The position numbers and the translations under genes were made by a program. Shown one piece after another: positions 1 to 64,000 of a stretch of 64,000 bases of DNA (positions are counted from its first letter, which is position 1; the number at the start of each line of letters is the position of its first letter). Under the pieces are notes generated by a model. It ran no database searches. It saw only the letters and a list, made by a program, of their open reading frames with translations, and was not told the DNA's origin. This stretch comes from Salisediminibacterium beveridgei (GTDB taxonomy: Bacteria; Bacillota; Bacilli; Bacillales; Salisediminibacteriaceae), in NCBI RefSeq assembly GCF_001721685.1, contig NZ_CP012502.1:3348001-3412000 (forward strand). Direction: 5' to 3'.

Positions 1-1046
1 AAAACAGCCCCTTCAGCTGCTCCGGTCACCGCAGTTTGCTTCAATCTCTGTCCAGCTTCCTCTGCCGTCAGCCCATTTTTCCGATCCCGCCAATACTTTA
101 TTGCAGCAGATGTCATCGTCATAGTGAGAAACACACCGTTAATGACCAAGATATCCGCCATATGTTCCATCATCGATCCCTGAAGCATCTCACCCACTGG
201 AATCAGAGCCTCTTCCAGCCCCTTCTTACTAAGAAAACCGACACCAGCCAACCCGCCACTGATCACAGCAATTCCGACGGTTTCTTTGATATATGTCAGA
301 CGTTTCTGCGTCCAAGGACGTGGATCTTTCCTCAACTTGTATCCTTGAATCGATGCATACAATACTGTGAAAATTACTGCAGCACCCCCAGCCGTGATCA
401 TACCCTCTTGAAATGTGGACAGCATGATCTCGTCTTGGTTATGCTGCAGCGTGATTTCCAAACGATCTTCATTGTTTTGAAATAACCCATCGTAACGTTC
501 GTGTGTCGGATTATGAGAGTTACCATCATGCAGATGCATAAGATGACCTTGTTCCGTTGCAAGAACAACATTATCCTGGTCAGCAGCAAGGGCTAAGTTA
601 TCCGGGTTATCCCTGACAGTCTCAATGTGATGCCCTTCAAGACCATCTATAGGATAAGTATCTCCCCGTTCATAACCTTGAACCATTTGACGCTCCTCTT
701 CTGTAAACGTCACAATATTGCCGTCGTCATCGACATATTGAAAAACCTCTTCAGGCGCATTGACACTATCCTCCGCAAAAAAGGACAGTGACGAATACTC
801 ATCTGAAACGCCGCGGCTTCGGGCGTAATCCATCGATGTGATGTCAGATGTATGATTGAGTTTGTCTTCCATGATTTCAAAGGATTCTACAGTCTCCTCC
901 TCGTACGCCAAATAATCGAGTTCTCTTTGATCATAGATTTTGTCACTCATCCAGCCGGCACCTAAAGTTGTTGCCGCGACGGCTTCACCACTCCTGTTCG
1001 ACGAATGGAATCCAGGACTACTTATCTGCCTATTAGCATTCATCAT
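1..1046 (-). CDS. Unrecognised membrane protein, incomplete (3' end outside window)
   Basis: Reading the minus strand from the ATG at 1046 gives an uninterrupted frame of about 348 codons that runs off the window, so the C-terminus is missing. The visible part begins MMNANRQ and has a glycine/alanine-rich patch near residue 25. A long acidic hydrophilic stretch follows, and then at least three hydrophobic segments: one including GGAAVIFTVLY, one including VGIAVISGGLAGVGF, and one including ILVINGVFLTMTM. It starts 4 nt after the stop of the coiled-coil membrane protein upstream, so the two are probably co-transcribed. The ribosome binding site is weak, which suggests translational coupling. 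I do not recognise the family, and no catalytic motif is visible. Confidence 0.7.
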   Translation of the reverse strand, partial: MMNANRQISSPGFHSSNRSGEAVAATTLGAGWMSDKIYDQRELDYLAYEEETVESFEIMEDKLNHTSDITSMDYARSRGVSDEYSSLSFFAEDSVNAPEEVFQYVDDDGNIVTFTEEERQMVQGYERGDTYPIDGLEGHHIETVRDNPDNLALAADQDNVVLATEQGHLMHLHDGNSHNPTHERYDGLFQNNEDRLEITLQHNQDEIMLSTFQEGMITAGGAAVIFTVLYASIQGYKLRKDPRPWTQKRLTYIKETVGIAVISGGLAGVGFLSKKGLEEALIPVGEMLQGSMMEHMADILVINGVFLTMTMTSAAIKYWRDRKNGLTAEEAGQRLKQTAVTGAAEGAV

Positions 1047-1050
1047 ACGA

Positions 1051-2154
1051 TTACACTACCTTATCCTGGGTATTCAACATTCGTTCAGTGAATTTTGGCT
1101 TTACTTCAGGATCCAATTTTCCGAATATCTCCTGATAAACTGCCTGATAATAGGCCTGAACTTCCGGGTGAAGAACATTCATATCCCAGCCACCCATTTT
1201 TTCAGTAAGCGAGACAAGGCCTGAACCTCCCTTAAAAGTTTTCTCATTATTTCTAAACGTAACAGACGCTTCCCGGAACGAAGTGATGGCTCTTTTATTG
1301 TAGTCCTTCACTTGATGTTCTTCATTTTCATTACCTCTGGTGAAATGACCAACGATGTCCCCGGTTATCTCTCGCAGTCGTTTCAATAATACTGGATCCC
1401 GTTCGATTGTTTTTTGATCCAAGCTGCCTTCAATGGTTTCGATCTCATCTATGAGGCTCTGATTATCAGGTTCACGCGATAGCCTTGTGACGGCTGATTC
1501 AAGCTGATCCAGCTTCTTTCGTTCACTTGCAAGCTTTTCTTCCACATGACTCTTCATCAATAAGTTCCCCGTTCGCAGATTCTCATTATACCGTTTTACT
1601 GCATAGTCCCATTCGTCGATCGAACAATAATCGAGCAATGTCCTGCTTGCTTGGTTCAATTTTCTCGCAGTCCGCATACGAATCTCCTTACTCGAATCCT
1701 TCAAATAAGGCTGAAGCGTTTGATCGTATGCTTCATGCAACTCCCTTGATTCAGGGAACTGGTTCATCGCAGTTTCTAGCATCTCCAACTTTTGTTGCGT
1801 CGACAAATCCTCATCACTAATACGCTGAACCCATCTGTCATGTTCAATCTGACGTTCGTTGACGAAGTTCTTCACTTGCGCTTTCATCGTACTGAGGTTT
1901 TCTTCCCACTCTGCATACACCTTCTGTGAGAGACCCAAGTAATGCTCCCCCATAATCCTGTACATCTCTTCAGATGAAGCCTGGATCCAGCTTTCAAACC
2001 TCTCCTCTTTTTTTCTATCCGCTTGTGAGATCATTTCTTTTAATTCTTTAATCTCTTGGTGATAGGCTTTTGCATTCTCCTTCTGTTTCAACATTTGCCC
2101 GGCTAAAACAAGTAAGACAACAAAAATCCCCATCACAATAACAACATCCAACAT
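1051..2154 (-). CDS. Membrane-anchored coiled-coil protein, unknown function
   Basis: The protein has about 367 aa. One N-terminal membrane helix (residues 1-20, MLDVVIVMGIFVVLLVLAG) is followed by a long, highly charged, heptad-like helical region (KQKENAKAYHQEIKELKEM and onward). It therefore looks like a single-pass protein with a large coiled-coil domain. The start at 2154 is chosen because AAGGGAG lies 8 nt upstream; the in-frame ATG at 2184 has no ribosome binding site. The gene is followed after 4 nt by the incomplete membrane protein gene, so the pair is probably one operon. I cannot name the family. A structural or scaffolding role is only an inference from the architecture. Confidence 0.75.
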   Translation of the reverse strand: MLDVVIVMGIFVVLLVLAGQMLKQKENAKAYHQEIKELKEMISQADRKKEERFESWIQASSEEMYRIMGEHYLGLSQKVYAEWEENLSTMKAQVKNFVNERQIEHDRWVQRISDEDLSTQQKLEMLETAMNQFPESRELHEAYDQTLQPYLKDSSKEIRMRTARKLNQASRTLLDYCSIDEWDYAVKRYNENLRTGNLLMKSHVEEKLASERKKLDQLESAVTRLSREPDNQSLIDEIETIEGSLDQKTIERDPVLLKRLREITGDIVGHFTRGNENEEHQVKDYNKRAITSFREASVTFRNNEKTFKGGSGLVSLTEKMGGWDMNVLHPEVQAYYQAVYQEIFGKLDPEVKPKFTERMLNTQDKVV

Positions 2155-2317
2155 AGAAACAACTCCCTTTAAGATAAATTCCATTTCTTCTTTTGCTCTA
2201 TATACAAAGATGATAACCGATCTTATTTATTTCAAAGTATAAATACACCGTTTTGAAAAAGAGATAGATATCATCAAATATATTATATTTTTTTGAAAAA
2301 TCCTCTATCTAAAACCA

Positions 2318-3013
2318 TCAAAAAGAAATCCCCTCAAATTCATTCAAGTGGTAGAAATCAAACATGTCCCGGATCTTATTTTTATCATTCTCTGTCAATG
2401 TGTAGTCACGAAAACCATTGCCTTGGAATCGTACCTGAACCTCATCACTTGAGCTGATCAATTCAAGGTCATCCATGATCGTTGGAATATCTAACTCGCT
2501 TAAAATATACCATTCAAATACGCCGCCTCCGACTTCAGATTGCCGATCAAAATAGGAAAGATCCCATGTGAAACGTTCGCCGTCCGCGTTAAAAATAATC
2601 GAATCGAAGAACACCCAATCGTCCTGACCGAATCCGGCTACGATTGTAAACATGCTGATGCTTCCTGATTCCACGATGCGCGGATAAAAACTAGTTTGAT
2701 TTCTATCGATGTCAACGTATTGCGTTGAGTGACCTTCAGGAACATAAATCGTGTCCCCTGTCACATCATCATAGTACTCCGTGATCGCAGCCTGGAGACG
2801 TTCTTTTGTTTCATCTTCTTGAGCTTTTAGAGTCTCTTGGGTCTCATCGATCATTTCATCCAGTTCACTTTTCATGACACCGTAATCCAATAGCTCTTCC
2901 AAACCTTCCAGTACAGCCTGGTATCTTCCATCATCCAAAAGGATCTCCACTCTTTCCAGACCTTCTGCCACTTCCTTTTCATGGATCTGGGAAAAATGGT
3001 GCCTGACCCCCAA
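2318..3013 (-). pseudogene. 5'-truncated gene with its start inside a palindromic repeat
   Basis: The open frame of 231 codons encodes an acidic helical N-terminal part (VEILLDDGRYQAVLEGLEELL) and a beta-rich C-terminal part (residues about 95-231, including MFTIVAGFGQDDWVFFDS). The first codons (TTG GGG GTC AGG) are the right arm of a dispersed palindromic repeat, with no ribosome binding site and no signal sequence. The original 5' end therefore appears to have been replaced by the repeat at 2998-3049. Weak internal GTG starts exist further in, so a shorter protein could still be made. The product is not recognised. The sequence shows the repeat at the gene start; loss of function is inference. 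Confidence 0.5.
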
Positions 3014-3049
3014 TGCGATAATGCTTTAGTGCACCGGGGGTCAGGCAAC
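2998..3049. repeat. Palindromic dispersed repeat, copy 1
   Basis: About 52 bp with arms GGTGCCTGACCCCC and GGGGGTCAGGCA around an inner TAATGCTTTA core. It can fold into a long hairpin on either strand. It overlaps the apparent start of the truncated gene to its left. Confidence 0.85.
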
Positions 3050-3099
3050 TTAAAATAAGAAGTTTCACAAGACCGGGTCAATGACTTCATCCAGACCTA

Positions 3100-3408
3100 C
3101 TATCGATCCTCCTCATCGTTCTCCGTATCAGCCTCCTCTTTCGGCACCTCACTCTGTGGCGCGGGCTGTGATGTAAGAAGGGCCATTTTAAACAAATGAT
3201 TGGCAAGGACAACAAAGACGAGAGCAAGGACAAAAAATGCGATCATATAGTTGGCGTTGATAATATAATTGTATGCATCCCCGCCGACATAAGCGTTCAC
3301 AGGTGTAGCACCAAAGCCCTCCGAGTTATCATAGTACCAATATTTATAGAACCCGAAACCTGCAGAGACAACAGCAAAAAAGTAAAAAAGATAGGCTGCT
3401 TCTTTCAT
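3100..3408 (-). CDS. Small two-helix membrane protein, unknown function
   Basis: The protein has about 102 aa. It has a hydrophobic segment near residues 3-20 (AAYLFYFFAVVSAGFGF), a polar and aromatic loop, a second helix near residues 52-75 (MIAFFVLALVFVVLANHLF) and an acidic, proline-containing tail ending NDEEDR. The ATG at 3408 is chosen because GGAGGAG lies 5 nt upstream; the longer frame to 3477 has no such site. It lies between the zinc-ribbon gene and the truncated gene on the same strand. The family is not recognised, and the topology suggests an integral membrane protein with a cytoplasmic acidic tail. Confidence 0.7.
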   Translation of the reverse strand: MKEAAYLFYFFAVVSAGFGFYKYWYYDNSEGFGATPVNAYVGGDAYNYIINANYMIAFFVLALVFVVLANHLFKMALLTSQPAPQSEVPKEEADTENDEEDR

Positions 3409-3520
3409 ACGATCTCCTCCAGTCGATTGATCTGATTTCCGTAAACAACATGAATGATTGCAATGGATCCCATACAAATGACAAGCACGTCAGAAACGTA
3501 TACCGGAGGAAGGCACCCGT

Positions 3521-3913
3521 TCAATCCCACATCATAAATAACTCTTCAGACAGAGTACCTTCTTTGCAGTTCGGGCATGCACGACCCGGTAAATCCGCTT
3601 CTTCCACAATGGACAGACGCCGGCTTCGGCAGTTCTGGCAACGAAAGGCGGTTTCATAGACCTTGTTGTCATCGTATTTGATATACATGTATGGCTTATC
3701 CATGATTTCATCACAAGCCTCACAGGCATAGCTACGATATTCAAAGAGATAGTCATGCACCTGATTTTTCACGAGCTGCCTGATTTTCTTTCTTGCAGCT
3801 GGGGTACAGCTTTCCAGACAGTTCTCGAAATGATAATGATGCATGCCAATTCCTGTAGTGATCATTCTTGAGTACCCGCAGAGCTGGCAGCTTAGTGAGA
3901 CCCCACTTCCCAT
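3521..3913 (-). CDS. Zinc-ribbon protein with four CxxC motifs
   Basis: The protein has about 130 aa. Four CxxC knuckles are visible in order: CQLC near the N-terminus, CEAC in the middle, CQNC, and CPNC near the C-terminus. Single Cys and His residues lie between them (HHYHFENCLESC). This pattern normally binds two zinc ions in ribbon folds and is common in nucleic-acid or protein adaptor domains. The ATG at 3913 is preferred because GGAGG sits 8 nt upstream, inside the slightly longer frame from 3928. It is followed by the two-helix membrane protein gene on the same strand. No enzymatic motif is seen and the function is unknown. Confidence 0.7.
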   Translation of the reverse strand: MGSGVSLSCQLCGYSRMITTGIGMHHYHFENCLESCTPAARKKIRQLVKNQVHDYLFEYRSYACEACDEIMDKPYMYIKYDDNKVYETAFRCQNCRSRRLSIVEEADLPGRACPNCKEGTLSEELFMMWD

Positions 3914-3965
3914 TACCTTGACCTCCATTCAGTTACAATAAACTTTCACCAAGCAACTCACATCT

Positions 3966-5033
3966 TTACTCCATAACAATTTCCCAATCTCCTGTTCCTG
4001 TAATTTCAAAGATAAAAGAACTGCTGTCAACGCGGACGGTTCCGGCATAGTTGTCCGTCGTGTTGACGAGAAGATCCCGGCCACCAGAGTGATACGCTTT
4101 AACGGCAAAGTGACGCTCTGCACTGTTTCCTGTGATGCTCGCTACACCACTTGAACCGAGGTACAAGAGAACATCATCACCATGACCCTGATAGGATTCA
4201 TCCATGATGGATGCAGCTGCAAGGTCATCGATGACAATTTCCCAGTCCCCCGCTGCACTGACCTCAAGATAGGACGTATGCACCTCCAAGTCGAGGACCG
4301 TTCCGCTGTAGCTGTCCGTTGTATTGACGAACAGTTTCGTAGCGTTCCCTGCATCATCAAATCCTCTGACGGCGAAATGTCTGCTTGCACTGTTTCCATC
4401 AATCCGCAATATAAAGATCCCATCGGGTTTTTCGATCGGGAAGAAATCATCCCCGCTGCCTGCATACGTTACCGCTTCAAAAGGCGGAATGACTTCTTCC
4501 TTTTCGTACGTGACTAGATCGTAATAAAGCGTTTTTCGGTCATGCTCCAGATCCTCAGAAACATCTTCACCGACAAACACATAATCCTTCATAAAAATAC
4601 CGTCATACAGTGCATCATCCTCAGGAAGATCATTCAATAGAATAAACGATTGAATCAGCACCTGCCCCGCGGGATAACCCGAGATGTCCACTTCATGATA
4701 AAACGACCCATCCTCCACTTCGATTTTCGCATTGTCGAAAACATTCAGATCCTCTTCATGGTCCAGTTCAAAAGAAACCAATGACCCATCGGGCAAATTC
4801 GTCGTTCCCTCTAGCATCACCATGTCCTGTTCAACACTCACTGTTGGATCCATGCTGAACGGAATTTCCCTCGGCTCAATCTATTCCTCTTCGGGTTCCT
4901 CTTCCGGGAGATCAGTCTCGACAACCTCCATGTTTTCATCATCTGCCTGGACATCCTCAACAAGTTCTTCTGAGCAGGCTACTAACAGCAGGGACACCAA
5001 AGACACAGCAGTCAACAGGGTAATTCTTTTCAT
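3966..5033 (-). pseudogene. Repeat-domain lipoprotein interrupted by an in-frame TAG
   Basis: From the ATG at 5033, with AAGGAGGAG upstream, the frame encodes a lipoprotein signal (MKRITLLTAVSLVSLLLVAC, Cys at residue 20) and an acidic linker ending EEEPEEE. It then meets a TAG at 4881-4883. The same frame continues open for another 304 codons to 3966 (IEPREIPFSMDPTV onward). The C-terminal part holds two similar units of about 70 residues, each with HFAV, LVNTTD, Y-GTV and GDWEI motifs, which suggests beta-sandwich domains. One nonsense change thus separates the export signal from the domains. Possible explanations are a recent nonsense mutation, a sequencing error, or suppression of the stop. 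The family is not recognised. Confidence 0.75.
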
Positions 5034-5200
5034 GCTTCACTCCTCCTTTTTTGAGTACGGATGATGGCTGCATCTTGTCTGTGCATGTCAAACATGACTT
5101 TTTTTCAGTATACGTCGATCAGTGTCAGCTACTGTCAGCGATCAAAAGTTCGTGCAAAATATTTATTTGATCAATGATTCAAAAAGTAAGCATAAAAATA

Positions 5201-5238
5201 CCTGCCCAACTTGATATGCAAAGGTCAAGATAGGCAGG
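5201..5238 (-). terminator. Hairpin, possible terminator
   Basis: An inverted repeat pairs CCTGCC with GGCAGG and CTTGA with TCAAG, and reading leftward a T-rich run follows. It could end transcription coming from the GGDEF gene. The distance of about 240 bp makes this assignment tentative. Confidence 0.4.
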
Positions 5239-5275
5239 CAGCTTGTACTAGATGCCATGATTTTGTTTGAATTTC

Positions 5276-5327
5276 GGTGCCGGACACACAATGCGGTAAT
5301 GCTTTACTGCATCGGGGGTCAGGCACC
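5276..5327. repeat. Palindromic dispersed repeat, copy 2
   Basis: Arms GGTGCCGGAC and GGGGGTCAGGCACC surround the core GCGGTAATGCTTTACTGC. It lies in the gap of about 440 bp between the lipoprotein gene and the GGDEF gene. Apart from this and the hairpin at 5201-5238, I see no gene there. Confidence 0.85.
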
Positions 5328-5476
5328 TTGCTTCTGATTGAAAGACCTTCCTGATTCTGTAACGTATTGATAGAATAAATGTCGGACATTATTAGTATCC
5401 TTTCCTACAACACGCAGTTGTTGTCAGCGCTATAACTGAAGTAAAAGTGGGCTTGGATGACTAGCAAGTCCTTTTT

Positions 5477-6526
5477 TTATGAATAGATCAAATCCTGTAA
5501 ATCACTGCATACCCGATTACGCCCAGATTCTTTTGCATGGTACAACAACTTATCAGCTCGATTAACCAATGAATCAACTGTATCATCTTGTTGCATCTCT
5601 TCAACACCTAAACTGATCGTGATTGGATGATCATCGATAAATGAATACGACTCAACTTGTCCTTGAATTGTTTCAGCCAGCTTTTTAGCTTGATCTTTCG
5701 TTTGATAAGATAAGATAATAAACTCCTCACCACCCCACCTTCCAAGGTAAGATTGATCAGATAACTCGTTCTCGATTAATTTTGTCAGTTCAATCAAAAC
5801 CTTATCGCCAATTAAGTGCCCATGAATATCGTTCACCTTTTTAAAAAAATCAATGTCTAACATGATAACAGAGACTGGTTTCTCTTTGTTTTTGTATGAA
5901 AGATGCAACCATTCGTAGATCTGTCTCCGGTTTGCGACACCTGTCAATTCATCTTTAAAAGCTAATTCAGTCAATAATTCATTTTGAGCATTATTATGTA
6001 TAATCTTTCTGAAGAAATATAGAAATATAATGTAAACAAAAATTGATAAATTGTAATGAAGTGCTTGTTCTCGAATTCCAATTGGAAGATCGCTCCAATA
6101 AATGAAAAACAGACTGAAATTAAAAATCCAAATTATAAGGGAATATACAAATGCCTTTACATCCATAAGAATAATAAAAATAAAAATAAATAACAGTGGT
6201 GTCCAAAACGGTGCTGCACCAATAGATAATTCTTGATTTTGAACAATTCGTTCAACAACTACCTCTTGAAATTTGAGAATGTGAAAGACACCAATTAAAA
6301 TTAAATTCATAATCTCCACAAAATTGAATCCCCTATTTAGGATAAGTAAAATCCATCCTGCCGAATATGCAATGATTAAAACAGGTAATAAAATCGGATC
6401 ATACGTTTTTGTAGGGTCCAGGAAAAAAATATAGCTAAACGCTGATGAAAAAATAATAACTGGAAAAATTAAGATGTAAAATTTTCGTTTTAATTGTTCA
6501 AACTGATTCAAATTTATTTTCCCCAT
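5477..6526 (-). CDS. Membrane-bound GGDEF diguanylate cyclase
   Basis: The protein has about 349 aa. The N-terminal half contains about six hydrophobic helices (residues about 15-185). It is followed by a GGDEF domain with the entry motif FKDELTGVANRR, the metal-binding segment MLDIDFFKKVND, the active-site signature WGGEEF, and the C-terminal motif LLYHAKESGRNR. The intact GGEEF signature predicts synthesis of cyclic-di-GMP from GTP, controlled by a membrane sensor of unknown ligand. I see no RxxD inhibitory site directly before the signature. The ATG at 6526 is chosen because AGGAGG lies 6 nt upstream. No EAL domain or neighbouring c-di-GMP gene is present. Confidence 0.9.
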   Translation of the reverse strand: MGKINLNQFEQLKRKFYILIFPVIIFSSAFSYIFFLDPTKTYDPILLPVLIIAYSAGWILLILNRGFNFVEIMNLILIGVFHILKFQEVVVERIVQNQELSIGAAPFWTPLLFIFIFIILMDVKAFVYSLIIWIFNFSLFFIYWSDLPIGIREQALHYNLSIFVYIIFLYFFRKIIHNNAQNELLTELAFKDELTGVANRRQIYEWLHLSYKNKEKPVSVIMLDIDFFKKVNDIHGHLIGDKVLIELTKLIENELSDQSYLGRWGGEEFIILSYQTKDQAKKLAETIQGQVESYSFIDDHPITISLGVEEMQQDDTVDSLVNRADKLLYHAKESGRNRVCSDLQDLIYS

Positions 6527-6704
6527 ATACATCCTCCTGTTTGTAATAAAAACCAGCAAAATACGTAAAGTTACGCATGTCCATTATCTTATTTATCAGT
6601 CCGAATTACAATTACATCCTTCATCTGCTTCATAAATACGACAAAGCTCCTCCTCTTTTTTACAGATATAGTTGCTTTCGCATCAAAAATCATCCAAATG
6701 ATTC

Positions 6705-6724
6705 ATGCAAGGGGGTCAGGCACC
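6705..6724. repeat. Palindromic dispersed repeat, right half only
   Basis: Only the right arm GGGGGTCAGGCACC is present, with no partner arm. It is a partial copy of the family. It lies in the gap of about 350 bp between the GGDEF gene and the next rightward gene, where nothing else is evident. Confidence 0.7.
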
Positions 6725-6878
6725 TTTCTTCTTAAGCAAGTGAATGATTCAGGATATGGCTATTAAAAATTGAGCATAACTGCGCCTGACGGGTTCCCCG
6801 AAAGATCTTGTTCTTTTCCATGTATCCTGCTAAAGTTGGCTGTATGACTGTACGAACCGATAAAAGGAGAATTGATCC

Positions 6879-7277
6879 ATGATCTATACTGCCAAATCTC
6901 CGCGCGTGATTCTGTCCATCATGTTCCTCTTCATGCTCATCACGAGGATCACGACGCCCTATGAAGGACTGTTTATCCATCTTCAGACCGCTGCCCTGGT
7001 CGTCTTTTTCGTGGCACTCTTCGTGACATACCGTTTTGAAATCAGGAGCCATAAGCTGACGTATCAGGTCCACCTCATGGGGATACCCATTTACACACGT
7101 GACCTCTTGCCAAAAGAGATAGACTTCATCGCCTTTAAACGCGGCAGCTGGGGAGAGAAAGCGGCGATCGTCAAGCCTGTGAAGGGGATGCCGGTAAGGG
7201 TGATCCGTTTCACACCGAATGACGTCGCTGAGAAGCTCGAAACGTTTGCGGAGGAACACCGCATCGACTATTCCTGA
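6879..7277 (+). CDS. Membrane protein with PH-like C-terminal domain
   Basis: The protein has 132 aa. Two hydrophobic segments occupy residues about 9-24 and 33-51 (ILSIMFLFMLIT and LQTAALVVFFVALFVTY). The following soluble part (FEIRSHKLTYQVHLMGIPIY through VRVIRFTPND) has the alternating pattern of bacterial PH-like (YdbT/YvbH-type) domains that follow membrane helices. That assignment is by resemblance only. The start has AAAAGGAGAA upstream at good spacing. The gene is alone and ends shortly before a strong bidirectional terminator. The function is unknown. Confidence 0.75.
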   Translation: MIYTAKSPRVILSIMFLFMLITRITTPYEGLFIHLQTAALVVFFVALFVTYRFEIRSHKLTYQVHLMGIPIYTRDLLPKEIDFIAFKRGSWGEKAAIVKPVKGMPVRVIRFTPNDVAEKLETFAEEHRIDYS

Positions 7278-7320
7278 GAGATGTCTGATCACCGAAGCAA
7301 AGAATGATCCACATACAAAA

Positions 7321-7358
7321 ACGGATCTGCGGGGCACATTCCGTCAGATCCGTTTTTC
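7321..7358. terminator. Bidirectional intrinsic terminator
   Basis: A perfect stem, ACGGATCTG paired with CAGATCCGT, is preceded by AAAA and followed by TTTTT. It ends the rightward membrane-protein gene and can serve the leftward small genes to its right. Confidence 0.9.
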
Positions 7359-7361
7359 TTT

Positions 7362-7439
7362 TTATTCTGTTCGAATGATTTCGTTCCCAAGGAATAAAAG
7401 ACTCCCCGCAACCCCCGTTGCCATGAGCTTGAACGGCAT
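7362..7439 (-). CDS. Possible 25-aa peptide gene
   Basis: A short minus-strand frame encodes MPFKLMATGVAGSLLFLGNE plus five more residues, with a hydrophobic middle. AGGA lies about 9-10 nt upstream of its ATG, and it stops at the terminator hairpin. It follows a better-supported 56-aa membrane protein gene. It could be a genuine small membrane peptide or the leftover end of a longer gene, and evidence beyond context is thin. Confidence 0.3.
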   Translation of the reverse strand: MPFKLMATGVAGSLLFLGNEIIRTE

Positions 7440-7524
7440 GCTTATCATATCCTAAACAGCTCTTCAGTCTTTCGAATCTTAAATAATGGATAGCGTGTTG
7501 CAGGAGCAGTTAATTGCCACTCCA

Positions 7525-7695
7525 TTATTCCGTTAAACCAAGCAGTGTTAAAACGGAAGATAATATGAAGCCGGTACCCATGATGATCATTATGCTTCTT
7601 ATGATTCCATTTAATCTCGGTGGATTTGAGAAAAGAGCCCCAAAACCAAAAAGCAAGAAAACAACACCTGTCGTAAAACTGATGAAAAATGCCAT
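7525..7695 (-). CDS. Small two-helix membrane protein (56 aa)
   Basis: The frame starts MAFFISFTTGVVFLLFGFG and encodes two hydrophobic helices (residues about 3-21 and 33-52) joined by a short basic loop, NPPRLNGIIR. An AAGGAGGG ribosome binding site lies 5-6 nt upstream of the ATG at 7695, which is strong support for translation. The stop is at 7525-7527. Too little sequence remains for a family assignment. Its location between two copies of the palindromic repeat and a terminator suggests a single-gene unit. Confidence 0.65.
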   Translation of the reverse strand: MAFFISFTTGVVFLLFGFGALFSNPPRLNGIIRSIMIIMGTGFILSSVLTLLGLTE

Positions 7696-7734
7696 TTAGC
7701 CCTCCTTGTTCAGCTCCTGAACGAAAAATAATTT

Positions 7735-7787
7735 GGTGTCTGTCCCTCCGATACTCTAATACTTCACTGCGCTGGGGGTCAGGCACC
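7735..7787. repeat. Palindromic dispersed repeat, copy 3
   Basis: A diverged left arm (GGTGTCTGTCCCTCC) is paired with an intact right arm, GGGGGTCAGGCACC. The gap of about 360 bp between the 56-aa gene and the next leftward gene holds this copy and copy 4, and no gene that I can support. Confidence 0.8.
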
Positions 7788-7915
7788 CATAAGCGAAAAC
7801 CGATAGTACTTTTATTATGCCAAAAACAACTGTGCTTATATTCTGGGTTCAATCTGCCGAAACCGTTAAAGCGGTAGTTTGATTCAACCTGGTTACTCTG
7901 ATTACTTGTAGTCTC

Positions 7916-7966
7916 GTGCCTGACTCCTGATGCGATAATGCTTTACTGCACCGAGGGTCACGCACC
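7916..7966. repeat. Palindromic dispersed repeat, copy 4
   Basis: Arms GTGCCTGACTCC and GAGGGTCACGCACC surround the core GCGATAATGCTTTACTGC. It has the same orientation as the other copies. Confidence 0.8.
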
Positions 7967-8053
7967 TTAATAAGTTTTAGGCGAATTGGAGATCTCTAAT
8001 CCCCTGTACTCATATATATCACAAAAAAAGCACCCCTGAGAATGCTGATATAT

Positions 8054-8548
8054 CTAAAAATCTTTAGGGTATACCTCGCGCAAGTGTTTTACGCATTCCG
8101 GTATACCTGTATTTAACTCTTCTTTATTATATTCCATATGAGTCTTTTTCTTGAGATAGTTATAATCTTTAACTAAAGTAGTTATAAAATTATATATTAG
8201 TAATTCATCATATTTGTTAATATTTGCAACATATAAGAGACCGTATTCTAATAATTGATTTGTTGCATACCCGGCATTGTTTAATAAAAATGATTCCATA
8301 TATTCTCTTTCGGTAAAGCCTTTATCTTTGATAGTCCCCAAGTTAAGTTGTTTTTGACCTATAGGAAGGTCATTTGCAACGCCTAAACGCGCGGAAACTA
8401 TTCCATACATAGGCCCGTAAAATGTGCTTATTTGTTCTCTCCTTCGTATCTGTTTTTCTCTATAAGGAGTTACTAAAAAGTGATTAATAATTGCTATTAA
8501 TAATGCAACAGACGCCGAAATTATCGCACTTAAAATAACGTTGTCCAT
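8054..8548 (-). CDS. Membrane-anchored protein, unknown, left edge of defence island
   Basis: The protein has about 164 aa. An N-terminal hydrophobic helix (residues about 3-23, VILSAIISASVALLIAIINH) is followed by a basic stretch (EKQIRRREQ) and a soluble helical domain. The ATG at 8548 is chosen for the GGGGGG ribosome binding site 5 nt upstream. The gene is AT-rich like the restriction-related genes beside it and unlike the region on its left. Small single-pass proteins of this form are common in mobile defence islands, but no specific family is recognised. Confidence 0.6.
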   Translation of the reverse strand: MDNVILSAIISASVALLIAIINHFLVTPYREKQIRRREQISTFYGPMYGIVSARLGVANDLPIGQKQLNLGTIKDKGFTEREYMESFLLNNAGYATNQLLEYGLLYVANINKYDELLIYNFITTLVKDYNYLKKKTHMEYNKEELNTGIPECVKHLREVYPKDF

Positions 8549-8785
8549 ATAATCCCCCCTAAAACAACTTATTCGACAGATGGAGGAGATTTCCTGCAAT
8601 GAAAAACCTTAAATAAGTAGGGGATGACCTCACAAAGGCGGTTTTCGGTATGAATTTTGATAGGACCTCGCCGGCCATCCTTCCACGGTATCAACTTAAC
8701 AAGGATTAACTGACTAAAAGTGCAGTTTTTATCTCCATTCCAACAATTCTATCGTTGCTTAGATGATTTGGTTACTCCAAATCTC

Positions 8786-8833
8786 GCACATTTCCCCCAA
8801 TGCGGTAATTCTTTAGCGCATTCGGGTCAGGCC
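8786..8833. repeat. Palindromic dispersed repeat, copy 5 (diverged)
   Basis: A shortened left arm (TTTCCCCCAATGCGG) and right arm (CGGGTCAGGCCC) lie immediately downstream of the PD-(D/E)XK gene. The copy could act as a transcription terminator hairpin for that gene. Confidence 0.7.
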
Positions 8834-8840
8834 CTTTTCA

Positions 8841-10247
8841 CTAGGAATTACTATTGGGTAAATATTTGCTAGCTGATTCTTTAAACTTTGCATCTATTTG
8901 TATAACTGTCGCTGGATTCTCACCTGATTCTAACCTTTTTTTGTGACTTTCCATTACTTCATTAATCCGGTTTGATGAACTCCCATTATCAATCAGCAAA
9001 AAAATTTTATTATCTGTTCCTTCAGACTTCGCATATTCTTCAATTTGGACTTCAAATCCATGAAGGGTTTTGGGATTAGATGTTAACTTGATCTCCACTA
9101 CCGTTTTATCTTCACCTCGACTAATTTTAAAATCAACTGGTCCTCTGCCTGCATTCGATTCTGGACTAATATCTATATCATTTATTTTGCAATAATAAGC
9201 TGCAATCCCGTGTAAAGTCTTTTGAATTATTTTCTCTTCATTCCGTGTATTAATTCCTTTAGAAAAAATAGTATACCCCTTTTGGTTTTCAATCCATTTC
9301 TTATATTCATTTATTATTTCTTTAGCTGATTCATAAGAGTTCTTCTTTGATAGATGAAGTTTTTCTTTTTCATTTGTGATGATGTTGATTAACCTATTAA
9401 TTTTATAATTTATATTCTGATATACATCATACTTAGTTACTTCAGTAGATTTATAATCGTCGATTACTTTACTGACAAGGTCAGGTTTCATGAAAATAAA
9501 ATCCTTTATGTAACTTTTTTTCTTACTAGATGCTAGTTTGCTCCATTCTTTACCTACAACTTCACTCATTTCTCTTTTAATTGTTTCATTTTCATTTACA
9601 ACCCTATCAATATCTTCCCAAGAGCTCGCTATAGGCAGCTCATGTAATATATCAATTGGAAGCAATAATAATTCGCAATCCTTGTACGGATTTATTAATA
9701 TCCCTGAATTAAATGTATATCCAGGATAATTATTTTCATTTATACCTACTTCTTCATAAATTCTTTTCGTGTATCTCACTATATCATCATGGATTAGTGT
9801 TGCTATCATATCACTTAATCTATCAGGCCCCACATTTTCTTCAAATAAACTCGTTAGGTGAAATATCTCCGGCTGATCTGATCCACTTTTTATAATCTCT
9901 GATGCATCTTTAACTATTTGATTACTAAGTTTTGTACCAAATCCAGAACCACCTTTTCCCTTTGAAAACCCTAAATTTATTCCTCTTACTTCGGAAAAAT
10001 CAAACATACTTACCGCTGATCGAAAAAGTTTGTCTTTAGTGTTATTAGATGCTTTCAACAATATACCTAATTTCATAAAATATGAATTGATGTTCTCATA
10101 TGAATTCTTAAATTCAGGAACTTCGGTATTCCTTAATCGAATTATATTAATGAAGAAGTTACTATCTTCATCCATAAGTGAATCAAAGACACCTAACTGT
10201 TCTAATTTTGAACCAAGATTCAATTCATCAGATACAAACATAGCCAT
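8841..10247 (-). CDS. PD-(D/E)XK nuclease-fold protein, putative stand-alone defence gene
   Basis: The protein has about 468 aa. The C-terminal quarter carries a restriction-endonuclease-like core, GRGPVDFKISRGEDKTVVEI followed by K. The Asp of PVDF and the Glu and Lys of VEIK fit the D-(E/D)xK active site, and a conserved Gln/Glu-rich helix follows. The N-terminal three quarters are mostly helical, with a glycine-rich loop (GFSKGKGGSGFGTK near residue 95), and match no family I recognise. The ATG at 10247 lies 6 nt after GAGGTG, and a GTG at 10256 is an alternative. The gene is AT-rich and stands between repeat copies. It probably cuts DNA or RNA in defence, but target and trigger are unknown. 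Confidence 0.65.
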   Translation of the reverse strand: MAMFVSDELNLGSKLEQLGVFDSLMDEDSNFFINIIRLRNTEVPEFKNSYENINSYFMKLGILLKASNNTKDKLFRSAVSMFDFSEVRGINLGFSKGKGGSGFGTKLSNQIVKDASEIIKSGSDQPEIFHLTSLFEENVGPDRLSDMIATLIHDDIVRYTKRIYEEVGINENNYPGYTFNSGILINPYKDCELLLLPIDILHELPIASSWEDIDRVVNENETIKREMSEVVGKEWSKLASSKKKSYIKDFIFMKPDLVSKVIDDYKSTEVTKYDVYQNINYKINRLINIITNEKEKLHLSKKNSYESAKEIINEYKKWIENQKGYTIFSKGINTRNEEKIIQKTLHGIAAYYCKINDIDISPESNAGRGPVDFKISRGEDKTVVEIKLTSNPKTLHGFEVQIEEYAKSEGTDNKIFLLIDNGSSSNRINEVMESHKKRLESGENPATVIQIDAKFKESASKYLPNSNS

Positions 10248-10296
10248 TGCTTTCACCTCATTTAAATTAAATATATATAGTAAGATACAATTATTA

Positions 10297-10322
10297 CCGG
10301 AGTGTGATGGGGGTCAGGCACT
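10297..10322. repeat. Palindromic dispersed repeat, right half only
   Basis: Only the right arm TGGGGGTCAGGCAC is recognisable. The surrounding AT-rich gap (10257-10495) also holds a 38-codon minus-strand frame that stops inside this repeat and may be a gene remnant. Confidence 0.65.
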
Positions 10323-10495
10323 TTTCTTCGCAATTTCTGTTAAATTGATAAACTCAAAATTTGTCTGTAAATCATCACTGTAGTAATCAAAAAGAATATG
10401 ACGCTTAAAATTATTTAGAGAAAATCGTTTAATTCAATAAGATTAATCATATATCCGCCTAAAATAACATTCATTCTTTATTTTCCATATAATAT

Positions 10496-10921
10496 CTATT
10501 TTATAACGAAATTTGCGCCTGACCCCCAATGCAGTAATGCTTTAGTGTAACGGGAGACTGGCTCCTCAAGCTCTCTGTTATTGATAAATTGATTGAAACT
10601 ATCAAACTGAGTTAAAAATTTGCGGTCAATTTTTGTGATTGTCGGGTCTTCTACGATTACTTTACCTTTATCAGTAATCCTGAATACTCCGCGTTTTACA
10701 GTTTCAATCAAAGCAGCTTTATATAAATACGTATTAGCCCAACTCACCCGGTTTCGGAACACTGCTTGCTTATCGCTCGGTAATTTTTCATTAATTTCTT
10801 CTTCCGACAATTGAAAATAGTCAGCCATTTCCTTATATAACTCTTGTAACGAATGCTCTCTTCCATCCTTTAAATATTGCAAAACTGGGTAAATAAAGTC
10901 TTGATATCCCGGAACTGGCAT
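10496..10921 (-). pseudogene. mrr: Mrr restriction protein, truncated after its N-terminal domain
   Basis: The first roughly 120 residues match the winged-helix N-terminal domain of Mrr-type modification-dependent restriction enzymes (MPVPGYQDFIYPVLQYL, RVSWANTYLYKAALIE, VFRITDKG). The family then needs a C-terminal PD-(D/E)XK nuclease domain, which is absent. The frame runs into a palindromic repeat at 10515-10566, which supplies the last residues (SRYTKALLHWGSG) and the stop. The nuclease was therefore probably lost when the repeat inserted or recombined. A start at 10921 or 10924 follows AGGAC. A truncated DNA-binding product may still be made. Confidence 0.75.
10515..10566. repeat. Palindromic dispersed repeat, copy 6, inside mrr
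   Basis: Arms GCGCCTGACCCCC and a diverged CGGGAGACTGGCTCC surround the core GCAGTAATGCTTTAGTGT. It forms the 3' end of the truncated mrr reading frame. Confidence 0.8.
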
Positions 10922-11150
10922 CATAAGGTCCTACTTATCAATCGACTTTCACATACGAATTCATACCTATATCTACTTACCATGAATTGATATATCAGCT
11001 ATAATTATACCATTAATTAACTCAAATTCCTCATAATTAATAATTGGATTCGTGACATATTATCAAAAAAAGACCGGAAGTTTCCTCCCAGCCTTTACAT
11101 CAAAACGCTATATGTCTTCCAATCGAAACTCTGCAATCTTTTTTAAAAAA

Positions 11151-11200
11151 GTGGCTTACCCCACTGTGTTGATACTTAACTGCGCCGGGGGACAGGCATC
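11151..11200. repeat. Palindromic dispersed repeat, copy 7 (diverged)
   Basis: A right arm, GCGCCGGGGGACAGGCAT, with a poorly conserved left arm, just downstream of the Z1 helicase gene. The gap 10922-11229 contains no other supported feature. Confidence 0.65.
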
Positions 11201-11229
11201 TCAATCACAAAAGCAAACTTCACCATAAT

Positions 11230-13404
11230 TTAAATAGTATCTTTTGCATAAATTGTAGATTCTATATTTAATTGAGATAACATTACTGGCCACCAGAATG
11301 GAGTGCCTCTCCATCCTTTATCTATATCACCATTTTGTTTTAGTAACATTACTGCCGGATGATCTATAGCAACCTTTCTCGCTACTCTTAGCTCTTCTTT
11401 AGGTGTGTCAGGAGCGTTCTCAAATCTACCTTCCGAATCAACTCTTTTTATATTTCTACCCTCACGTACAATTACCCAGACAAACTTATCTTTACTATCC
11501 AATGTTAAATAATCCAAAATAGAAAAAAATTCATCTAAATCCCACTCATAGCCATCCTCCATTTCAAGTGTTTCGTGGATGGTTGCTAGAACTTTCTTCA
11601 TTTCACTTAAGGGTGCTAAAAATGCATCATTGTCAATGACTTGAGGTGAATACTCCTTGATTTCATTAATAATTTCGGATAAAAAGTCTGTTTTTTTACT
11701 AATATGAGTCTTGTACCCACTTTGGAAACCGATTGGTAATATGCGCTTATGAGGCTTCAGTGTTACAAGGCTAGAAAGTAATATTTTGTTAGGACTACAA
11801 GGAACAATTTTATTCGATGTATCTTTCTGAATAAAAACAACACCTTGGTCGTTTCCTTTTTCAAAAGCTTCCCTTAGTTCTGAATCAAATTCATGGATTT
11901 TTTCCATGACATTATAAATCTTTCTAGTAGTATAAAATCTTGTAACAGCTAAATCTTCCATAGATCTTGCACCAAACATTCTTGAGTGCTGAAGGACAGT
12001 ATCTTGTTGAAAAGACTTCGGATTTCGACCGTAGAAAAAACCCGTTAAATTTCCAATTGTTATTCCTCTGTCTAGAATTTGCCCCCCAATAAAAATATTC
12101 ATTGGTGTTCGTAGTTGTAATTGTCCTGTAGAATCTAATAACTCTTCTACATCTTTGTCTGAATTCACCGTCGATACTACTACCATTTCCTGAATTAAAG
12201 CCTCATTAACTTCTTTTAAGATTTCATCAAACGAAGGTTCTGCAATAGGAACTAATCTAATTGATTTCATTAAATAGTTATATGAATCTTCAATCCATTC
12301 AACAAATAATTCATCATTATCTTTTACTAACTCAATTAAATCCTCTAGTATAAGATTAACCAATTGTTGTTGCCACTCATGTGCTTTTTTACCAGTCTCT
12401 GTATGAACAACCATTGAATATTTTTCTTCATCCTTTTTGAGATATCTTTGTTGCCACCTCCTTATACAACCACCAACAATAAAATTGATAACAGCCTGAT
12501 TTAGGTTATACAAATTTTTCTGTGTTAGTAAATTTTCCTTTCGAACCCGACGTAAATCCATTTTTTTCATAACGTCTAAATCATTTTCATTTATTTCCTG
12601 ATACAAGTAATATGCTGGTGAGTCCTCATTTTTTGATTCATCAAAGTAAAAATCACCACCAACATATTTATCATGAATAGGTACTAATTCCGTAAAAGCG
12701 GGTCTAACTGGTTCAAATTTAAGAGAACCATTAATCTCCCTTTCATCTGGTTGTAAATATAGCGAATATGGGGTAGCTGTTACCTGTAAAAATGAACCTT
12801 TACTAACATTCGCCCTAATTTTATCAATCTTTGAAGATATTATTTTCATATTTACAATATTTTTTTGGGAATTTTTTTCATAAGATACACTTGCAAAATC
12901 CGCTTCATCATCTATAAATAAAATATTCTTATTAATTAAGTCAGAATAATTTCCAAACAATGCGTCACTAATCCTGTCCATATTTCTCGTTTCTTTTTTT
13001 ACAACAAAAACAATTTTTTTATTTAATTCCCATTTACTTAGATTTGAAGGTAAAGTCATAATATCGTAAATTCGCATTTTATCACTTATAATCATTTCAT
13101 CAAACTCTTGGTTCAAACGAGCTATTGTTTGTTTAACCAAAGCTTTTGTACCTTTGGTTAAAATTATAACTACATCAAAGGCATTATCATAGGCTAATCC
13201 CATGATTCCTAGAAATGTTCTTGTTTTACCTGATTGGATTTTCCCTAATAACATTCCTGGTTTATTAGCAGATGTTTGCTGTTTCATCAAGTTGTTAACT
13301 GTGTTTTCTATACACTCTAAATATTCTTGCTCATAATTGTTTTTATCCTTTAAAAATTCGTAAAATTCCCCTTTAGTATTAAGTGTTAATTCGGATGTTT
13401 CCAT
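11230..13404 (-). CDS. Z1-domain superfamily 2 helicase-like ATPase, defence
   Basis: The protein has 724 aa. It shows a P-loop, GKIQSGKT (residues 54-61), a DEAD-like box in LFIDDEADFAS (near residue 170), a motif III-like LQVTATPYS, and a C-terminal motif VI-like QHSRMFGARS. Between these lies the segment IFIGGQILDRGITIGNLTGF, typical of the Z1 domain family. Z1 ATPases are known from modification-linked restriction operons alongside methylases and PD-(D/E)XK nucleases. Here the gene is transcribed alone, downstream of the type I system and upstream of truncated mrr. The start at 13404 has GGGAGG about 10 nt upstream. DNA translocation for a partner nuclease is likely but inferred. Confidence 0.8.
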   Translation of the reverse strand: METSELTLNTKGEFYEFLKDKNNYEQEYLECIENTVNNLMKQQTSANKPGMLLGKIQSGKTRTFLGIMGLAYDNAFDVVIILTKGTKALVKQTIARLNQEFDEMIISDKMRIYDIMTLPSNLSKWELNKKIVFVVKKETRNMDRISDALFGNYSDLINKNILFIDDEADFASVSYEKNSQKNIVNMKIISSKIDKIRANVSKGSFLQVTATPYSLYLQPDEREINGSLKFEPVRPAFTELVPIHDKYVGGDFYFDESKNEDSPAYYLYQEINENDLDVMKKMDLRRVRKENLLTQKNLYNLNQAVINFIVGGCIRRWQQRYLKKDEEKYSMVVHTETGKKAHEWQQQLVNLILEDLIELVKDNDELFVEWIEDSYNYLMKSIRLVPIAEPSFDEILKEVNEALIQEMVVVSTVNSDKDVEELLDSTGQLQLRTPMNIFIGGQILDRGITIGNLTGFFYGRNPKSFQQDTVLQHSRMFGARSMEDLAVTRFYTTRKIYNVMEKIHEFDSELREAFEKGNDQGVVFIQKDTSNKIVPCSPNKILLSSLVTLKPHKRILPIGFQSGYKTHISKKTDFLSEIINEIKEYSPQVIDNDAFLAPLSEMKKVLATIHETLEMEDGYEWDLDEFFSILDYLTLDSKDKFVWVIVREGRNIKRVDSEGRFENAPDTPKEELRVARKVAIDHPAVMLLKQNGDIDKGWRGTPFWWPVMLSQLNIESTIYAKDTI

Positions 13405-13624
13405 TTAAAAGTGTCCTCCCCATTCATATTTATTGAAACTCTCACTCACATAATTATTTAACTCTATCCTTATGAATTAGCACAGATATCTTCATCTATA
13501 TCTAAAATTAATACATCTGATTTCTCACGATATCTATATTTTCGTGTATCTACTCCTTAAAAAACATCAAAATTCGTGATCCAACTTAATAAACTATAAG
13601 ATTAAAGTAAAGAAGTAGTAAAAT

Positions 13625-16600
13625 TCAATTTGGTCCTTCTCCGTCCCTTAATTCACGGTAAACCTCATTCAAAATATCGTTCATCAGAAATTCTTTAAAT
13701 TCAGGGTCTTGCAAGATTCGCATATGAAATTCTTCATTCATATTCATCCTCGATATGACAGAATCCAAAAACGATTTTTCTGCGCTGTATTTGAAATTAT
13801 CAATGCTGTTGTTCTTCGCTTTTTCAGCCATCTCTTCCTGTTCTTTAATATCCATCGCAATCTGATCTCGAGAGAGTCTGTCCGCATCAGTAAAATACGT
13901 TCCGAACCTTTCATTGATACGCTCAATGATCGAAGACAAGCGCTCTTTTTCCTCTTCCGTTGATCCGGCTGTACCATGCTGGGCTGGAGACAAAGCCTCA
14001 CCGCCTTGCTGATTGAGCGAAATGCTACCTTCAAAAACTTTCTCATTTCTATAGTATTCCAACGCAACATCATCCGAAATATAGATCGGATCTTGCGGCT
14101 TTTTCGGCAACTTCTTTAGGAGATAGGTCAAGAAGATAAATCGTTTATGCAGATCCACGTCCGAGAACGGGCCGATCTGAAGCACGAACGCATACGTCCG
14201 AACAAACTTTGTTGCTGCCGACTTAAATGCTTCCTGTTCTTCCTCAACCAAGTCGTTTTTAAACCGTTCTACAGCCGGATCAAGGGAGGCATTTAACTTA
14301 AGCTGCATACGTGCATCCTTCATCGTATTCCCACTGTATTCAAGGTTTGCGACTGATTCAAGTTCTTCCTCAGTATAGACCTGCATGGCGTCTAACTCAT
14401 GCTGCAGATCATAGAGCATATTCGGATCGGTGTCTTCAGCCAAGGTCGTGACCTCATAGTACTGTTGGAAGGCCTGCTGAATCGTTTCAGGCTCGTTTAC
14501 GAAATCGAGGATAAATGTATCATCCTTGCCTTTGCACGTCCTGTTGAGCCTCGAAAGCGTCTGTACGGCTTTAATACCATCAAGCGGTTTATCCACGTAC
14601 ATGGTGTGAAGCAGTGGTTCATCAAAACCGGTCTGGTACTTCTCAGCCACGATCAATACCTGATAATCATCCGAATGAAACTGTTCCGGCAACTCCTTCT
14701 CGCTGATGCTGTTTAGATCCGGTTCCGTATACGATTCCCCATTGTCCTCAACAGTACCGGAGAAAGCGACAAGTGTCCGCATATCGGTGTACCCTTTCGC
14801 CTTGATATAATCATCAAAAGCAAATTTATAACGCACTGCATGTTTTCGGCTGCCTGTCACAACCATTGCCTTGGCCCTGTTATTAATTTTATGGCGAGTC
14901 ACATTACGGAAGTGTTCCACCATGATCTCTGCTTTCTGAGCGATATTGTGGGGATGAAGTGATACATACCTGGCAATTTGCTTTGAAGCCTTACTCTTGG
15001 CCACTTCCGGATCATCGTGAATCATCTTCTCGACTCTGTAAAACGTGTCATAGGTTACATAGTTATTCAAAACATCGTGGATAAAGCCTTCTTCAATGGC
15101 CTGACGCATCGAATAAAGGTGAAAGGGTCCCTTTTGGCCGTCTTCTCGTTCTGTGCCAAATCGGTCGATGGTTTTTGGCTTCGGCGTCGCGGTGAAAGCA
15201 AAGAATGAGATATTATCCTGATCACCGGTCTTGGCAATATGCTCAATCATGCGTTCTTCCGCATCCGTTGTCTCATGTTCTTCTTTCATACTTTCCTCAT
15301 AAGCTTCCTCAAGAGTTTTATCTGAAAGAATCGATGTCATCGCCCCTGAAGCTTTTCCTCCCTGCGAGCTGTGTGCTTCATCAATGATAACCGCATACGA
15401 ACCACGGTTAAACGAGCCGACTTCTTCTAAGATAAACGGAAATTTTTGCAGCGTCGTTATGATAATCTTTGTTTTATTCCGAATGGCCCCGGCAAGCTGA
15501 GCCGAGTCGCGATCAATTTTTGCGACCATCCCTGCTTTATGCTCCAGCTGGTACACCGCATCCTGTAACTGCTTATCCAACACCCTGCGATCGGTAATGA
15601 CAATGACGCTGTCAAAAACCGGTTCGTCCTGTTCATCGTGCAATTTCGCAAGGCGGTGAGAAAGCCAAGAGATGCTGTTTGTCTTTCCACTTCCTGCGGA
15701 GTGTTGAATCAAATAATTCTTACCAGCCCGATGCTCCGATACATCCTGTTCAATTTTGCGAACAGCATCCAGTTGATGAAAACGGGGGAAGATCACGACT
15801 TCTTTGGTTTCGATGATATCGCCATTGCTGTCTTTCATATCTTCTTTTTGGACATACACAAAGCGAAACAGAATATCCAGTAAACTGTCCTTTTGCAAAA
15901 TCTCTTTCCAGAGATACGAAGACCGGTAATCGTCTTCGACTGGCGGATTTCCTTTTCCGCCATCATTTCCGCGGTTAAAAGGCAAGAAGAAGGTACTGTC
16001 TTTACTCAAACGTGTTGCCATGTGTACCTCGTCGGTATCCACAGCAAAATAGACAACTGCACGGGCTTTAAACTGAAACAGTATTTCACGTGGATCACGG
16101 TCTTTCTTAAATTGCTCCATCGAGTGTTCAACCGTTTGATTGGTTAACTGATTCTTTAATTCTTTAACCACGATCGGCAGTCCATTCAATGACAACATCA
16201 TATCAATCGAATTCCGATTCTTCTGGCTGTAATACACCTGACGGCTGACGGTGAAGATATTCTTTTCGTAATTTTCAACGAGCGTTCGGTTCATGTCTGT
16301 TACCGGTTTGTTATAAGCGAGTTTCAGCGTAACCCCGTAATCCTTAATACCATGACGCAGACAATCAATCATCCCACGCTTTTTCAGTTCCTTATCAAGG
16401 CGACTCATGATCTTGAATTCATAGTCGTCTTTATAAGCTTTCTTGAGTCGTTCAAGGGATTGTGGCTGTGTTGATTCAAGAAATTCAAATAGCACATCCT
16501 GATCGATCGCCCATTTTTGAAACGTTTCAAGGGCTCTCCCTTCCAACGCCCGTTGGCGATACCCTGACTCCATTAAATGCTGTTCGATATTCTCTTCAAA

Positions 16601-16627
16601 TCCTCGTTCGCTATAATCGATACTCAC
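13625..16627 (-). CDS. hsdR: Type I restriction enzyme, R (restriction/translocase) subunit
   Basis: The protein has 1000 aa, the usual HsdR length. The N-terminal nuclease core is visible as NSIDMMLSLNGLPIVVKELK, giving the D and ExK residues near positions 140-160. The motor domains show the P-loop HSAGSGKT (near residue 310), the DEAH box IIDEAHSSQ (near 415), TATPKPKT, and motifs V-VI, including QTLSRLNRT. The C-terminal part is a charged helical region that would bind the methylase complex. It starts with GTG, overlapping the hsdS stop by 4 nt (GTGA), so translation is coupled. It translocates and cuts unmodified DNA when joined to HsdM and HsdS. Confidence 0.96.
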   Translation of the reverse strand: MSIDYSERGFEENIEQHLMESGYRQRALEGRALETFQKWAIDQDVLFEFLESTQPQSLERLKKAYKDDYEFKIMSRLDKELKKRGMIDCLRHGIKDYGVTLKLAYNKPVTDMNRTLVENYEKNIFTVSRQVYYSQKNRNSIDMMLSLNGLPIVVKELKNQLTNQTVEHSMEQFKKDRDPREILFQFKARAVVYFAVDTDEVHMATRLSKDSTFFLPFNRGNDGGKGNPPVEDDYRSSYLWKEILQKDSLLDILFRFVYVQKEDMKDSNGDIIETKEVVIFPRFHQLDAVRKIEQDVSEHRAGKNYLIQHSAGSGKTNSISWLSHRLAKLHDEQDEPVFDSVIVITDRRVLDKQLQDAVYQLEHKAGMVAKIDRDSAQLAGAIRNKTKIIITTLQKFPFILEEVGSFNRGSYAVIIDEAHSSQGGKASGAMTSILSDKTLEEAYEESMKEEHETTDAEERMIEHIAKTGDQDNISFFAFTATPKPKTIDRFGTEREDGQKGPFHLYSMRQAIEEGFIHDVLNNYVTYDTFYRVEKMIHDDPEVAKSKASKQIARYVSLHPHNIAQKAEIMVEHFRNVTRHKINNRAKAMVVTGSRKHAVRYKFAFDDYIKAKGYTDMRTLVAFSGTVEDNGESYTEPDLNSISEKELPEQFHSDDYQVLIVAEKYQTGFDEPLLHTMYVDKPLDGIKAVQTLSRLNRTCKGKDDTFILDFVNEPETIQQAFQQYYEVTTLAEDTDPNMLYDLQHELDAMQVYTEEELESVANLEYSGNTMKDARMQLKLNASLDPAVERFKNDLVEEEQEAFKSAATKFVRTYAFVLQIGPFSDVDLHKRFIFLTYLLKKLPKKPQDPIYISDDVALEYYRNEKVFEGSISLNQQGGEALSPAQHGTAGSTEEEKERLSSIIERINERFGTYFTDADRLSRDQIAMDIKEQEEMAEKAKNNSIDNFKYSAEKSFLDSVISRMNMNEEFHMRILQDPEFKEFLMNDILNEVYRELRDGEGPN

Positions 16628-17994
16628 TGGGAGACCTCCTCCGGATCAGATTCAACAGGAACATCATAATCACTGACATCGATTTTACCCGTAACAGCTT
16701 CGTAGATGAGGGACTGGCGGTATTCTTTGAGTTTAGAAATTTGCAAAAGAATCTCTTTCTTACTTGAAATCAGATGTTCACTTTGATCATCAATTTTTTT
16801 AACAATATCTTTTTGTTCTTTGATACTAGGAAAAAATATTGGCATGTTTTCTAATTCTTTAAATGAAATCGCTGGATAACTTACTCCTACAGATTTACTC
16901 ACAATATTCTCTACATACAAATTAGACCTCAATAAGTATGATAAAAACCTATCCTCCACCATTTTTTGAGGAGTGATAACTGCAAAACCTGTCGAGGCAA
17001 TTAAATTAGTTAAATCTTGGTCAATCCAAGTAATTGCTCTCAAATATGTTCTTACAGTAGAAATAAGTGTGTCTCCCTTTTTAACTACTCTCCTAGCTCG
17101 ACTTGGTGCACTCGAAAATTTATATTTTTCAATCCCAATTATTTCTCCGCTTGAATTAACCGAACCTATATCAATGTAATGTAAATCTAAATCCTTTGGA
17201 GTTGATTCTGACAAGACTTTATCATTTATTAAACATGTATGTTTAATCTTACTATCTTCCCAATGCTCCGGCACTTCTCCAATCCACTCCACACCTGAAT
17301 CCTTCATTTTCACATTCGGATCAAGTCCTTTTGTGACCGTCTCGGTGATGACTGCCTGGCGCTTTTCTTCAAGCAACTCAATTAATCGTTCTTTGTCGGC
17401 GATTAGCGTGTCGATTTCAGAGGTTTTTTGATTTAAATATTTTGAAATTTCTCTCTGTATCTGTAATGGGGGATATGGCACATATTCATTCATATAAGAA
17501 TTTATATCAAGATTCTGAATACCCGTTGTCTGTTTAATTGACCGTAAAGTTATTCGATGTGCATATAAAGTTGAATGCAAATACATAAAGTATTCTGAAT
17601 CCGCCAATTCACAATTTAATGTCATTTTTGCTATGAAATTAGCATACACAGCTGGCTTATTTAAATTATATCTAACAACAAAACCTACAGGTTGTTTATC
17701 TCCGCCTCCAGATTTTTCAATCAATAAATCTCCTTTTTCTAAAAGAAATTTATTGTTCTCAATAACATTTCTAACTGTTAAAGGTTTATTATCAATTACA
17801 AATTTTAATCTATTAAAATCTGCAACCCTTACACACTCAATGTCATTTTTATCTCTTTTTTGATCTTCACCCCAAACACCATTTTTAACTTTACTAATAG
17901 ATATTTTCAATCTGTTAATATTCCACGTTCTCGGAATTTCTCCTATCCATTCTAAACCTTCTTTTTTTATGAGAGATGAATTAATTTCACTCAC
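16624..17994 (-). CDS. hsdS: Type I restriction enzyme, S (specificity) subunit
   Basis: The protein has 456 aa with the two-fold layout of HsdS. Each half opens with a related motif (GLEWIGEIPRTWNINRLK near residue 13 and GVEWIGEVPEHWEDSKIK near residue 235). Each then has a target-recognition domain followed by a conserved coiled-coil spacer (IDTLIADKERLIELLEEKRQ and the C-terminal HLISSKKEILLQISKLKEYR). The recognition domains are much more AT-rich than the spacers, as expected if they are swapped by recombination. GTGA overlaps join it to hsdM upstream and hsdR downstream. It determines the bipartite recognition sequence, which cannot be read from sequence alone. Confidence 0.95.
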   Translation of the reverse strand: MSEINSSLIKKEGLEWIGEIPRTWNINRLKISISKVKNGVWGEDQKRDKNDIECVRVADFNRLKFVIDNKPLTVRNVIENNKFLLEKGDLLIEKSGGGDKQPVGFVVRYNLNKPAVYANFIAKMTLNCELADSEYFMYLHSTLYAHRITLRSIKQTTGIQNLDINSYMNEYVPYPPLQIQREISKYLNQKTSEIDTLIADKERLIELLEEKRQAVITETVTKGLDPNVKMKDSGVEWIGEVPEHWEDSKIKHTCLINDKVLSESTPKDLDLHYIDIGSVNSSGEIIGIEKYKFSSAPSRARRVVKKGDTLISTVRTYLRAITWIDQDLTNLIASTGFAVITPQKMVEDRFLSYLLRSNLYVENIVSKSVGVSYPAISFKELENMPIFFPSIKEQKDIVKKIDDQSEHLISSKKEILLQISKLKEYRQSLIYEAVTGKIDVSDYDVPVESDPEEVSQ

Positions 17995-20003
17995 ACCATC
18001 ACCTTCTTCAATTTCTCCAAAATACTCGCTTCTAGTTCCTGAATTTCAGCTTTGATTTCGTCTGATGGCCTTAACTGTTCATACTTATAAAAGTGCCTTG
18101 TAAACGGGATCTCATAACCGATTTTCGTCTTATCCTCATCAATCCAAGCGTCCGGTACGTGAGGCAATACTTCACGTTCAACGTATTCGTGAATGTCTTC
18201 TTTTAACGGAACATTCTCCGTATCACGAAGCTCAGGATCTGCTTCCAATTCACCTTTGGAATTCTTCAGACATACATCAGCCGTTTCATCACGTTCACCA
18301 AGAGCAGCAAGAATCGCTTTCAGCATTGGCGCTTTCGCATCCACACCAGCCTGTTTTAACGCATTCTTCAAAGCCTTTGTGAACGCATCTCGATTTTTAT
18401 AAAGCGTACCGTCTTGAAGCGTTTGTAACGCTCCCAGAATCGCTTGCTGCTTCTTCTGACCAGCTTCTACTTCCTTCTCGCCTGCTTCACCTTTTTTCTT
18501 TGATGTTGCAAGATTTTGAAACGCTTTTTGCTCATGAAGACGCTCAATACGTTCATCATCCACTTTAAAATTCAGTTTCAACGGTCGTTCAACGGTGATT
18601 TTTTGGAAGCCAAAATCTTCATTATCAAAGATTTTAACGTGCTCACCTTCTTGGTAATCACCATACATCTTAATAATCTCATTGATCTGATCCTGTGAAA
18701 TCTCATGACGTTTCTCGCCCAGGCTCTTTCGCATCTTTTGATAAAAGTCCACCGCATTAATCAGTTGGATCTTACCTTGTCGCCATTTAGCCTTATGATT
18801 GGTCAGAATCCAGATGTACGTTGAAATACCTGTATTGTAAAACAGGCTAGTCGGCATAGCCACAATCGCCTCAACCAAATCATTTTCAATCACATATCTG
18901 CGAATCTCACTTTCACCACTACCTGCGTCGCCTGTAAATAACGGTGATCCATTCATAATAATCGCAACTCGTGATCCCTTTGGATTATCCTCTGTCACTG
19001 GCTTCATCTTTGAAACCAAGTGCTGCAGGAACAAGAGCTGGCCATCTCCAATTCGAGGTAATCCTGCACCAAATCGACCTTGAAAACCCTGATCCTCATG
19101 TTCAGCTTTTACTGCCTTTTCTGCTGGTTTCCACTCGACACCGTAAGGAGGATTTGTGATCAAATAATCGAATTTATTATTCGGAAATGCATCTTTGGAG
19201 AGCGTGTTCCCAAACCGAATATTCTTCGCTTCTTCACCTTTAATCATCGTATCTGCCTTACACATCGCATAGGACTCTTCGTTGAATTCCTGCGCGAAGA
19301 ATGCCAGTTCTGCAGATGGATTTAAGTCTTTCAAATATTCCTGTGCAATAGACCCCATACCACCGGTTCCAGCACAGCTGTCATATAACGTTTGTGTGAT
19401 TCCCGGCTTTGTCAGGATGTCATGATCTTCGTTAAACATCAAACCCACCATAAGCCGAACGACTTCTCTAGGTGTGAAATGATCCCCAGCTTCAGCATGT
19501 TCTGAATATCGACGAATCAACTCTTCAAAGATATAACCCATTTCAAGATTGGATACGACCCCAGGATGCAAATCAATTTCAGAAAATCGCTTAATCGTCA
19601 GATACAATAAATCATTCCGATCCATCTTTTCAATCTGCTTATCAAAATCAAAATAATTAATAATATCTCTTGCAACACCAGAAAAGCCATTGATATAATC
19701 TCTGAAGTTTTCAGCCACGTTATCCGCATCATTTAAAAGCTTATTAAAATCATAGTTACTAACATTATTGAACTTCTGATTAGAAGTCCGATTTAAAATC
19801 TCATCCCTTGCTTCATCAGGTAACGTTTTATACTGTTCATATTGCTCCAATACAGCATCTTTTGTATCTTCTAATACACAGTCAAAACGTCGAAGAACCG
19901 CCATCGGAAGAATCACTTTCCCGTAATCCTCCGGTTTATAGGGCCCCCTTAGAATTTCTGCGATTGTCCATAAAAAATTAACCTTCTCTTGAAAATTGAC
20001 CAT
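17991..20003 (-). CDS. hsdM: Type I restriction enzyme, M (N6-adenine methylase) subunit
   Basis: The protein has about 670 aa. An N-terminal helical HsdM domain (MVNFQEKVNFLWTIAEILRG) is followed by the methylase core. The SAM motif is YDSCAGTGGMGS (near residue 215) and the catalytic motif is ITNPPYGVEW (near residue 285). The C-terminal region is long and charged and includes a lysine/glutamate-rich segment. The ATG at 20003 is chosen because the family begins exactly at this MxNFxEK motif; an ATG at 20015 directly abuts GAGGAG. It is first in an hsdM-hsdS-hsdR operon with 4-nt overlaps. It methylates adenine to protect host DNA. Confidence 0.95.
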   Translation of the reverse strand: MVNFQEKVNFLWTIAEILRGPYKPEDYGKVILPMAVLRRFDCVLEDTKDAVLEQYEQYKTLPDEARDEILNRTSNQKFNNVSNYDFNKLLNDADNVAENFRDYINGFSGVARDIINYFDFDKQIEKMDRNDLLYLTIKRFSEIDLHPGVVSNLEMGYIFEELIRRYSEHAEAGDHFTPREVVRLMVGLMFNEDHDILTKPGITQTLYDSCAGTGGMGSIAQEYLKDLNPSAELAFFAQEFNEESYAMCKADTMIKGEEAKNIRFGNTLSKDAFPNNKFDYLITNPPYGVEWKPAEKAVKAEHEDQGFQGRFGAGLPRIGDGQLLFLQHLVSKMKPVTEDNPKGSRVAIIMNGSPLFTGDAGSGESEIRRYVIENDLVEAIVAMPTSLFYNTGISTYIWILTNHKAKWRQGKIQLINAVDFYQKMRKSLGEKRHEISQDQINEIIKMYGDYQEGEHVKIFDNEDFGFQKITVERPLKLNFKVDDERIERLHEQKAFQNLATSKKKGEAGEKEVEAGQKKQQAILGALQTLQDGTLYKNRDAFTKALKNALKQAGVDAKAPMLKAILAALGERDETADVCLKNSKGELEADPELRDTENVPLKEDIHEYVEREVLPHVPDAWIDEDKTKIGYEIPFTRHFYKYEQLRPSDEIKAEIQELEASILEKLKKVMV

Positions 20004-20098
20004 GTTCAGAATCATCTCCTCATTTTCTCTCGTTCCATTTTAATGCGATAGGTGACAGTGGTTGTCAGCGATCGTATGTTTGTTTTCCTTGTCTTAAA

Positions 20099-21433
20099 TT
20101 AAACAATGATTTCATTTGTTAATTTTTCTATCTCTTTCTTTACTTCTTGATCCGATTGCTGGAATTCCTTCTTTTTAATGGCTAAAATAATTTTTTCCTG
20201 ATCTGAAATTGGAATGGCAGGAACCAGGAGTTCTTTTATATCTTTCAGCTTGATAAACACCTGCGATGATCCACTTGCACGCTGCTGAAGCTGTGTCAGC
20301 CCCCACTCTGTCATCATGAAATAGCTTAAAAACAAAGGAAGAAGTTTCTCTCGATTCGCCTCAACTAACGTGATATGTTGGCTCGCCAAAGCACCTGAAA
20401 AAGCTTTATCTGCGACGCCGGTTTTACCGACAGTTCCTACCCTTGAAATCAATACATGATAAGGCTTTATAATAGCCTTCTCGAATTTTTCAGCCCATTC
20501 CTCTGACACATACACAAGTTCATGATCCGTTAATGTACCCTTTTCGATATTTTTTATACGAATATATGGAGTCCCTTCGTCCTGATATTCTTTTGCTGAA
20601 ATGGTAGCCCCAGCTTTGAACGAAACCGCCAATGATTCTAATGGTCTCATCGGCACCCTTGCTTCTTTCTCCAGGTCAACTTCGTTTAAGCTCGAGGCAA
20701 CATCCCAACGGCCCTCTAGCTCGCAATAAGAAATTGCACTATACAGTGTTCGATGCTTCTGTTCCTGACTGACAGGGCTGAAGACATCGAAATCCCGGAG
20801 TACCGATTCAACCAAATCTCCCAGTGATTGAACACTCATTTGTTTTTGATACCATTGATTATAGAGTTTCTCTGCGGTTTGTTCTTGCTCGTCTGTCACC
20901 CCATAAATCGGTAACTTGACGTCCTTTACATCCTTAGTTTTCATCGTAGGGATCGCATTTCCTCTTGCGATCAGCATGAATTTTGAACGAACGTTGTCAG
21001 TCCTTAATACGAAATAGAGCAAATATGAAAATGTACGTTGATGAGGGCGTATAACAATAAATGTATTATTGACCAAACAGCCTGATAAATTGTCAGTGAT
21101 TCTCGCAACTGCATTTCGCTCAGGGCGCACACTGGATAGAATGAGATCTCCGGTTTGAACCTGCAGCGTTGCTCTCGCTGGAAGCTTTGCACCTTCCATT
21201 TCTTTTATTTCTTCTACCATGCCTTTTTCCGGAGAAAGGGCAGATATATCAATATAACGATAAATCTCGTCTACTTGAATCTCTGTTTTCTTTAATTTGA
21301 CGGGATTTAAGCTCGCAAGTTTTTCAAGTGCCGGACCTTGCTCCCTTTTAGTATTTAATGCTGACAAAAGAGCATTGATTGACCAATCTTTCTTAGTGAT
21401 TTTTTCATAAGGAAGCGTCATCGTTGTATTCAC
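20099..21433 (-). CDS. HsdS-like specificity protein of second, atypical unit
   Basis: The protein has about 444 aa, with two regions resembling target-recognition domains of type I S subunits. The first half includes VKLKKTEIQVDEIYRYIDIS and GDLILSSVRPERNAVARI. The second includes GATISAKEYQDEGTPYIRIK and HVLISRVGTVGKTGVADKAF, ending in a helical tail. The start is placed at the GTG at 21433 because it overlaps the upstream stop as GTGA, with GGGGGAGG just before it. It shares little visible sequence with the hsdS at 16624-17994. It is probably the DNA-recognition partner of the methylase-like protein encoded just upstream. No R subunit belongs to this unit. Confidence 0.75.
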   Translation of the reverse strand: MNTTMTLPYEKITKKDWSINALLSALNTKREQGPALEKLASLNPVKLKKTEIQVDEIYRYIDISALSPEKGMVEEIKEMEGAKLPARATLQVQTGDLILSSVRPERNAVARITDNLSGCLVNNTFIVIRPHQRTFSYLLYFVLRTDNVRSKFMLIARGNAIPTMKTKDVKDVKLPIYGVTDEQEQTAEKLYNQWYQKQMSVQSLGDLVESVLRDFDVFSPVSQEQKHRTLYSAISYCELEGRWDVASSLNEVDLEKEARVPMRPLESLAVSFKAGATISAKEYQDEGTPYIRIKNIEKGTLTDHELVYVSEEWAEKFEKAIIKPYHVLISRVGTVGKTGVADKAFSGALASQHITLVEANREKLLPLFLSYFMMTEWGLTQLQQRASGSSQVFIKLKDIKELLVPAIPISDQEKIILAIKKKEFQQSDQEVKKEIEKLTNEIIV

Positions 21434-22821
21434 AATTCCTCCCCCTTCTTCCACTTCTCAAATCCCTGAACGGCCTCTGTAAATTCATCGATTGTTTCAC
21501 AATCTGCTGCGAACAAATTTTTAGGTTCTTTTTCATCCTGCTTCTTTTTCCTCAAGACAAGTACACCAACTTTAATGCTCGTTAAAGGCTTTAATGTGTG
21601 GGTGGGAAGACTGATTATCGCTTCGATCACCATTCGATCCAGTAACAAAGATCTTGTATTCTCGGATGTACCCTGATACAAAAATGCCTCGTTCACGAAA
21701 CAAATAATATATCCTTCCGGTTTTAGAATCTCTGTTGCGCGCTCCAACATTAAATCCAATGCTTGTATAGCTTTCTTATTCAATTCATAGCCTGTATATC
21801 GACGTGGGGGTAAACGAAACCCTAAAGGCGGATCGATAATGACAAGGTCTTGCTGATTTGGAAGTTCATGATCCCGATCCAAAACATCACCTTGTTTAAC
21901 CTTAATATGTTCGTGTCCACTGATAATCATGAGCATCTTGTGATAATTTGCTACATATTCATTCAGTTCCATTCCAAAGTATGATCCGATTTCATCTTTT
22001 TGCTGTAAAAGGCCACTTGTAATACGTCCATAGCCTGCACACATTTCCAATACAGAGTAATCAGATAATTTTAGGACATTAATTAATCCAACGAATAAAT
22101 CTCTCACAGATGAGGCTGTGCGGTGATTTCCATCATACTCATTTATCTCAGACAACGAAATCAATGAATCGGCGTGTTTAGAATCCTTATGCCTCACCTC
22201 TCCTAGCTTCCACTTGAAGAGTTCAAAAGATAATTTATTAACGTTCGTCTTTTCGGGTAATAAATCAATCTGATAATATTGAAATGCTTCGTCAACCAGG
22301 TCTTGATAATCATCCTCTTTTAAGTCCAACCACTCATGCAATGAAGACATTTCCTCCATATAAGATCGAACCAGCATACCTTGAACGATATAGATCCACG
22401 TCTTTTCAGGCCGGAATTCTCCCCTTAATCGATCAACAATTTGCCACAATAAATCCTTCTGAAATTTTTCTGAGTTTATATATTCTCGAGAGCTATTAAA
22501 TATTGGTGGTTCAGCCTGGAGGAATGTGTCTGTTTCAAACCAGACCTGTTTTTCCGGTGTAACCAATAACGCATAAGGGACCGGTATCGCCTCTGTCAAC
22601 TTCATCAACTGTTGTTGTGATCCCTTTGTAACGCTATCTTTAATTTCAACCACAACTTGAGGAATTAATTCTCCATCTTCATCAATCGTATATCCTATCA
22701 AATCCGCCTTTAGATTTGATGTAGGACTGCTGCGAACTTCATCTTTTACAATAACGATCCCCTGTTCTTTCAAATCATGTACCTTTTTTAACTTAAGTTC
22801 CATTTCAGGTCCAGCGTACAT
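21430..22821 (-). CDS. Nuclease/N6-methylase-like fusion with altered catalytic motif
   Basis: The protein has 463 aa. Residues about 36-62 hold a PD-(D/E)XK-like pattern, with Asp40 in LKADLIGY and Glu59-x-Lys61 in VVVEIKD, as in type I R-protein N-terminal domains. Residues about 225-440 resemble the HsdM methylase core, with VLEMCAGYGRITSG (SAM loop, 257-270) and the usual downstream ILKPEGYIICFV and ISLPTHTLKPLTSIKVGVLVL. The catalytic motif expected to be NPPY or NPPF is instead IDPPLG (Asp330-Leu333). Loss of both Asn and the aromatic residue makes normal adenine methylation doubtful. It is the middle gene of a three-gene unit. It could be a BcgI-like enzyme, a SAM- or DNA-sensing nuclease, or a decayed methylase. 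Confidence 0.7.
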   Translation of the reverse strand: MYAGPEMELKLKKVHDLKEQGIVIVKDEVRSSPTSNLKADLIGYTIDEDGELIPQVVVEIKDSVTKGSQQQLMKLTEAIPVPYALLVTPEKQVWFETDTFLQAEPPIFNSSREYINSEKFQKDLLWQIVDRLRGEFRPEKTWIYIVQGMLVRSYMEEMSSLHEWLDLKEDDYQDLVDEAFQYYQIDLLPEKTNVNKLSFELFKWKLGEVRHKDSKHADSLISLSEINEYDGNHRTASSVRDLFVGLINVLKLSDYSVLEMCAGYGRITSGLLQQKDEIGSYFGMELNEYVANYHKMLMIISGHEHIKVKQGDVLDRDHELPNQQDLVIIDPPLGFRLPPRRYTGYELNKKAIQALDLMLERATEILKPEGYIICFVNEAFLYQGTSENTRSLLLDRMVIEAIISLPTHTLKPLTSIKVGVLVLRKKKQDEKEPKNLFAADCETIDEFTEAVQGFEKWKKGEEL

Positions 22822-22844
22822 CGCTCAAAACTCCCTCTCTGCAA

Positions 22845-23141
22845 TTATGCAATGATTCTTTCTTTATCCGGATTTGGATAAAATGACATCAATTTTTGCA
22901 AATATAAATTTTCTCTTTCTTCTTCTTTTCCTAACAGATACTCATCATACGATATCTGTTCAAGTTTTCGAACTGCACTGATACCACCTCGACTCTTCTT
23001 AACACCTGGCATCGATGAAACAAGATCGTACACATCTATAGACCTGAGTTTCTTCGACGTCACCAGATAACGCGATACACTAATTTCATTACTGCGCCCA
23101 ACATGTCCATAGGAACAAACAACTTTCCAATACTCATCCAC
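22845..23141 (-). CDS. 98-aa protein leading the atypical restriction-like unit
   Basis: This is a small protein (MDEYWKVVCSYGHVGRSNEI at the N-terminus, then basic SRYLVTSKKLRSIDVYDLV and GVKKSRGG). It starts with GTG, nine nt after AAGGAG. It precedes the methylase-like gene by 23 nt and is the first gene of the leftward three-gene unit. No cysteine cluster or clear helix-turn-helix is seen, although the basic centre would suit nucleic-acid binding. I do not recognise the family. Possible roles are a regulator, an inhibitor or a required small subunit of the complex. Confidence 0.6.
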   Translation of the reverse strand: MDEYWKVVCSYGHVGRSNEISVSRYLVTSKKLRSIDVYDLVSSMPGVKKSRGGISAVRKLEQISYDEYLLGKEEERENLYLQKLMSFYPNPDKERIIA

Positions 23142-23170
23142 AGATACGAACTCCTTTTTTTTCCTTGATT

Positions 23171-23247
23171 TAAAATACCATTGGTGCGTTCTTATTACAT
23201 GTTAATCGATGTCGCTTTAGAAGTCAACGAAATACGCACCATTTGAT
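23171..23247. promoter_or_regulatory. Inverted repeat upstream of the atypical defence unit
   Basis: TGGTGCGT (23182-23189) and ACGCACCA (23234-23241) are exact inverted copies, each flanked outward by similar AT-rich sequence (TAAAATACCA and TTTGATTTA). The pair lies within 110 bp upstream of the GTG of the 98-aa gene, where an operator or promoter would be expected. The rest of the 23248-23555 gap is AT-rich without a supported gene. Confidence 0.4.
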
Positions 23248-23555
23248 TTATTTATTTTGTTTGATGATATTATTGGAGAATTTACTGAAGTAAGGAAACT
23301 TAATTATTTAGTTAAAGTAGCATCCTTTTTTTAGAAAATATAAAGCTACTAATACAAATTAGACTAATTCAAGTTCGCTTGTTGTTAATTTAAAAGGATA
23401 TAGACGCTACCTATAATTGAAATAATCAAATCGATGAAACTATTGCTTTTTTTAATCTGTATGTAGCTCCTCAGACTTAATTGTCCTAGTTTGACCCCTC
23501 CACCTCAGGGGAAAAGAACTGCAAAGGGTTTTTTATAAGGGGGGGTTCGGTATCA

Positions 23556-23909
23556 ATGATGAACTTTGTGACGCATCATGAGGAAGCGATTCTGGAGGCG
23601 AACATTGACGGGGATGTGACGATCGAAGACATCAAAGAAATGGAGAGGCTATTTTATGAGCTGAAAGCCGCTCATAAGAAGGTGAAGATGCTGTTTGTGA
23701 TCAAGAACGCAAGCATCAAAGGGAATGCCTTGATCGCGGACGTGCACTTCGATCTGAAGAACTGGCGTCACTTTGACAAAGTCGCCGTCGTCAGTGACAA
23801 ACGATCCGTCGCCGTTGTGACCCGCCTGATGAGTAAACTGCCGAAGACGGATATGAAGCATTACTCCCTGTCGGATATCACCGAAGCCACCACCTGGGTA
23901 CAAACGTGA
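23556..23909 (+). CDS. SpoIIAA-like STAS-related protein
   Basis: The protein has 117 aa. The pattern, including DVTIEDIKEMERLFYELKAA, MLFVIKNASIKGN, VAVVSDKRSVAVVTRL and HYSLSDITEATTWV, fits the SpoIIAA-like family, small soluble STAS-fold proteins. These lack a demonstrated anti-sigma-antagonist role, and their function is usually unknown. It starts after a long G-run (GGGGGGG about 10 nt upstream). The composition is balanced in GC, unlike the AT-rich defence genes on its left. It stands alone and is closed by a hairpin derived from the dispersed repeat. Confidence 0.75.
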   Translation: MMNFVTHHEEAILEANIDGDVTIEDIKEMERLFYELKAAHKKVKMLFVIKNASIKGNALIADVHFDLKNWRHFDKVAVVSDKRSVAVVTRLMSKLPKTDMKHYSLSDITEATTWVQT

Positions 23910-23918
23910 ATGTGAAAA

Positions 23919-23964
23919 GCGCCTGACCCGATGCAGTGTTGGTTGACTGCACAGGTCCAGGCGC
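23919..23964. terminator. Palindromic repeat, copy 8, acting as bidirectional terminator
   Basis: AAAAGCGCCTGAC on the left pairs with TCCAGGCGCTTTTT on the right, so the repeat-like palindrome carries A and T tracts on both sides. It sits between two converging genes and should stop transcription from both. It is the rightmost family member seen in the window. Confidence 0.8.
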
Positions 23965-23976
23965 TTTTTGATTTGC

Positions 23977-25017
23977 TCAGGCTTCAGGAAGAAGGACAAC
24001 CTTGCCCAGTTTTCCGGCTTTCTTAAAATACGTCTGCGCTTCCCTTGCCTGCGTCAACGGAAAGGTGCGGTCAATTACCGGTTGGATCGTCCCTGCCGCA
24101 ATCGCGTGCAGCATCCGTCTGAATTCTTCCCTTGTTCCGAGAACCGAGCCAAAGAGCGTAATGTGTTTTAAATAGAGCGTGCGAAAATCCAGTTCCGTCT
24201 TCTGACCGCCAGCGGAGCCTGACGTGCAGAACTTCCCGCCCTTCTTCAGTACCTTAAGCGACGTCGCAAAGAGCGCATCGCCGACCACATCGAGGACGGC
24301 GTCAACAGGACCGCCCGTGACGCTCAGGATCTCATCTGCCAGATGCTCTGAACGGTACGAACAGACATGGGTTGCCCCGAGTGCTTTCAAGCTGTCCGCC
24401 ATCGTCAGATCACCGACAATCGCAATCACCTTCGCACCAAATACGCGCGCCGCTATCTGGACATTGAGTGAACCCACGCCGCCATTTGCCCCAGTGACCA
24501 CGACCGTCTCCCCGGGCTGGATCTGAAGTTGTTCTGCCATATGCCAGGCCGTCAACCCACTGACGGAAAACACCGCACTCTCCGTGAAGTCCGGCAGGGG
24601 CATGTCAAAACAGAGCGCCGCCGGCCAGACGACGTAGTCCGCATAGCCGCCGTCATATTCGGAGCCGATAAAGGCCATGTCGTCCGCATACTGTTCCTCT
24701 CCGTCAGCACCGCTTGATGTAAACGGAAACAGGACCACCGATTTACCGATCATGCCGTCATCAACCGCTTCCCCCGTCTTCACAACGATGCCCGTAATGT
24801 CCGAGCCCGGCGTCCGCGGAAACTGCACCCCCTCCGGTCGCCAGCCGGACTTGGCCCCTGTGCCATAAGCCCCTTCCCGCATCCAGATCTCCGTATTGTT
24901 AATGGCACAGGCCTTCACTTGAATGAGCACTTCATCCTTTTTTGGTTCCGGCACCGGTTGTGTGACCGTCTGCAGCTGATCCACGTCCCCGTACCCCATC
25001 ACTTGTACTGCTCTCAT
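23977..25017 (-). CDS. Zinc-independent MDR-family alcohol dehydrogenase / quinone reductase
   Basis: The protein has about 346 aa. The N-terminal GroES-like domain begins MRAVQVMGYGDVDQLQTV, with NNTEIWMREGAYG near residue 45. The Rossmann domain shows ETVVVTGANGGVGSLN (near residue 165) and ends KAGKLGKVVLLPEA. The cysteines that bind structural zinc in classical alcohol dehydrogenases are not visible, which points to an NADPH-dependent quinone oxidoreductase or enoyl-reductase-like enzyme. The ATG at 25017 has GAGGCGGG upstream; the longer frame has no ribosome binding site. The substrate is unknown. The region from 25018 to 25326 is a divergent promoter region with no gene seen. Confidence 0.85.
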   Translation of the reverse strand: MRAVQVMGYGDVDQLQTVTQPVPEPKKDEVLIQVKACAINNTEIWMREGAYGTGAKSGWRPEGVQFPRTPGSDITGIVVKTGEAVDDGMIGKSVVLFPFTSSGADGEEQYADDMAFIGSEYDGGYADYVVWPAALCFDMPLPDFTESAVFSVSGLTAWHMAEQLQIQPGETVVVTGANGGVGSLNVQIAARVFGAKVIAIVGDLTMADSLKALGATHVCSYRSEHLADEILSVTGGPVDAVLDVVGDALFATSLKVLKKGGKFCTSGSAGGQKTELDFRTLYLKHITLFGSVLGTREEFRRMLHAIAAGTIQPVIDRTFPLTQAREAQTYFKKAGKLGKVVLLPEA

Positions 25018-25326
25018 CTGATTCCCGCCTCTCGTTGTGTCCACGCCTGGTGTCTGAAAGCTCAGAGCGTCAGGCGTCCTCGTACTGCTGTTGTCTATCT
25101 TACCAGCCGGTGGCCGTTCGTGCCTCCTTTCAGACTCTGGTTCGGACGATTTTGTTGAATTTCTCAAGTTAAATCCCAACTTTTTTACAACCGTTCCCCT
25201 ACAGCCCTGCATTTCCTGTATAATATACCCAAAGAGACTAAAAGAATCTCATGTTCGGCGATTGACTGTTTTCGTCACCTGACAGAAAAGCGGCTCGTTC
25301 ATCATCATGTATGAGGAGGGGTACCC

Positions 25327-25737
25327 ATGCCAATCACGATCAAACGCGATAAAACCATTCCAGCAGCACAAGTCGAAGCCCTTTACCTGGATGCAGGCTG
25401 GCACGCCTATACGAACGACATGTCGGTGCTGATGCAGGCGATCGAGAATTCCCTGGACGTGGTAGCAGCCTGGGACGGAGATGAACTGGTCGGGCTCATC
25501 CGCACGGTGGGTGACGACTTCACGGTCCTGTATATTCAGGACATCCTCGTTCTCAAGGCCTACCGGAACCAGGGCATTGCTTCACGGCTCCTGCAGCAGA
25601 TCCTGCACGATTATCCCGACGTGCGACAAAAGGTGCTGTTGACGGAAGATGACCCTGGCGTGCGACACTTTTATGAAAAGAATGGCTTCCAGTCCTGCGA
25701 CAAGGGGAACCTCGTCGCCTTTGCGACATTCGATTAA
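25327..25737 (+). CDS. GNAT-family N-acetyltransferase
   Basis: The protein has 136 aa. It has the compact GNAT layout: beta strands with VVAAWDGDELVGLIRTVGDD, the acetyl-CoA loop in LVLKAYRNQGIASRLL (Q/RxxGxG/A type, residues about 77-92), and a C-terminal VRHFYEKNGFQ motif. It would transfer an acetyl group from acetyl-CoA to an amine of unknown identity. GGAGGGG lies 7 nt before the ATG. It opens a rightward run of small genes that may be transcribed together. Confidence 0.85.
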   Translation: MPITIKRDKTIPAAQVEALYLDAGWHAYTNDMSVLMQAIENSLDVVAAWDGDELVGLIRTVGDDFTVLYIQDILVLKAYRNQGIASRLLQQILHDYPDVRQKVLLTEDDPGVRHFYEKNGFQSCDKGNLVAFATFD

Positions 25738-25787
25738 CGCCTGAAGCGAAGCGACACCGTGAATTGTACCGAGAATGGAGGGGTCCT

Positions 25788-25961
25788 GTGATATCTGTAT
25801 TGAAACTCATCGTATCAAGCCTTGCTGTCCTGTTTGCGGGGATCATCATCTACATCGTCATCCGGGATGGCCAGTTCGATTGGGACACCACCGGCTCACT
25901 GATCACAACCTTGTTCTTTTTGATTTTTTTCCGGCTCGGTTTAAACATCTATCCGCGGTAG
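25788..25961 (+). CDS. Small membrane protein (57 aa)
   Basis: The start is placed at the GTG at 25788 because GGAGGGG lies 4 nt upstream; the ATG at 25764 has no such site. Two hydrophobic helices are visible: ISVLKLIVSSLAVLFAGII (residues about 2-22) and LITTLFFLIFFRLGLNIY (residues about 36-54). A short acidic loop (RDGQFDWDTTG) joins them. No family is recognised. It sits in a series of tiny membrane protein genes. Confidence 0.65.
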   Translation: MISVLKLIVSSLAVLFAGIIIYIVIRDGQFDWDTTGSLITTLFFLIFFRLGLNIYPR

Positions 25962-25989
25962 ATGAATTCATTTTTAAGGAGAGATCGCT

Positions 25990-26214
25990 ATGGATGTCTA
26001 TCTTCTGATTCCCTTTGGCTTTATCCTCGCAGGGTTGATTGTGCTCCTCGTTCAGAAAAAAAGCATGGAACAGGACCTCGCTTTTGTGAAGGCCCATCCT
26101 GACAGCGATGAGGCGGCCATCAAACAAAAGGCCATCATCCGCTGGATCTGGAGCGTCGTCATCTGGGGTGTCGTGAGCATGATCCTGGTTGTCTGGTTTT
26201 TTATGTACGTTTAA
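25990..26214 (+). CDS. Small membrane protein (74 aa)
   Basis: Two helices are visible: VYLLIPFGFILAGLIVLLVQ at the N-terminus and IWSVVIWGVVSMILVVWFF at the C-terminus. They flank a charged cytoplasmic-type segment (KKSMEQDLAFVKAHPDSDEA). AAGGAGAG lies 6 nt before the ATG. It starts 28 bp after the previous small gene, in the same direction. The function is unknown. Confidence 0.7.
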   Translation: MDVYLLIPFGFILAGLIVLLVQKKSMEQDLAFVKAHPDSDEAAIKQKAIIRWIWSVVIWGVVSMILVVWFFMYV

Positions 26215-26274
26215 TGTTCAGGGCAAGGAGCGAATTGCAGCGATTGGAAATGGCTGTTTGGGAGGTGTGTCAGA

Positions 26275-26544
26275 ATGGACTTTGTCCTTTATCTCGGCGC
26301 CATCGGTGCGTGGGGATTCATCCGTTACGAGCAGAATCAATTCAAGCTCCTCTCGTTTCTACTGGAGTGCTTATTGATTGGGATTGCCCTGTTCATTTTA
26401 CAATGGGCGGTTGGAGCAACGTTGTCATTTGTGACGATGCCCATACCGGAAAACGTGACGTTTTGGATTGCTGGCCTGATCTTTTTTATCGGTGTTTGCT
26501 ATGTGTCATTGAAATCCTGGCGGATAACACAGCAAAGTGACTAA
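26275..26544 (+). CDS. Small membrane protein (89 aa)
   Basis: Three hydrophobic stretches are visible (VLYLGAIGAWGFI, LLSFLLECLLIGIALFILQW and FWIAGLIFFIGVCYVSL), with little charged sequence between them. GGAGGTG lies upstream at normal spacing. It is part of the run of small rightward membrane genes between the two GNAT genes. No motif allows a functional call. Confidence 0.65.
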   Translation: MDFVLYLGAIGAWGFIRYEQNQFKLLSFLLECLLIGIALFILQWAVGATLSFVTMPIPENVTFWIAGLIFFIGVCYVSLKSWRITQQSD

Positions 26545-26607
26545 CCATCGACCTGAGCGGATGATGATCTTTAATCATGAATTGATATCAGGAAGGAAGT
26601 GCTTCAT

Positions 26608-26775
26608 GTGTACATCACTCTGTTTTTGACCGTTACCGGACTCATTGTCGGGTTTTTGTTCACGCTGTTTGATTACCGGATGGCCCTGACCGTATTCACA
26701 GGCGGCATTTTATTTCTCTTAATCGGGATCTCTATCCAACTGCAAACGCTGATCAATCAAAATAAACAATCATAG
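26608..26775 (+). CDS. Small membrane protein (55 aa), GTG start
   Basis: The frame GTG TAC ATC ACT encodes MYITLFLTVTGLIVGFLFTL, then FDYRM, a second helix (ALTVFTGGILFLLIGI) and a polar tail ending INQNKQS. GGAAGGAAG lies about 8 nt upstream of the GTG, and the overlapping ATG frame closes after seven codons, so GTG is the only workable start. It is another member of the small membrane protein run, of unknown role. Confidence 0.55.
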   Translation: MYITLFLTVTGLIVGFLFTLFDYRMALTVFTGGILFLLIGISIQLQTLINQNKQS

Positions 26776-26874
26776 CCTTCATGCGAATTTCGGATGGATG
26801 TTAAAGATGTTTCTCAAAAAGTTTTCCACTTTAATTAATCGTTAATTAGATCACCGAAGAAAAAGGGTGTTTTT

Positions 26875-27396
26875 ATGATCGTCCGAAAAGCACGGATTTC
26901 TGATGCACGGGGGATTGCCAAGGTGCACGTTGACAGCTGGCTATCTACATATCGAGGAATTATTCCAGATCAGTATTTAGATCAACTGACCTATGAAAAC
27001 AGAGAACGGCTTTGGGAAAGAAACATTCCTGAGGGGATCGTTTTTGTTGCGGAAGTTGAAGGCGAAATCGTGGGGTTCTCGTCCGGGAGCGAAGAACGAA
27101 GCGGTAACTACGAAGGGTTCAACGGTGAACTGAGTGCGGTGTATCTTCTGGAAGCGCATCAGGGCAAGGGGATCGGGTCATTACTGGTGGAAGCGATTGT
27201 GAACGAGCTCCTTGCAATGAACATTCGCTCCATGGTCGTTCTCGTCCTGAAAGACAACCCGTCCCGGTTCTTCTATGAAGCACTCGGCGGGACCATCATC
27301 GATACCCTTGAAATCGAGATCGCAGGTAAAAACCTCAGTGAACTGGTGTATGGCTGGGAAGATATCAGGGAGATTCTAAAGAAAAAGCATTCATGA
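26875..27396 (+). CDS. GNAT-family N-acetyltransferase
   Basis: The protein has 173 aa and is a typical standalone GNAT enzyme. Its N-terminus is IVRKARISDARGIAKVHVDSW, followed by VFVAEVEGEIVGFSSG, the acetyl-CoA motif A in LSAVYLLEAHQGKGIGSLL (QGKGIG, near residue 98), and motif B, PSRFFYEALGG. It resembles the Rim/phosphinothricin-type acetyltransferase branch, but its acceptor substrate cannot be predicted. It starts in a fresh intergenic region about 100 bp after the small membrane genes and may have its own promoter. Confidence 0.85.
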   Translation: MIVRKARISDARGIAKVHVDSWLSTYRGIIPDQYLDQLTYENRERLWERNIPEGIVFVAEVEGEIVGFSSGSEERSGNYEGFNGELSAVYLLEAHQGKGIGSLLVEAIVNELLAMNIRSMVVLVLKDNPSRFFYEALGGTIIDTLEIEIAGKNLSELVYGWEDIREILKKKHS

Positions 27397-27427
27397 ATGA
27401 ACAGACACGATTTTCGGAGGAATGACG

Positions 27428-27985
27428 ATGAAATTTGTACTTCTTTTTGGCCCTCAGGCAGTTGGGAAGATGACTGTCGGGCAGGAATTAGAAAAGAGAA
27501 CGGCATTGAAATTGTTTCACAACCATATGACCATTGAATTACTTGAACCTTATTTCAGTTTCAGCCCTGACATGTGGCGATTATCCACCCTGTTCAGAAC
27601 GGAAATCTTTAAGGCAGTCGCCGACAGTGATCAGGAAGGTTTGATCTTTACCTATGTATGGGCATTTGACCAGCAGGAGGATTGGGACTTTGTGGACCAG
27701 ATCTGTGAGATTTTCGAATCCAAAGGGGCAACGGTTTATTTTGTTGAATTGGAGGCTGATATCGGCGAAAGACTCTCCCGAAATAAGAGCCCGCACCGGT
27801 TGGCACACAAGCCTACGAAAAGAAATGTTGAATGGACAGAACGTGAACTGACGGAGACATATGAGAATCACCGGTTAAACTCCAATGAGGGTGAAATTCA
27901 AAGGGATCATTACATAAGAATCAATAATACGCATTTGACTGCTGGGGAAGTTGCGAAGATCATTACAGAGCGTTTTCATTTGTAA
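27428..27985 (+). CDS. P-loop small-molecule kinase-like protein (AAA_33/shikimate kinase fold)
   Basis: The protein has about 185 aa. A Walker A motif, GPQAVGKMT, lies at residues 8-16, followed by a nucleoside-kinase-like pattern with FHNHMTIELL, the acidic strand GLIFTYVWAFD, and a lid-like basic segment (RLSRNKSPHRLAHKPTKRN). This organisation fits small P-loop kinases of unassigned substrate. The ATG at 27428 is preferred because GGAGG is 7 nt upstream; the ATG at 27422 would be only 1 nt away. It follows the GNAT gene by about 30 bp and is probably co-transcribed. Confidence 0.75.
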   Translation: MKFVLLFGPQAVGKMTVGQELEKRTALKLFHNHMTIELLEPYFSFSPDMWRLSTLFRTEIFKAVADSDQEGLIFTYVWAFDQQEDWDFVDQICEIFESKGATVYFVELEADIGERLSRNKSPHRLAHKPTKRNVEWTERELTETYENHRLNSNEGEIQRDHYIRINNTHLTAGEVAKIITERFHL

Positions 27986-28082
27986 CACTTGATGAGGTCA
28001 CAGGGATTCAAACTATCAACTAATAAAAATCATTGATAAAACCGTTCTCAAATGATGTTATGAATCGATTCGGAGGGAAAAC

Positions 28083-28625
28083 ATGAAATCACTAATTATT
28101 ATGATGGCCGGGATGATACTGTTCACGGCCTGTCAATCACCAAACTATGACAAAGATGAAGTAATAGCTGAGCTCAATGGCGAAGAGATCAAGGTCGAAG
28201 AGGTTCTCTGGCAGTTTTCACTCGAGGAGGATCCGGAAGACATGATGACTCATTTCTTGAAACAGGAAATCATGCTGCTGGAGGCAAAAGATATGGGGAT
28301 CGTGGTTTCTGAAGAAGAGATTGAAGAGAGTAAACAAGCGATCTTTCCGGATACAGAAGCTGCTGAACGATATGAGCTGACAGATGACAAAGATTTTCAT
28401 GAAAAACAAGCATCGAAACTGGATATATCACCCGAAGAATATTTTGAAGCCAGAGAGGAAAGAATGTACAAGGTGCAGGCCTATACAGAAAAATATATCG
28501 AAGCAGAATTTGGCTATCCCTCGGATTCGGATGAAATAGATGAATGGGGCGAAAAGATTGATAGTCATTTTGAAAGTCTCTTCGATCGTTATAAAGAAGA
28601 CGGCAAATTGATCATTAAGTTCTGA
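28083..28625 (+). CDS. Lipoprotein with SurA/trigger-like N-terminal chaperone fold
   Basis: The protein has 180 aa. A lipobox LFTAC (Cys17) ends a short signal peptide, so the protein is anchored outside the membrane. The following DEVIAELNGEEIKVEEVLWQ resembles the start of SurA/PrsA N-terminal domains. It is followed by very acidic helices (EEEIEESKQAIFPDTEAAE). No peptidyl-prolyl isomerase domain is present in the remaining length, so any chaperone role would be isomerase-independent. It is a single gene with AGGGAAAAC upstream. The family assignment rests on pattern only. Confidence 0.6.
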   Translation: MKSLIIMMAGMILFTACQSPNYDKDEVIAELNGEEIKVEEVLWQFSLEEDPEDMMTHFLKQEIMLLEAKDMGIVVSEEEIEESKQAIFPDTEAAERYELTDDKDFHEKQASKLDISPEEYFEAREERMYKVQAYTEKYIEAEFGYPSDSDEIDEWGEKIDSHFESLFDRYKEDGKLIIKF

Positions 28626-28694
28626 CCTCATGACAAGTTGATCATTTCGCAGGTTGCAACAATCGACTTACGCTTTAGATAGGGAGTTGATCGT

Positions 28695-28874
28695 TTGAAA
28701 ATTTTTCTGTTTATTGCTACTGCAATCTTAATCTCCTTCACAATCCATTTCATACAGGAGCTGAATATTTCGCGGTTCTGGTCGGGGATGATGACTGGCG
28801 TCATTGCAGGACTCATCATATATGTTTATCGTACATTGACCGATCGTTCGAAGAGGAACCAAAATGATTCATGA
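28695..28874 (+). CDS. Small membrane protein (59 aa), TTG start
   Basis: TTG AAA ATT TTT opens a frame encoding MKIFLFIATAILISFTIHFI, a short loop (QELNISRFWSG) and a second helix (MMTGVIAGLIIYVYR), ending in a basic tail (TDRSKRNQNDS). GGGAG lies 9 nt upstream of the TTG. The two-helix topology is like that of the other tiny proteins in this region. The function is unknown. Confidence 0.55.
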   Translation: MKIFLFIATAILISFTIHFIQELNISRFWSGMMTGVIAGLIIYVYRTLTDRSKRNQNDS

Positions 28875-28948
28875 TCTCTGCTTTTTGATGATGCCTCACC
28901 TGTCTTCACCCATTTCATATCGATTTTTGAAAGAAGGAGAATGATCCT

Positions 28949-29065
28949 ATGAGAAAAAAGAAGATCGAAAACAACCATTCTCTTCATGCGATTCTCGGAT
29001 GGATGTTTGAGGTGCTTCTCTACTTCCCGCGTTTAATAGCAGCTGCAATTAAAGCAATTTTTTAG
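28949..29065 (+). CDS. Small protein (38 aa)
   Basis: The frame encodes MRKKKIENNHSLHAILGWMF followed by an amphipathic or hydrophobic helix (EVLLYFPRLIAAAIKAIF). GAAGGAGAA lies 6 nt before the ATG, which is good translational support. A basic N-terminus plus one helix suggests a membrane-associated peptide. It is the last of the small genes before a strong terminator. Confidence 0.5.
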   Translation: MRKKKIENNHSLHAILGWMFEVLLYFPRLIAAAIKAIF

Positions 29066-29202
29066 TGTCTGCGAACCTTTCCCTGCCACGGTTGCCAGGA
29101 GGTTGATCGGCAAATGCTTTTCGACTCAACAAGGAACTAGATTAGCAATCACTTGTTGACGGATCCTGTTGACATACATAGCGCATTCGCTTGAGAATCC
29201 AG

Positions 29203-29241
29203 AAGTGGTGTAGACGGCGGACGTCTGCACCACTTTTTATT
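29203..29241 (+). terminator. Intrinsic terminator
   Basis: AAGTGGTGTAGACG pairs with CGTCTGCACCACTT (one internal mismatch), followed by TTT. It closes the run of small rightward genes. Confidence 0.85.
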
Positions 29242-29323
29242 TACAGACAACAGATCATTTGATTAAAACAGATCCAAAACTGCGTTTGATTTGCGTTTTT
29301 CTTCTCCTTTTCAACAGATTTTG

Positions 29324-29533
29324 ATCGGTTTTCGTCCAATGGGCTTGGACAAGCTGAGGGTTAAAGGGTTTAGGGTTGTTTTTTTGCGTCAGAAGACGGG
29401 CTTGTCGGTTTCTGTTCATCAAAAGTCAGGCTTTGCTCGTCAGAAGTTCCGGTCTGTTCATCAAAAGATGGCCGCTGCTCATCAAAACCCGGCCCTTGCT
29501 CATCACGCCAGGATATATGCTCATCAATCACCT
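29324..29533. repeat. 21-bp periodic array A (DEQ-heptad array)
   Basis: After a leader containing GGGCTTGGACAAGCTGAGG come at least six imperfect 21-bp units of the type GTTCATCAAAAG plus nine variable bases. Read on the minus strand each unit gives DEQ plus four residues; read on the plus strand it gives HQK-type heptads. A second array with the same leader and unit order lies at 49232-49432. Neither reading frame has a convincing start, so I list it as a repeat rather than a gene. Confidence 0.8.
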
Positions 29534-29579
29534 TGAGCCGGTCGGAAATTAAGTGACAATCGATGCAGTTCATTTCAAA

Positions 29580-29623
29580 ACCACCCCTGACAGGCAGCTC
29601 TTCTCTGCCTGTCAGGGGTGGTT
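29580..29623. other. Long perfect hairpin
   Basis: ACCACCCCTGACAGGCAG pairs exactly with CTGCCTGTCAGGGGTGGT around a 7-nt loop. It lacks a run of six T, so termination is uncertain. The right arm is almost identical to that of the terminator at 47848-47899. Confidence 0.7.
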
Positions 29624-29707
29624 CGTTGGTTTCGACGCGTCTTTTCCGTCTCCTTTGGTACAGTGGCCAGAGAATACCAGAGCACGCAATCCGTGTTAGT
29701 CTTTTTT

Positions 29708-29750
29708 CCACATTGATGTGGCAAACAATAGTGACTTTCTTTAAAGAAAG
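29708..29750. promoter_or_regulatory. Two palindromes upstream of the PTS regulator gene
   Basis: CCACATTGATGTGG (29708-29721) and CTTTCTTTAAAGAAAG (29735-29750) are perfect inverted repeats within 105 bp of the regulator start. They are candidate operators for the activator encoded just downstream or for another regulator. Confidence 0.45.
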
Positions 29751-29809
29751 GGCTTTCATTTCTATGTAAAATGAAGATAGATCAAATGAACGAGACGGAG
29801 GTGAATGAC

Positions 29810-31942
29810 ATGCGACTGAAGGAACGGCCTTTAATGATTTTGAAAATGTTACTCAAACAAGATGGTGCTCCGCTGAAAATCAGCGACATTTCGTCTGCGC
29901 TGAATGTCTCAGACAGAACGGTTCGTAATGATCTCGATGACATTCGTGAAGAGCTTCACCAGAATAGCCGCATTGAATTACTTCGTAAGCCGGGAACCGG
30001 TGTATGGATCAAAGGCGATCCCGCTGACATACAGAAGTGTTTCAAGCTCGTTGAGGAAAAAACCGTCGTCCCCTTCTTCACACAGGAAAAACGCGTGACG
30101 TGGATTGTGTTCAGATTGCTGTCGAGTGATCGTCCTATGCTGTTAAAAGAGATCGAGGCCACACTCAAAATCAGTCTTTCCTCTGTGCAACGGGATTTTG
30201 AACAAGTGGAAAACCTCATGAACGAACATCAATTCACTATCCACCGAAAGAGTGCTCATGGCTATTGGGTAACCGGTGATGAATGGGTCCGCCGGCAATG
30301 GCTGTTTACGATACTGGATTCGGAAATCGATACGGATCAGGATATTACCCGCTTCCGCCTGAATCAGGCATTCACTTCCTGCATAAGTAACGTGACCCAT
30401 TTTCAGCAAAGAATCCCTGCGATCCTGGCGCTCATCGATAAAAGCCCATTTAACTTCACATTGCAGTCGAAAACTAACATCGTGCTTCACCTCTTCATCA
30501 TCTGGATGCGCTCTTCGGATGCGGATTCTTTAAACTTCGATGCAGCATGCTACGGGGGTGCGCAGGAAGCGTTACACTCCCTGAGTGAAAAACTGATCCG
30601 GACGATATTGGGGACGGATGCCAAGATCAATGAACATGACGTTCACTATTTAACGATTCATCTCGTCTCTTCAAGGTATTCCACCACGCTCGCACCGGAT
30701 CAGTTCAGCTTAAAAGATGATGAGGTCGTCTCACGGATGATCACCATCGCCGGCAGCTTCCTGGGACTTGACCTGCACGATGATCATTTGCTGCGCACCG
30801 GACTATTCAATCATCTGGATCCGATGATCAATCGCATAACGCATAACATTCCCGTGGAATCATCTGATGCCATCAGCATCGAAGAGCTGTATCCGGGGAT
30901 TTCAGCCGCCGCTCTGGCTGCGTCTCAAGTGGTTGAGGCGGTGTATAACGTCAAGGTCCCGAAACGTGAGATGGATTATATCGCTCTTTATTTCGGAGCA
31001 GCCATTGAACGGCAGTCTCCCAAGCTGCCATTAGAAAAACTGCATGCTGTTATCATTTGCGAAACCGGCCTTGGGACTTCGCAGTTTGTCAAAGAACGAC
31101 TCACACGTTTTTTGCCGAACATTCATATCGAGGACGTCGTCAGTCGCTACGAAGCCTATCGCTACCAAGACGATGCCATCGATTTATACATGACGACCGT
31201 CCCGTTAAATCCGGACTGGACCAAGAAACCGGTCATCAACGTAAAGCCGATCCCTGACTATACGGATCTACTGACGATTCAGTCATTGATCACCGATATC
31301 CAGTCCGATCAGCCACACCTTTATTCCAATTATTCGAACGATATTATCGCCATTGCCAAAAAATACGGTTTGAATGACGAAAATTTTAATGATGAATTGA
31401 TCCAATACCTTCAAAAAACAGGAATCGAGGCTGCGAATACGCCAGAACCTCAACTTGAAACGAAAAAGGGGCTACTGACGTTACTGCCGGAAAACAGGAT
31501 CACCATTACCGATGAAGAGCTGAACTGTGAAGAATCCGTGTTCCAATCTGTAGAGCTCCTGGAACATAAACTGTGTGTGCTGCCTGACTATAAACATGCC
31601 GTCATCAATCGACTGAAATCGAACGGCCCTTATATGTTAGTCACCCACCACGTTGCATTGCTGCACGCGAAACCTGAGGAAGGAGCGCTGGAGCCTTCCA
31701 TGTCCCTTTTGTTATGTAAAAAAGGCGTCAATTTTAACAAACCAGGATTCGACCCAGTCTATTTGATTTTTTCTTTTGCAGCAACGGATGATTATTCACA
31801 CCTGCAGGCATTATCTGAACTTCTGCTCGTTGTTGGTGAACAACGACATGTCAATGCGCTACGGGAGATGCAAGATACGCGGGAAATCCGCCCTTATTTA
31901 CAGGCTTCACTACTCGATGGAAAAGGAGATGACGAAGTGTGA
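29810..31942 (+). CDS. PRD-containing PTS-controlled transcription activator (MtlR/BglG-type)
   Basis: The protein has about 710 aa. The order of domains is an N-terminal winged helix (LNVSDRTVRNDLDDIREEL, near residue 35), a second helix-turn-helix region (LLKEIEATLKISLSSVQRDF), and two PTS regulation domains in the middle with conserved histidines (INEHDVHYLTIHL, MDYIALYFGAAIER). A IIB-like domain follows (IICETGLGTSQFVKERL), and then a C-terminal IIA-like domain with the phospho-accepting His in THHVALLHAKPEEG. The start at 29810 lies 6 nt after GGAGGTG. It leads the operon and overlaps the IIA gene as GTGA, so it presumably activates this PTS according to the phosphorylation state. Confidence 0.9.
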   Translation: MRLKERPLMILKMLLKQDGAPLKISDISSALNVSDRTVRNDLDDIREELHQNSRIELLRKPGTGVWIKGDPADIQKCFKLVEEKTVVPFFTQEKRVTWIVFRLLSSDRPMLLKEIEATLKISLSSVQRDFEQVENLMNEHQFTIHRKSAHGYWVTGDEWVRRQWLFTILDSEIDTDQDITRFRLNQAFTSCISNVTHFQQRIPAILALIDKSPFNFTLQSKTNIVLHLFIIWMRSSDADSLNFDAACYGGAQEALHSLSEKLIRTILGTDAKINEHDVHYLTIHLVSSRYSTTLAPDQFSLKDDEVVSRMITIAGSFLGLDLHDDHLLRTGLFNHLDPMINRITHNIPVESSDAISIEELYPGISAAALAASQVVEAVYNVKVPKREMDYIALYFGAAIERQSPKLPLEKLHAVIICETGLGTSQFVKERLTRFLPNIHIEDVVSRYEAYRYQDDAIDLYMTTVPLNPDWTKKPVINVKPIPDYTDLLTIQSLITDIQSDQPHLYSNYSNDIIAIAKKYGLNDENFNDELIQYLQKTGIEAANTPEPQLETKKGLLTLLPENRITITDEELNCEESVFQSVELLEHKLCVLPDYKHAVINRLKSNGPYMLVTHHVALLHAKPEEGALEPSMSLLLCKKGVNFNKPGFDPVYLIFSFAATDDYSHLQALSELLLVVGEQRHVNALREMQDTREIRPYLQASLLDGKGDDEV

Positions 31943-32394
31943 GTACGATATTGCAGCATGTAAACGAAGATCTGATGATGGTTCATGCGAAAGCATCCAA
32001 CCGGAATCAGGCGATTGAATTTGCAGGTGACCTGCTGGTGAAAAATCACCTGGCTACAGAGGCGTATATTTCAGCAATGATTCAAAATGTGGAAGAGAAC
32101 GGCACTTACATCGTCATTGCGCCAGGGATTGCCTTGCCTCATGCCCGTCCTGAAGCGGGTGTGCTTGATATGGGCATCAGTATTGTCACACTCGAAGAGC
32201 CGATCCCCTTCGGCCATGAAAAGAACGACCCGGTGGATATCGTGATCGGACTGTGTGCAGTTGACCACGATAAGCATCTGCATTTACTATCGAGCATCAT
32301 CAGTTTTCTGAGTGATGACATCATCAAACAGGAACTCTCTGAGGCAACTTCAAAGCAAGAAGTCATTCAATTAATCAAAAGGAGTGGGATGTAA
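31939..32394 (+). CDS. PTS IIA component, ascorbate/mannitol-fructose type
   Basis: The protein has 151 aa, the normal size of a single IIA protein. The active-site histidine is His68 in PGIALPHARPEAG, the hallmark of this IIA family. It accepts phosphate from HPr and passes it to the IIB protein encoded next. The GTG start overlaps the stop of the regulator gene by 3 nt within GTGA. Its stop overlaps the start of the IIB gene by one base (TAATG), so all PTS proteins are translationally coupled. The transported sugar is not evident from sequence. Confidence 0.9.
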   Translation: MSTILQHVNEDLMMVHAKASNRNQAIEFAGDLLVKNHLATEAYISAMIQNVEENGTYIVIAPGIALPHARPEAGVLDMGISIVTLEEPIPFGHEKNDPVDIVIGLCAVDHDKHLHLLSSIISFLSDDIIKQELSEATSKQEVIQLIKRSGM

Positions 32395-32660
32395 TGTACA
32401 AAATTGTAGCGGTTTGCGGAGCAGGTGTAGGCAGCAGTATGATGCTGAGGGTATTTACGGAACAGGTGATTCAAAAGCACGGGATCGAGGCCACGGTCGA
32501 TGCTTCTGATATCGGCAGCATCAATCCAGATGAATATGACATTGTCGTCACGACGTCTGATTTTGCCGATCGATTATCAACGGGCGCAGCTATTATTCGT
32601 ATGGACAACATGACGGACAAAGTGTTTCTGGAAGAGGAATTACTGAAAATCATTAAGTAA
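32394..32660 (+). CDS. PTS IIB component, ascorbate type
   Basis: The protein has 88 aa. The phosphocysteine is Cys8 in IVAVCGAGVGSSMML, the P-loop typical of lactose/ascorbate-like IIB proteins. It is followed by a Rossmann-like fold (VDASDIGSINPDEYDIVVTT). It transfers phosphate from IIA to the incoming sugar bound by IIC. It lies between the IIA and IIC genes with only 15 bp before IIC. Confidence 0.9.
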   Translation: MYKIVAVCGAGVGSSMMLRVFTEQVIQKHGIEATVDASDIGSINPDEYDIVVTTSDFADRLSTGAAIIRMDNMTDKVFLEEELLKIIK

Positions 32661-32675
32661 TGGGGGAGATCGTAA

Positions 32676-33953
32676 ATGGATTTCATTATGTATTTTATTA
32701 ATAACATTCTAAGTGAAGCGGTATTTCTCGTCGGACTTGTTGTTCTTATTGGCATGCTTTTGCAGAAGAAATCGGTTGATAAAATCGTCTCCGGAACCAT
32801 TAAAACCATGGTCGGTTTCCTGTTAATCACCACAGGGGCACAAAGCCTGGGTGTTTCCTTGCTGCCCTTGCAGCCCCTCTTGAGTGAGGTCTTTAATTTA
32901 AATGTCGATGTGCCTCCTCTCGAAGAAGCGCAGGCTCAGAGTTTTGCGGATATCGGCACCGAAATGGCCCTGATCTTCGCCATCGGCTTTTTAATCCACA
33001 TTCTTTTTGCAAGAATCACGCCATTTAAGTATGTTCACTTATCAGCCCATGTCTCGTTTTTTTACTCCGGCTTAATTGCAGCGCTCCTCATCTTCAACAC
33101 AAACCTTTCGTTGGTATCTGTGGTTGCAATCGGTTCGATCATGTTGGCGCTGTATTTGACCATCACGTGTGCTTATATTAACCCGTTGATGAAAAACATC
33201 AAGGGCGGAGAAGGATTCACCCTCGGTCACTCCAGTTCAAGTGGTCTCTGGATCGCAGCTCAACTGGGTAAACTGGTTGGGGATAAAGAGAATGACCTGG
33301 AAAAAATCAAAATCCCGTCAAGTTTAAGTTTTCTAAAAGAGATGACGGTTGCATTAACCGTCGTCATGACACTGATGTTTCTGATTGTTTCGCTGTTATC
33401 CGGTCCGGCAATGGTCAGAGAACAGATCAGTGACGGCCAGGATATCGTCAGCTTTTCCATCATCAACGGGCTGACTTTCGGGCTGTGGATCACCGTCATC
33501 ATTACCGGTGTCCGGATGCTCCTGTCGGAAATCATCCCTGCCTTCCACGGCATTGCCGACAAATTGATTCCCAATGCAAAACCGGGTCTTGATGTTCCGC
33601 TCTTATTTCCAAACCATCCGACATCCGTCATCGTCGGGTTCCTGACCAGTCTGACCGCAGGCTTCATCGGCATGGCCTTCCTCGGGTTCATCAACTATCC
33701 GGTGGCTGTATTCCCGGCTCTGATTCCAACGTTCTTTACCGGGGCTGCGACTGCCATCTTCGGAAATTCCACCGGAGGGGTCAAAGGGGCACTGCTCGGT
33801 TCCTTTATTAACGGCTTAATCCTGATCTTCGGACAAGCCTTCCTGCTCCCGCAAGTCGGCACGTATGAACCGGTCATGCGTATATTGAGTGAGACGGACT
33901 ATGCGCTGTATGGACCACTGCTCGGTTACTTGATTCAGTTTATAGCAGGGTGA
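32676..33953 (+). CDS. PTS IIC permease, ascorbate (UlaA/SgaT) family
   Basis: The protein has 425 aa, with about 10-11 membrane helices. The pattern MYFINNILSEAVFLVGLVVL, KTMVGFLLITTGAQSLG, GFTLGHSSSSG and PALIPTFFTGAATAIFGNSTGG is characteristic of the UlaA family of IIC transporters. It would move and phosphorylate ascorbate or, more likely here, a related sugar acid or sugar. No ascorbate catabolic genes (UlaD/E/F, UlaG) follow; a TrpA-like gene does instead. This makes the substrate assignment open. Confidence 0.88.
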   Translation: MDFIMYFINNILSEAVFLVGLVVLIGMLLQKKSVDKIVSGTIKTMVGFLLITTGAQSLGVSLLPLQPLLSEVFNLNVDVPPLEEAQAQSFADIGTEMALIFAIGFLIHILFARITPFKYVHLSAHVSFFYSGLIAALLIFNTNLSLVSVVAIGSIMLALYLTITCAYINPLMKNIKGGEGFTLGHSSSSGLWIAAQLGKLVGDKENDLEKIKIPSSLSFLKEMTVALTVVMTLMFLIVSLLSGPAMVREQISDGQDIVSFSIINGLTFGLWITVIITGVRMLLSEIIPAFHGIADKLIPNAKPGLDVPLLFPNHPTSVIVGFLTSLTAGFIGMAFLGFINYPVAVFPALIPTFFTGAATAIFGNSTGGVKGALLGSFINGLILIFGQAFLLPQVGTYEPVMRILSETDYALYGPLLGYLIQFIAG

Positions 33954-33958
33954 ATGCC

Positions 33959-34675
33959 ATGAAAAATATCATCATTTATTTGACGCTGGCATTCCCGAAT
34001 GAAGAGAAGTTTTTCAAAATACTTGATATGCTTGACCGCCTGGGCGTGTATGCCGTCGAAATCGGTATACCGGACGACAATCCGTTTATGGACGGAAAGA
34101 CGATTCAAGCTTCGCATCATGACGTATTGAAACGGAAGTATTCACCCGAAACCATCGTCTCGATGATTCAAACGATCATGAGTGACTATCGGTTCGAAAC
34201 CGTCCTGATGGGTTATCAGGACAGCTTTGAGTCAAACCGGATCATCGGACATGATGCTTTGACGGATGCTCATTTACTCTGTGTGAACAAAGCACTGACA
34301 TTTGCAGATCATCCGAAAGTCATTCAGCTGTATGACCCGGACATGGATGAGTCAGCGATTCAGGCGACAGTAAAGCACAACACCCTGTTCGCTTATTGCA
34401 TGTCACACAAATCTAAAACCGGTGTGCAGCTGGAAACCAGTACAGACACGGCGGAGACGATTGAGACCGTAAAAAAACATGCGGCGATCCCTGCTTTCCT
34501 CGGGTTTGGCATTAAAGATGACAACCATGCCGAGAAAGCAGCTTCCATGGGCGCAGACGGGATCATCATCGGTTCTGCATTCGTATCCAAAAGCATCCAC
34601 GGATCCATCGCTGATTTGGAACAGTACGTCAAAGACATGAACCAGGCCTTCAACAACCGGCTTGAAGTGTATTAA
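33959..34675 (+). CDS. TrpA-like TIM-barrel protein in PTS operon
   Basis: The protein has about 238 aa. It shows the main signatures of the tryptophan synthase alpha chain: VEIGIPDDNPFMDGKTIQ (keeping the catalytic Glu and the Asp of the DG pair), YCMSHKSKTGVQ, FLGFGIKDD, and GADGIIIGSAFV for the phosphate site. Indole-glycerol-phosphate lyase chemistry (retro-aldol) is thus structurally possible. However, no trpB or other trp gene is present. The gene starts within the IIC stop region (ATG 33959 with AGGGTG upstream) and is the last of the operon. It probably acts as a lyase, aldolase or isomerase on the phosphorylated sugar delivered by the PTS. Confidence 0.75.
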   Translation: MKNIIIYLTLAFPNEEKFFKILDMLDRLGVYAVEIGIPDDNPFMDGKTIQASHHDVLKRKYSPETIVSMIQTIMSDYRFETVLMGYQDSFESNRIIGHDALTDAHLLCVNKALTFADHPKVIQLYDPDMDESAIQATVKHNTLFAYCMSHKSKTGVQLETSTDTAETIETVKKHAAIPAFLGFGIKDDNHAEKAASMGADGIIIGSAFVSKSIHGSIADLEQYVKDMNQAFNNRLEVY

Positions 34676-34726
34676 TGGCAAATCAAGAGCCTGAAGTTTC
34701 CTGTCGTCACCTGGTTGATTGATCTA

Positions 34727-34759
34727 AAAAACTCCTGTGATCGGTCTCACAGGAGTTTT
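34727..34759. terminator. Bidirectional intrinsic terminator
   Basis: ACTCCTGTGA pairs with TCACAGGAGT, with AAAAA to the left and TTTTT to the right. It separates the rightward PTS operon from the leftward recycling operon. Confidence 0.92.
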
Positions 34760-34769
34760 TCTGATTGCT

Positions 34770-35779
34770 TTATAATTCTTCAGCTTCCAACATCGCAGCG
34801 ATCAGTGCACCTTCTGCAGGTTCGATCTCAGGAATGTTCATCTTCACCAGATGATTGTGACTGGTAATTTCTGCTTCAATCGTTTCACGGAACAGATCCA
34901 GCCGGTTAAACACCCCGCCTGTCAGCACAACGGGAATGATCTGATCTTGTGCTGAATCCTGGAAGAGTTTATTGATTAAGCAGGATATGGACTTGCCGAT
35001 ATGTGCGGCATTTGTATGTATGATTGTTTTCGCTGCAGGATCGTGTTGATCAGCCGCCTCCATGACTAATTTTCCGAGACCTGCAATGATCTCTTTCGAA
35101 TTTTCGGCATGGTAAACCGGGTGTATAATGTCCGGCAATCGTTCAACTTGAAAATGCTGCTGTATTAAATTCGTCAGTTCAGTTGCCTGACCTAATGCGT
35201 CATATGCTGAAAAAGCAGCTTCCAAAGCGTCGCGTCCCAATGCGTAGCCACTGCCCCGCTCGCCGGCGAAATGTCCCCAGCCGCCTACACGGTCCATCTC
35301 TTTGTTGTGATTAATGCCATACGTGATTGAACCTGTGCCGGCGATCTGCACGATGCCCGGTTTGCCCATTGTACCTGAATAGAGCGCCGTGATTGCATCA
35401 TTCGTCCTGTGCCGGCGATCTGCACGATGCCCGGTTTGCCCATTGTACCTGAATAGAGCGCCGTGATTGCATCATTCGTGATGACGACCTTCACATTTTC
35501 ACTAAATAATGAACCAAGGGCCAATTGCAACGCCCCTTTTGCGGCAGGGTGTTCAGCACCAGAAATGCCTGCAAAGACGATTGCCACTTCCGAAAGATGG
35601 ATCCCGCTTGTCGATTTAAGTGTTTGTAAAAGCGTACCGAACTCTTCTTTGATCCGTTCCATCTTTGCACTGTTGGGGTTAGTCGGGCCGACTGTTGCCT
35701 CTGAGAGGATGTTGCCCCTTCTGTCGGCAAGTATGCCTTTTGTCTTTGTACCGCCGCCATCAATGCCAATGAAATACAT
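34770..35779 (-). pseudogene. BadF/BadG-type N-acetylglucosamine kinase, frameshifted by duplication
   Basis: The 5' part (MYFIGIDGGGTKTKGILADR, then FAGISGAEHPAAKG, ITNDAITALYSGTMGKPG) and the 3' part (IAGTGSITYGINHNKEMDRV, GGWGHFAGERGSGYALGRDA, VLTGGVFNRLDLF) are two halves of one ASKHA-fold kinase of about 310 aa. A perfect 74-bp tandem duplication at 35332-35479 shifts the frame, because 74 is not a multiple of three, so the product stops early. Removing one copy would restore the gene. It lies at the end of the recycling operon after the RpiR gene. A second, intact kinase gene at 40240-41232 could compensate. Confidence 0.88.
35332..35479. repeat. Perfect 74-bp tandem duplication
   Basis: Bases 35332-35405 are repeated without a single difference at 35406-35479, inside the kinase gene. 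Identity over the whole unit suggests a very recent event, or an assembly artefact. Confidence 0.95.
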
Positions 35780-35832
35780 GGTGTACACCTCTTTGTGTTG
35801 TTGAAAATCGTTTTTGAAAACAGCGCTTTGGT

Positions 35833-36723
35833 TTAATCATCCGCACCATTTCTTTTTTCAGGCTTTTTGTTCGAGCTGGTTAAGAATTCTACTGCTTTTC
35901 TCGTTTCGTCTAAATGCTTCACGGTTTCATCGTACAAATTAGAGGCCACACACATAAATAAGATATCAACGACTTGTAATTGGGCGATTCGTGATGAGGT
36001 TGCACCGCTTCTGAAGGTCGGTTCTTTTGTCGTGGAGGTATATAAATGAACGTCTGCATGATCGGACACAATGTTATTCCCGTATTTGGTTATACTGATG
36101 GTTTTAATATTTCTTTGCCTTGCCAATTGCAAAACCTTTGCAACTTCTGCCGTGCCGCCTGAATAGGATATACCGACCACAACGTCATTTTCATCGGCGT
36201 TGGCCACTTGTGTGGCGACCATATGAATGTCTGTAAATGCATAGGCATTCTTGTTGATCCGGAGAAATTTTTGTTGCGCATCTTGAGCGATAATCCCTGA
36301 GGCCCCGAGTCCCACGAAATGGACCCTTGACGTTTTCCTGATCATCTCTATCGCTTTTTCCAATTCCTCGATATTCAACAATTCTGCTGTTTCCTTAATT
36401 GTTTGAATGCTATTATTTGTCATCTTTTCGATGATGGACACCGGAGATTCATTAGGCTCAATGTCGCGAATTGTACCACTGTCCGTCCTTTGCAGATCAC
36501 CGGCAATTCTGATTTTCAAATCCTGGAACCCTTTTAAATTCAATGATTTGCAAAGCCTGATCACGGCCGCGCCACTCGTCAAGCTCCGTTTCCCCAACTC
36601 TTTCGCCGTAAGGGATACGGTCTCCTGAGGATTTGAAATGATATACATGGCTATCTTCTTCTCTGAAGGGGGCAGCGTGGGAAGCATTTCAGAAAGCATT
36701 AATATTCCGCCGTTTACAGACAT
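35833..36723 (-). CDS. RpiR-family regulator with SIS domain (MurR-like)
   Basis: The protein has 296 aa. An N-terminal helix-turn-helix of RpiR type (LPPSEKKIAMYIISNPQE, SLTAKELGKRSLTSGAAVIR, residues about 15-65) is followed by a SIS sugar-phosphate-binding domain (VHFVGLGASGIIAQDAQQKF, VVGISYSGGTAEVAKVLQ, ITKYGNNIVSDHADVHLY). Family members sense sugar phosphates such as MurNAc-6P or GlcNAc-6P. Here the position next to murQ suggests MurNAc-6P. GAGGAG precedes the ATG. It presumably represses the surrounding recycling genes in the absence of the ligand. Confidence 0.88.
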   Translation of the reverse strand: MSVNGGILMLSEMLPTLPPSEKKIAMYIISNPQETVSLTAKELGKRSLTSGAAVIRLCKSLNLKGFQDLKIRIAGDLQRTDSGTIRDIEPNESPVSIIEKMTNNSIQTIKETAELLNIEELEKAIEMIRKTSRVHFVGLGASGIIAQDAQQKFLRINKNAYAFTDIHMVATQVANADENDVVVGISYSGGTAEVAKVLQLARQRNIKTISITKYGNNIVSDHADVHLYTSTTKEPTFRSGATSSRIAQLQVVDILFMCVASNLYDETVKHLDETRKAVEFLTSSNKKPEKRNGADD

Positions 36724-36825
36724 ACCGACACTCCTCGTCTCTTATTGTGAGCTTCATTAATGAGGAAACAATCCCCGATACCTATAGATTAACAGAATCC
36801 ATTTCGAATCACACGCTTCATTCTG

Positions 36826-37731
36826 TTACTTATGGGCTAATTGGATGGCCTCACGAATAAATCCATCTGTTTGTTTAATGTACTCCTGTGCAGAGGCAAA
36901 GCCGATATCGGCTTTAATCATGACGATGGCTGGTTTCACTTCATAATCTGTTTTTCGCAACACGTCCTCCGCGTCTGCGTAAGAAACTTTCGTGATAGTA
37001 GAAACAATGTTAATCGCCCGTTCCTTTAATTTATTGTTGCTGACTTTCACGTCGACCATCAGGTTCTCGTAGACTTTACCAATTTTAATCATCGTTGTGG
37101 TCGTAATCATGTTTAATATCATTTTGTGCGCTGATGCCGCTTTCATTCTTGTTGAACCGGTCAAGACTTCCGGGCCGGTAACAACTTCAATATTGATGCT
37201 GGCATACTGACTGATCAGTGAGTCCTTGTTGCTGGATAAACTGACCGTTTTTGCGCCAACTTCTTCTGCGTATTGTAACGCACCAGCCACGTAAGGTGTG
37301 CTGCCGCTTGCAGCGATGCCGATGACAACGTCCAGCTCCGTGACACCCCGACTCGCGAGCTCCTTTGCCGCCAGTTGTTCATCGTCCTCAGCGCCCTCTA
37401 CCGCTGTCGCAATCGCCGAGTCACCACCGGCAACGACAGCTTGCACTAAATCCGAAGGTACGCTGAATGTAGGGGGACATTCCACCGCATCCAGTATACC
37501 GATTCTGCCACTGGTTCCAGCACCAACATAGAACAGTTTTCCACCATTTTTCAACGCCTGAACCACTTCATCCACGGCTTTTTCGACGGCAGGGAGTGTT
37601 TTTTTTACGCTGTCTGCCACCGTCCGGTCTTCCTCATTGATGATGGTCAATATATTTGACGTTGACTCCTGGTCAATGTTCATTGAAGATTCATTGCGTA
37701 ACTCAGTTAATAATTTATCTAACTTTTCCAT
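36826..37731 (-). CDS. murQ: N-acetylmuramic acid 6-phosphate etherase
   Basis: The protein has 301 aa, the family length. A SIS domain contains the signature LFYVGAGTSGRIGILDAVEC followed by PPTFSVP, with the Glu needed for lactyl-ether cleavage. It also contains VIGIAASGSTPYVAGAL and TGSTRMKAASAHKMILNM. The enzyme splits the D-lactyl ether of MurNAc-6-phosphate to give GlcNAc-6-phosphate plus D-lactate in the cytoplasm. Its product feeds the NagA-NagB route encoded at 50.3-52.2 kb in this window. It sits 11 bp after the namZ gene in the operon. Confidence 0.95.
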   Translation of the reverse strand: MEKLDKLLTELRNESSMNIDQESTSNILTIINEEDRTVADSVKKTLPAVEKAVDEVVQALKNGGKLFYVGAGTSGRIGILDAVECPPTFSVPSDLVQAVVAGGDSAIATAVEGAEDDEQLAAKELASRGVTELDVVIGIAASGSTPYVAGALQYAEEVGAKTVSLSSNKDSLISQYASINIEVVTGPEVLTGSTRMKAASAHKMILNMITTTTMIKIGKVYENLMVDVKVSNNKLKERAINIVSTITKVSYADAEDVLRKTDYEVKPAIVMIKADIGFASAQEYIKQTDGFIREAIQLAHK

Positions 37732-37742
37732 CGCATCTCATC

Positions 37743-38891
37743 CTATCTGTATAGAAGATAAGGTTTTCTTCGTTGTTTGAACGATTCCACCTGATCTTCA
37801 CAAGATCGTATAAATTCTTGCGCGTTCTGATTCAGTATAAGATTCCTTAGTGTTGTTGTTCCTGCTAATAGATCAAAAAAAAATTTGTTCTCCTCGTTTA
37901 CAATAAACTCAAATTCTTCTTGATAGAGTTCTGCAATCGTCTCAAGCAGGTAAATACCAGTTGCTAAGGAATGTAATTCCTGCCGGTTGACGAGATGCAG
38001 CTGCACGCCTCCGCAAATCTCGCCCTCATGTTTTTGATAACTAGGAATGAATGACGTTGGACGGGCCAGTACACCTGGCACGCTTCTTCGATTAAATGCT
38101 TTCGCCAGCTGATGGCCGTCAATAAAAGGGGCTCCGACCACTTCAAACGGTCTGGTTGTTCCCCTGCCTTCTGACAGGTTGGTGCCTTCGATGAGACAGG
38201 TTCCTGTGTAGAGCGTGTTCATATCGCTATTCGTTACATTGGGGGACGGTGACACCCAAAATAACCCCGTATCGTCGTAGTACATTTCGCGGCGCCACCC
38301 CTCCATTGGCACAACGGTCAGGGCACAATCATATCCAAATTCATGTTTATACAACTGAGCAAGTTCTCCCACCGTCATTCCGTGCCGGTTGGGAATCGGC
38401 AGTAATCCCACAAACGACCGGACTTGATCTTCCACCAGATTCCCTTCCATATTCAGCCCTGAAACCGGATTGGGCCGGTCGAGCACAACCACCTGTTTCC
38501 CGTACTGTTCACTCGCTTCCATTACATAGGCAAGCGTATAGATAAACGTATAATACCTTGAACCGATGTCCTGAAGATCAAAGACGAGCACATCAACCCG
38601 ATCAAGCATCTCTTCGGTCGGTTTTCTATTGTTCCCATAGAGACTGTATACAGGGAGATGTGTGAAGGGATCTGTGTAGGAATCCACGTTCTCTCCCTCT
38701 TTCATATCTCCTCGAAGTCCGTGTTCCGGGCAATACAGTGATGTCAGCTGGATATCAGGGTGATTGTGGAATAAGTCAATGGCTGGCACCAGACCCTGAT
38801 TCACACCCGTCATATTTGTAACCAGTCCAATTCGCTGATCTTTGAATTGTAAATAGTCCTTTTCCAAAAATAGATCTAAACCGATCTTCAT
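37743..38891 (-). CDS. namZ: NamZ-type exo-beta-N-acetylmuramidase (DUF1343), no signal peptide
   Basis: The protein has about 382 aa. It carries the family signatures IGLVTNMTGVNQ, CPEHGLRGDMKEGE, LVFDLQDIGSRYYTFIYTLA, VLDRPNPVSG and GTCLIEGTNLSEGRGTTRPF. The B. subtilis member is an exo-muramidase releasing MurNAc from peptidoglycan fragments and is exported. This protein begins MKIGLDLFLEKDYLQFK and has no signal peptide, which implies action inside the cell on imported fragments. The ATG at 38891 is chosen because CAGGTG is upstream at suitable spacing. It is followed directly by murQ. Confidence 0.9.
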   Translation of the reverse strand: MKIGLDLFLEKDYLQFKDQRIGLVTNMTGVNQGLVPAIDLFHNHPDIQLTSLYCPEHGLRGDMKEGENVDSYTDPFTHLPVYSLYGNNRKPTEEMLDRVDVLVFDLQDIGSRYYTFIYTLAYVMEASEQYGKQVVVLDRPNPVSGLNMEGNLVEDQVRSFVGLLPIPNRHGMTVGELAQLYKHEFGYDCALTVVPMEGWRREMYYDDTGLFWVSPSPNVTNSDMNTLYTGTCLIEGTNLSEGRGTTRPFEVVGAPFIDGHQLAKAFNRRSVPGVLARPTSFIPSYQKHEGEICGGVQLHLVNRQELHSLATGIYLLETIAELYQEEFEFIVNEENKFFFDLLAGTTTLRNLILNQNAQEFIRSCEDQVESFKQRRKPYLLYR

Positions 38892-38926
38892 AGAAATCAC
38901 CTGTCTCCCGAATGCTGTTCATCCGT

Positions 38927-40243
38927 TCATTTGTTGAATTGCGGTAAAAAGCGTTCATGTTCTTTCAAAAAGTCATTCAGCATCGCTTTTGCCACGGTGA
39001 CCGAAGTCACCAGCGGATGAAGGTTCAATGCCTGTAACGCGGTTTGATAATCTCCTTTTACGGCCGCTTCCACGGTCAGTGATTCGAACGCTTTGACGAT
39101 TTGCAAAAGCCCGATCATGTGGGGTTTCACGTCCGACTGAATCTGTATGGGATGAGCGCCTTGCGAATCAATCACACAATTGATTTCGATCGACGCATCG
39201 TCACTCAGAAATTTGAGCATCCCGTTGTTTTGCGTATTCACGGTCTGAATATCTTTTTTGTCGTTATAAATGGACGAAATCAGGTTAACAGCTGCGAGAG
39301 AATAATAAGCTCCGCCTCTGTTTTCAAGCAATGCAGGCTTTTCATTGAGCTCTGTATTCTCATAGACAGCAAATAATTCATCTTCGATTTTTTTGACCAC
39401 TTCTGCCCTCGTTCCATCCTCACGCTCTGCTTCGAGTTCATCCGCCAGCATCTTGTCTGCCATGTAATAGTAGCGAAGATAGCCGCATGGCAGGCCTCCT
39501 AATGAACTCAGGAAATCTTCATCCCATTTGAAATCCGGAATGTTTTTAACAGAAAAACTGTCTTCCCCGGCGGGATTATTCAAGAATTGGTCGAGCACAT
39601 CCTTACCGTGCAGTTTAATTTGGGTAGTCCAGTTTAAGTGATTGATCCCAACCCATTCAACAGCGAGGTTGTCGATGTCCGTTTTCGCGTAGTTGGCAAT
39701 TTTCTTTTTGATGCCAATTGGCAGGTTGCATAACCCGATACTTTTGATACGCGAATGTTTGGCCACGGCCTCCGTGATGATTCCGGCAGGGTTGGTAAAA
39801 TTAATCAGAAAAGCGTCCGGAGCCAATTCCTCCATCTCTTTACAAATATCGAGAATGACCGGAATCGTGCGCAACGCTTTTGAAAAGCCGCCAGCACCGG
39901 TTGTCTCCTGACCGATACACTGGTATTGAAGCGGGATTCGTTCATCAGCCGCCCTGGCTTCAAGAAGACCCACCCTGATTTGAGTCAGGACAAAATCGGC
40001 ATTTTCAATGGCCTCTCTTCGATTAAGCGTCACATGAACGCTTATGGGAATCTCCTTTTTCTTCAGCATGCGCCGCACAAGGTTTTCGATAATCTCCAAC
40101 TTCTTCTGTCCTTCCGGAATATCCACCAAATACAGCTCAGTGATGGGCAGTTCGCTGTAGTTTTGGATAAAACCTTCGATCAGCTCAGGCGTGTACGATG
40201 ACCCTCCGCCAATCACTGCGATTTTTAACGCCTGTTCACTCAT
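38927..40243 (-). CDS. Glycoside hydrolase family 4 (NAD- and metal-dependent)
   Basis: The protein has 438 aa. The NAD-binding loop is IAVIGGGSSYTPELIEGF at the N-terminus. Family motifs follow: LTQIRVGLLEARAADERIPL, ETTGAGGFSKALRTIP, INFTNPAGIITEAV, SIGLCNLPIG with the metal-binding Cys, and VGINHLNW with the metal-binding His. GH4 enzymes use an oxidation-elimination mechanism and often act on 6-phosphoglycosides. Since uptake here is by ABC transport, the substrate may be phosphorylated by the adjacent kinase or be unphosphorylated. Which disaccharide is cleaved is not known. AAGGAGG precedes the ATG, and the gene overlaps the kinase gene by 4 nt. Confidence 0.88.
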   Translation of the reverse strand: MSEQALKIAVIGGGSSYTPELIEGFIQNYSELPITELYLVDIPEGQKKLEIIENLVRRMLKKKEIPISVHVTLNRREAIENADFVLTQIRVGLLEARAADERIPLQYQCIGQETTGAGGFSKALRTIPVILDICKEMEELAPDAFLINFTNPAGIITEAVAKHSRIKSIGLCNLPIGIKKKIANYAKTDIDNLAVEWVGINHLNWTTQIKLHGKDVLDQFLNNPAGEDSFSVKNIPDFKWDEDFLSSLGGLPCGYLRYYYMADKMLADELEAEREDGTRAEVVKKIEDELFAVYENTELNEKPALLENRGGAYYSLAAVNLISSIYNDKKDIQTVNTQNNGMLKFLSDDASIEINCVIDSQGAHPIQIQSDVKPHMIGLLQIVKAFESLTVEAAVKGDYQTALQALNLHPLVTSVTVAKAMLNDFLKEHERFLPQFNK

Positions 40244-41232
40244 GATTCATCCTCCTTGCCAATCTGAAACGATTCATGCGCATGGATTTTTTCATAGGGA
40301 ATAGCGATCCCTAATGCATCAAATGCCAGAAATACTGAACCATGTACCGGCAATATCGTCGAATTGATCAACTCATAATCGTGAATGCCATTGTTCTCAA
40401 GCGTTTCTTTCAAACGATTGATCAAGTCAGGGCTTTTCCCTTTTTGCAAAACCGAGCCATTTAACACAATGGGAATCATCACTTCATGCAATGCAGGGAG
40501 CTGATTGATGACGGCCTTACCTGCCTTACCCAACTCTTCACCAACGTTTCTTAACAAGCTGATCGCCGTCTGATCGTTTTTTTCCGCAGCTTCATGGAGC
40601 ACGTGTGTAAGTGCTGAAGGCACCGAGAAATCCTGATTGTCTAAAGCGAATCGATACAGTTCTCCCATTGTGGAGAAGCCAAGTTCTTTTGGAACCATCT
40701 CTTCGAGCATGGTTTTGTCATCTCTCGTTTCCCAAGACCGGATGGCAGCGCGGAAAGTTTCCTGAGCCATAAAGGCCCCTCCTGCGGCATCGCCAAACCG
40801 GTAACCAAAACCACCTATTTGCACTGTTTTTCCATATTTATCTCTTCCAGCTGCGTTAGTCCCTGAGCCGCAAATGATAACAACCCCAAGATATTCAGGG
40901 CTTCCGGATCTCAACCCTTGGAGTGTATCGCACTCAAGTCCCCAGTGTTGAAACGGCATTGAGCTTACCAGCTGATTCAAGATGACCCTGTCCTCAGGAC
41001 GATCCGCTCCGGCTAGACCATACTGCACATAATCGATCTCTCCTGGCTGAAGATCAGCTTTGTTCATCGCCTGATCCACTGCGGACTGCAAACGGCTGAG
41101 GAATAATGCCGGTCCTGTCCCTGTATAATTTGTCCCTGGCGAGAATCCCTGACCAAGAAGATCCCCCGATTCGTTGACTATCACTGCATGTGTTTTACTG
41201 TTGCCGCCATCGACTGCAAGTATATGTTTCAA
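40240..41232 (-). CDS. BadF/BadG-type amino-sugar kinase (MurK-like)
   Basis: The protein has 330 aa of the ASKHA fold. Phosphate-binding loops are DGGNSKTHAVIV (residues 8-19) and ICGSGTNAAGRD (near 117). A GGFGYRFGDAAGGAFMAQE segment matches family members that phosphorylate GlcNAc or MurNAc at O6. In this operon it would supply MurNAc-6P to MurQ and GlcNAc-6P to NagA, replacing the PTS step used in B. subtilis. The start is TTG at 41232 with GGAGGAG 8-10 nt upstream. It is the intact counterpart of the frameshifted kinase at 34770-35779. Confidence 0.85.
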   Translation of the reverse strand: MKHILAVDGGNSKTHAVIVNESGDLLGQGFSPGTNYTGTGPALFLSRLQSAVDQAMNKADLQPGEIDYVQYGLAGADRPEDRVILNQLVSSMPFQHWGLECDTLQGLRSGSPEYLGVVIICGSGTNAAGRDKYGKTVQIGGFGYRFGDAAGGAFMAQETFRAAIRSWETRDDKTMLEEMVPKELGFSTMGELYRFALDNQDFSVPSALTHVLHEAAEKNDQTAISLLRNVGEELGKAGKAVINQLPALHEVMIPIVLNGSVLQKGKSPDLINRLKETLENNGIHDYELINSTILPVHGSVFLAFDALGIAIPYEKIHAHESFQIGKEDES

Positions 41233-41269
41233 GAGTTTCTCTCCTCCATCCTGTTTTTACGCCATCTGT

Positions 41270-42124
41270 TTATCCTTTGACTGCGCCTTTCATGATGCCT
41301 CCGATGAAGTATTTCTGTACGAACATAAAGAGAATCACGACCGGGGCCATGGATATCACTGCACCTGCCGAAATCAATCGCCAATTCGATGTGAACGTTC
41401 CGGAAAGCATATTCAAGCCAAGAGGCAAAGTAAACATGTCCTGATCACTGATGATGATCAAAGGCCAGAGGAAGTCTCCCCACGCTGTAATGAACGTGAA
41501 AATCGCAAGCGTGGCCATGGACGGTTTCACGAGGGGAACCAGAATCCGAAATAAAATCTGAAAGGTGTTGGCCCCGTCCATCCTTGCCGACTCATCCATT
41601 TCATAAGGGACAACGGTGAATGCCTGCCTCATCAAAAAGACTCCGAAAGCCGTTGTGATATTGGGCAAAATCATCCCGGCATAGGTGTTTTGCAGCCCCA
41701 GATTCATCGAGATGATATAAACCGGGATCATTAACAGCTGGAACGGGATCATCATGGTACTGATGATCAAAAAGAAGATGGTTTTCTTGAATCTGAAATT
41801 CATTCTGGCCAGCGGATAAGCTGCCAATGTGCAAAACAGAACCGTCAGAAATACAGTAAAGATCGTCACGACAACACTGTTAAATAAATACCTGGCAAAT
41901 GGGAAGGTATTCATCACTTCAATGTAATTGCCGAAGGTGGCCTGTTCGGGAATCAGCTTCGGGGGATAGGTAAATACATTTTCCCCTCCTGATTTAAGTG
42001 AAGTGGAGATAAGCCAGATAAAAGGCCCGACCATGATAACGGCTACGAATAACAGAAGAGCATACACCAGTAGTTTTTTGGAAATGTCCTTCAGGTCAAT
42101 CTTCTTGTTCATAATTGTGATCAT
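41270..42124 (-). CDS. Sugar ABC transporter permease (MalG-type)
   Basis: The protein has 284 aa with six membrane helices. The cytoplasmic EAA loop that docks the ATPase is visible in EMDESARMDGANTFQILFRI followed by LVPLVKP. The N-terminus (KKLLVYALLLFVAVIMVGPF) and the C-terminus (FMFVQKYFIGGIMKGAVKG) fit CUT1-family permeases. It pairs with the upstream permease and binding protein to import an oligosaccharide, here probably a peptidoglycan- or chitin-derived fragment. GGAGGTG lies 7 nt before the ATG. No ATPase gene is in the operon. Confidence 0.92.
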   Translation of the reverse strand: MITIMNKKIDLKDISKKLLVYALLLFVAVIMVGPFIWLISTSLKSGGENVFTYPPKLIPEQATFGNYIEVMNTFPFARYLFNSVVVTIFTVFLTVLFCTLAAYPLARMNFRFKKTIFFLIISTMMIPFQLLMIPVYIISMNLGLQNTYAGMILPNITTAFGVFLMRQAFTVVPYEMDESARMDGANTFQILFRILVPLVKPSMATLAIFTFITAWGDFLWPLIIISDQDMFTLPLGLNMLSGTFTSNWRLISAGAVISMAPVVILFMFVQKYFIGGIMKGAVKG

Positions 42125-42140
42125 CCTGCTTCACCTCCGA

Positions 42141-43010
42141 TCATGTGATATTTCCTCTTTTACCGGTGAATTTTAAATTAATTAATGTGAGGATTAAGGT
42201 GATGATAAATAAGATGACGCCCGCCGCACTGGCATAACCCATATTCAAATTACTAAAGGCTTCCGTATAAATAAAGAATACGAGTGTCTCTGAGCTGTGA
42301 AGCGGCCCACCGCCGGTCATAATATAAATCTCCTCAAATACTTTCATGGCGGCGATGATCGACATCATTGAGACCACGGCGATAAACGGCATCAGCATAG
42401 GAATCGTGATTTTGGTTACTTGCTGCCACCAGTTTGCCCCATCGATCTTGGCCGCTTCATATAAATCATCCGGTATGGATTGCAGACCGGCCAGGTAGAT
42501 CACCATGTAGTACCCGATCCCTTTCCAGATCGTCACGACCATGACCGCAAATAAAGCGGTCGTTGTTGAGGTAAGCCAGTGAACAGGTTCTTCGATTACG
42601 CCAATAAATTGCAATATGTAATTGAGCACGCCATATTCCCGGTATAATAAATCCCAGGCTAAACCTGCCACGACCATCGATGTCACAACCGGTAAAAAGA
42701 ACGCAGACCGGAAAAAGACGGCCCCTTTAATTTCCTGATTGACTAAGACAGCGACAAATATAGGTAATATCACTAACAGAGGTACCACACCAACGACATA
42801 AATGATGGTGTTACTCAGGACTTGCCAGAACAAACCATCCTGAAAGAGCTCCGTATAATTTTCAGTTCCTACGAATTCAGCGTCTTGAATAATGTTGTAC
42901 TCTGTAAAACTGAGCCAGATTGCTTGTATCATCGGAAAGAAAACAAATGTCCCTAAAATAATGCAACCTGGTAATAAAAACAGATACGGTGTAAATTTAG
43001 AATATCGCAC
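42141..43010 (-). CDS. Sugar ABC transporter permease (MalF-type)
   Basis: The protein has 289 aa with six predicted helices (first FTPYLFLLPGCIILGTFVFF). The EAA loop reads DDLYEAAKIDGANWWQQVTK followed by ITIPMLMP. It forms the heterodimeric channel with the MalG-type protein encoded next, 16 bp downstream. The start is GTG at 43010, with AGGAGGG 7 nt upstream; the neighbouring ATG is out of frame. It belongs to the CUT1 family of oligosaccharide importers. Confidence 0.92.
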   Translation of the reverse strand: MRYSKFTPYLFLLPGCIILGTFVFFPMIQAIWLSFTEYNIIQDAEFVGTENYTELFQDGLFWQVLSNTIIYVVGVVPLLVILPIFVAVLVNQEIKGAVFFRSAFFLPVVTSMVVAGLAWDLLYREYGVLNYILQFIGVIEEPVHWLTSTTTALFAVMVVTIWKGIGYYMVIYLAGLQSIPDDLYEAAKIDGANWWQQVTKITIPMLMPFIAVVSMMSIIAAMKVFEEIYIMTGGGPLHSSETLVFFIYTEAFSNLNMGYASAAGVILFIITLILTLINLKFTGKRGNIT

Positions 43011-43178
43011 ATTTTCCCTCCTAAACCATTCGACGAAGCGTAATCAGCCGTGCCCAAGAAACACCCAAGAGTCAAGCAACGAAGCGGCTTGACTCTTGAA
43101 GGGAGTCTTGATGTCGTCAACATTTATCGTCCGAAACTGCAAAACATCTATGCATTTCTACACACCTGTCTTTTCGGT

Positions 43179-44522
43179 TCAGTCTTCGACTAATAATTCA
43201 TTCCATTCTTCTTCCGCTTCTGCTAATGCCTCTTCAGGGGTGGCTTCTTCAAGCAACGCCTTTGCAAATGCATCATGAATTGCCGATTGCAATTCGCTGA
43301 AGTTATTCATCGGAGGTACCAAAAGTTCAGCATCCGGGAGTTGCTGCGCTGAAATAATTCGTTCATAATCTGCCGCTTCTGCATCATCTGGCAGATCAGT
43401 AAAATACGGATCTTCCAATGTCTCTTCCGTTGAAGGAAGAATTGCCGTGAGCTTCGTGAACTCCAGCTGGTTTTCAGGATTTGTCACGAACTGAGCGAAT
43501 TGAATTGACTCTTCTTTGTTCTCAGACCCTTCCGGAATAACCAGATTCTGAACATTCATGTTCTTCTTTCCTGATTCACCTGTGAGTGCTTCTGACGGCT
43601 CTGAAACCTCATACACTTCAGGCGCGTTTTCCGAAACTTCTGTCATGAATATGTTCTCACCAAAGGCCAGCTGCCCTGATGTGTACATATTGGTGATTTC
43701 CCGTTGCTCACCCAGCGACTCCGGTGGAATCAGGCCTTCTTGATATAACTCCGCAAAATATTCGACGGCTGCGATTCCCTCCGGCGAGTTGAATGCTGCT
43801 TCGGTACGCTCTTCATTGGTTAAATCGGCACCCATTTTCACTAAGTATTGCATCGGAAGCGTTCCTTCAAACGATGGAAAGAAGCCGTATTTCCCCGTTT
43901 CATCCATCACGATCTCCGCCTGTTCTGCCGCTTCTTCAAAGTTGGCTGGCGGGTTCTCAGGATCCAGACCTGCTTCTTCATAGACTTCGGTATTCGAGTA
44001 AGCTATTTCTGTCCCGAGATACCAAGGAAAAGCAAACGTGTCTCCGTCGAGCTGATTGGCTTCCCAAGCGCCTTCAAGATAGACGTCTTGCTCTTCCTGG
44101 GAAATTTCGTCGTCCAGAATGGTTAAAGCATCAAGCTCAGCAAGGTTCGCCCCGAATGATGGATTTAAATTGACGACATCCGGTTCATTACCGGCACTGA
44201 TATCGGATAGTATTTTTTGCTCTAAATCAGAGGCCGGAACATCCACCCAGTTAATCGTGACATGAGAATGCTCTTCTTCGTAAGCATCGATTAACCCCTC
44301 GATGTATTCTGTGAATGTTGGCTGCAGTTGCATCGTCCAGAATTCGATGGTCACATCCTCTTGAGCTGCTTCTTCATTGTTGTTCCCGTTATTGTGATCA
44401 TTGCCTGTGTTGTTCCCACCTGCATTGTTGTTTCCATTTCCTTCATTATCAGTATTGCCACAAGCGGATAAAGCAACAAGTGAACTCAAAAGCACACCAG
44501 TGACCATGGTTTGTTTTCTCAT
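43179..44522 (-). CDS. Extracellular sugar-binding lipoprotein of ABC transporter
   Basis: The protein has about 447 aa. The signal peptide ends in a lipobox (LVALSACG, Cys about 21), followed by a flexible Asn/Gly-rich linker. The family-1 solute-binding fold then begins with VTIEFWTMQLQPTFTEYIEG and includes NEPDVVNLNPSFGANLAELD and FPWYLGTEIAYSNTEVYEEA. It is strongly acidic, as in salt-adapted bacilli. It delivers sugar or muropeptide fragments to the two permeases. The ATG at 44522 follows AAAGGGG. The 170 bp before it contain no gene and may hold an internal promoter. Confidence 0.92.
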   Translation of the reverse strand: MRKQTMVTGVLLSSLVALSACGNTDNEGNGNNNAGGNNTGNDHNNGNNNEEAAQEDVTIEFWTMQLQPTFTEYIEGLIDAYEEEHSHVTINWVDVPASDLEQKILSDISAGNEPDVVNLNPSFGANLAELDALTILDDEISQEEQDVYLEGAWEANQLDGDTFAFPWYLGTEIAYSNTEVYEEAGLDPENPPANFEEAAEQAEIVMDETGKYGFFPSFEGTLPMQYLVKMGADLTNEERTEAAFNSPEGIAAVEYFAELYQEGLIPPESLGEQREITNMYTSGQLAFGENIFMTEVSENAPEVYEVSEPSEALTGESGKKNMNVQNLVIPEGSENKEESIQFAQFVTNPENQLEFTKLTAILPSTEETLEDPYFTDLPDDAEAADYERIISAQQLPDAELLVPPMNNFSELQSAIHDAFAKALLEEATPEEALAEAEEEWNELLVED

Positions 44523-44694
44523 CAATCATTTCCCCTTTAATCATTATATTTGTCTTGAAAATTGCCTCGGATACTCCTTTTCCAAGCTGTCCCTTCACCC
44601 CCTTTATCGTAATCAAGTTGATGCCATGGATGATCCGTCCGACACGGTCGAACTGTGATTTTTGTAGTTGTCACATCAGGGAGCCGTCAGAAAG

Positions 44695-46572
44695 CTACGA
44701 AAGGTTGCCTGCTGTGACAATCCTTCGATAAATATTGCGACCGAGAGAGCCCTCCGGCATTTCATACGGCCCTGCAAATTCCAAACGCTCTGCTTCCAAT
44801 TCTTCAATGGCCGTGATCTCGCCCTGTAGCCATTGTTCAAGGCGGTACTGTGCGGTTTCCAATCGGGCATGTAGCCCTCCGTACCGGATCTCCAACACTT
44901 CCCAACCAAAAGGTTTGTTGATCGAGAACCACAGATCCCGGTGCGACTCTCGAAGCGTATTCAACCGTTGCTTCAATTCTTCTACTTCACTGATCAACAA
45001 CCTGACCGCATCTGTATCATCTGCATCGTACGCTTGCTTCAATTGGATTCCGATTTCAGCCTTAATGTTTAACACGCGGGCCAGGTTATGATAAAAGCAA
45101 AACAGCAACTGCCATTGAGGGTTTCGCACAATTGCCTTTTCCAATGCCGTGCTCAGTTTCTTATAGTGTTCATTAAGTGGGAGTCCATGAACATTCTTGT
45201 CGTACAATCCAATTAATACGTCTTGCCAAAGTAAAAACTTTGAAGGATTGGACTCATGTAAATTACTGGTGGATACACCTGGCGTTTCATCCAGTTGGTT
45301 CAGAATCATGAAATCTTCCCAGTAACCACCGGCACATGTGCCAAACCGGTATTGCAAATGCTCTTCACTGACGAATTCCTGATAGGCATGCTCTGCAAAT
45401 AGCTGCAGCATCGGTAATCCTGCAGAAAGTGGTGTCTCGGCACCATTGTCTCCCCACATCGTCAGGAAAACTTCCTGTACACCCTCTTCTTTACAAGCAA
45501 GCAAGGCTGGTTCAGTCGTGGCTCTCGCTTTGCCGTAGTTGGGCGAAATGCCGTTCCATGTCCAGGAACCGCCTGCAAAAACCGGTGTGGACCCTAACGA
45601 CTGATGTTTTTGTATGAACGCTTGATAAAATGACTGATCCGTGTGGTAATAATCCCAGTACACAAGTTGTGTATCTGGTATGGAAGAAACGACCTCGTCA
45701 GGGATCGATGCCTCCAGATCGTAGTAGGCCCCGTCCTTTGAACCTAACCTGAAATACATGTCGCTCCAGATCATGGTCTTCAGGTCATATTTTTCAGCAA
45801 TCGAGACAACATCCTGTAAATGCTCACTCATAATACCGAAACGCTCCCGGTATCCGTTTTTATCTAAGTACTTCCCCAAGCCCAATTGATGAGCTTCGTC
45901 CATCCCGATATGCATCCGCTTCGATCGAAATGGTTTTGACGCTGCCGTAATGATGTGTTCTAAAAATTGACGCGTCTGCGGTTCTCCTGCCAATAAGATA
46001 TCTTCGGTATCTCTCAGATTTATCGCATAGTTCCATTTAAGTGCTTCCGTCAGATGGGCTAATGTCTGAATGCACGGAATCATCTCAATCCCTAAATCAT
46101 CCGCATAGGCATCGCACATGGCCAATTCTTCCTGGTTATAGCGGCCTCGCATATAGCCGAAATACGGATACTCCGGCACCTCATACGTATCTTCTGTATA
46201 AATCATCATGACATTTAAACCCATCAAGGCCATTTTACGAAGCAGGCTCTGGACTTCCCCGGTCCGCAATACACCATTCCTGGAGCAATCCACCATCACC
46301 CCACTGGTCTGAAAGCACGCTTGTTCTGTTCGTTCGAAGCTCTGTTTTTGTTCATGATTTTCAAGCCAAAGCCCCATGCCACGAAAAAAATGGACTTTCT
46401 TTTCAAAAAACAGTTCACCATACCCGTTCTCTTTTTTGATCACCAGAGGACCTTTTCTCTGCTTAATGTAAAGGGGATATCCGTCGTCACTTATCTGAAT
46501 GTTCATGTCCTGTAAAAGTTGCGAGAGCCCCCGTTCTAGTAGCGAAGTGTCTCCAATCAGTCGGATTTTCAT
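44695..46572 (-). CDS. Family 20 beta-N-acetylhexosaminidase, cytoplasmic
   Basis: The protein has about 625 aa. The barrel domain includes LLRKMALMGLNVMMIYTEDT, GIEMIPCIQTLAHLTEAL and the catalytic Asp-Glu pair in RMHIGMDEAHQLG (near residue 228). These match GH20 enzymes that remove terminal GlcNAc through substrate-assisted catalysis. A long helical C-terminal domain follows. There is no signal peptide (MKIRLIGDTSLLERGL), so it should act inside the cell. It probably replaces NagZ in splitting imported GlcNAc-containing fragments. The ATG at 46572 has AAAGGAGG just upstream. It is the first gene of the recycling operon. Confidence 0.88.
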   Translation of the reverse strand: MKIRLIGDTSLLERGLSQLLQDMNIQISDDGYPLYIKQRKGPLVIKKENGYGELFFEKKVHFFRGMGLWLENHEQKQSFERTEQACFQTSGVMVDCSRNGVLRTGEVQSLLRKMALMGLNVMMIYTEDTYEVPEYPYFGYMRGRYNQEELAMCDAYADDLGIEMIPCIQTLAHLTEALKWNYAINLRDTEDILLAGEPQTRQFLEHIITAASKPFRSKRMHIGMDEAHQLGLGKYLDKNGYRERFGIMSEHLQDVVSIAEKYDLKTMIWSDMYFRLGSKDGAYYDLEASIPDEVVSSIPDTQLVYWDYYHTDQSFYQAFIQKHQSLGSTPVFAGGSWTWNGISPNYGKARATTEPALLACKEEGVQEVFLTMWGDNGAETPLSAGLPMLQLFAEHAYQEFVSEEHLQYRFGTCAGGYWEDFMILNQLDETPGVSTSNLHESNPSKFLLWQDVLIGLYDKNVHGLPLNEHYKKLSTALEKAIVRNPQWQLLFCFYHNLARVLNIKAEIGIQLKQAYDADDTDAVRLLISEVEELKQRLNTLRESHRDLWFSINKPFGWEVLEIRYGGLHARLETAQYRLEQWLQGEITAIEELEAERLEFAGPYEMPEGSLGRNIYRRIVTAGNLS

Positions 46573-46644
46573 TTTTCCTCCTTTAGCTTTTGGCATTTAA
46601 AAGGAAACTTTCAACAGGTAAAACATAACATACCGGCTCTATTT

Positions 46645-46694
46645 TTGAAATAAAAAATTAAAATTAATTTATATTTTATGATTTTTAATTTCAA
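46645..46694. promoter_or_regulatory. Inverted repeat in divergent promoter region, candidate RpiR/MurR operator
   Basis: TTGAAATAAAAAAT (46645-46658) faces ATTTTTAATTTCAA (46681-46694), an imperfect inverted repeat with AT-rich centre. It lies between the divergently transcribed GH20 operon and the AmiE-like gene, where a shared regulator would bind. Assignment to the RpiR protein is inference. Confidence 0.4.
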
Positions 46695-46773
46695 TATGCC
46701 TACATTTATGGTCGGATTACTGATAGACTGATTACATAGCCTTGCATGTATTTTTCTAAAAGGAGTGTCCGAA

Positions 46774-47829
46774 ATGATGGTTGAATCCGTTCAAGCATTT
46801 CTGCGTAAAGAAATGTCAGTTAAGCATGCGCCCGGAGCCTGTCTGCAGGTCTCCTGTAACGGAGAAATCGTATTAAGCGAAGTCTTCGGCAATAAAACGG
46901 TGTTTCCAAGGACGTCACCGATGAAAAAAAACACCGTCTTTGACCTGGCTTCACTAACAAAAGTTGTTGCGACAATGCCTGCGCTAATGAGACTGCTCGA
47001 TGCTGGTGAACTGACACTCGACGATCCCGTGTCTCATTTCTTACCTGCATTCGCCCAACAGAACAAGGCATCCGTTACGGTAAAACATTTATTGACTCAT
47101 ACTTCCGGATTGCCGGCACACCGGCCATATCATACATATGACGACCTTTTATCAACAGAGATGATCATTGCTGAAATCTGCGCTGAACCACTCCAATGCC
47201 AACCAGGAAGCAGAGTCATCTACAGTGATTTAGGGTTCATGCTCTTATACAAAATCGTTGAATTGATTACAGAAGAACCATTTGAGCATTTCGTGAAACG
47301 GGAAATCTTTGAGCGGCTGAACATGAGGGAGACGGCATTCAATCCTTCATTCGCTATCGATCGCTATGCTTCCACAGCCTATTGCGAAAAATTGAACGAT
47401 TATAAACGGGGCGTTGTTCATGATGAGAATGCAGAATTAATGCTTGGTATCAGTGGCCATGCCGGCTTATTTTCCACGCTGCATGATGTGCAGAATTACA
47501 CATCGATGATTGAAAATCATGGTGTTTTCAACGGTGAACGCATCCTCTCCAAAGCGGCAGTAGATCTTTCAAAATTAAATTTCACTCCTTTCGATTCGCA
47601 ACATCGAGGCTTGGGCTGGATGTTAAAATCTCAATCCTCCGCCTCATGTGGTGATCTATTTTCTGATCAGTCCTACGGTCATACAGGTTTTACCGGAACG
47701 AGCATCTGGTTTGATCCAACCCTGAATGTCCATGTGATCTTCCTGACTAATCGTGTTCATACCGGGGATTCATCATCATTTTTCAGATTAAGAGCGAGGT
47801 TGCATAACTTCATTCGATCTCATTTTTGA
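46774..47829 (+). CDS. Serine hydrolase of the beta-lactamase/AmiE family
   Basis: The protein has about 351 aa. It shows the SxxK motif in DLASLTKVVATMP (Ser near residue 63), the Tyr motif in VIYSDLGFMLLY, and HTG in YGHTGFTGTSIWF in the KTG position. In B. subtilis the homologue next to murQ and namZ is AmiE, an amidase removing peptides from MurNAc, and that role fits here. Unlike the B. subtilis protein it lacks a signal peptide, which suggests intracellular action. The ATG at 46774 lies 8 nt after AGGAG. It is transcribed away from the recycling operon and has its own terminator. Confidence 0.82.
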   Translation: MMVESVQAFLRKEMSVKHAPGACLQVSCNGEIVLSEVFGNKTVFPRTSPMKKNTVFDLASLTKVVATMPALMRLLDAGELTLDDPVSHFLPAFAQQNKASVTVKHLLTHTSGLPAHRPYHTYDDLLSTEMIIAEICAEPLQCQPGSRVIYSDLGFMLLYKIVELITEEPFEHFVKREIFERLNMRETAFNPSFAIDRYASTAYCEKLNDYKRGVVHDENAELMLGISGHAGLFSTLHDVQNYTSMIENHGVFNGERILSKAAVDLSKLNFTPFDSQHRGLGWMLKSQSSASCGDLFSDQSYGHTGFTGTSIWFDPTLNVHVIFLTNRVHTGDSSSFFRLRARLHNFIRSHF

Positions 47830-47847
47830 TCGACATGGCATTAAAAA

Positions 47848-47899
47848 ACCACCCCCAACATCGCAGCACTTCACTGCCTGTCAGGGGTGGTTCGTTTTT
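47848..47899 (+). terminator. Intrinsic terminator
   Basis: AAAAAACCACCCC pairs with GGGGTGGTTCG, followed by TTTTTT. The right arm CTGCCTGTCAGGGGTGGTTC is shared with the hairpin at 29580-29623. Confidence 0.88.
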
Positions 47900-47911
47900 T
47901 CGATCGGATTG

Positions 47912-49081
47912 TTACTCCGCGGATTCCGGTGCGGAGGTGTCGGCTTTCTTTGCGTAGCGGTTGACGATCAGGCTGATGGCGCCGTCACCGGTGACGTTCG
48001 TCGCGGTGCCGAAGCTGTCCTGAGCCATGTACAGGGCGATCATCAGACCGATGGCCGCTTCATTGAAGCCGAGCATCGTCGTGAGCACACCGAGGGCGGC
48101 CATGATGGCTCCGCCCGGAACGCCGGGTGCAGCGATCATGATGATGCCGAGCATGGCGATCACCGGCAGCATCTCCCCGAAGGTCGGGATCGTGTAGCTG
48201 TCCATGACGGCCATGACCGCAACGGCGCAGGAGACGATGGTAATCACACTTCCGGAGAGGTGGATCGTCGCGCTCAGGGGCACAGCGAAGTCCGCCACTT
48301 CTTCCTTGACGTTGTTTTTCTTCGTCTGCCTCAAAGTGACGGGAATCGTCGCGGCACTGCTCATGGTCCCGAGACCGGTGAAGTAGGCCGGCAGCATCGT
48401 TTTGATCAGCGGGAACGGGTTGCGGCCATTCACAGTTCCGGCAACGGTAAACTGGATCGTGATCCAGAGCCAGTGGGTGATGATCGCAACGAGCAGCACG
48501 ACACCGAAGACCTGCAGGGTATCAAATACGGCACCTTCCGCAGCCATCTCCACGAAAATCCCGGCAATGTAGACGGGTAAGAACGGGATGATGACTTTGG
48601 CGATGACGAGATCAATGATCCCCTTGCCTTCATCAAAGAGGTTCATGAGCGTCGGGCTGTTCGTCTTGGCGATGCCGATCCCGAAGAGAAACGCCATGAT
48701 GAGCGCGGTGATGACCCCCATCAGCGGTTCGATCTCCAGCTGGAAGAAGCCTTCAAGCCCGGAACCTTCACTCACGTTCGCCTGATCCGCCTGAATAAAC
48801 GGGATGACGGCAATGGCGATGAAGAAGGCGAAGACCCCGGCAAGGATCGTCGACAGATAGGCGGTTCCGACGGTGGCACCGACGAGGCGGCCGGAACTTT
48901 TGCCGAGCTTCGAGACGCCGGCAACGATAAAGAACAAAATGATAAATGGAATGATGAAGTTGATGAACTGGCCGAAGATGTCTTTGATGGTGACGAAGAA
49001 CTGGGTGACCAAATCGATGTTCATCAGACCGATGAGAATACCGGCGATGATACCGGCAAGTAATTTCGCGATTAATTTCAT
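47912..49081 (-). CDS. Dicarboxylate/amino acid:cation symporter (DAACS/SLC1 family)
   Basis: The protein has about 389 aa with many membrane helices. Family hallmarks are the serine-rich loop in GLGTMSSAATIPVTLRQTKK, the conserved PLSATIHLSGS, and the transport-core segment FGTATNVTGDGAISLIVNRY. It would import a carboxylate or amino acid with sodium or protons; the specificity cannot be fixed by eye. The ATG at 49081 is chosen because AGGAGGG lies 8 nt upstream. It is a single gene facing the AmiE-like gene. Confidence 0.9.
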   Translation of the reverse strand: MKLIAKLLAGIIAGILIGLMNIDLVTQFFVTIKDIFGQFINFIIPFIILFFIVAGVSKLGKSSGRLVGATVGTAYLSTILAGVFAFFIAIAVIPFIQADQANVSEGSGLEGFFQLEIEPLMGVITALIMAFLFGIGIAKTNSPTLMNLFDEGKGIIDLVIAKVIIPFLPVYIAGIFVEMAAEGAVFDTLQVFGVVLLVAIITHWLWITIQFTVAGTVNGRNPFPLIKTMLPAYFTGLGTMSSAATIPVTLRQTKKNNVKEEVADFAVPLSATIHLSGSVITIVSCAVAVMAVMDSYTIPTFGEMLPVIAMLGIIMIAAPGVPGGAIMAALGVLTTMLGFNEAAIGLMIALYMAQDSFGTATNVTGDGAISLIVNRYAKKADTSAPESAE

Positions 49082-49231
49082 GCGTGTTTCCCTCCTGTGG
49101 ACTGTCTTTGTCTGCAATATATGTACAACTGTCCATTTATGATAGACAAGTGATTCCGGGTTTTCAAGGGCTTGTGAAATGTTCGCAATAGTCCGTCGAT
49201 TGGCAGCGTTTACCCTTATATCCGGCTGGTT

Positions 49232-49432
49232 TTGCCTGGTTTTGGCCCGATGGAGTTGGACAAGTTGAGGATTGGGTGGTTTTCGGAGTCAAAAGACGGG
49301 TTTATCGGTGACTGTTCATCAAAAGCAGGGCTCTGCTCATCAGAAATGGCCCGCTGTTCGTCAAAAGTTCGCAGCTGCTCATCAATACACTACTCTGGTT
49401 CATCACCCCGGGGCATTTGCTCATCAATCATG
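49232..49432. repeat. 21-bp periodic array B (DEQ-heptad array)
   Basis: The leader, with GAGTTGGACAAGTTGAGG, and six units such as GTTCATCAAAAG plus nine variable bases match array A at 29324-29533 in order and spacing. The minus-strand DEQ frame contains a stop here, so a protein-coding role is doubtful. It lies directly upstream of the rhomboid-like gene. Confidence 0.8.
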
Positions 49433-49527
49433 GGGACGTGAACGTTTTTCTGAAAATCATCCCTGCAATCCCTTCGAAATACGATATACTGAATGGGTGA
49501 GAATTATAACTACAGGGGTTGATCAAG

Positions 49528-50133
49528 ATGAATGATATGATCGAATGGGTGAAGGAGCATCCGGCGATGACCGTAATTTTGGGTCTGCACGCCTTCTTTT
49601 TTGTCCTGCTTTATTCCGATCCGGCAGCAGGGGAGATGCTGCTGGTGCATCCGGATGAGCTGTTTGCCCGTCCGTTTACGCTGTTCACGGTAATGTTCTC
49701 AACCGGGGCGATTCTGCACCTGATCTTAAACGGGTTTTTGATCGTGATGTTCGGGGGACGTTTGGAAAAAGCGGTCTCGAAGCTGACAGCTGTGGGGATC
49801 TTTCTGGTCACAGGCTTTGCGGCAAGCATGTCGCTTCTCGTCTATGCGCCAATGATGAGCTGGACAGGGGACACTCTTGCGTTATCTTCCGCGGCGGCGT
49901 TCGGTGTAACGGCCGCCTATGCGGCACTGCGGCCAGACGAAGAGGTTGTGCGTTCGAAAGCGCAGCGCTGGGTGATTATTCTGTTGATCATGAATGTCGT
50001 CGTCAGCCTGCAGGATCCGGATCTGGCCATGATGGCCCCGGGTCATACCGTCGGGATTGTCACCGGCTGGCTGATCGGTTACGGATTGAAACAGATCCTC
50101 CCGGCCAGTGAAGAACCAATAACGGAATCGTAA
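49528..50133 (+). CDS. Rhomboid-like membrane protein
   Basis: The protein has about 201 aa with six hydrophobic segments. The region HLILNGFLIVMFGGRLEKAV matches the rhomboid H-x-x-x-N and G-x-x-x-E/R motifs. ALSSAAAFGVTAAY occupies the position of the GxSG catalytic serine loop, and APGHTVGIVTGWLIGYG carries the catalytic-type histidine in the last helix. The serine and histidine are kept but the glycines around the serine are replaced, so protease activity is uncertain. The ATG at 49528 has AGGGG about 9 nt upstream. A strong terminator follows, and the gene stands alone. Confidence 0.65.
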   Translation: MNDMIEWVKEHPAMTVILGLHAFFFVLLYSDPAAGEMLLVHPDELFARPFTLFTVMFSTGAILHLILNGFLIVMFGGRLEKAVSKLTAVGIFLVTGFAASMSLLVYAPMMSWTGDTLALSSAAAFGVTAAYAALRPDEEVVRSKAQRWVIILLIMNVVVSLQDPDLAMMAPGHTVGIVTGWLIGYGLKQILPASEEPITES

Positions 50134-50140
50134 CGAAATA

Positions 50141-50183
50141 AAGGCCACCCGGGACATGGTAGACATGTGCCGGGTGGCCTTTT
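50141..50183 (+). terminator. Intrinsic terminator
   Basis: AAGGCCACCCGG pairs with CCGGGTGGCCTT followed by T residues, between the rhomboid-like gene and the nag promoter. Confidence 0.88.
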
Positions 50184-50208
50184 CTCATGAAAATACGTTT
50201 TTATTTGT

Positions 50209-50241
50209 ATGGTTGTCTATACCAATATGTTCAGTTATACT
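50209..50241 (+). promoter_or_regulatory. nag promoter with GntR/NagR-type operator
   Basis: TTGTCT (50213-50218) and TATACT (50236-50241), 17 bp apart, form a plausible promoter. ATGGTTGTCTATACCAAT (50209-50226) overlaps the -35 box and agrees with the dre-type operator recognised by NagR/YvoA regulators (GGT and ACC arms around GTCTAT). The GntR gene in the same operon is the likely repressor. Confidence 0.7.
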
Positions 50242-50273
50242 AAAATCAGATCCTAAAAAAGCAGGTGAAGATG

Positions 50274-51428
50274 ATGACAAATTCGATGTATATTCAAGGC
50301 GGGACCCTCTATCATGCCGACGGTTCCGAGATCAAACACCCCCTGATCGAAATCCGTGACGGCAAGGTCGTCTCGGTCACGACCGCTATTGAAGCACCAA
50401 GCGATGCCGACGTCTTTCACGTTGCGGATGACGATGTGATTCTTCCGGGAATGATTGATCTCCACATTCACGGCAGCTACGGCGCGGATGTGATGGACGG
50501 AACCAATGAGGCCCTGGCGATGATGAGCCGGACCCTCCCGAAAGAAGGGGTCACCGCGTATCTGGCGACAACGATCACCGATGAGGAACAAACCATTGAG
50601 CAGGCGCTTAAAAACGTTGCGGGCTACTATCACGACCGCGGGGCGGAACTCCTCGGAGTTCATCTTGAAGGGCCCTTTATCAGCCCGCTTCAGGCAGGCG
50701 CACAGCCGAAAGAAGCGATTCGACAACCTGACGCAGCCACGTTTCGAAGATGGCAGCAGCTGGCAGACGGATACATCCGGCTCGTCACGTTTGCTCCGGA
50801 GGAAGAAGGCGGCCTGGAACTCCTGGATGCCATGACTGATCTTGGCGTCATCAGCTCCATCGGTCACTCCCACGCGACGTATGACGTGATTCAGGAAGCA
50901 GAAAAAAGAGGCCTGACCCACGCGACGCATCTCTTTAACGGCATGCGACCGCTCCATCACCGGGAACCTGGCGTCGTCGGTTCCATCTATTTAAGCAAAC
51001 AGCTGAAAGCGGAGCTGATCTTCGACGGGGTGCACGTTTCGCCGGAAGTGGCCCGGTTATCGTGGCAGATTCTCGGCAGTGACCGGTTGATGCTCATTAC
51101 CGACGCCATGCGCGGCAAAGGCCTTGGTGACGGGGATTTTGAGCTGGGCGGTCAGCCGGTAGCGATTCGAAACCGGGAAGCGAGGCTCTCGGACGGGACC
51201 CTCGCCGGCAGCGTCCTCACGATGGATCAGGCAGTGCGGCATGCGTTGAAGCTGCCCGGCATTCAGTGGACCGACATCGTGAAGGTCACATCGTACAATC
51301 AGGCAAAGTCGTTGAAGATCGACGATCGCAAAGGGGCGTTGAAACCGGGGTATGACGCGGATATCGTCGTCATGACCCAGGACGGCACGGTCAAAAATAC
51401 ATGGTGTAAAGGAGTCGAACGACAATGA
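50274..51428 (+). CDS. nagA: N-acetylglucosamine-6-phosphate deacetylase
   Basis: The protein has about 384 aa. The metal-dependent amidohydrolase barrel shows MIDLHIHGSYGADVMDG, GVHLEGPFISPLQAGA, SSIGHSHATYDV, ATHLFNGMRPLHHREPG and LITDAMRGKGLGDGDFELGG. It removes acetate from GlcNAc-6P, giving glucosamine-6P for NagB. The exact start is uncertain between the GTG at 50265 and the ATGs at 50271, 50274 and 50286; 50274 best fits the AGGTG spacing. Its stop overlaps the nagB start by 4 nt (ATGA). Confidence 0.95.
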   Translation: MTNSMYIQGGTLYHADGSEIKHPLIEIRDGKVVSVTTAIEAPSDADVFHVADDDVILPGMIDLHIHGSYGADVMDGTNEALAMMSRTLPKEGVTAYLATTITDEEQTIEQALKNVAGYYHDRGAELLGVHLEGPFISPLQAGAQPKEAIRQPDAATFRRWQQLADGYIRLVTFAPEEEGGLELLDAMTDLGVISSIGHSHATYDVIQEAEKRGLTHATHLFNGMRPLHHREPGVVGSIYLSKQLKAELIFDGVHVSPEVARLSWQILGSDRLMLITDAMRGKGLGDGDFELGGQPVAIRNREARLSDGTLAGSVLTMDQAVRHALKLPGIQWTDIVKVTSYNQAKSLKIDDRKGALKPGYDADIVVMTQDGTVKNTWCKGVERQ

Positions 51429-52156
51429 CTATAAAGATGCAACACGTCAAAGACTACGGGGAAATGAGTCAAAAAGCAGCCGCCTTCTTCTATGAAGCGA
51501 TCCATTCAAATCCAAAGATCCACTTAGGGATGGCAACCGGCGGCACGCCTTCCGGGATGTATCAGGAGCTGATTCACAAGTTGACCGAGCACCCTCTCCC
51601 CCTCGGTGCCATCAAGACCTTCAACCTCGATGAATACGTCGGGCTGACCCAGGACGACCCGAACAGCTACTATACGTTTATGAGAGAAACCCTGTTTGCG
51701 CCGCTGAAGCTGAGCCGGAACCAGACGTACGTCCCGGACGGAAGGACAACAGATCATGAAGCGGAATGCACCCGGTACGAAAATCTACTGGACACACACG
51801 GCATCGATGTCCAGCTCCTGGGCGTCGGGGCTAACGGGCATATCGGCTTCAATGAACCGGGTACACCGTTTCATTCCACAACCCATGTGGTACAGCTGAA
51901 TCCATCCACCCGGGAAGCCAATGCACGGTTTTTCGATCGGCAAGAAGATGTACCCACCCACGCGATTACGATGGGCATCGCCTCGATTTTGAAGGCGAAA
52001 CAAATCGTCCTCCTCGCAAGCGGTGAGACGAAGTCCGAAGCGATTTTTCAGCTTTTGAATGGTACAATGTCAGAAGAATGGCCGATTACTGCGCTTCAGC
52101 ATCATCCGGATGTGACAGTGATGGTGGACGAGGCTGCGGCCAGCAAGATTCTATGA
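51425..52156 (+). CDS. nagB: Glucosamine-6-phosphate deaminase
   Basis: The protein has 243 aa, typical of the short Bacillus form. The signatures are LGMATGGTPSGMYQEL (sugar-phosphate loop), IKTFNLDEYVGLTQDDPNSY (catalytic Asp in NLDEY) and LLGVGANGHIGFNEPGTPFH (catalytic His). It converts glucosamine-6P to fructose-6P and ammonia, joining the pathway to glycolysis. It overlaps nagA by 4 nt and precedes the regulator gene by 19 bp. Confidence 0.97.
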   Translation: MTIKMQHVKDYGEMSQKAAAFFYEAIHSNPKIHLGMATGGTPSGMYQELIHKLTEHPLPLGAIKTFNLDEYVGLTQDDPNSYYTFMRETLFAPLKLSRNQTYVPDGRTTDHEAECTRYENLLDTHGIDVQLLGVGANGHIGFNEPGTPFHSTTHVVQLNPSTREANARFFDRQEDVPTHAITMGIASILKAKQIVLLASGETKSEAIFQLLNGTMSEEWPITALQHHPDVTVMVDEAAASKIL

Positions 52157-52175
52157 CGAAACGGATGTGTGACGT

Positions 52176-52895
52176 ATGATCGACAAGGAGTCTCCGATAC
52201 CAATGTATTACCAGCTGCAGGAGATGTTACGAAAGCTGATCGAGTCCGGCGACCTGAAACCAGGTGACCCGATCCCTTCTGAACGGGAATTGTCCGAACA
52301 GCATGACATCAGCCGGATGACGATTCGTCAGGCCCTGACGAATCTGGTCAACGAAGGGCTGCTGACCCGCTCCAAAGGACGGGGCACCTTCGTGGCGGAA
52401 GAGAAGATTGAACAACCTTTGATGAAACTGACAGGTTTTTCCGAGGATATGCGCCTTCGGGGCATTGAACCGGGCTCACGCCTGATTCAGTTTGATACAG
52501 TCAAGGCTGGTGACAACGTTGCCAAGTATCTGGAGATAGACCCGGGAACAAAGGTGTATCAGATCAGCCGGCTCAGGCTCGGGGACGGTGCGCCCATGGC
52601 GTACGAAACCTCGTTTCTCCGAATGGACGGTCTCCTCCTCAAGGAAACCGATCTGCAAGGCTCCTTGTATGCCTTGATCGAAGCCACACTGAATAAAAAA
52701 ATCGCCCGTGCCAGGCAGACGATTGAACCGTCTTTTGCCACGGAAGATGAAGCGGAGCTGTTGACCGTGGAGACCGGTTCACCGGTTCTGTTACTTGAAC
52801 GGATCACCCGCTTTGACGACGGCACGGTTTTTGAGTATGTCAAATCGGCCTATCGCGGGGACCGCTATAAGTTCATCGCGGACATGCAGCGCTGA
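52176..52895 (+). CDS. nagR: GntR/HutC-family regulator of the nag operon (NagR/YvoA-like)
   Basis: The protein has 239 aa. The winged helix (YYQLQEMLRKLIESGDLKPG, REL-EQHDISRMTIRQALTNL, residues about 10-65) is followed by a UTRA ligand-binding domain (GIEPGSRLIQFDTVKAGDN, YQISRLRLGDGAPMAYETSF, LLLERITRFDDGTVFEYVKS). It should bind glucosamine-6P or GlcNAc-6P and derepress nagAB. The operator at 50209-50226 is the probable target. It is third in the nag operon, as in Bacillus. Confidence 0.93.
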   Translation: MIDKESPIPMYYQLQEMLRKLIESGDLKPGDPIPSERELSEQHDISRMTIRQALTNLVNEGLLTRSKGRGTFVAEEKIEQPLMKLTGFSEDMRLRGIEPGSRLIQFDTVKAGDNVAKYLEIDPGTKVYQISRLRLGDGAPMAYETSFLRMDGLLLKETDLQGSLYALIEATLNKKIARARQTIEPSFATEDEAELLTVETGSPVLLLERITRFDDGTVFEYVKSAYRGDRYKFIADMQR

Positions 52896-52922
52896 TGCCA
52901 AACAACGATAGGGAGGATTTCA

Positions 52923-53657
52923 ATGGCTTTTCGGTATGTGGATGAAGCACTTCGAAGGATAGACGGATTAAAGGAACGGCAGCTTCCTCAACTGACAAAC
53001 GCTGCAAACCAATTGATCAGGACACTGCGCAGTGACGGGATGATCCATATCTTCGGCACCGGTCACTCGCATCTATTGGCAGAAGAGGCCTTTTACCGGG
53101 CAGGTGGACTGGTGTCTGTCCGCCCGATTTTCATTGAGCCCCTCATGCTCCATGAAAGTGCCTGGGGCGCTTCGGCGTTGGAACGGGACCCTGATTTTGC
53201 CAAAACATTCATGGCAGCACAGCCGATCGAAAGCCGGGACACGGTCGTTGTCGTATCCACGTCCGGACGGAACCCTGTACCGGTGGACGTGGCGAACATG
53301 AGTCATGCAAAAGGTGCCAGCGTCATTGCCATCACCTCTGTGGCGTATACCCGCTCCTTGTCATCACGGCATGGATCCGGGCAGTTTCTCGCAGACGTGG
53401 CGGACGTTGTTCTCAACAACGAGAGTGATGTCGGGGATGCCGCTCTGACCCATCCAAAACTGGATACACCCTACTGCCCCACGTCCACGGTCATCGGCGC
53501 AACGCTCTTACATGCGGTAATCGGGGAAGCGATCGATCAGCTGGCGGATGAAGCATTCCCGCTTCCGATCTTAAAGAGCGGCAACGTCGACGGCGCCGAT
53601 GCGCATAACCTGGCATTAATCGAGAGGTACCTGGGGCGTAATGAGTTGTTGAAGTAA
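52923..53657 (+). CDS. SIS-domain sugar-phosphate-binding protein (UPF0309-like)
   Basis: The protein has 244 aa. A SIS fold is visible, with MIHIFGTGHSHLLAEEAFYR near residue 40, DTVVVVSTSGRNPVPVDVAN near residue 105, and ASVIAITSVAYTRSLSSRHG. No catalytic motif of MurQ or GlmS is present. Position after the NagR gene (27 bp) suggests it handles or senses an amino-sugar phosphate. The conserved glutamate of MurQ is absent, so it is not a second etherase. GATAGGGAGG precedes the start. A terminator follows the gene. Confidence 0.8.
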   Translation: MAFRYVDEALRRIDGLKERQLPQLTNAANQLIRTLRSDGMIHIFGTGHSHLLAEEAFYRAGGLVSVRPIFIEPLMLHESAWGASALERDPDFAKTFMAAQPIESRDTVVVVSTSGRNPVPVDVANMSHAKGASVIAITSVAYTRSLSSRHGSGQFLADVADVVLNNESDVGDAALTHPKLDTPYCPTSTVIGATLLHAVIGEAIDQLADEAFPLPILKSGNVDGADAHNLALIERYLGRNELLK

Positions 53658-53670
53658 TCGATCATTACTG

Positions 53671-53699
53671 ACCCCGTATTGTTTTCACCAGTACGGGGT
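53671..53699 (+). terminator. Intrinsic terminator of the nag operon
   Basis: ACCCCGTA pairs exactly with TACGGGGT around a 13-nt loop, followed by a short T-rich stretch. Confidence 0.7.
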
Positions 53700-53791
53700 A
53701 TTTGAGTTCTATGGATACTGATACTGTTTTCCGTTTGATTAACTTATTCAGCACTGAACTGCACTCCCCCGTAAAGGCTTACATCTCTTGA

Positions 53792-53840
53792 TTGACAACT
53801 CAATCGAATGATGTTACTTTTAACGAAATCGGTTTCGTTT
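53792..53840 (+). promoter_or_regulatory. Promoter with LacI-type operator 1
   Basis: TTGACA (53792-53797) and TACTTT (53815-53820), 17 bp apart, are followed directly by the palindrome AACGAAATCGGTTTCGTT (53822-53839). An operator at the transcription start is typical of LacI/GalR-family repression. Confidence 0.65.
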
Positions 53841-53990
53841 ATCGCCGTCGAATCGACCGCTCAAACAGCTCAATTTGAATACGCGATCTGACAGTTTCGT
53901 ATCACACACGCTCGAAACGGGGTTTTTGATCCTTGAACCCTTCATCGCGTACCTTTGACAGCCTGCATGAGCCGGTTTTTTCGACGGTTT

Positions 53991-54008
53991 AACGAAATCG
54001 TTTTCGTG
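53991..54008 (+). promoter_or_regulatory. LacI-type operator 2
   Basis: AACGAAATCGTTTTCGTG is a near copy of operator 1, 169 bp downstream and 33 bp before the GH16 start. Two copies this far apart suggest looping repression. Confidence 0.6.
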
Positions 54009-54040
54009 AAGCGTACTAGTTGAATCAAGGAGATGAACAG

Positions 54041-54886
54041 ATGAAACGATATGTGATGTTCCCGCTTATCCTCGGCGCGGCAGTGATGGTTGGCGCCTGC
54101 GGGAATGAAGAGGAAAGTGCAGAGCTTGAAGGCTGGGACCTGGTCTGGTCCGACGAATTTGAAGGAGATGAACTGGATGATTCCAAATGGCGCATGGACA
54201 CAGGCAACGGTTTTTATGACGGCGACGAGTATGTCCCGGGCTGGGGAAACGAAGAGCTGCAGTATTATGACGAGGACAACGTGACGGTTTCAGACGGCCA
54301 GCTGACATTAACGGCACAAGAGGAATCCGCATCGGATGACTACGGCAGTTACGACTATACGTCAGGCAAAATCCTGACGGAGGGTCTTTTCAGTCAGACA
54401 TACGGCCGCTTCGAGGCCAGCATTCAGCTTCCGGAAGGTCAGGGCTACTGGCCGGCGTTCTGGATGATGCCCGAAACCGATGAATACGGCGGCTGGGCCG
54501 CCTCCGGTGAGATCGACATCATGGAAAACCGCGGATCGGAGACGGATGCCGTCGGCGCAGCGATTCATTTTGGCGGTGTCTACCCCGAGAACACATACTG
54601 GTCAGATGAGTATCAGTTCCCTGAAGGGGAATCCACCACCGAGTTCAATACGTACGCGATCGAATGGGAGCCTGAAGAAATCCGCTGGTACGTCAACGAC
54701 GAACTCTATGCCGAAACGTCGCAGTGGTATACGGAGAACGGTGAATTCCCCGCCCCCTTCGATCAGGACTTTCACCTGATTTTGAACCTGGCGGTTGGCG
54801 GCTGGTACGGCGGTGATCCCGACGAGACCACGGAATTCCCTGGTGAAATGAACGTCGACTACGTCCGGGTCTATGAACAGGATTAA
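54041..54886 (+). CDS. Family 16 beta-glucanase (laminarinase-type) lipoprotein
   Basis: The protein has about 281 aa. A signal peptide ends in a lipobox (AAVMVGACG), so the enzyme is anchored to the outer face of the membrane. The GH16 jelly roll starts with WDLVWSDEFEGDELDDSKW. It contains the catalytic ExDxxE motif in SGEIDIMENRGSE, and ends with NLAVGGWYGGDPDE and MNVDYVRVYEQD. It should hydrolyse beta-1,3 or mixed beta-glucans. The ATG at 54041 follows AGGAG by 8 nt. It is a single gene with a strong terminator, and no regulator gene adjoins it. Confidence 0.93.
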   Translation: MKRYVMFPLILGAAVMVGACGNEEESAELEGWDLVWSDEFEGDELDDSKWRMDTGNGFYDGDEYVPGWGNEELQYYDEDNVTVSDGQLTLTAQEESASDDYGSYDYTSGKILTEGLFSQTYGRFEASIQLPEGQGYWPAFWMMPETDEYGGWAASGEIDIMENRGSETDAVGAAIHFGGVYPENTYWSDEYQFPEGESTTEFNTYAIEWEPEEIRWYVNDELYAETSQWYTENGEFPAPFDQDFHLILNLAVGGWYGGDPDETTEFPGEMNVDYVRVYEQD

Positions 54887-54895
54887 GGAAAACAA

Positions 54896-54936
54896 AGCGT
54901 CCCATGCCTCTTCATCAGGCACGGGACGCTTTTTTC
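54896..54936. terminator. Bidirectional intrinsic terminator
   Basis: AAAGCGTCCC pairs with GGGACGCTTTTTT, with an inner GCCT/AGGC stem. It separates the converging GH16 and PAP2 genes. Confidence 0.9.
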
Positions 54937-54945
54937 GTAAGGCTC

Positions 54946-55596
54946 TCAATCGTCGGCGAACCTTAGGTCATAGAGCCATAAGCAAAATGTGACCCAGGCG
55001 ACGGAGGCGAGCACCGCACCGACGGCGTCGATGGGAAAATGTGCACCAGTCAGCACCCGGCTTACAGCCACGAGGAAGAGTAACGTCACGCCAACCGTCA
55101 TGACCACACGTTCTGAGAAGCCTTCGCCATAGAGACGGATCAGGAGATATGTGACGATGAGGATCAGGATCGCTGCTCGCATCGTATGTCCGCTTGGATA
55201 ACTGTAAGATGGCAGCGCGAATTCAATCCCGAATGCATCAATCATGTTCAATTCACCGGGCCGCTCGCGCTGAAAGAGAAGCTTCAACAGATAGTTCAGG
55301 ACCAGTCCGCCTCCGGAAACAACGGCAAAAAGGATCGTTTCCCGGATACGCTTTTTCACCAGCAGTCCGCTCATTACCATCAATGAAAGTCCGGCGATGA
55401 TTTCCACGGACCCGAGCAGCGTAATCCACTCCATCGCACCTGTCAGCATTCCAGGTGCGTCGTGATAGACCCAATTCATCACCGCCAGGTCCATCCAGTC
55501 AAACAGTCCGATGATGGACAGCATGGAGATGAGAAAAAACGAGAGTGTCGTCCAGGCCCATACGTTGCGGCTGATCATCCAATGCTCGATTTGCAT
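54946..55596 (-). CDS. PAP2-family membrane phosphatase
   Basis: The protein has about 216 aa with five to six helices. The three phosphatase motifs are present: KLLFQRERPGE (KxxxxxxRP), SYPSGHTMRA (PSGH) and SRVLTGAHFPIDAVG (SRxxxxxHxxxD). Such enzymes dephosphorylate undecaprenyl pyrophosphate or phosphatidate-type lipids at the outer face. Family size and Bacillus context favour an undecaprenyl-pyrophosphatase- or phosphatidylglycerophosphatase-like role. The start at 55596 lies 8 nt after AAAGGGA, and the longer frame has no ribosome binding site. Confidence 0.9.
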   Translation of the reverse strand: MQIEHWMISRNVWAWTTLSFFLISMLSIIGLFDWMDLAVMNWVYHDAPGMLTGAMEWITLLGSVEIIAGLSLMVMSGLLVKKRIRETILFAVVSGGGLVLNYLLKLLFQRERPGELNMIDAFGIEFALPSYSYPSGHTMRAAILILIVTYLLIRLYGEGFSERVVMTVGVTLLFLVAVSRVLTGAHFPIDAVGAVLASVAWVTFCLWLYDLRFADD

Positions 55597-55679
55597 AGCA
55601 TCATTCCCTTTTTCAAAATCCTTTGCTAAGTTTATCAAAGGGGAAATTGTTGCACAAGCGAAAAATTTCAGTACACCTG

Positions 55680-55709
55680 TTGACAACCGAAGGCAGTTGT
55701 TTGTAAGAT
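55680..55709 (+). promoter_or_regulatory. Promoter of the M-box/mgtE transcript
   Basis: TTGACA (55680-55685) and TAAGAT (55704-55709), 18 bp apart, lie about 20 bp before the riboswitch begins. Confidence 0.6.
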
Positions 55710-55726
55710 AAGACTGTAAATGAATA

Positions 55727-55885
55727 CGCCCTCGTTAGGTGAGGCTCCTGTGCAGGAGATACGCTGCTGCCCAAAAACGTCCAAAGACGCCAATGGGTTG
55801 AACAGGAACGGTCGACATAAGGCCGTTTTTAATGCAGCTGGCAATCGTCCTATGCCGCACAGTGCTAAAGCTCTACGAATGGAGG
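55727..55885 (+). ncRNA. M-box (ykoK) magnesium riboswitch
   Basis: Conserved M-box blocks occur in order: TCGTTAGGTGAGGCTCCT, CGCTGCTGCCC, GACGCCAATGGGT, ACATAAGGCCGTTTTTAATG, CAGCTGG, CCTATGCCGCACAGTGCTAA and AGCTCTACGA. The element precedes mgtE and a terminator. High magnesium should favour the terminator and switch mgtE off. Boundaries are approximate. Confidence 0.96.
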
Positions 55886-55951
55886 TCACAGGAATTGTTC
55901 GCCATCACCCGTGTTTTCGGGAGATCTTTGGGCGGCTTAATTCGTCACGCA

Positions 55952-55986
55952 AACCACCTTCATGTCGTTGAGGGTGGGTTTTTTGT
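55952..55986 (+). terminator. M-box expression-platform terminator
   Basis: AACCACC pairs with GGTGGGTT, followed by TTTTT, about 70 nt after the aptamer and before mgtE. Confidence 0.85.
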
Positions 55987-56120
55987 ATTTCAGATGGAGG
56001 TGATGGGGTTATGAGTGAGGATCCAGATTCAAACAGGCTATGTCCGGGAACAAAAATAAAAGGACCCCATCCCGATTTGTTCAACGGGTATGGGTAAGCT
56101 GATACCCAGAGGTGATGACA

Positions 56121-57482
56121 ATGAACAGACTCAATGAAGAAGAGCGCCAGCAGTATTTCGATCAGATTTTCAAAACATTAAAGTACAAGAAGAAGGAAGA
56201 ATTTCTCGAATTGTTCCTCGAGCTGCATCCGACGGATCAGATGGAACTGTTCCTGGATTTATATGACGACAAACGCCCGATGTTCTATGAATATTTGGCC
56301 GCCGAAGAATTTGCGGAAATCTTCCAGGGGCTCGAACTCGATGCCCAGCACGATGTGATCCTCGAACTCGATAAAACCTACGCCGCACAGATGTTTAACT
56401 ACATGCAGTCCGACGATGTGGCAGACTTCATCGGGGAACTCGAAGATCAGGATGCCAAGAACATCCTGAAAGCCATGGACAAAGAAGAAGCAGACGAAGT
56501 CCTTGAACTTCTCTCCTATCCGGACGAATCTGCCGGTTCCTTAATGACGAAAGAATTCGTTTCAATCTATGCCCATCAGGAAGTTCAGCAAGTCATGGCC
56601 GATCTTCGTGAAAAAGGGATCGACGCCGAGACGATTTACTACCTGTATGTCGTCGACGATAAAGGCAAACTGGTGGGTGTTGTTTCCTTAAGAAATCTCA
56701 TTACCGTACCGCTCGACGAAGTGGTGGAGAACATCATGAGTACACGCATCGTCTCCGTCGAGGCGCACACCGACCAGGAAGAAGTCGCAAAACTGATCTC
56801 AGACTACGACCTCCTGGCAGCGCCGGTCGTCACGAGCACGAACGAACTGATCGGGATCATCACCGTCGATGACGTCATCGACGTGCTCGAAGAAGAAGCG
56901 ACGGAGGACTTCGGTGAAATCGCCGCAGCCAAAGGCGCAACGGACGTCAACATGACCTCGTTTGCCGCTGCAAAGAAGCGGTCACCATGGATCATTATGC
57001 TGATGTTCTTCGGGCTGATCACAGCCGGTGTCATCGGTCAGTTTGAAGAGACCCTCGAGGAGATCGTTCTGCTTGCCGTCTTTATTCCTTTGATCATGGA
57101 CTCCGCGGGTAACACCGGTACACAGTCTCTTGCTGTCATGGTTCGTTCTCTCGCTACCGGCTCTTTCGAAAAGAAAGGTCTTTGGAACACCATCCGGCGT
57201 GAATTCGGAACCGGAATTATGCTCGGCCTGATTTGTGCCATCACACTGATGATTATCGTGCCGTTTATTTACGGCAGCTATATGCTTGCCTTCGTTGTTG
57301 GTTTATCACTGTTTTTGACACTCAGCATTGCGACGATTGTCGGTGCAGTCGTGCCGGTCATTATCACGAAGCTGAAGCTCGACCCGGCGATTGCTTCCGG
57401 ACCATTCATTACAACCGTCAACGACGTGCTCGGTCTGATGATTTACTTCACGATCGCAACAACTCTGATTGCATATTTGTAA
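56121..57482 (+). CDS. mgtE: MgtE magnesium transporter
   Basis: The protein has about 453 aa. The N-terminal helical superfold (residues about 1-130, with HPTDQMELFLDL and EEADEVLELLSYPDESAGSL) is followed by two CBS domains (MTKEFVSIYAHQEVQQVMAD and MSTRIVSVEAHTDQEEVAKL) that sense cytoplasmic magnesium. A plug helix and five membrane helices with the conserved pore motif IPLIMDSAGNTGTQSLAV come last. The ATG at 56121 is 6 nt after GAGGTG. Expression is governed by the M-box upstream, and channel gating by the CBS domains. Confidence 0.96.
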   Translation: MNRLNEEERQQYFDQIFKTLKYKKKEEFLELFLELHPTDQMELFLDLYDDKRPMFYEYLAAEEFAEIFQGLELDAQHDVILELDKTYAAQMFNYMQSDDVADFIGELEDQDAKNILKAMDKEEADEVLELLSYPDESAGSLMTKEFVSIYAHQEVQQVMADLREKGIDAETIYYLYVVDDKGKLVGVVSLRNLITVPLDEVVENIMSTRIVSVEAHTDQEEVAKLISDYDLLAAPVVTSTNELIGIITVDDVIDVLEEEATEDFGEIAAAKGATDVNMTSFAAAKKRSPWIIMLMFFGLITAGVIGQFEETLEEIVLLAVFIPLIMDSAGNTGTQSLAVMVRSLATGSFEKKGLWNTIRREFGTGIMLGLICAITLMIIVPFIYGSYMLAFVVGLSLFLTLSIATIVGAVVPVIITKLKLDPAIASGPFITTVNDVLGLMIYFTIATTLIAYL

Positions 57483-57498
57483 GTGATCAAGCAACTGG

Positions 57499-57531
57499 AC
57501 CAGCCGCCTGTTATGAGGTGGCTGGTTTTTG
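57499..57531 (+). terminator. Intrinsic terminator of mgtE
   Basis: ACCAGCC pairs with GGCTGGT, followed by TTTT, 16 bp after the mgtE stop. Confidence 0.82.
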
Positions 57532-57596
57532 ATTTGTTTTTGGGCTGGACCTCACGTAAGATGAAAGGATAAAGATGGCACATTGGAGTGATGATC

Positions 57597-58175
57597 ATGA
57601 GCGATCAAGACAAGTGGAATGATAAATATGCGAAGCGCCTGCACAACGGGAAATCCCCTGCGCCGAATCCGGTTCTGACAGATCAAATCCCTGTGGTCTC
57701 CAAGGGAACCGCCCTGGATATCGCTTGCGGCCTCGGTGCCAACGCCCTGATGCTTGCAGACAGAGGCTATCACGTGCACGCCTTCGATATTTCAGATACA
57801 GCGGTGAGCCACCTGCAGTCGAAAGCAGATGCGCAAAAGCTCCCTGTTTCTGCCCGGACACTCGACCTCACTTCGATGGAAGGTCAGGCGGCAATGACAG
57901 CAGCGGCGCCGCTGGATCTCATCGTGATTACCTATTATCTGGACAGGGATTTGTTTTCGTTCATCGGGGACCTGATTACGCCTGGCGGTTATCTGTTCAT
58001 TGAGACGTATGTCTCCATGCCCGGCATGACCGACACCCCGGTGAAGGAAGAATACAAGCTCCACCCCGCTGAACTCGTTGATACCTTCGAGGACTGGGGC
58101 ATCATGTATTTTGATTTCGATGAAGAGAACGGGATTCAGACGATCCTCCTCCGGAAAAAGACCACGCATAACTAA
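57597..58175 (+). CDS. Class I SAM-dependent methyltransferase (TehB-like)
   Basis: The protein has about 192 aa. SAM-binding motif I is ALDIACGLGANALMLADRGY (near residue 42), followed by HVHAFDISDTAVSHLQSKAD with the ribose-binding Asp, and PLDLIVITYYLDRDLFSFIG. It resembles TehB and related small-molecule methyltransferases that protect against toxic oxyanions or thiols, but the substrate is not shown by sequence. The ATG at 57597 follows GGAG by 8 nt. The next GNAT gene starts 22 bp after its stop, so both are probably one transcript. Confidence 0.85.
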   Translation: MSDQDKWNDKYAKRLHNGKSPAPNPVLTDQIPVVSKGTALDIACGLGANALMLADRGYHVHAFDISDTAVSHLQSKADAQKLPVSARTLDLTSMEGQAAMTAAAPLDLIVITYYLDRDLFSFIGDLITPGGYLFIETYVSMPGMTDTPVKEEYKLHPAELVDTFEDWGIMYFDFDEENGIQTILLRKKTTHN

Positions 58176-58197
58176 GGAAAGGTCAGGTGTAACGCGT

Positions 58198-58674
58198 ATG
58201 TCCCTATCCATTCGTCCGGTCAACGCCGATAACTGGCGGGCAATCATCGCCCTCGAGCCAAAACCAGAACAAGCGCATCTGATTGAACCGAATGCGGTTT
58301 CCATGTTGGAATCCTTTTTCGACCGGGACCTGAAGTGGCAATGTTACGGGCTTTACGAAGGGGATGTGCCCGTCGGTTTCTTAATGATCGGGGCGAGGGA
58401 CTACATAAAGCGCTACATCTGGCTCGACCGGTTTATGCTCGACGTGGCTTACCAGGGTGACGGACGCGGGCAGCGATTTCTCGAGCACATTGTGGCCTTT
58501 ATTTCAGAGAATTTTTTTGTCAAAACCATCAAGACGAGCATGAAGGCGGAGAACACCCACGTGAAGCACCTCTACAAGTCCGTCGGCTTCGAAGCAACGG
58601 GCACCATCGATCCCGAGTTTGATGAAGAGGTGTGGGTGTACAACGTGAAGAAAAATCGGAAGAGACGAAGATGA
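58198..58674 (+). CDS. GNAT acetyltransferase (spermidine-acetyltransferase-like)
   Basis: The protein has about 158 aa. It begins MSLSIRPVNADNWRAIIALE and has FLMIGARDYIKRYIWLDRFM. Motif A is LDVAYQGDGRGQRFLEHIVA (GDGRGQ, near residue 98), and motif B is VKHLYKSVGFEATG. The pattern is close to PaiA/BltD-type polyamine acetyltransferases. The start is taken at 58198, where AGGTG lies 8 nt upstream; the longer frame from 58078 overlaps the methyltransferase gene. It is the second gene of a probable two-gene transcript. Confidence 0.83.
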   Translation: MSLSIRPVNADNWRAIIALEPKPEQAHLIEPNAVSMLESFFDRDLKWQCYGLYEGDVPVGFLMIGARDYIKRYIWLDRFMLDVAYQGDGRGQRFLEHIVAFISENFFVKTIKTSMKAENTHVKHLYKSVGFEATGTIDPEFDEEVWVYNVKKNRKRRR

Positions 58675-58770
58675 TAACGACAATCTGCGAACTTAACATC
58701 CGTGGATTGTCGTTTTCGTTCCGCTTGCGACAGGCTTCTCAGTTCGTCATCGTTTCTTACCGCACAAAAA

Positions 58771-58805
58771 TGGCGCCCACCTTCCTTTTGGAAAGTGGGC
58801 GCCTC
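58771..58805. terminator. Bidirectional intrinsic terminator
   Basis: GGCGCCCAC pairs with GTGGGCGCC, and the loop side carries TTCC/GGAA. It stands between the converging GNAT and gbsA genes, with AAAAA on the left. Confidence 0.85.
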
Positions 58806-58810
58806 CATAT

Positions 58811-60283
58811 TTAGAACCAGTTCATTGGCTGCGGGTTGAGGTTTTGGAAAATGTGTTTGGATTCGCTGTATTCTTCGATTCCCAGTTTTCCGAGTTCACG
58901 GCCGATGCCGGACTGCTTGAAGCCGCCCCACGGCGCGTGCGGGAAATACAGGTTGAAGTCGTTGATCCAGACGGTGCCCATGCGCATCTTCTTCGCGCAG
59001 CGCTCCGCTTTAACGATGTCGTTTGTCCAGACGCCGCCGGCAAGGCCGTAGATGGAGTCGTTCGAAATCGCTACTGCTTCTTCTTCCGTTTGGAAGCGCT
59101 CAACGGTGATGACCGGTCCAAACGCTTCGTCCTGGACGACGTTCATCTCGGATGTGCAATCGGTAAACAGGGTTGGCAGGTAGAAGAACCCATCTTGCAG
59201 ACCTGCTTCGGTTGGGCGGCTGCCGCCAATGGCGAGCGTTGCCCCTTCTTCCACACCGGCATTGACGTAGGCCTCCACTTTTGCCAGATGTTCGGCAGAA
59301 ATCAGTGGCCCCATCTGTGTATCGTTGTCGAACCCGTCACCGAGTTTGAACTGCTTCATCCGTTCAACAAGGGCGTTCACGAAGTCGTCGTGAATCTTGT
59401 CTTCGACGATCAGACGGGTGCCCGCGGAACAGATCTGCCCGGCGTGGAAAAAGACGCCGTTTAACGCCTGGTCCACTGCGGTATCGAAGTCTGCGTCAGC
59501 GAAGATGATGTTCGGGTTCTTTCCCCCGAGCTCAAGTGCGAGTTTTTTTACATTAACGCTTGCCGCCTGCATGATCTTCTTCCCGGTCACGATCCCGCCG
59601 GTAAAGGAAATCAAATCGACGTCGAGGCTTGCGGACAGTTCTGCGCCTGCCGTGTGTCCTGCACCCAGTACCAGGTTCGCAACACCTTTTGGAACACCGG
59701 CTTCTTCCATTAACTCAAAAATCTTAATGGTCGTCAGCGGTGTAATTTCACTCGGCTTCATGATGAGGGTGTTTCCGGTAATCAGTGCCGGAGCGAGTTT
59801 CCAGGATGCCTGCAAAAGCGGGTAGTTCCACGGCGTAATCTGTCCGCATACGCCGACCGGTTCGTGAACAACTTTACTCACCGAATCCGGTACAGGAGAC
59901 GCAATCAGCTCTCCGCCTTCCTTATCGGCGATTTCCGCGTAATACCGGAAGACTCCTGCGATGTCATCCATGTCCCCGCGGCTTTCAATGATGGTCTTCC
60001 CGGTATCAAGGGACTCCAGCACGGCCAGTTCTTCATGATCCCGCTCGATGAGTTCTGTAATCCGCCGCACAATCGCACCTCGTTCGGTTGCCGGTGTCGT
60101 GGACCAGTCTCCGTGATCGAAGGCTTCCCGTGCTGCGGCGATGGCCGCTTTCGCGTCGGTTTCATTGCCTTCCGGTACCGTCGCGATGACTTCCTGATTA
60201 AACGGGTTGATGATGTCCCGGGTCTCGCCGGATGCTGCCTTGACCCATTCCCCGTTAATGTACTGCAGTTGTTTTATGTTCAT
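58811..60283 (-). CDS. gbsA: Betaine aldehyde dehydrogenase
   Basis: The protein has about 490 aa, an aldehyde dehydrogenase. It contains ITPWNYPLLQASWKLAPALI, the catalytic Glu in KKLALELGGKNPN, and the nucleophile in FFHAGQICSAGTRL. The C-terminal WINDFNLYFPHAPWGGFKQS is typical of betaine aldehyde dehydrogenases. It oxidises glycine betaine aldehyde to the osmoprotectant glycine betaine. The ATG at 60283 is preferred over the GTG at 60289 because GGAG is then 9 nt upstream. It diverges from gbsR. No gbsB-type choline dehydrogenase gene lies next to it. Confidence 0.93.
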   Translation of the reverse strand: MNIKQLQYINGEWVKAASGETRDIINPFNQEVIATVPEGNETDAKAAIAAAREAFDHGDWSTTPATERGAIVRRITELIERDHEELAVLESLDTGKTIIESRGDMDDIAGVFRYYAEIADKEGGELIASPVPDSVSKVVHEPVGVCGQITPWNYPLLQASWKLAPALITGNTLIMKPSEITPLTTIKIFELMEEAGVPKGVANLVLGAGHTAGAELSASLDVDLISFTGGIVTGKKIMQAASVNVKKLALELGGKNPNIIFADADFDTAVDQALNGVFFHAGQICSAGTRLIVEDKIHDDFVNALVERMKQFKLGDGFDNDTQMGPLISAEHLAKVEAYVNAGVEEGATLAIGGSRPTEAGLQDGFFYLPTLFTDCTSEMNVVQDEAFGPVITVERFQTEEEAVAISNDSIYGLAGGVWTNDIVKAERCAKKMRMGTVWINDFNLYFPHAPWGGFKQSGIGRELGKLGIEEYSESKHIFQNLNPQPMNWF

Positions 60284-60317
60284 GTACACTCACTCCAATT
60301 TTCATTAAATTAATTTT

Positions 60318-60335
60318 GTTAAATATATATTTAAT
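60318..60335. promoter_or_regulatory. Candidate GbsR operator at gbsA promoter
   Basis: GTTAAATATATATTTAAT, a palindrome 35 bp upstream of the gbsA start, nearly matches the palindrome upstream of the binding-protein gene at 61192-61211. The remainder of the 60290-60578 gap is AT-rich promoter sequence; half-sites TTAAAT and TTAAAT recur at 60549-60565 before gbsR. Confidence 0.6.
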
Positions 60336-60578
60336 CTTTGATCAATACTAACACGACTCCGTTGGGGTGTCAAAAAAGATATTCAAAACAAAAAAGTTTA
60401 CAATTGCGAGTATTCGCTTGATATCAGCGGGATTTTTGCAGCTATTCCCCCTTAAAAGGATACTCAGATTGATATTTTCATTTGACATCTCGTCTGAGTT
60501 CGGTATCATAAAGAACGAAAAGAAAATTAAGAAAGCATTTAATAAATTAAATCTTGTTAAATGTAATGGGGTGGCGCA

Positions 60579-61124
60579 ATGACCGATTCCTCTGACAAAC
60601 ACCGCAAGAAGATCGAAACAGCTAAAGACAAGGTCATCGGTTCTATATCTGAGACGATGGATCTTTACGGCGTGACACCCGCTGCCGGGAATTTGTACGC
60701 GACGATGTACTTTAAAGAGCAGATGACCCTCGACGAAATGCGCGAGGAACTGCAGATGAGTAAGCCGAGCATGAGTACAAGCGTCCGTAAACTCCAGGAA
60801 ATCGACATGGTGAAAAAAACCTTCACCCGCGGTTCCAGAAAGCATACGTATATCGCCGAGAAAGATTTCTTCCGTTTCTTCCGGACATTTTATTCAGAAA
60901 TGTGGGACCGGGAAGCCAAAACAAACATGGAAGCTGTGGAATCCGCTCAGAAAGATCTGATCGAGGTCATCAACGATGAGTTCAGCTCACCTGAGATCAT
61001 TGCTGAGTCACAATTATATTATGACCAGCTCGAGGAATCCAAAACGTATTACCACTGGTTGAATGACCTGGCAAAAAGTCTTCGCACCGGTGAGATTTTC
61101 GATTTTTTACCCAAGGATAAGTAG
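60579..61124 (+). CDS. gbsR: GbsR choline-sensing repressor
   Basis: The protein has 181 aa. The winged-helix domain contains YGVTPAAGNLYATMYFKEQM, LDEMREELQMSKPSMSTSVR and KLQEIDMVKKTFTRGSRKHTY. The helical C-terminal part carries aromatic residues (FFRFFRTFYSEMWD, YYHWLNDL) that could form the choline-binding box described for this family. In Bacillus GbsR represses betaine synthesis and choline uptake genes until choline binds. GGGGTGG precedes the start. It faces gbsA divergently, and its likely operators are the paired palindromes on each side. Confidence 0.93.
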   Translation: MTDSSDKHRKKIETAKDKVIGSISETMDLYGVTPAAGNLYATMYFKEQMTLDEMREELQMSKPSMSTSVRKLQEIDMVKKTFTRGSRKHTYIAEKDFFRFFRTFYSEMWDREAKTNMEAVESAQKDLIEVINDEFSSPEIIAESQLYYDQLEESKTYYHWLNDLAKSLRTGEIFDFLPKDK

Positions 61125-61140
61125 GGGTACTTGTCCAACG

Positions 61141-61176
61141 TTGATTCACTTTCTCCCAAGTGAAAAAGTGAATCAA
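61141..61176 (+). terminator. Hairpin after gbsR, probable terminator
   Basis: TTGATTCACTTT pairs with AAAGTGAATCAA, followed by TTCTT. The stem is strong but the T-tract is short. Confidence 0.6.
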
Positions 61177-61191
61177 TTCTTACGGCATTAA

Positions 61192-61211
61192 CGTTAAATT
61201 TATATTTAACG
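61192..61211 (+). promoter_or_regulatory. Candidate GbsR operator at binding-protein promoter
   Basis: CGTTAAATTTATATTTAACG is a near-perfect palindrome, 45 bp upstream of the binding-protein gene, with the same core as the site at 60318-60335. Confidence 0.65.
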
Positions 61212-61255
61212 TATGCAATAGATTTAATAACATTACCAAAAAGGGGTTTTACAAG

Positions 61256-62194
61256 ATGAACACATGGAAAAAAGGACTAGGGGCATTTTCCGCACTGACG
61301 ATGGCTGCCGCACTCACGGCTTGCGGGAACAATGGGGAAACTGGCAATGAAGACGCAGCAAATGCTCACAATGACGCAGACAATAACAATAACACGAACA
61401 ACGCCGAAGCATCGGGTAACGGTGAAGAAATCACCATTTCCCAGATCAGCTGGGCAGAGAACATTGCCGTCACGAACATGTGGAAATACGTTCTCGAAGA
61501 ACAGGGCTATGACATTGATCTTGTCCTCCTCGACATGGGCTCCTCCATGGCTGCACTCGACAACGGTGAACTGGACGTGAATCTCGAAGTGTGGCTGCCG
61601 GTTCAGGATGCCAACTACATTGATCAGTATGGGGATACGGTCAATTTCTCTGAGGCAACCTGGTTTGACAATGCCAAGGTCGGCCTTGTCGTACCGGAAT
61701 ATATGGAAGAAGTGAACAGCATTGAGGATTTGAACGAGCACGCGGACCTGTTCGACGGACAGATTACCGGAATTGAAGCCGGTGCAGGAACGATGGAAGT
61801 CACGGAAGACTTAATCGAAGAGTATGATCTTGATCTTGAACTCTTACCAAGCTCGGAGCCTGCAATGCTGTCTGAAATCGGCAATGCCATTGCTGCAGAA
61901 GAAGGCATCGTTTCACCGCTTTGGACACCGCACTGGGTCTTCTCCGAGTATGACCTGAAGTTCCTTGAGGATCCATTGAACATCTACGGTGATGTGGAAA
62001 AGATTCACCATGCAACCCGTGCTGGTTTTGAAGAGGACTTCCCGGAAGTCCAGGAGTGGTTTAACAACTGGAAGATGACAGACGAAGAAATCGGTGAACT
62101 CATCGACTACGTAGAAAGCGCTGAAGAGCCATTTGACGGCGCCGTTGAATGGACAGATGAAAACCGCGACCTGATCGACGAGTGGGTACAGTAA
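61256..62194 (+). CDS. Orphan glycine betaine/choline-type binding lipoprotein (OpuAC family)
   Basis: The protein has 312 aa. A signal peptide ends in a lipobox (AAALTACG). An Asn/Asp-rich linker follows, then the OpuAC fold with QISWAENIAVTNMWKYVLEE, DMGSSMAALDNGELDVNLEV and SPLWTPHWVFSEYDLKFLED. The tryptophans in these motifs fit a cage for a trimethylammonium group. No permease or ATPase gene adjoins it, so it must serve a transporter encoded elsewhere. A GbsR-type palindrome upstream suggests choline or betaine as ligand. AAAGGGG lies before the ATG, and a terminator follows. Confidence 0.88.
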   Translation: MNTWKKGLGAFSALTMAAALTACGNNGETGNEDAANAHNDADNNNNTNNAEASGNGEEITISQISWAENIAVTNMWKYVLEEQGYDIDLVLLDMGSSMAALDNGELDVNLEVWLPVQDANYIDQYGDTVNFSEATWFDNAKVGLVVPEYMEEVNSIEDLNEHADLFDGQITGIEAGAGTMEVTEDLIEEYDLDLELLPSSEPAMLSEIGNAIAAEEGIVSPLWTPHWVFSEYDLKFLEDPLNIYGDVEKIHHATRAGFEEDFPEVQEWFNNWKMTDEEIGELIDYVESAEEPFDGAVEWTDENRDLIDEWVQ

Positions 62195-62216
62195 GCCCTC
62201 CGGTCAGTATACGAAA

Positions 62217-62251
62217 GACAGCCCATCAGTTGAACTGGTGGGCTGTTTTTT
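62217..62251 (+). terminator. Intrinsic terminator
   Basis: ACAGCCCA pairs with TGGGCTGT, followed by TTTTT, 23 bp after the binding-protein stop. Confidence 0.9.
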
Positions 62252-62450
62252 GTGTCGCATCGGTCATTTAAGTTCATGTGAGAACTCAAAAAAGAGCGAG
62301 GCATTGGCTTTCGGCCCCTTCGGATGTAAGGCTTTATTCTTCGCCCGACCAAAGATTACACCCTTCGCCAATTATTGGGTCGACTGTGACAACAGGATAT
62401 TTGGTATGATGAGAGGAAAGCCATCTATGAAAGGGATAGGAGAGGATCTC

Positions 62451-63842
62451 ATGCAGGAAAACGGTAATCACCTCAACATTCTGACCACCGTACTTGAACA
62501 CGCCTATGAAGGGATCGTTGTCGTGGATCAACAGGGCGTAATCACTCATTTCAATCAGGCCTACAGCCGTTTGAAGGGGATTTCACAACAACAAGCGATT
62601 GGCCAGAACGTCACGGATGTAATCGAAAATACGAGGCTCCACCACGTGTTGAAAACGGGTGTCCCTGAGCGCGGAAGACTCCAGACCATTTCCGGCCAGG
62701 ACATGATCGTACACCGCATCCCCGTCTGGGAAGGAGAAACGGTAACTTCTGCCATCGGAATTCTCGTCTTCGATGGGGTATCTGATTTGTATGAAATTCT
62801 TGAGCAGATCGAAAGTAAAGAACACACATCGACTGCATCCGCACCATCGGTGAACCGGGGAAAACAACCCACAGAGCGTACGAATTTCGATACAATCATC
62901 GGACGCAGTGAAGCGATCATGAATACGAAACGGATCGCAAGAAAAGCAGCAAAAACCCTTGCCACCGTTCAAATTACGGGTGAAAGTGGGACCGGAAAAG
63001 AATTGTTTGCTCAAGCGATCCATGATCAGAGCCCCTATGCAGATGGTGAATTTATCAGCATCAATTGCGCAGCCATTCCGGAACATCTTCTCGAAGCCGA
63101 ACTGTTTGGCTATGAGGAGGGAGCTTTCACAGGCGCAAAAAAAGGAGGGAAACCGGGTCTCTTTGAAGCTGCTGATTACGGAACACTTTTTCTCGATGAG
63201 ATTGGTGATATGCCCTTATCCATGCAATCGAAAATCCTGAGGGTGCTCCAGGAAAAAGAAGCGACCAGAGTTGGTGGCCTCACACCTTATCAAACCCATG
63301 TACGAATCATTTCCGCTACGAATAAAAATCTCATCAGCATGATTGAGGAGGAACGCTTCCGAGAAGATCTGTATTACCGGTTAAATATTATTCCCATTCA
63401 TATTCCACCGCTCCGGGCAAGAAAAGAAGACATCCCTCTCTTGTTAGCTACCTTTCTCGAGAACGTATGCCGGAAATACGAAATCGAAGAGAAACACTTT
63501 CTTGCAGAAAGCATTTCCATTTTGACGCATTACCCCTGGCCAGGCAATATCCGGGAGATGATGAATATGATCGAACAACTTGTCAGCCTTGTCGATGAAG
63601 AATGTATAACACCCGACAAACTGCCCGCAAAAATCCTGACTGAAAACAGCACAGTACTCGAAAGCCGTTCTTCTGCCTTTTCCTTTTTGGAGAAGATCCA
63701 GCAAAAGAAGCAGGATCACGAAAAAGAACTGCTGATCACTGCCTTGAAAGATGCCAACGGCAACAAAGCAGAAGCCGCCAGGCAAATAGGCATCCACCGC
63801 TCCACACTCTACGAAAAATTGAAGAAATTCGACATTTTGTAA
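62451..63842 (+). CDS. Sigma-54-dependent activator, PAS-AAA-HTH
   Basis: The protein has about 463 aa. The N-terminal PAS domain (LTTVLEHAYEGIVVVDQQGV, residues about 8-115) is followed by the AAA+ domain. This has Walker A GESGTGKE, the sigma-54-contact loop GAFTGAKKGG, Walker B LFLDEIGD and the arginine-finger region FREDLYYRLN. A Fis-type helix-turn-helix (NKAEAARQIGIHRSTLYEKL) ends the protein. The start at 62451 follows GGAGAGG; the longer frame upstream crosses the terminator region. It activates a sigma-54 promoter on a PAS-sensed signal. The target is probably the operon beyond the right edge. Confidence 0.93.
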   Translation: MQENGNHLNILTTVLEHAYEGIVVVDQQGVITHFNQAYSRLKGISQQQAIGQNVTDVIENTRLHHVLKTGVPERGRLQTISGQDMIVHRIPVWEGETVTSAIGILVFDGVSDLYEILEQIESKEHTSTASAPSVNRGKQPTERTNFDTIIGRSEAIMNTKRIARKAAKTLATVQITGESGTGKELFAQAIHDQSPYADGEFISINCAAIPEHLLEAELFGYEEGAFTGAKKGGKPGLFEAADYGTLFLDEIGDMPLSMQSKILRVLQEKEATRVGGLTPYQTHVRIISATNKNLISMIEEERFREDLYYRLNIIPIHIPPLRARKEDIPLLLATFLENVCRKYEIEEKHFLAESISILTHYPWPGNIREMMNMIEQLVSLVDEECITPDKLPAKILTENSTVLESRSSAFSFLEKIQQKKQDHEKELLITALKDANGNKAEAARQIGIHRSTLYEKLKKFDIL

Positions 63843-63846
63843 TTCG

Positions 63847-63870
63847 TTATGTCGGGATATCCCTACATAA
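63847..63870. promoter_or_regulatory. 24-bp palindrome, candidate activator binding site
   Basis: The core GGGATATCCC is flanked by TTATGT and ACATAA, symmetric except for one position. It begins 5 bp after the activator gene stop and may be its upstream activating site for the next operon. A CACGACATGATT half-site follows at 63882-63893. Confidence 0.55.
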
Positions 63871-63918
63871 CTCCGTCATAATCACGACATGATTACAGCA
63901 CTCTGTCGGATTCATCAG

Positions 63919-63944
63919 ACGCTGCTTCTTTGAAGAGGCAGCGT
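63919..63944 (+). terminator. Intrinsic terminator
   Basis: ACGCTGC pairs with GCAGCGT, followed by CCTCTTTCTGTTTT. It would end the activator transcript. Nothing else is seen up to 64000. Confidence 0.65.
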
Positions 63945-64000
63945 CCTCTTTCTGTTTTGGACGTCCCGACGCATGATAACGCTTACTTAGTTCTTTTTCT

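Follow-up and report, generated by a model that had tools for sequence, protein, structure and literature searches.

Organization of the locus

The window (the whole stretch of DNA analysed, 64,000 nucleotides) carries on its minus strand three co-directional genes, arranged head to tail, that encode proteins of 98 aa, 463 aa (hereafter M-like) and, as the longest open reading frame (ORF), 451 aa (S-like), with the genes of a type I restriction-modification (R-M) system behind them (Table 1). The tight spacing described by an earlier, sequence-only reading of this DNA was found again, with 23 bp between the 98-aa and M-like genes and -4 bp between the M-like and S-like genes if the latter starts at the GTG at 21433, which lies on the TGA stop of the M-like gene in a GTGA overlap behind GGGGGAGG and is the probable true start. 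The residues singled out by that reading in the 463-aa protein are likewise all in place, namely D40, E59 and K61, the loop CAGYG, and residues 330-333 reading DPPL. The methylase part of this protein matches N6_Mtase (7.7e-14) and the S-like protein matches Methylase_S (1.2e-14), the same profile scan giving no match for the 98-aa protein. The host genome (3.58 Mb, one contig) holds no second full-length copy of the 463-aa protein; its next-best match, of 24% identity over residues 255-445, lies in a 335-aa frame.

Table 1. Features of the cassette, its upstream region and the neighbouring type I system in the window
Feature	Position	Strand	Remarks
Inverted element copy AAATGGTGCGTATTT	23230..23244	-	just upstream of -35; 2 mismatches
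Sigma-A-like promoter TTGACT-17-TAACAT	23199..23227	-	between both element copies; 9/12 matches
Element copy CATTGGTGCGTTCTT	23179..23193	+	beside presumed transcription start; 1 mismatch to consensus
98-aa small protein	22845..23141	-	first cassette gene, GTG start; predicted beta-beta-alpha-beta-alpha fold
463-aa M-like protein	21430..22821	-	PD-(D/E)XK nuclease domain, helical connector, methylase fold
Nuclease domain, M-like residues 1-105	22507..22821	-	D40, E59, K61
Motif IV DPPL, M-like residues 330-333	21823..21834	-	
S-like protein	20099..21433	-	probable start GTG at 21433; longest ORF 20099-21454 = 451 aa
Two S-like recognition domains (TRDs)	about residues 58-195 and 273-425 of the 451-aa ORF		domain limits chosen by analyst
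HsdM, neighbouring type I system	17991..20015	-	NPPY
HsdS, neighbouring type I system	16624..17994	-	
HsdR, neighbouring type I system	13625..16627	-	

Conservation of the cassette and of its R-M neighbours

The three-gene order recurs in other genomes and is thus not a matter of chance. A neighbourhood survey, as suggested by the sequence-only reading, found the S-like gene beside the M-like gene in all ten distinct loci read and the 98-aa gene in nine of them, second copies of one place being counted once (L001, L008, L038 and L063 with the window; L009, L039 and L073 with L048; L010 and L040 with L049; L055 with L058; L057 with L060; L059 with L003). The absence of conserved partners, which that reading had named as a refutation, was thus not what these loci showed. 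R-M genes lie downstream on the same strand in 10/10 loci, and they are of unrelated kinds: eight type I systems, one HSDR_N-methylase fusion with an S subunit and one type III-like system. The HsdR genes are part of these adjoining variable systems, and none belonging to the cassette itself was recognised. Two loci depart from the common composition: in L004 the 98-aa gene is missing and the S gene is split, the R-M ORFs there still being of full length, and the S-like protein of L049 includes a ResIII ATPase piece (2.9e-17).

Such a position could be that of a passenger, the cassette being one of several defence genes that gather at hot spots of islands and functionally unrelated to its R-M neighbours. 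Integrase- or recombinase-like ORFs, identified by eye upstream of the cassette in L006, L007, L048 and L058, the presence of groEL within about 10 kb of L006 and of two 98-aa genes without cassette (L053 and L054), and an intervening gene between cassette and R-M genes in four of the ten loci are consistent with this explanation. It is nevertheless rendered highly improbable by the invariable same-strand location of the R-M genes, with only -1 to 185 bp from the cassette to the next gene, and by the diversity of the systems found there.

An origin of the cassette on plasmids or phages was considered and rejected on the searches given here. A tblastn search of plasmids with the M-like protein returned 114 records, none covering 80% of it, and the 40 matches listed are partial only (24-31% identity), a good many carrying the name of a type I M subunit; the 98-aa relative of L006 has no match on plasmids or phages, and pattern scans of viral contigs revealed no relative of the M-like or 98-aa families. 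Among 200 genomes of the order of G026, G026 alone was found, and an alignment search (A4), limited in its scoring to the 7,993 candidates with the most words in common, added a single member, P0134. No description of such a cassette was seen among the open-licence papers listed.

The M-like protein: a nuclease-like domain and an altered methylase

The AlphaFold model of the 463-aa protein (mean pLDDT 87.6) folds residues 1-105 as alpha-beta-beta-beta-alpha-beta; D40 lies within strand 38-46, and strand 52-60 holds E59 towards its end. The D and E are kept in all 18 members having this region and the K in 16 of them, with R in P0008 and T in P0006. Matches at E<=1 to the Pfam families HSDR_N_2 (6/18 relatives, best 0.00084) and PDDEXK_3 (5/18, best 2e-05) do not include the window protein. 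The nuclease-like N-terminus proposed earlier is supported by the model topology and by the relatives. At the other end, the model stops at helix 444-458, and the aligned HsdM chains near residues 400-500.

Motif IV reads DPPL in 16 of the 19 family members, DPPF in two and TPPF in one. The 18-member alignment accounts for 15 DPPL, two DPPF (both Fictibacillus) and the TPPF, and P0134, read by eye, is the sixteenth DPPL; the outgroups P0013 and G007_L062 are not part of the family count, the G007 methylase (L011) being placed among the controls. The latter comprise 36 methylase-fold proteins, from 27 other methylase-fold loci and nine neighbouring methylases, and display NPPF in 19 cases, NPPY in 14 and DLPI in three proteins of 317-361 aa; all nine neighbours carry NPPF or NPPY. 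The mixture of NPPF and DPPL homologues, with proven methylation, that the sequence-only reading had considered as damaging to its proposal was not encountered, as neither NPPF nor NPPY occurs among the 19 members listed. In a tree rooted at its midpoint only, from which P0012 (partial) and the two outgroups were left out and in which P0134 was not included, the F-bearing members occupy two separate nested tips. The outgroups carry NPPF. By parsimony, DPPL would be ancestral in the family, unless the root falls on an F-bearing branch.

The SAM side of the pocket is maintained, G263 and E285 being invariant in the 18-row alignment and D312 nearly so, which agrees with the earlier claim of an altered motif IV beside a kept SAM pocket. 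In the type IIB enzyme BsaXI, two aromatic residues, F526 of N-P-P-F and F360, hold the flipped adenine by stacking (PMC11997821). The latter residue falls, by the analyst's counting, on column 233 of the M-like protein, occupied by Y or F in 14 of 18 members and by H in the window protein. As judged from these residues, the M-like protein likely binds SAM, and perhaps a flipped base, without methyl transfer. Precedents are METTL14, whose EPPL is described as inactive (PMC5023411), and the fused enzyme RM.BpuSI, where cleavage is facilitated by the methylase domain (PMC3817140); TspGWI N473A likewise links the two activities (PMC3968444).

The S-like protein: conserved recognition domains

Specificity subunits of R-M systems are known for the swapping of their recognition domains. 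The two recognition domains of the S-like protein, with bounds set by the analyst, share mean identities of 44.4% and 43.7% over 45 pairs, against 26.7% and 28.3% for its conserved regions over the same number of pairs; on these alignments, they are the best conserved part of the cassette S, the reverse of an ordinary HsdS. In 31 of 45 pairs, the identity of the S-like proteins is at least as high as that of the M-like proteins (mean ratio 1.05). HsdS proteins of the neighbouring systems conversely average 19.6% over 36 pairs, versus 25.9% for HsdM, L049 being omitted from this comparison because its partner is type III-like. The contrast is sharpest between L006 and L058, where the cassette proteins are 83% (98-aa), 81% (M-like) and 76% (S-like) identical, every 60-column window of the S-like protein lying at 70-87%, and where the neighbouring HsdM and HsdR are both 91% identical but HsdS only 30%, with windows down to 19%. 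Recognition domains have been exchanged in the neighbouring system but not in the cassette, whose target is therefore probably constant. The suggestion, made from the sequence alone, that the neighbouring type I methylase protects the cassette target is disfavoured on this ground: one constant target would hardly be covered by methylases that change along with their HsdS, which makes them unlikely as a standing protection.

These comparisons also bear on whether the cassette could encode an ordinary small type IIB R-M enzyme of the BcgI/BsaXI kind, with an active DPPL, methylating and cutting one fixed site. The domain order and fold are those of BsaXI, the SAM pocket is kept, the second stacking aromatic at column 233 persists in most members (H in the window) and two members have DPPF. 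This explanation is still improbable, given the L in place of the stacking aromatic in 16/19 members and the D or T in place of N in all 19, where 33 of the 36 controls have NPPF/Y and the other three DLPI, together with recognition domains that lack the variability of those in the neighbouring HsdS and another R-M system adjoining in every locus.

The 98-aa protein

Relatives of the 98-aa protein number 240 at E<=1e-3, and 119 of the 120 listed were aligned with that of the window. P0101 was omitted from alignment A3. The gene also occurs without the cassette: five intact and two broken copies were observed among ten genomes with a match in one sample, and in another sample five of six genomes were concerned (four of those five regions were fetched). 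With the relatives that served as queries, these orphan proteins share about 36-58% identity. Nine orphan regions (genera g41, g125, g335 and g506; G1108 left out) have no neighbour in common, their ORFs, read by eye, comprising one Wadjet-like gene set, one divergent HsdM/HsdS and several housekeeping genes. The model of the protein is alpha/beta and tentatively and weakly resembles ribosomal LX/eL20 (Foldseek E 0.07), the ribosome chains matched being presumably eL20; no other fold appears among the structural matches listed.

An inverted element around the promoter

The promoter and element copies just upstream of the cassette (23179-23244) had escaped the sequence-only reading. The word CAYTGGYGCGTWWT recurs in inverted orientation around the best sigma-A match upstream of most cassettes. 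Its consensus was derived by eye from the very regions that were afterwards searched for copies; it has 13 matches with <=2 mismatches in the 2,521 bp upstream of cassettes, distributed over eight of ten loci. At the same threshold, the remaining 221,114 bp of the cassette loci contain 14 matches and the 253,721 bp of 39 control loci seven, none of these with <=1 mismatch, and mononucleotide shuffles give a mean of 0.09 matches (largest count 2 in 300 shuffles). Both copies have <=2 mismatches in five loci (the window, L003, L005, L006 and L058) and the second copy is weaker in L048; in these six loci the top sigma-A match falls between the copies, being tied in L048. Of 73 loci searched for the exact word CAYTGGNGCGTWWT, 11 contain it, and each of these is a cassette locus or a second copy of one. 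Within the window alone, the 15-base pattern has four matches at <=2 mismatches versus 1.66 expected, a number reached by 8 of 100 shuffles; the case for the element consequently rests on place and recurrence, since this count is unremarkable. Similarly, the promoter is called on its place, because equally good sigma-70-like sites are as common in shuffles (nine sites versus a mean of 10.3). Since the proteins of the loci are mostly <50% identical, common descent of the non-coding DNA would not by itself explain the element well, although L006 and L058 are close kin.

The consensus word is absent upstream in L007 and L049, where instead CGTGTT (every copy inside GTCGTGTT, in one orientation) and GGTGTGT occur three times each; these counts were reached in 0 of 5000 shuffles, for words picked after being seen. 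A shortened pattern, YTGGNGCGTWWTT, has 67 matches in ten genomes versus 32 for a reversed control, with 2 to 12 per genome and at least 5 of the 67 being cassette copies. Some pairs resemble, by eye, terminator stems with T runs, so that a housekeeping regulon is a possible but not a favoured reading of these matches.

The element could be read by the 98-aa protein, acting as an autoregulator in the manner of RptR or C proteins, apparently with another fold, while the M-like and S-like proteins would make up a distinct effector nuclease directed at a constant target of its own. The 98-aa gene is the first of the cassette, directly behind the element, the fold predicted for its product is similar to that of a ribosomal protein that binds nucleic acids, and the small type I-linked repressor RptR (PMC12255303) offers a precedent. 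On the other side, no such element was seen by eye upstream of seven orphan 98-aa genes, the fold match is weak, and L004 retains one element copy in the absence of the 98-aa gene. We regard this division of roles as rather unlikely.

A possible role for the cassette

The reading we prefer, tentatively and at somewhat less than an even chance, is that the cassette is a self-regulated plug-in adjunct of fixed specificity, heading interchangeable R-M operons and encoding, beside a small protein, a type IIB-like complex that binds SAM and probably does not methylate. It is built on gene conservation, linkage, swapped partners, constant recognition domains, the altered motif IV, the nuclease residues and the element, as these are read in the sequences. 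By analogy, the M-like and S-like proteins would form a slim (RM)2S complex resembling type IIB enzymes, able to bind SAM together with a single fixed DNA element, which it would leave unmethylated owing to DPPL, the bound SAM setting a DNA-binding or cleavage-competent shape. Through the inverted element around its own promoter the module would control its own expression and, by read-through, that of the R-M genes downstream. By our own estimate, the M-S complex is somewhat likelier than the 98-aa protein to be the reader of the element. The element being long and having few genomic copies (at most a dozen shortened-pattern matches per genome), standing protective methylation may be unnecessary, and the conserved PD-(D/E)XK site might cut only conditionally, gated by SAM, by the 98-aa protein or by paired sites. 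In our view, a rare element most simply explains how an intact nuclease site can coexist with a dead methylase and a constant S.

Several points count against this adjunct reading. The 98-aa protein also co-varies with the element and occupies the usual place of an autoregulator, and a pure regulator needs no conserved nuclease site. The element is not unique, as the YTGGNGCGTWWTT matches illustrate, and is a contiguous word of 12-14 bp, where an S subunit would usually have a bipartite site. The R-M ORFs of L004 are of full length despite the missing 98-aa gene and the split S. Moreover, the change in the first residue of motif IV could disable the whole enzyme. In RM.BpuSI, the N406A substitution in NPPY abolished SAM binding and cleavage (PMC3817140), and in TspGWI N473A a changed first NPPY residue also harmed cleavage (PMC3968444). 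Finally, some of the DPPF and TPPF members might methylate.

A narrower formulation, which we consider unlikely, makes the cassette a methyltransferase-derived, sequence-guided complex that serves as fixed-specificity controller and guard of interchangeable R-M operons: the TRDs of the S-like protein would read the long inverted operator of the cassette itself, SAM would be an allosteric signal and no methyl donor, and the nuclease would be held in reserve on the same rare element, where it might act on rival incoming copies or upon failure of R-M control.

The cassette joins an S relative whose recognition domains are its most conserved part to a seemingly inactive methylase, yokes both to unrelated R-M systems, and gives a context to an unnamed family of small proteins. 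Should the adjunct reading hold, it would represent a general add-on to restriction and put the S-M fold to a new use, and the promoter of an uncharacterised specificity protein would allow a guess at its target.

Comparison with known systems

Type IIB enzymes composed of RM and S subunits cleave on both sides of their site and methylate both strands. The likeness to BcgI-like enzymes pointed out by the sequence-only reading, which holds for BsaXI as well, comprises the N-terminal PD-(D/E)XK nuclease, the helical connector, the gamma-methylase fold and a separate S with two TRDs. BsaXI, in which E73, D90, E105 and K107 are essential (PMC11997821), has 916 aa where the M-like protein has 463. 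Type IIB motif IV is typically N-P-P-aromatic (PMC3874165), and N-P-P-F in BsaXI, whereas none of the 19 family members has NPP-aromatic. The structural report on BsaXI (PMC11997821) gives all RM+S models other than BsaXI a helical C-terminal RM tail for a four-helix bundle with S; none is visible in the model of the M-like protein alone. The cassette also differs from type IIB by its nearly fixed recognition domains and by standing, together with a 98-aa gene, at the head of another R-M operon.

Type I HsdM and HsdS differ by the absence of a fused nuclease, by NPPF/Y in motif IV and by variable recognition domains, motif I of the M-like protein being DL/DM..GYG-like. The best sequence match of the family profile in the PDB is lmo1582 (PDB 2f8l; 8.8e-17), of the YtxK family, which has the same fold and a similarly broken motif IV (DLPV; DLPI in the three controls mentioned above), but measures about 317-361 aa and has no nuclease domain.

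Among regulatory systems, the reports on RptR (PMC12255303) and HsdC (PMC5282649) describe small genes that precede R-M genes and a repeated operator at the promoter, an arrangement that the cassette shares. RptR is a helical homodimer of 79 aa that binds TAGCTA repeats and has no M-S pair, whereas the 98-aa protein is alpha/beta, the element is another one, and neither shows the RptR features. SsoII-type methyltransferases are reported to regulate their own operon (PMC3978073, PMC6100179). They are cytosine methylases with an N-terminal regulatory region, where the M-like protein has a nuclease domain.

As for MADS, mad2 is the top PADLOC profile of the M-like protein (2.2e-24) and mad5 the sixth of the S-like protein (3.7e-28), but these profiles also match ordinary HsdM (3.5e-23) and HsdS (3.7e-41), and no further mad gene appears among the best 25 matches listed for nine window proteins. 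Membership was rejected, the scores lying far below the NCBIfam cut-offs (MAD2, 21.9 of 720 bits; MAD5, 100 of 400).

The cassette is not classed as a type IIB member because one defining feature, motif IV, is different; it does not resemble a standard restriction unit, but may still work like type IIB.

Variation of the cassette and dispersed relatives of its genes

The S-like protein at L049, a locus where the cassette precedes type III-like genes, carries a ResIII-type ATPase piece (PF04851, E = 2.9e-17) in which GAGKT is present and motif II, by eye, is unlike DEAH; as predicted from sequence, it is a fusion of an S-like protein with part of a motor. The L004 cassette is apparently decaying: the 98-aa gene was not found at this locus, the S-like gene is split over two ORFs and the element is single-copy. 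The adjoining R-M ORFs appear full length.

Features of variant cassettes and of relatives of the 98-aa gene
Locus	Position	Feature	Basis
L049	9869-11725	S-like gene, 618-aa product	ORF and PF04851 match
L004	8983-11721	cassette, apparently decaying	
L053	455-739	orphan 98-aa relative	
L054	5289-5573	orphan 98-aa relative	
L069	7209-7448	distant 79-aa relative of the 98-aa protein	
L072	5897-6136	distant 79-aa relative of the 98-aa protein	

Both orphans lie about 2-10 kb from groEL; one adjoins a Wadjet-like gene set (our reading of the ORFs), the other divergent HsdM/HsdS. All copies in two further genomes of that genus (L046, L047) contain internal stops. In genus g335, two genomes carry the 79-aa relatives at a shared position, flanked, as judged by eye, by a CoA-binding-like and a YigZ-like gene, a hint that housekeeping was an older function of the small-protein family.

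Control proteins at L020, L023 and L033 (317-361 aa) share the methylase fold of the cassette M-like protein, with motif IV broken to DLPI. They are related to lmo1582, whose solved structure (2f8l) is the top PDB sequence match for the cassette M-like family.
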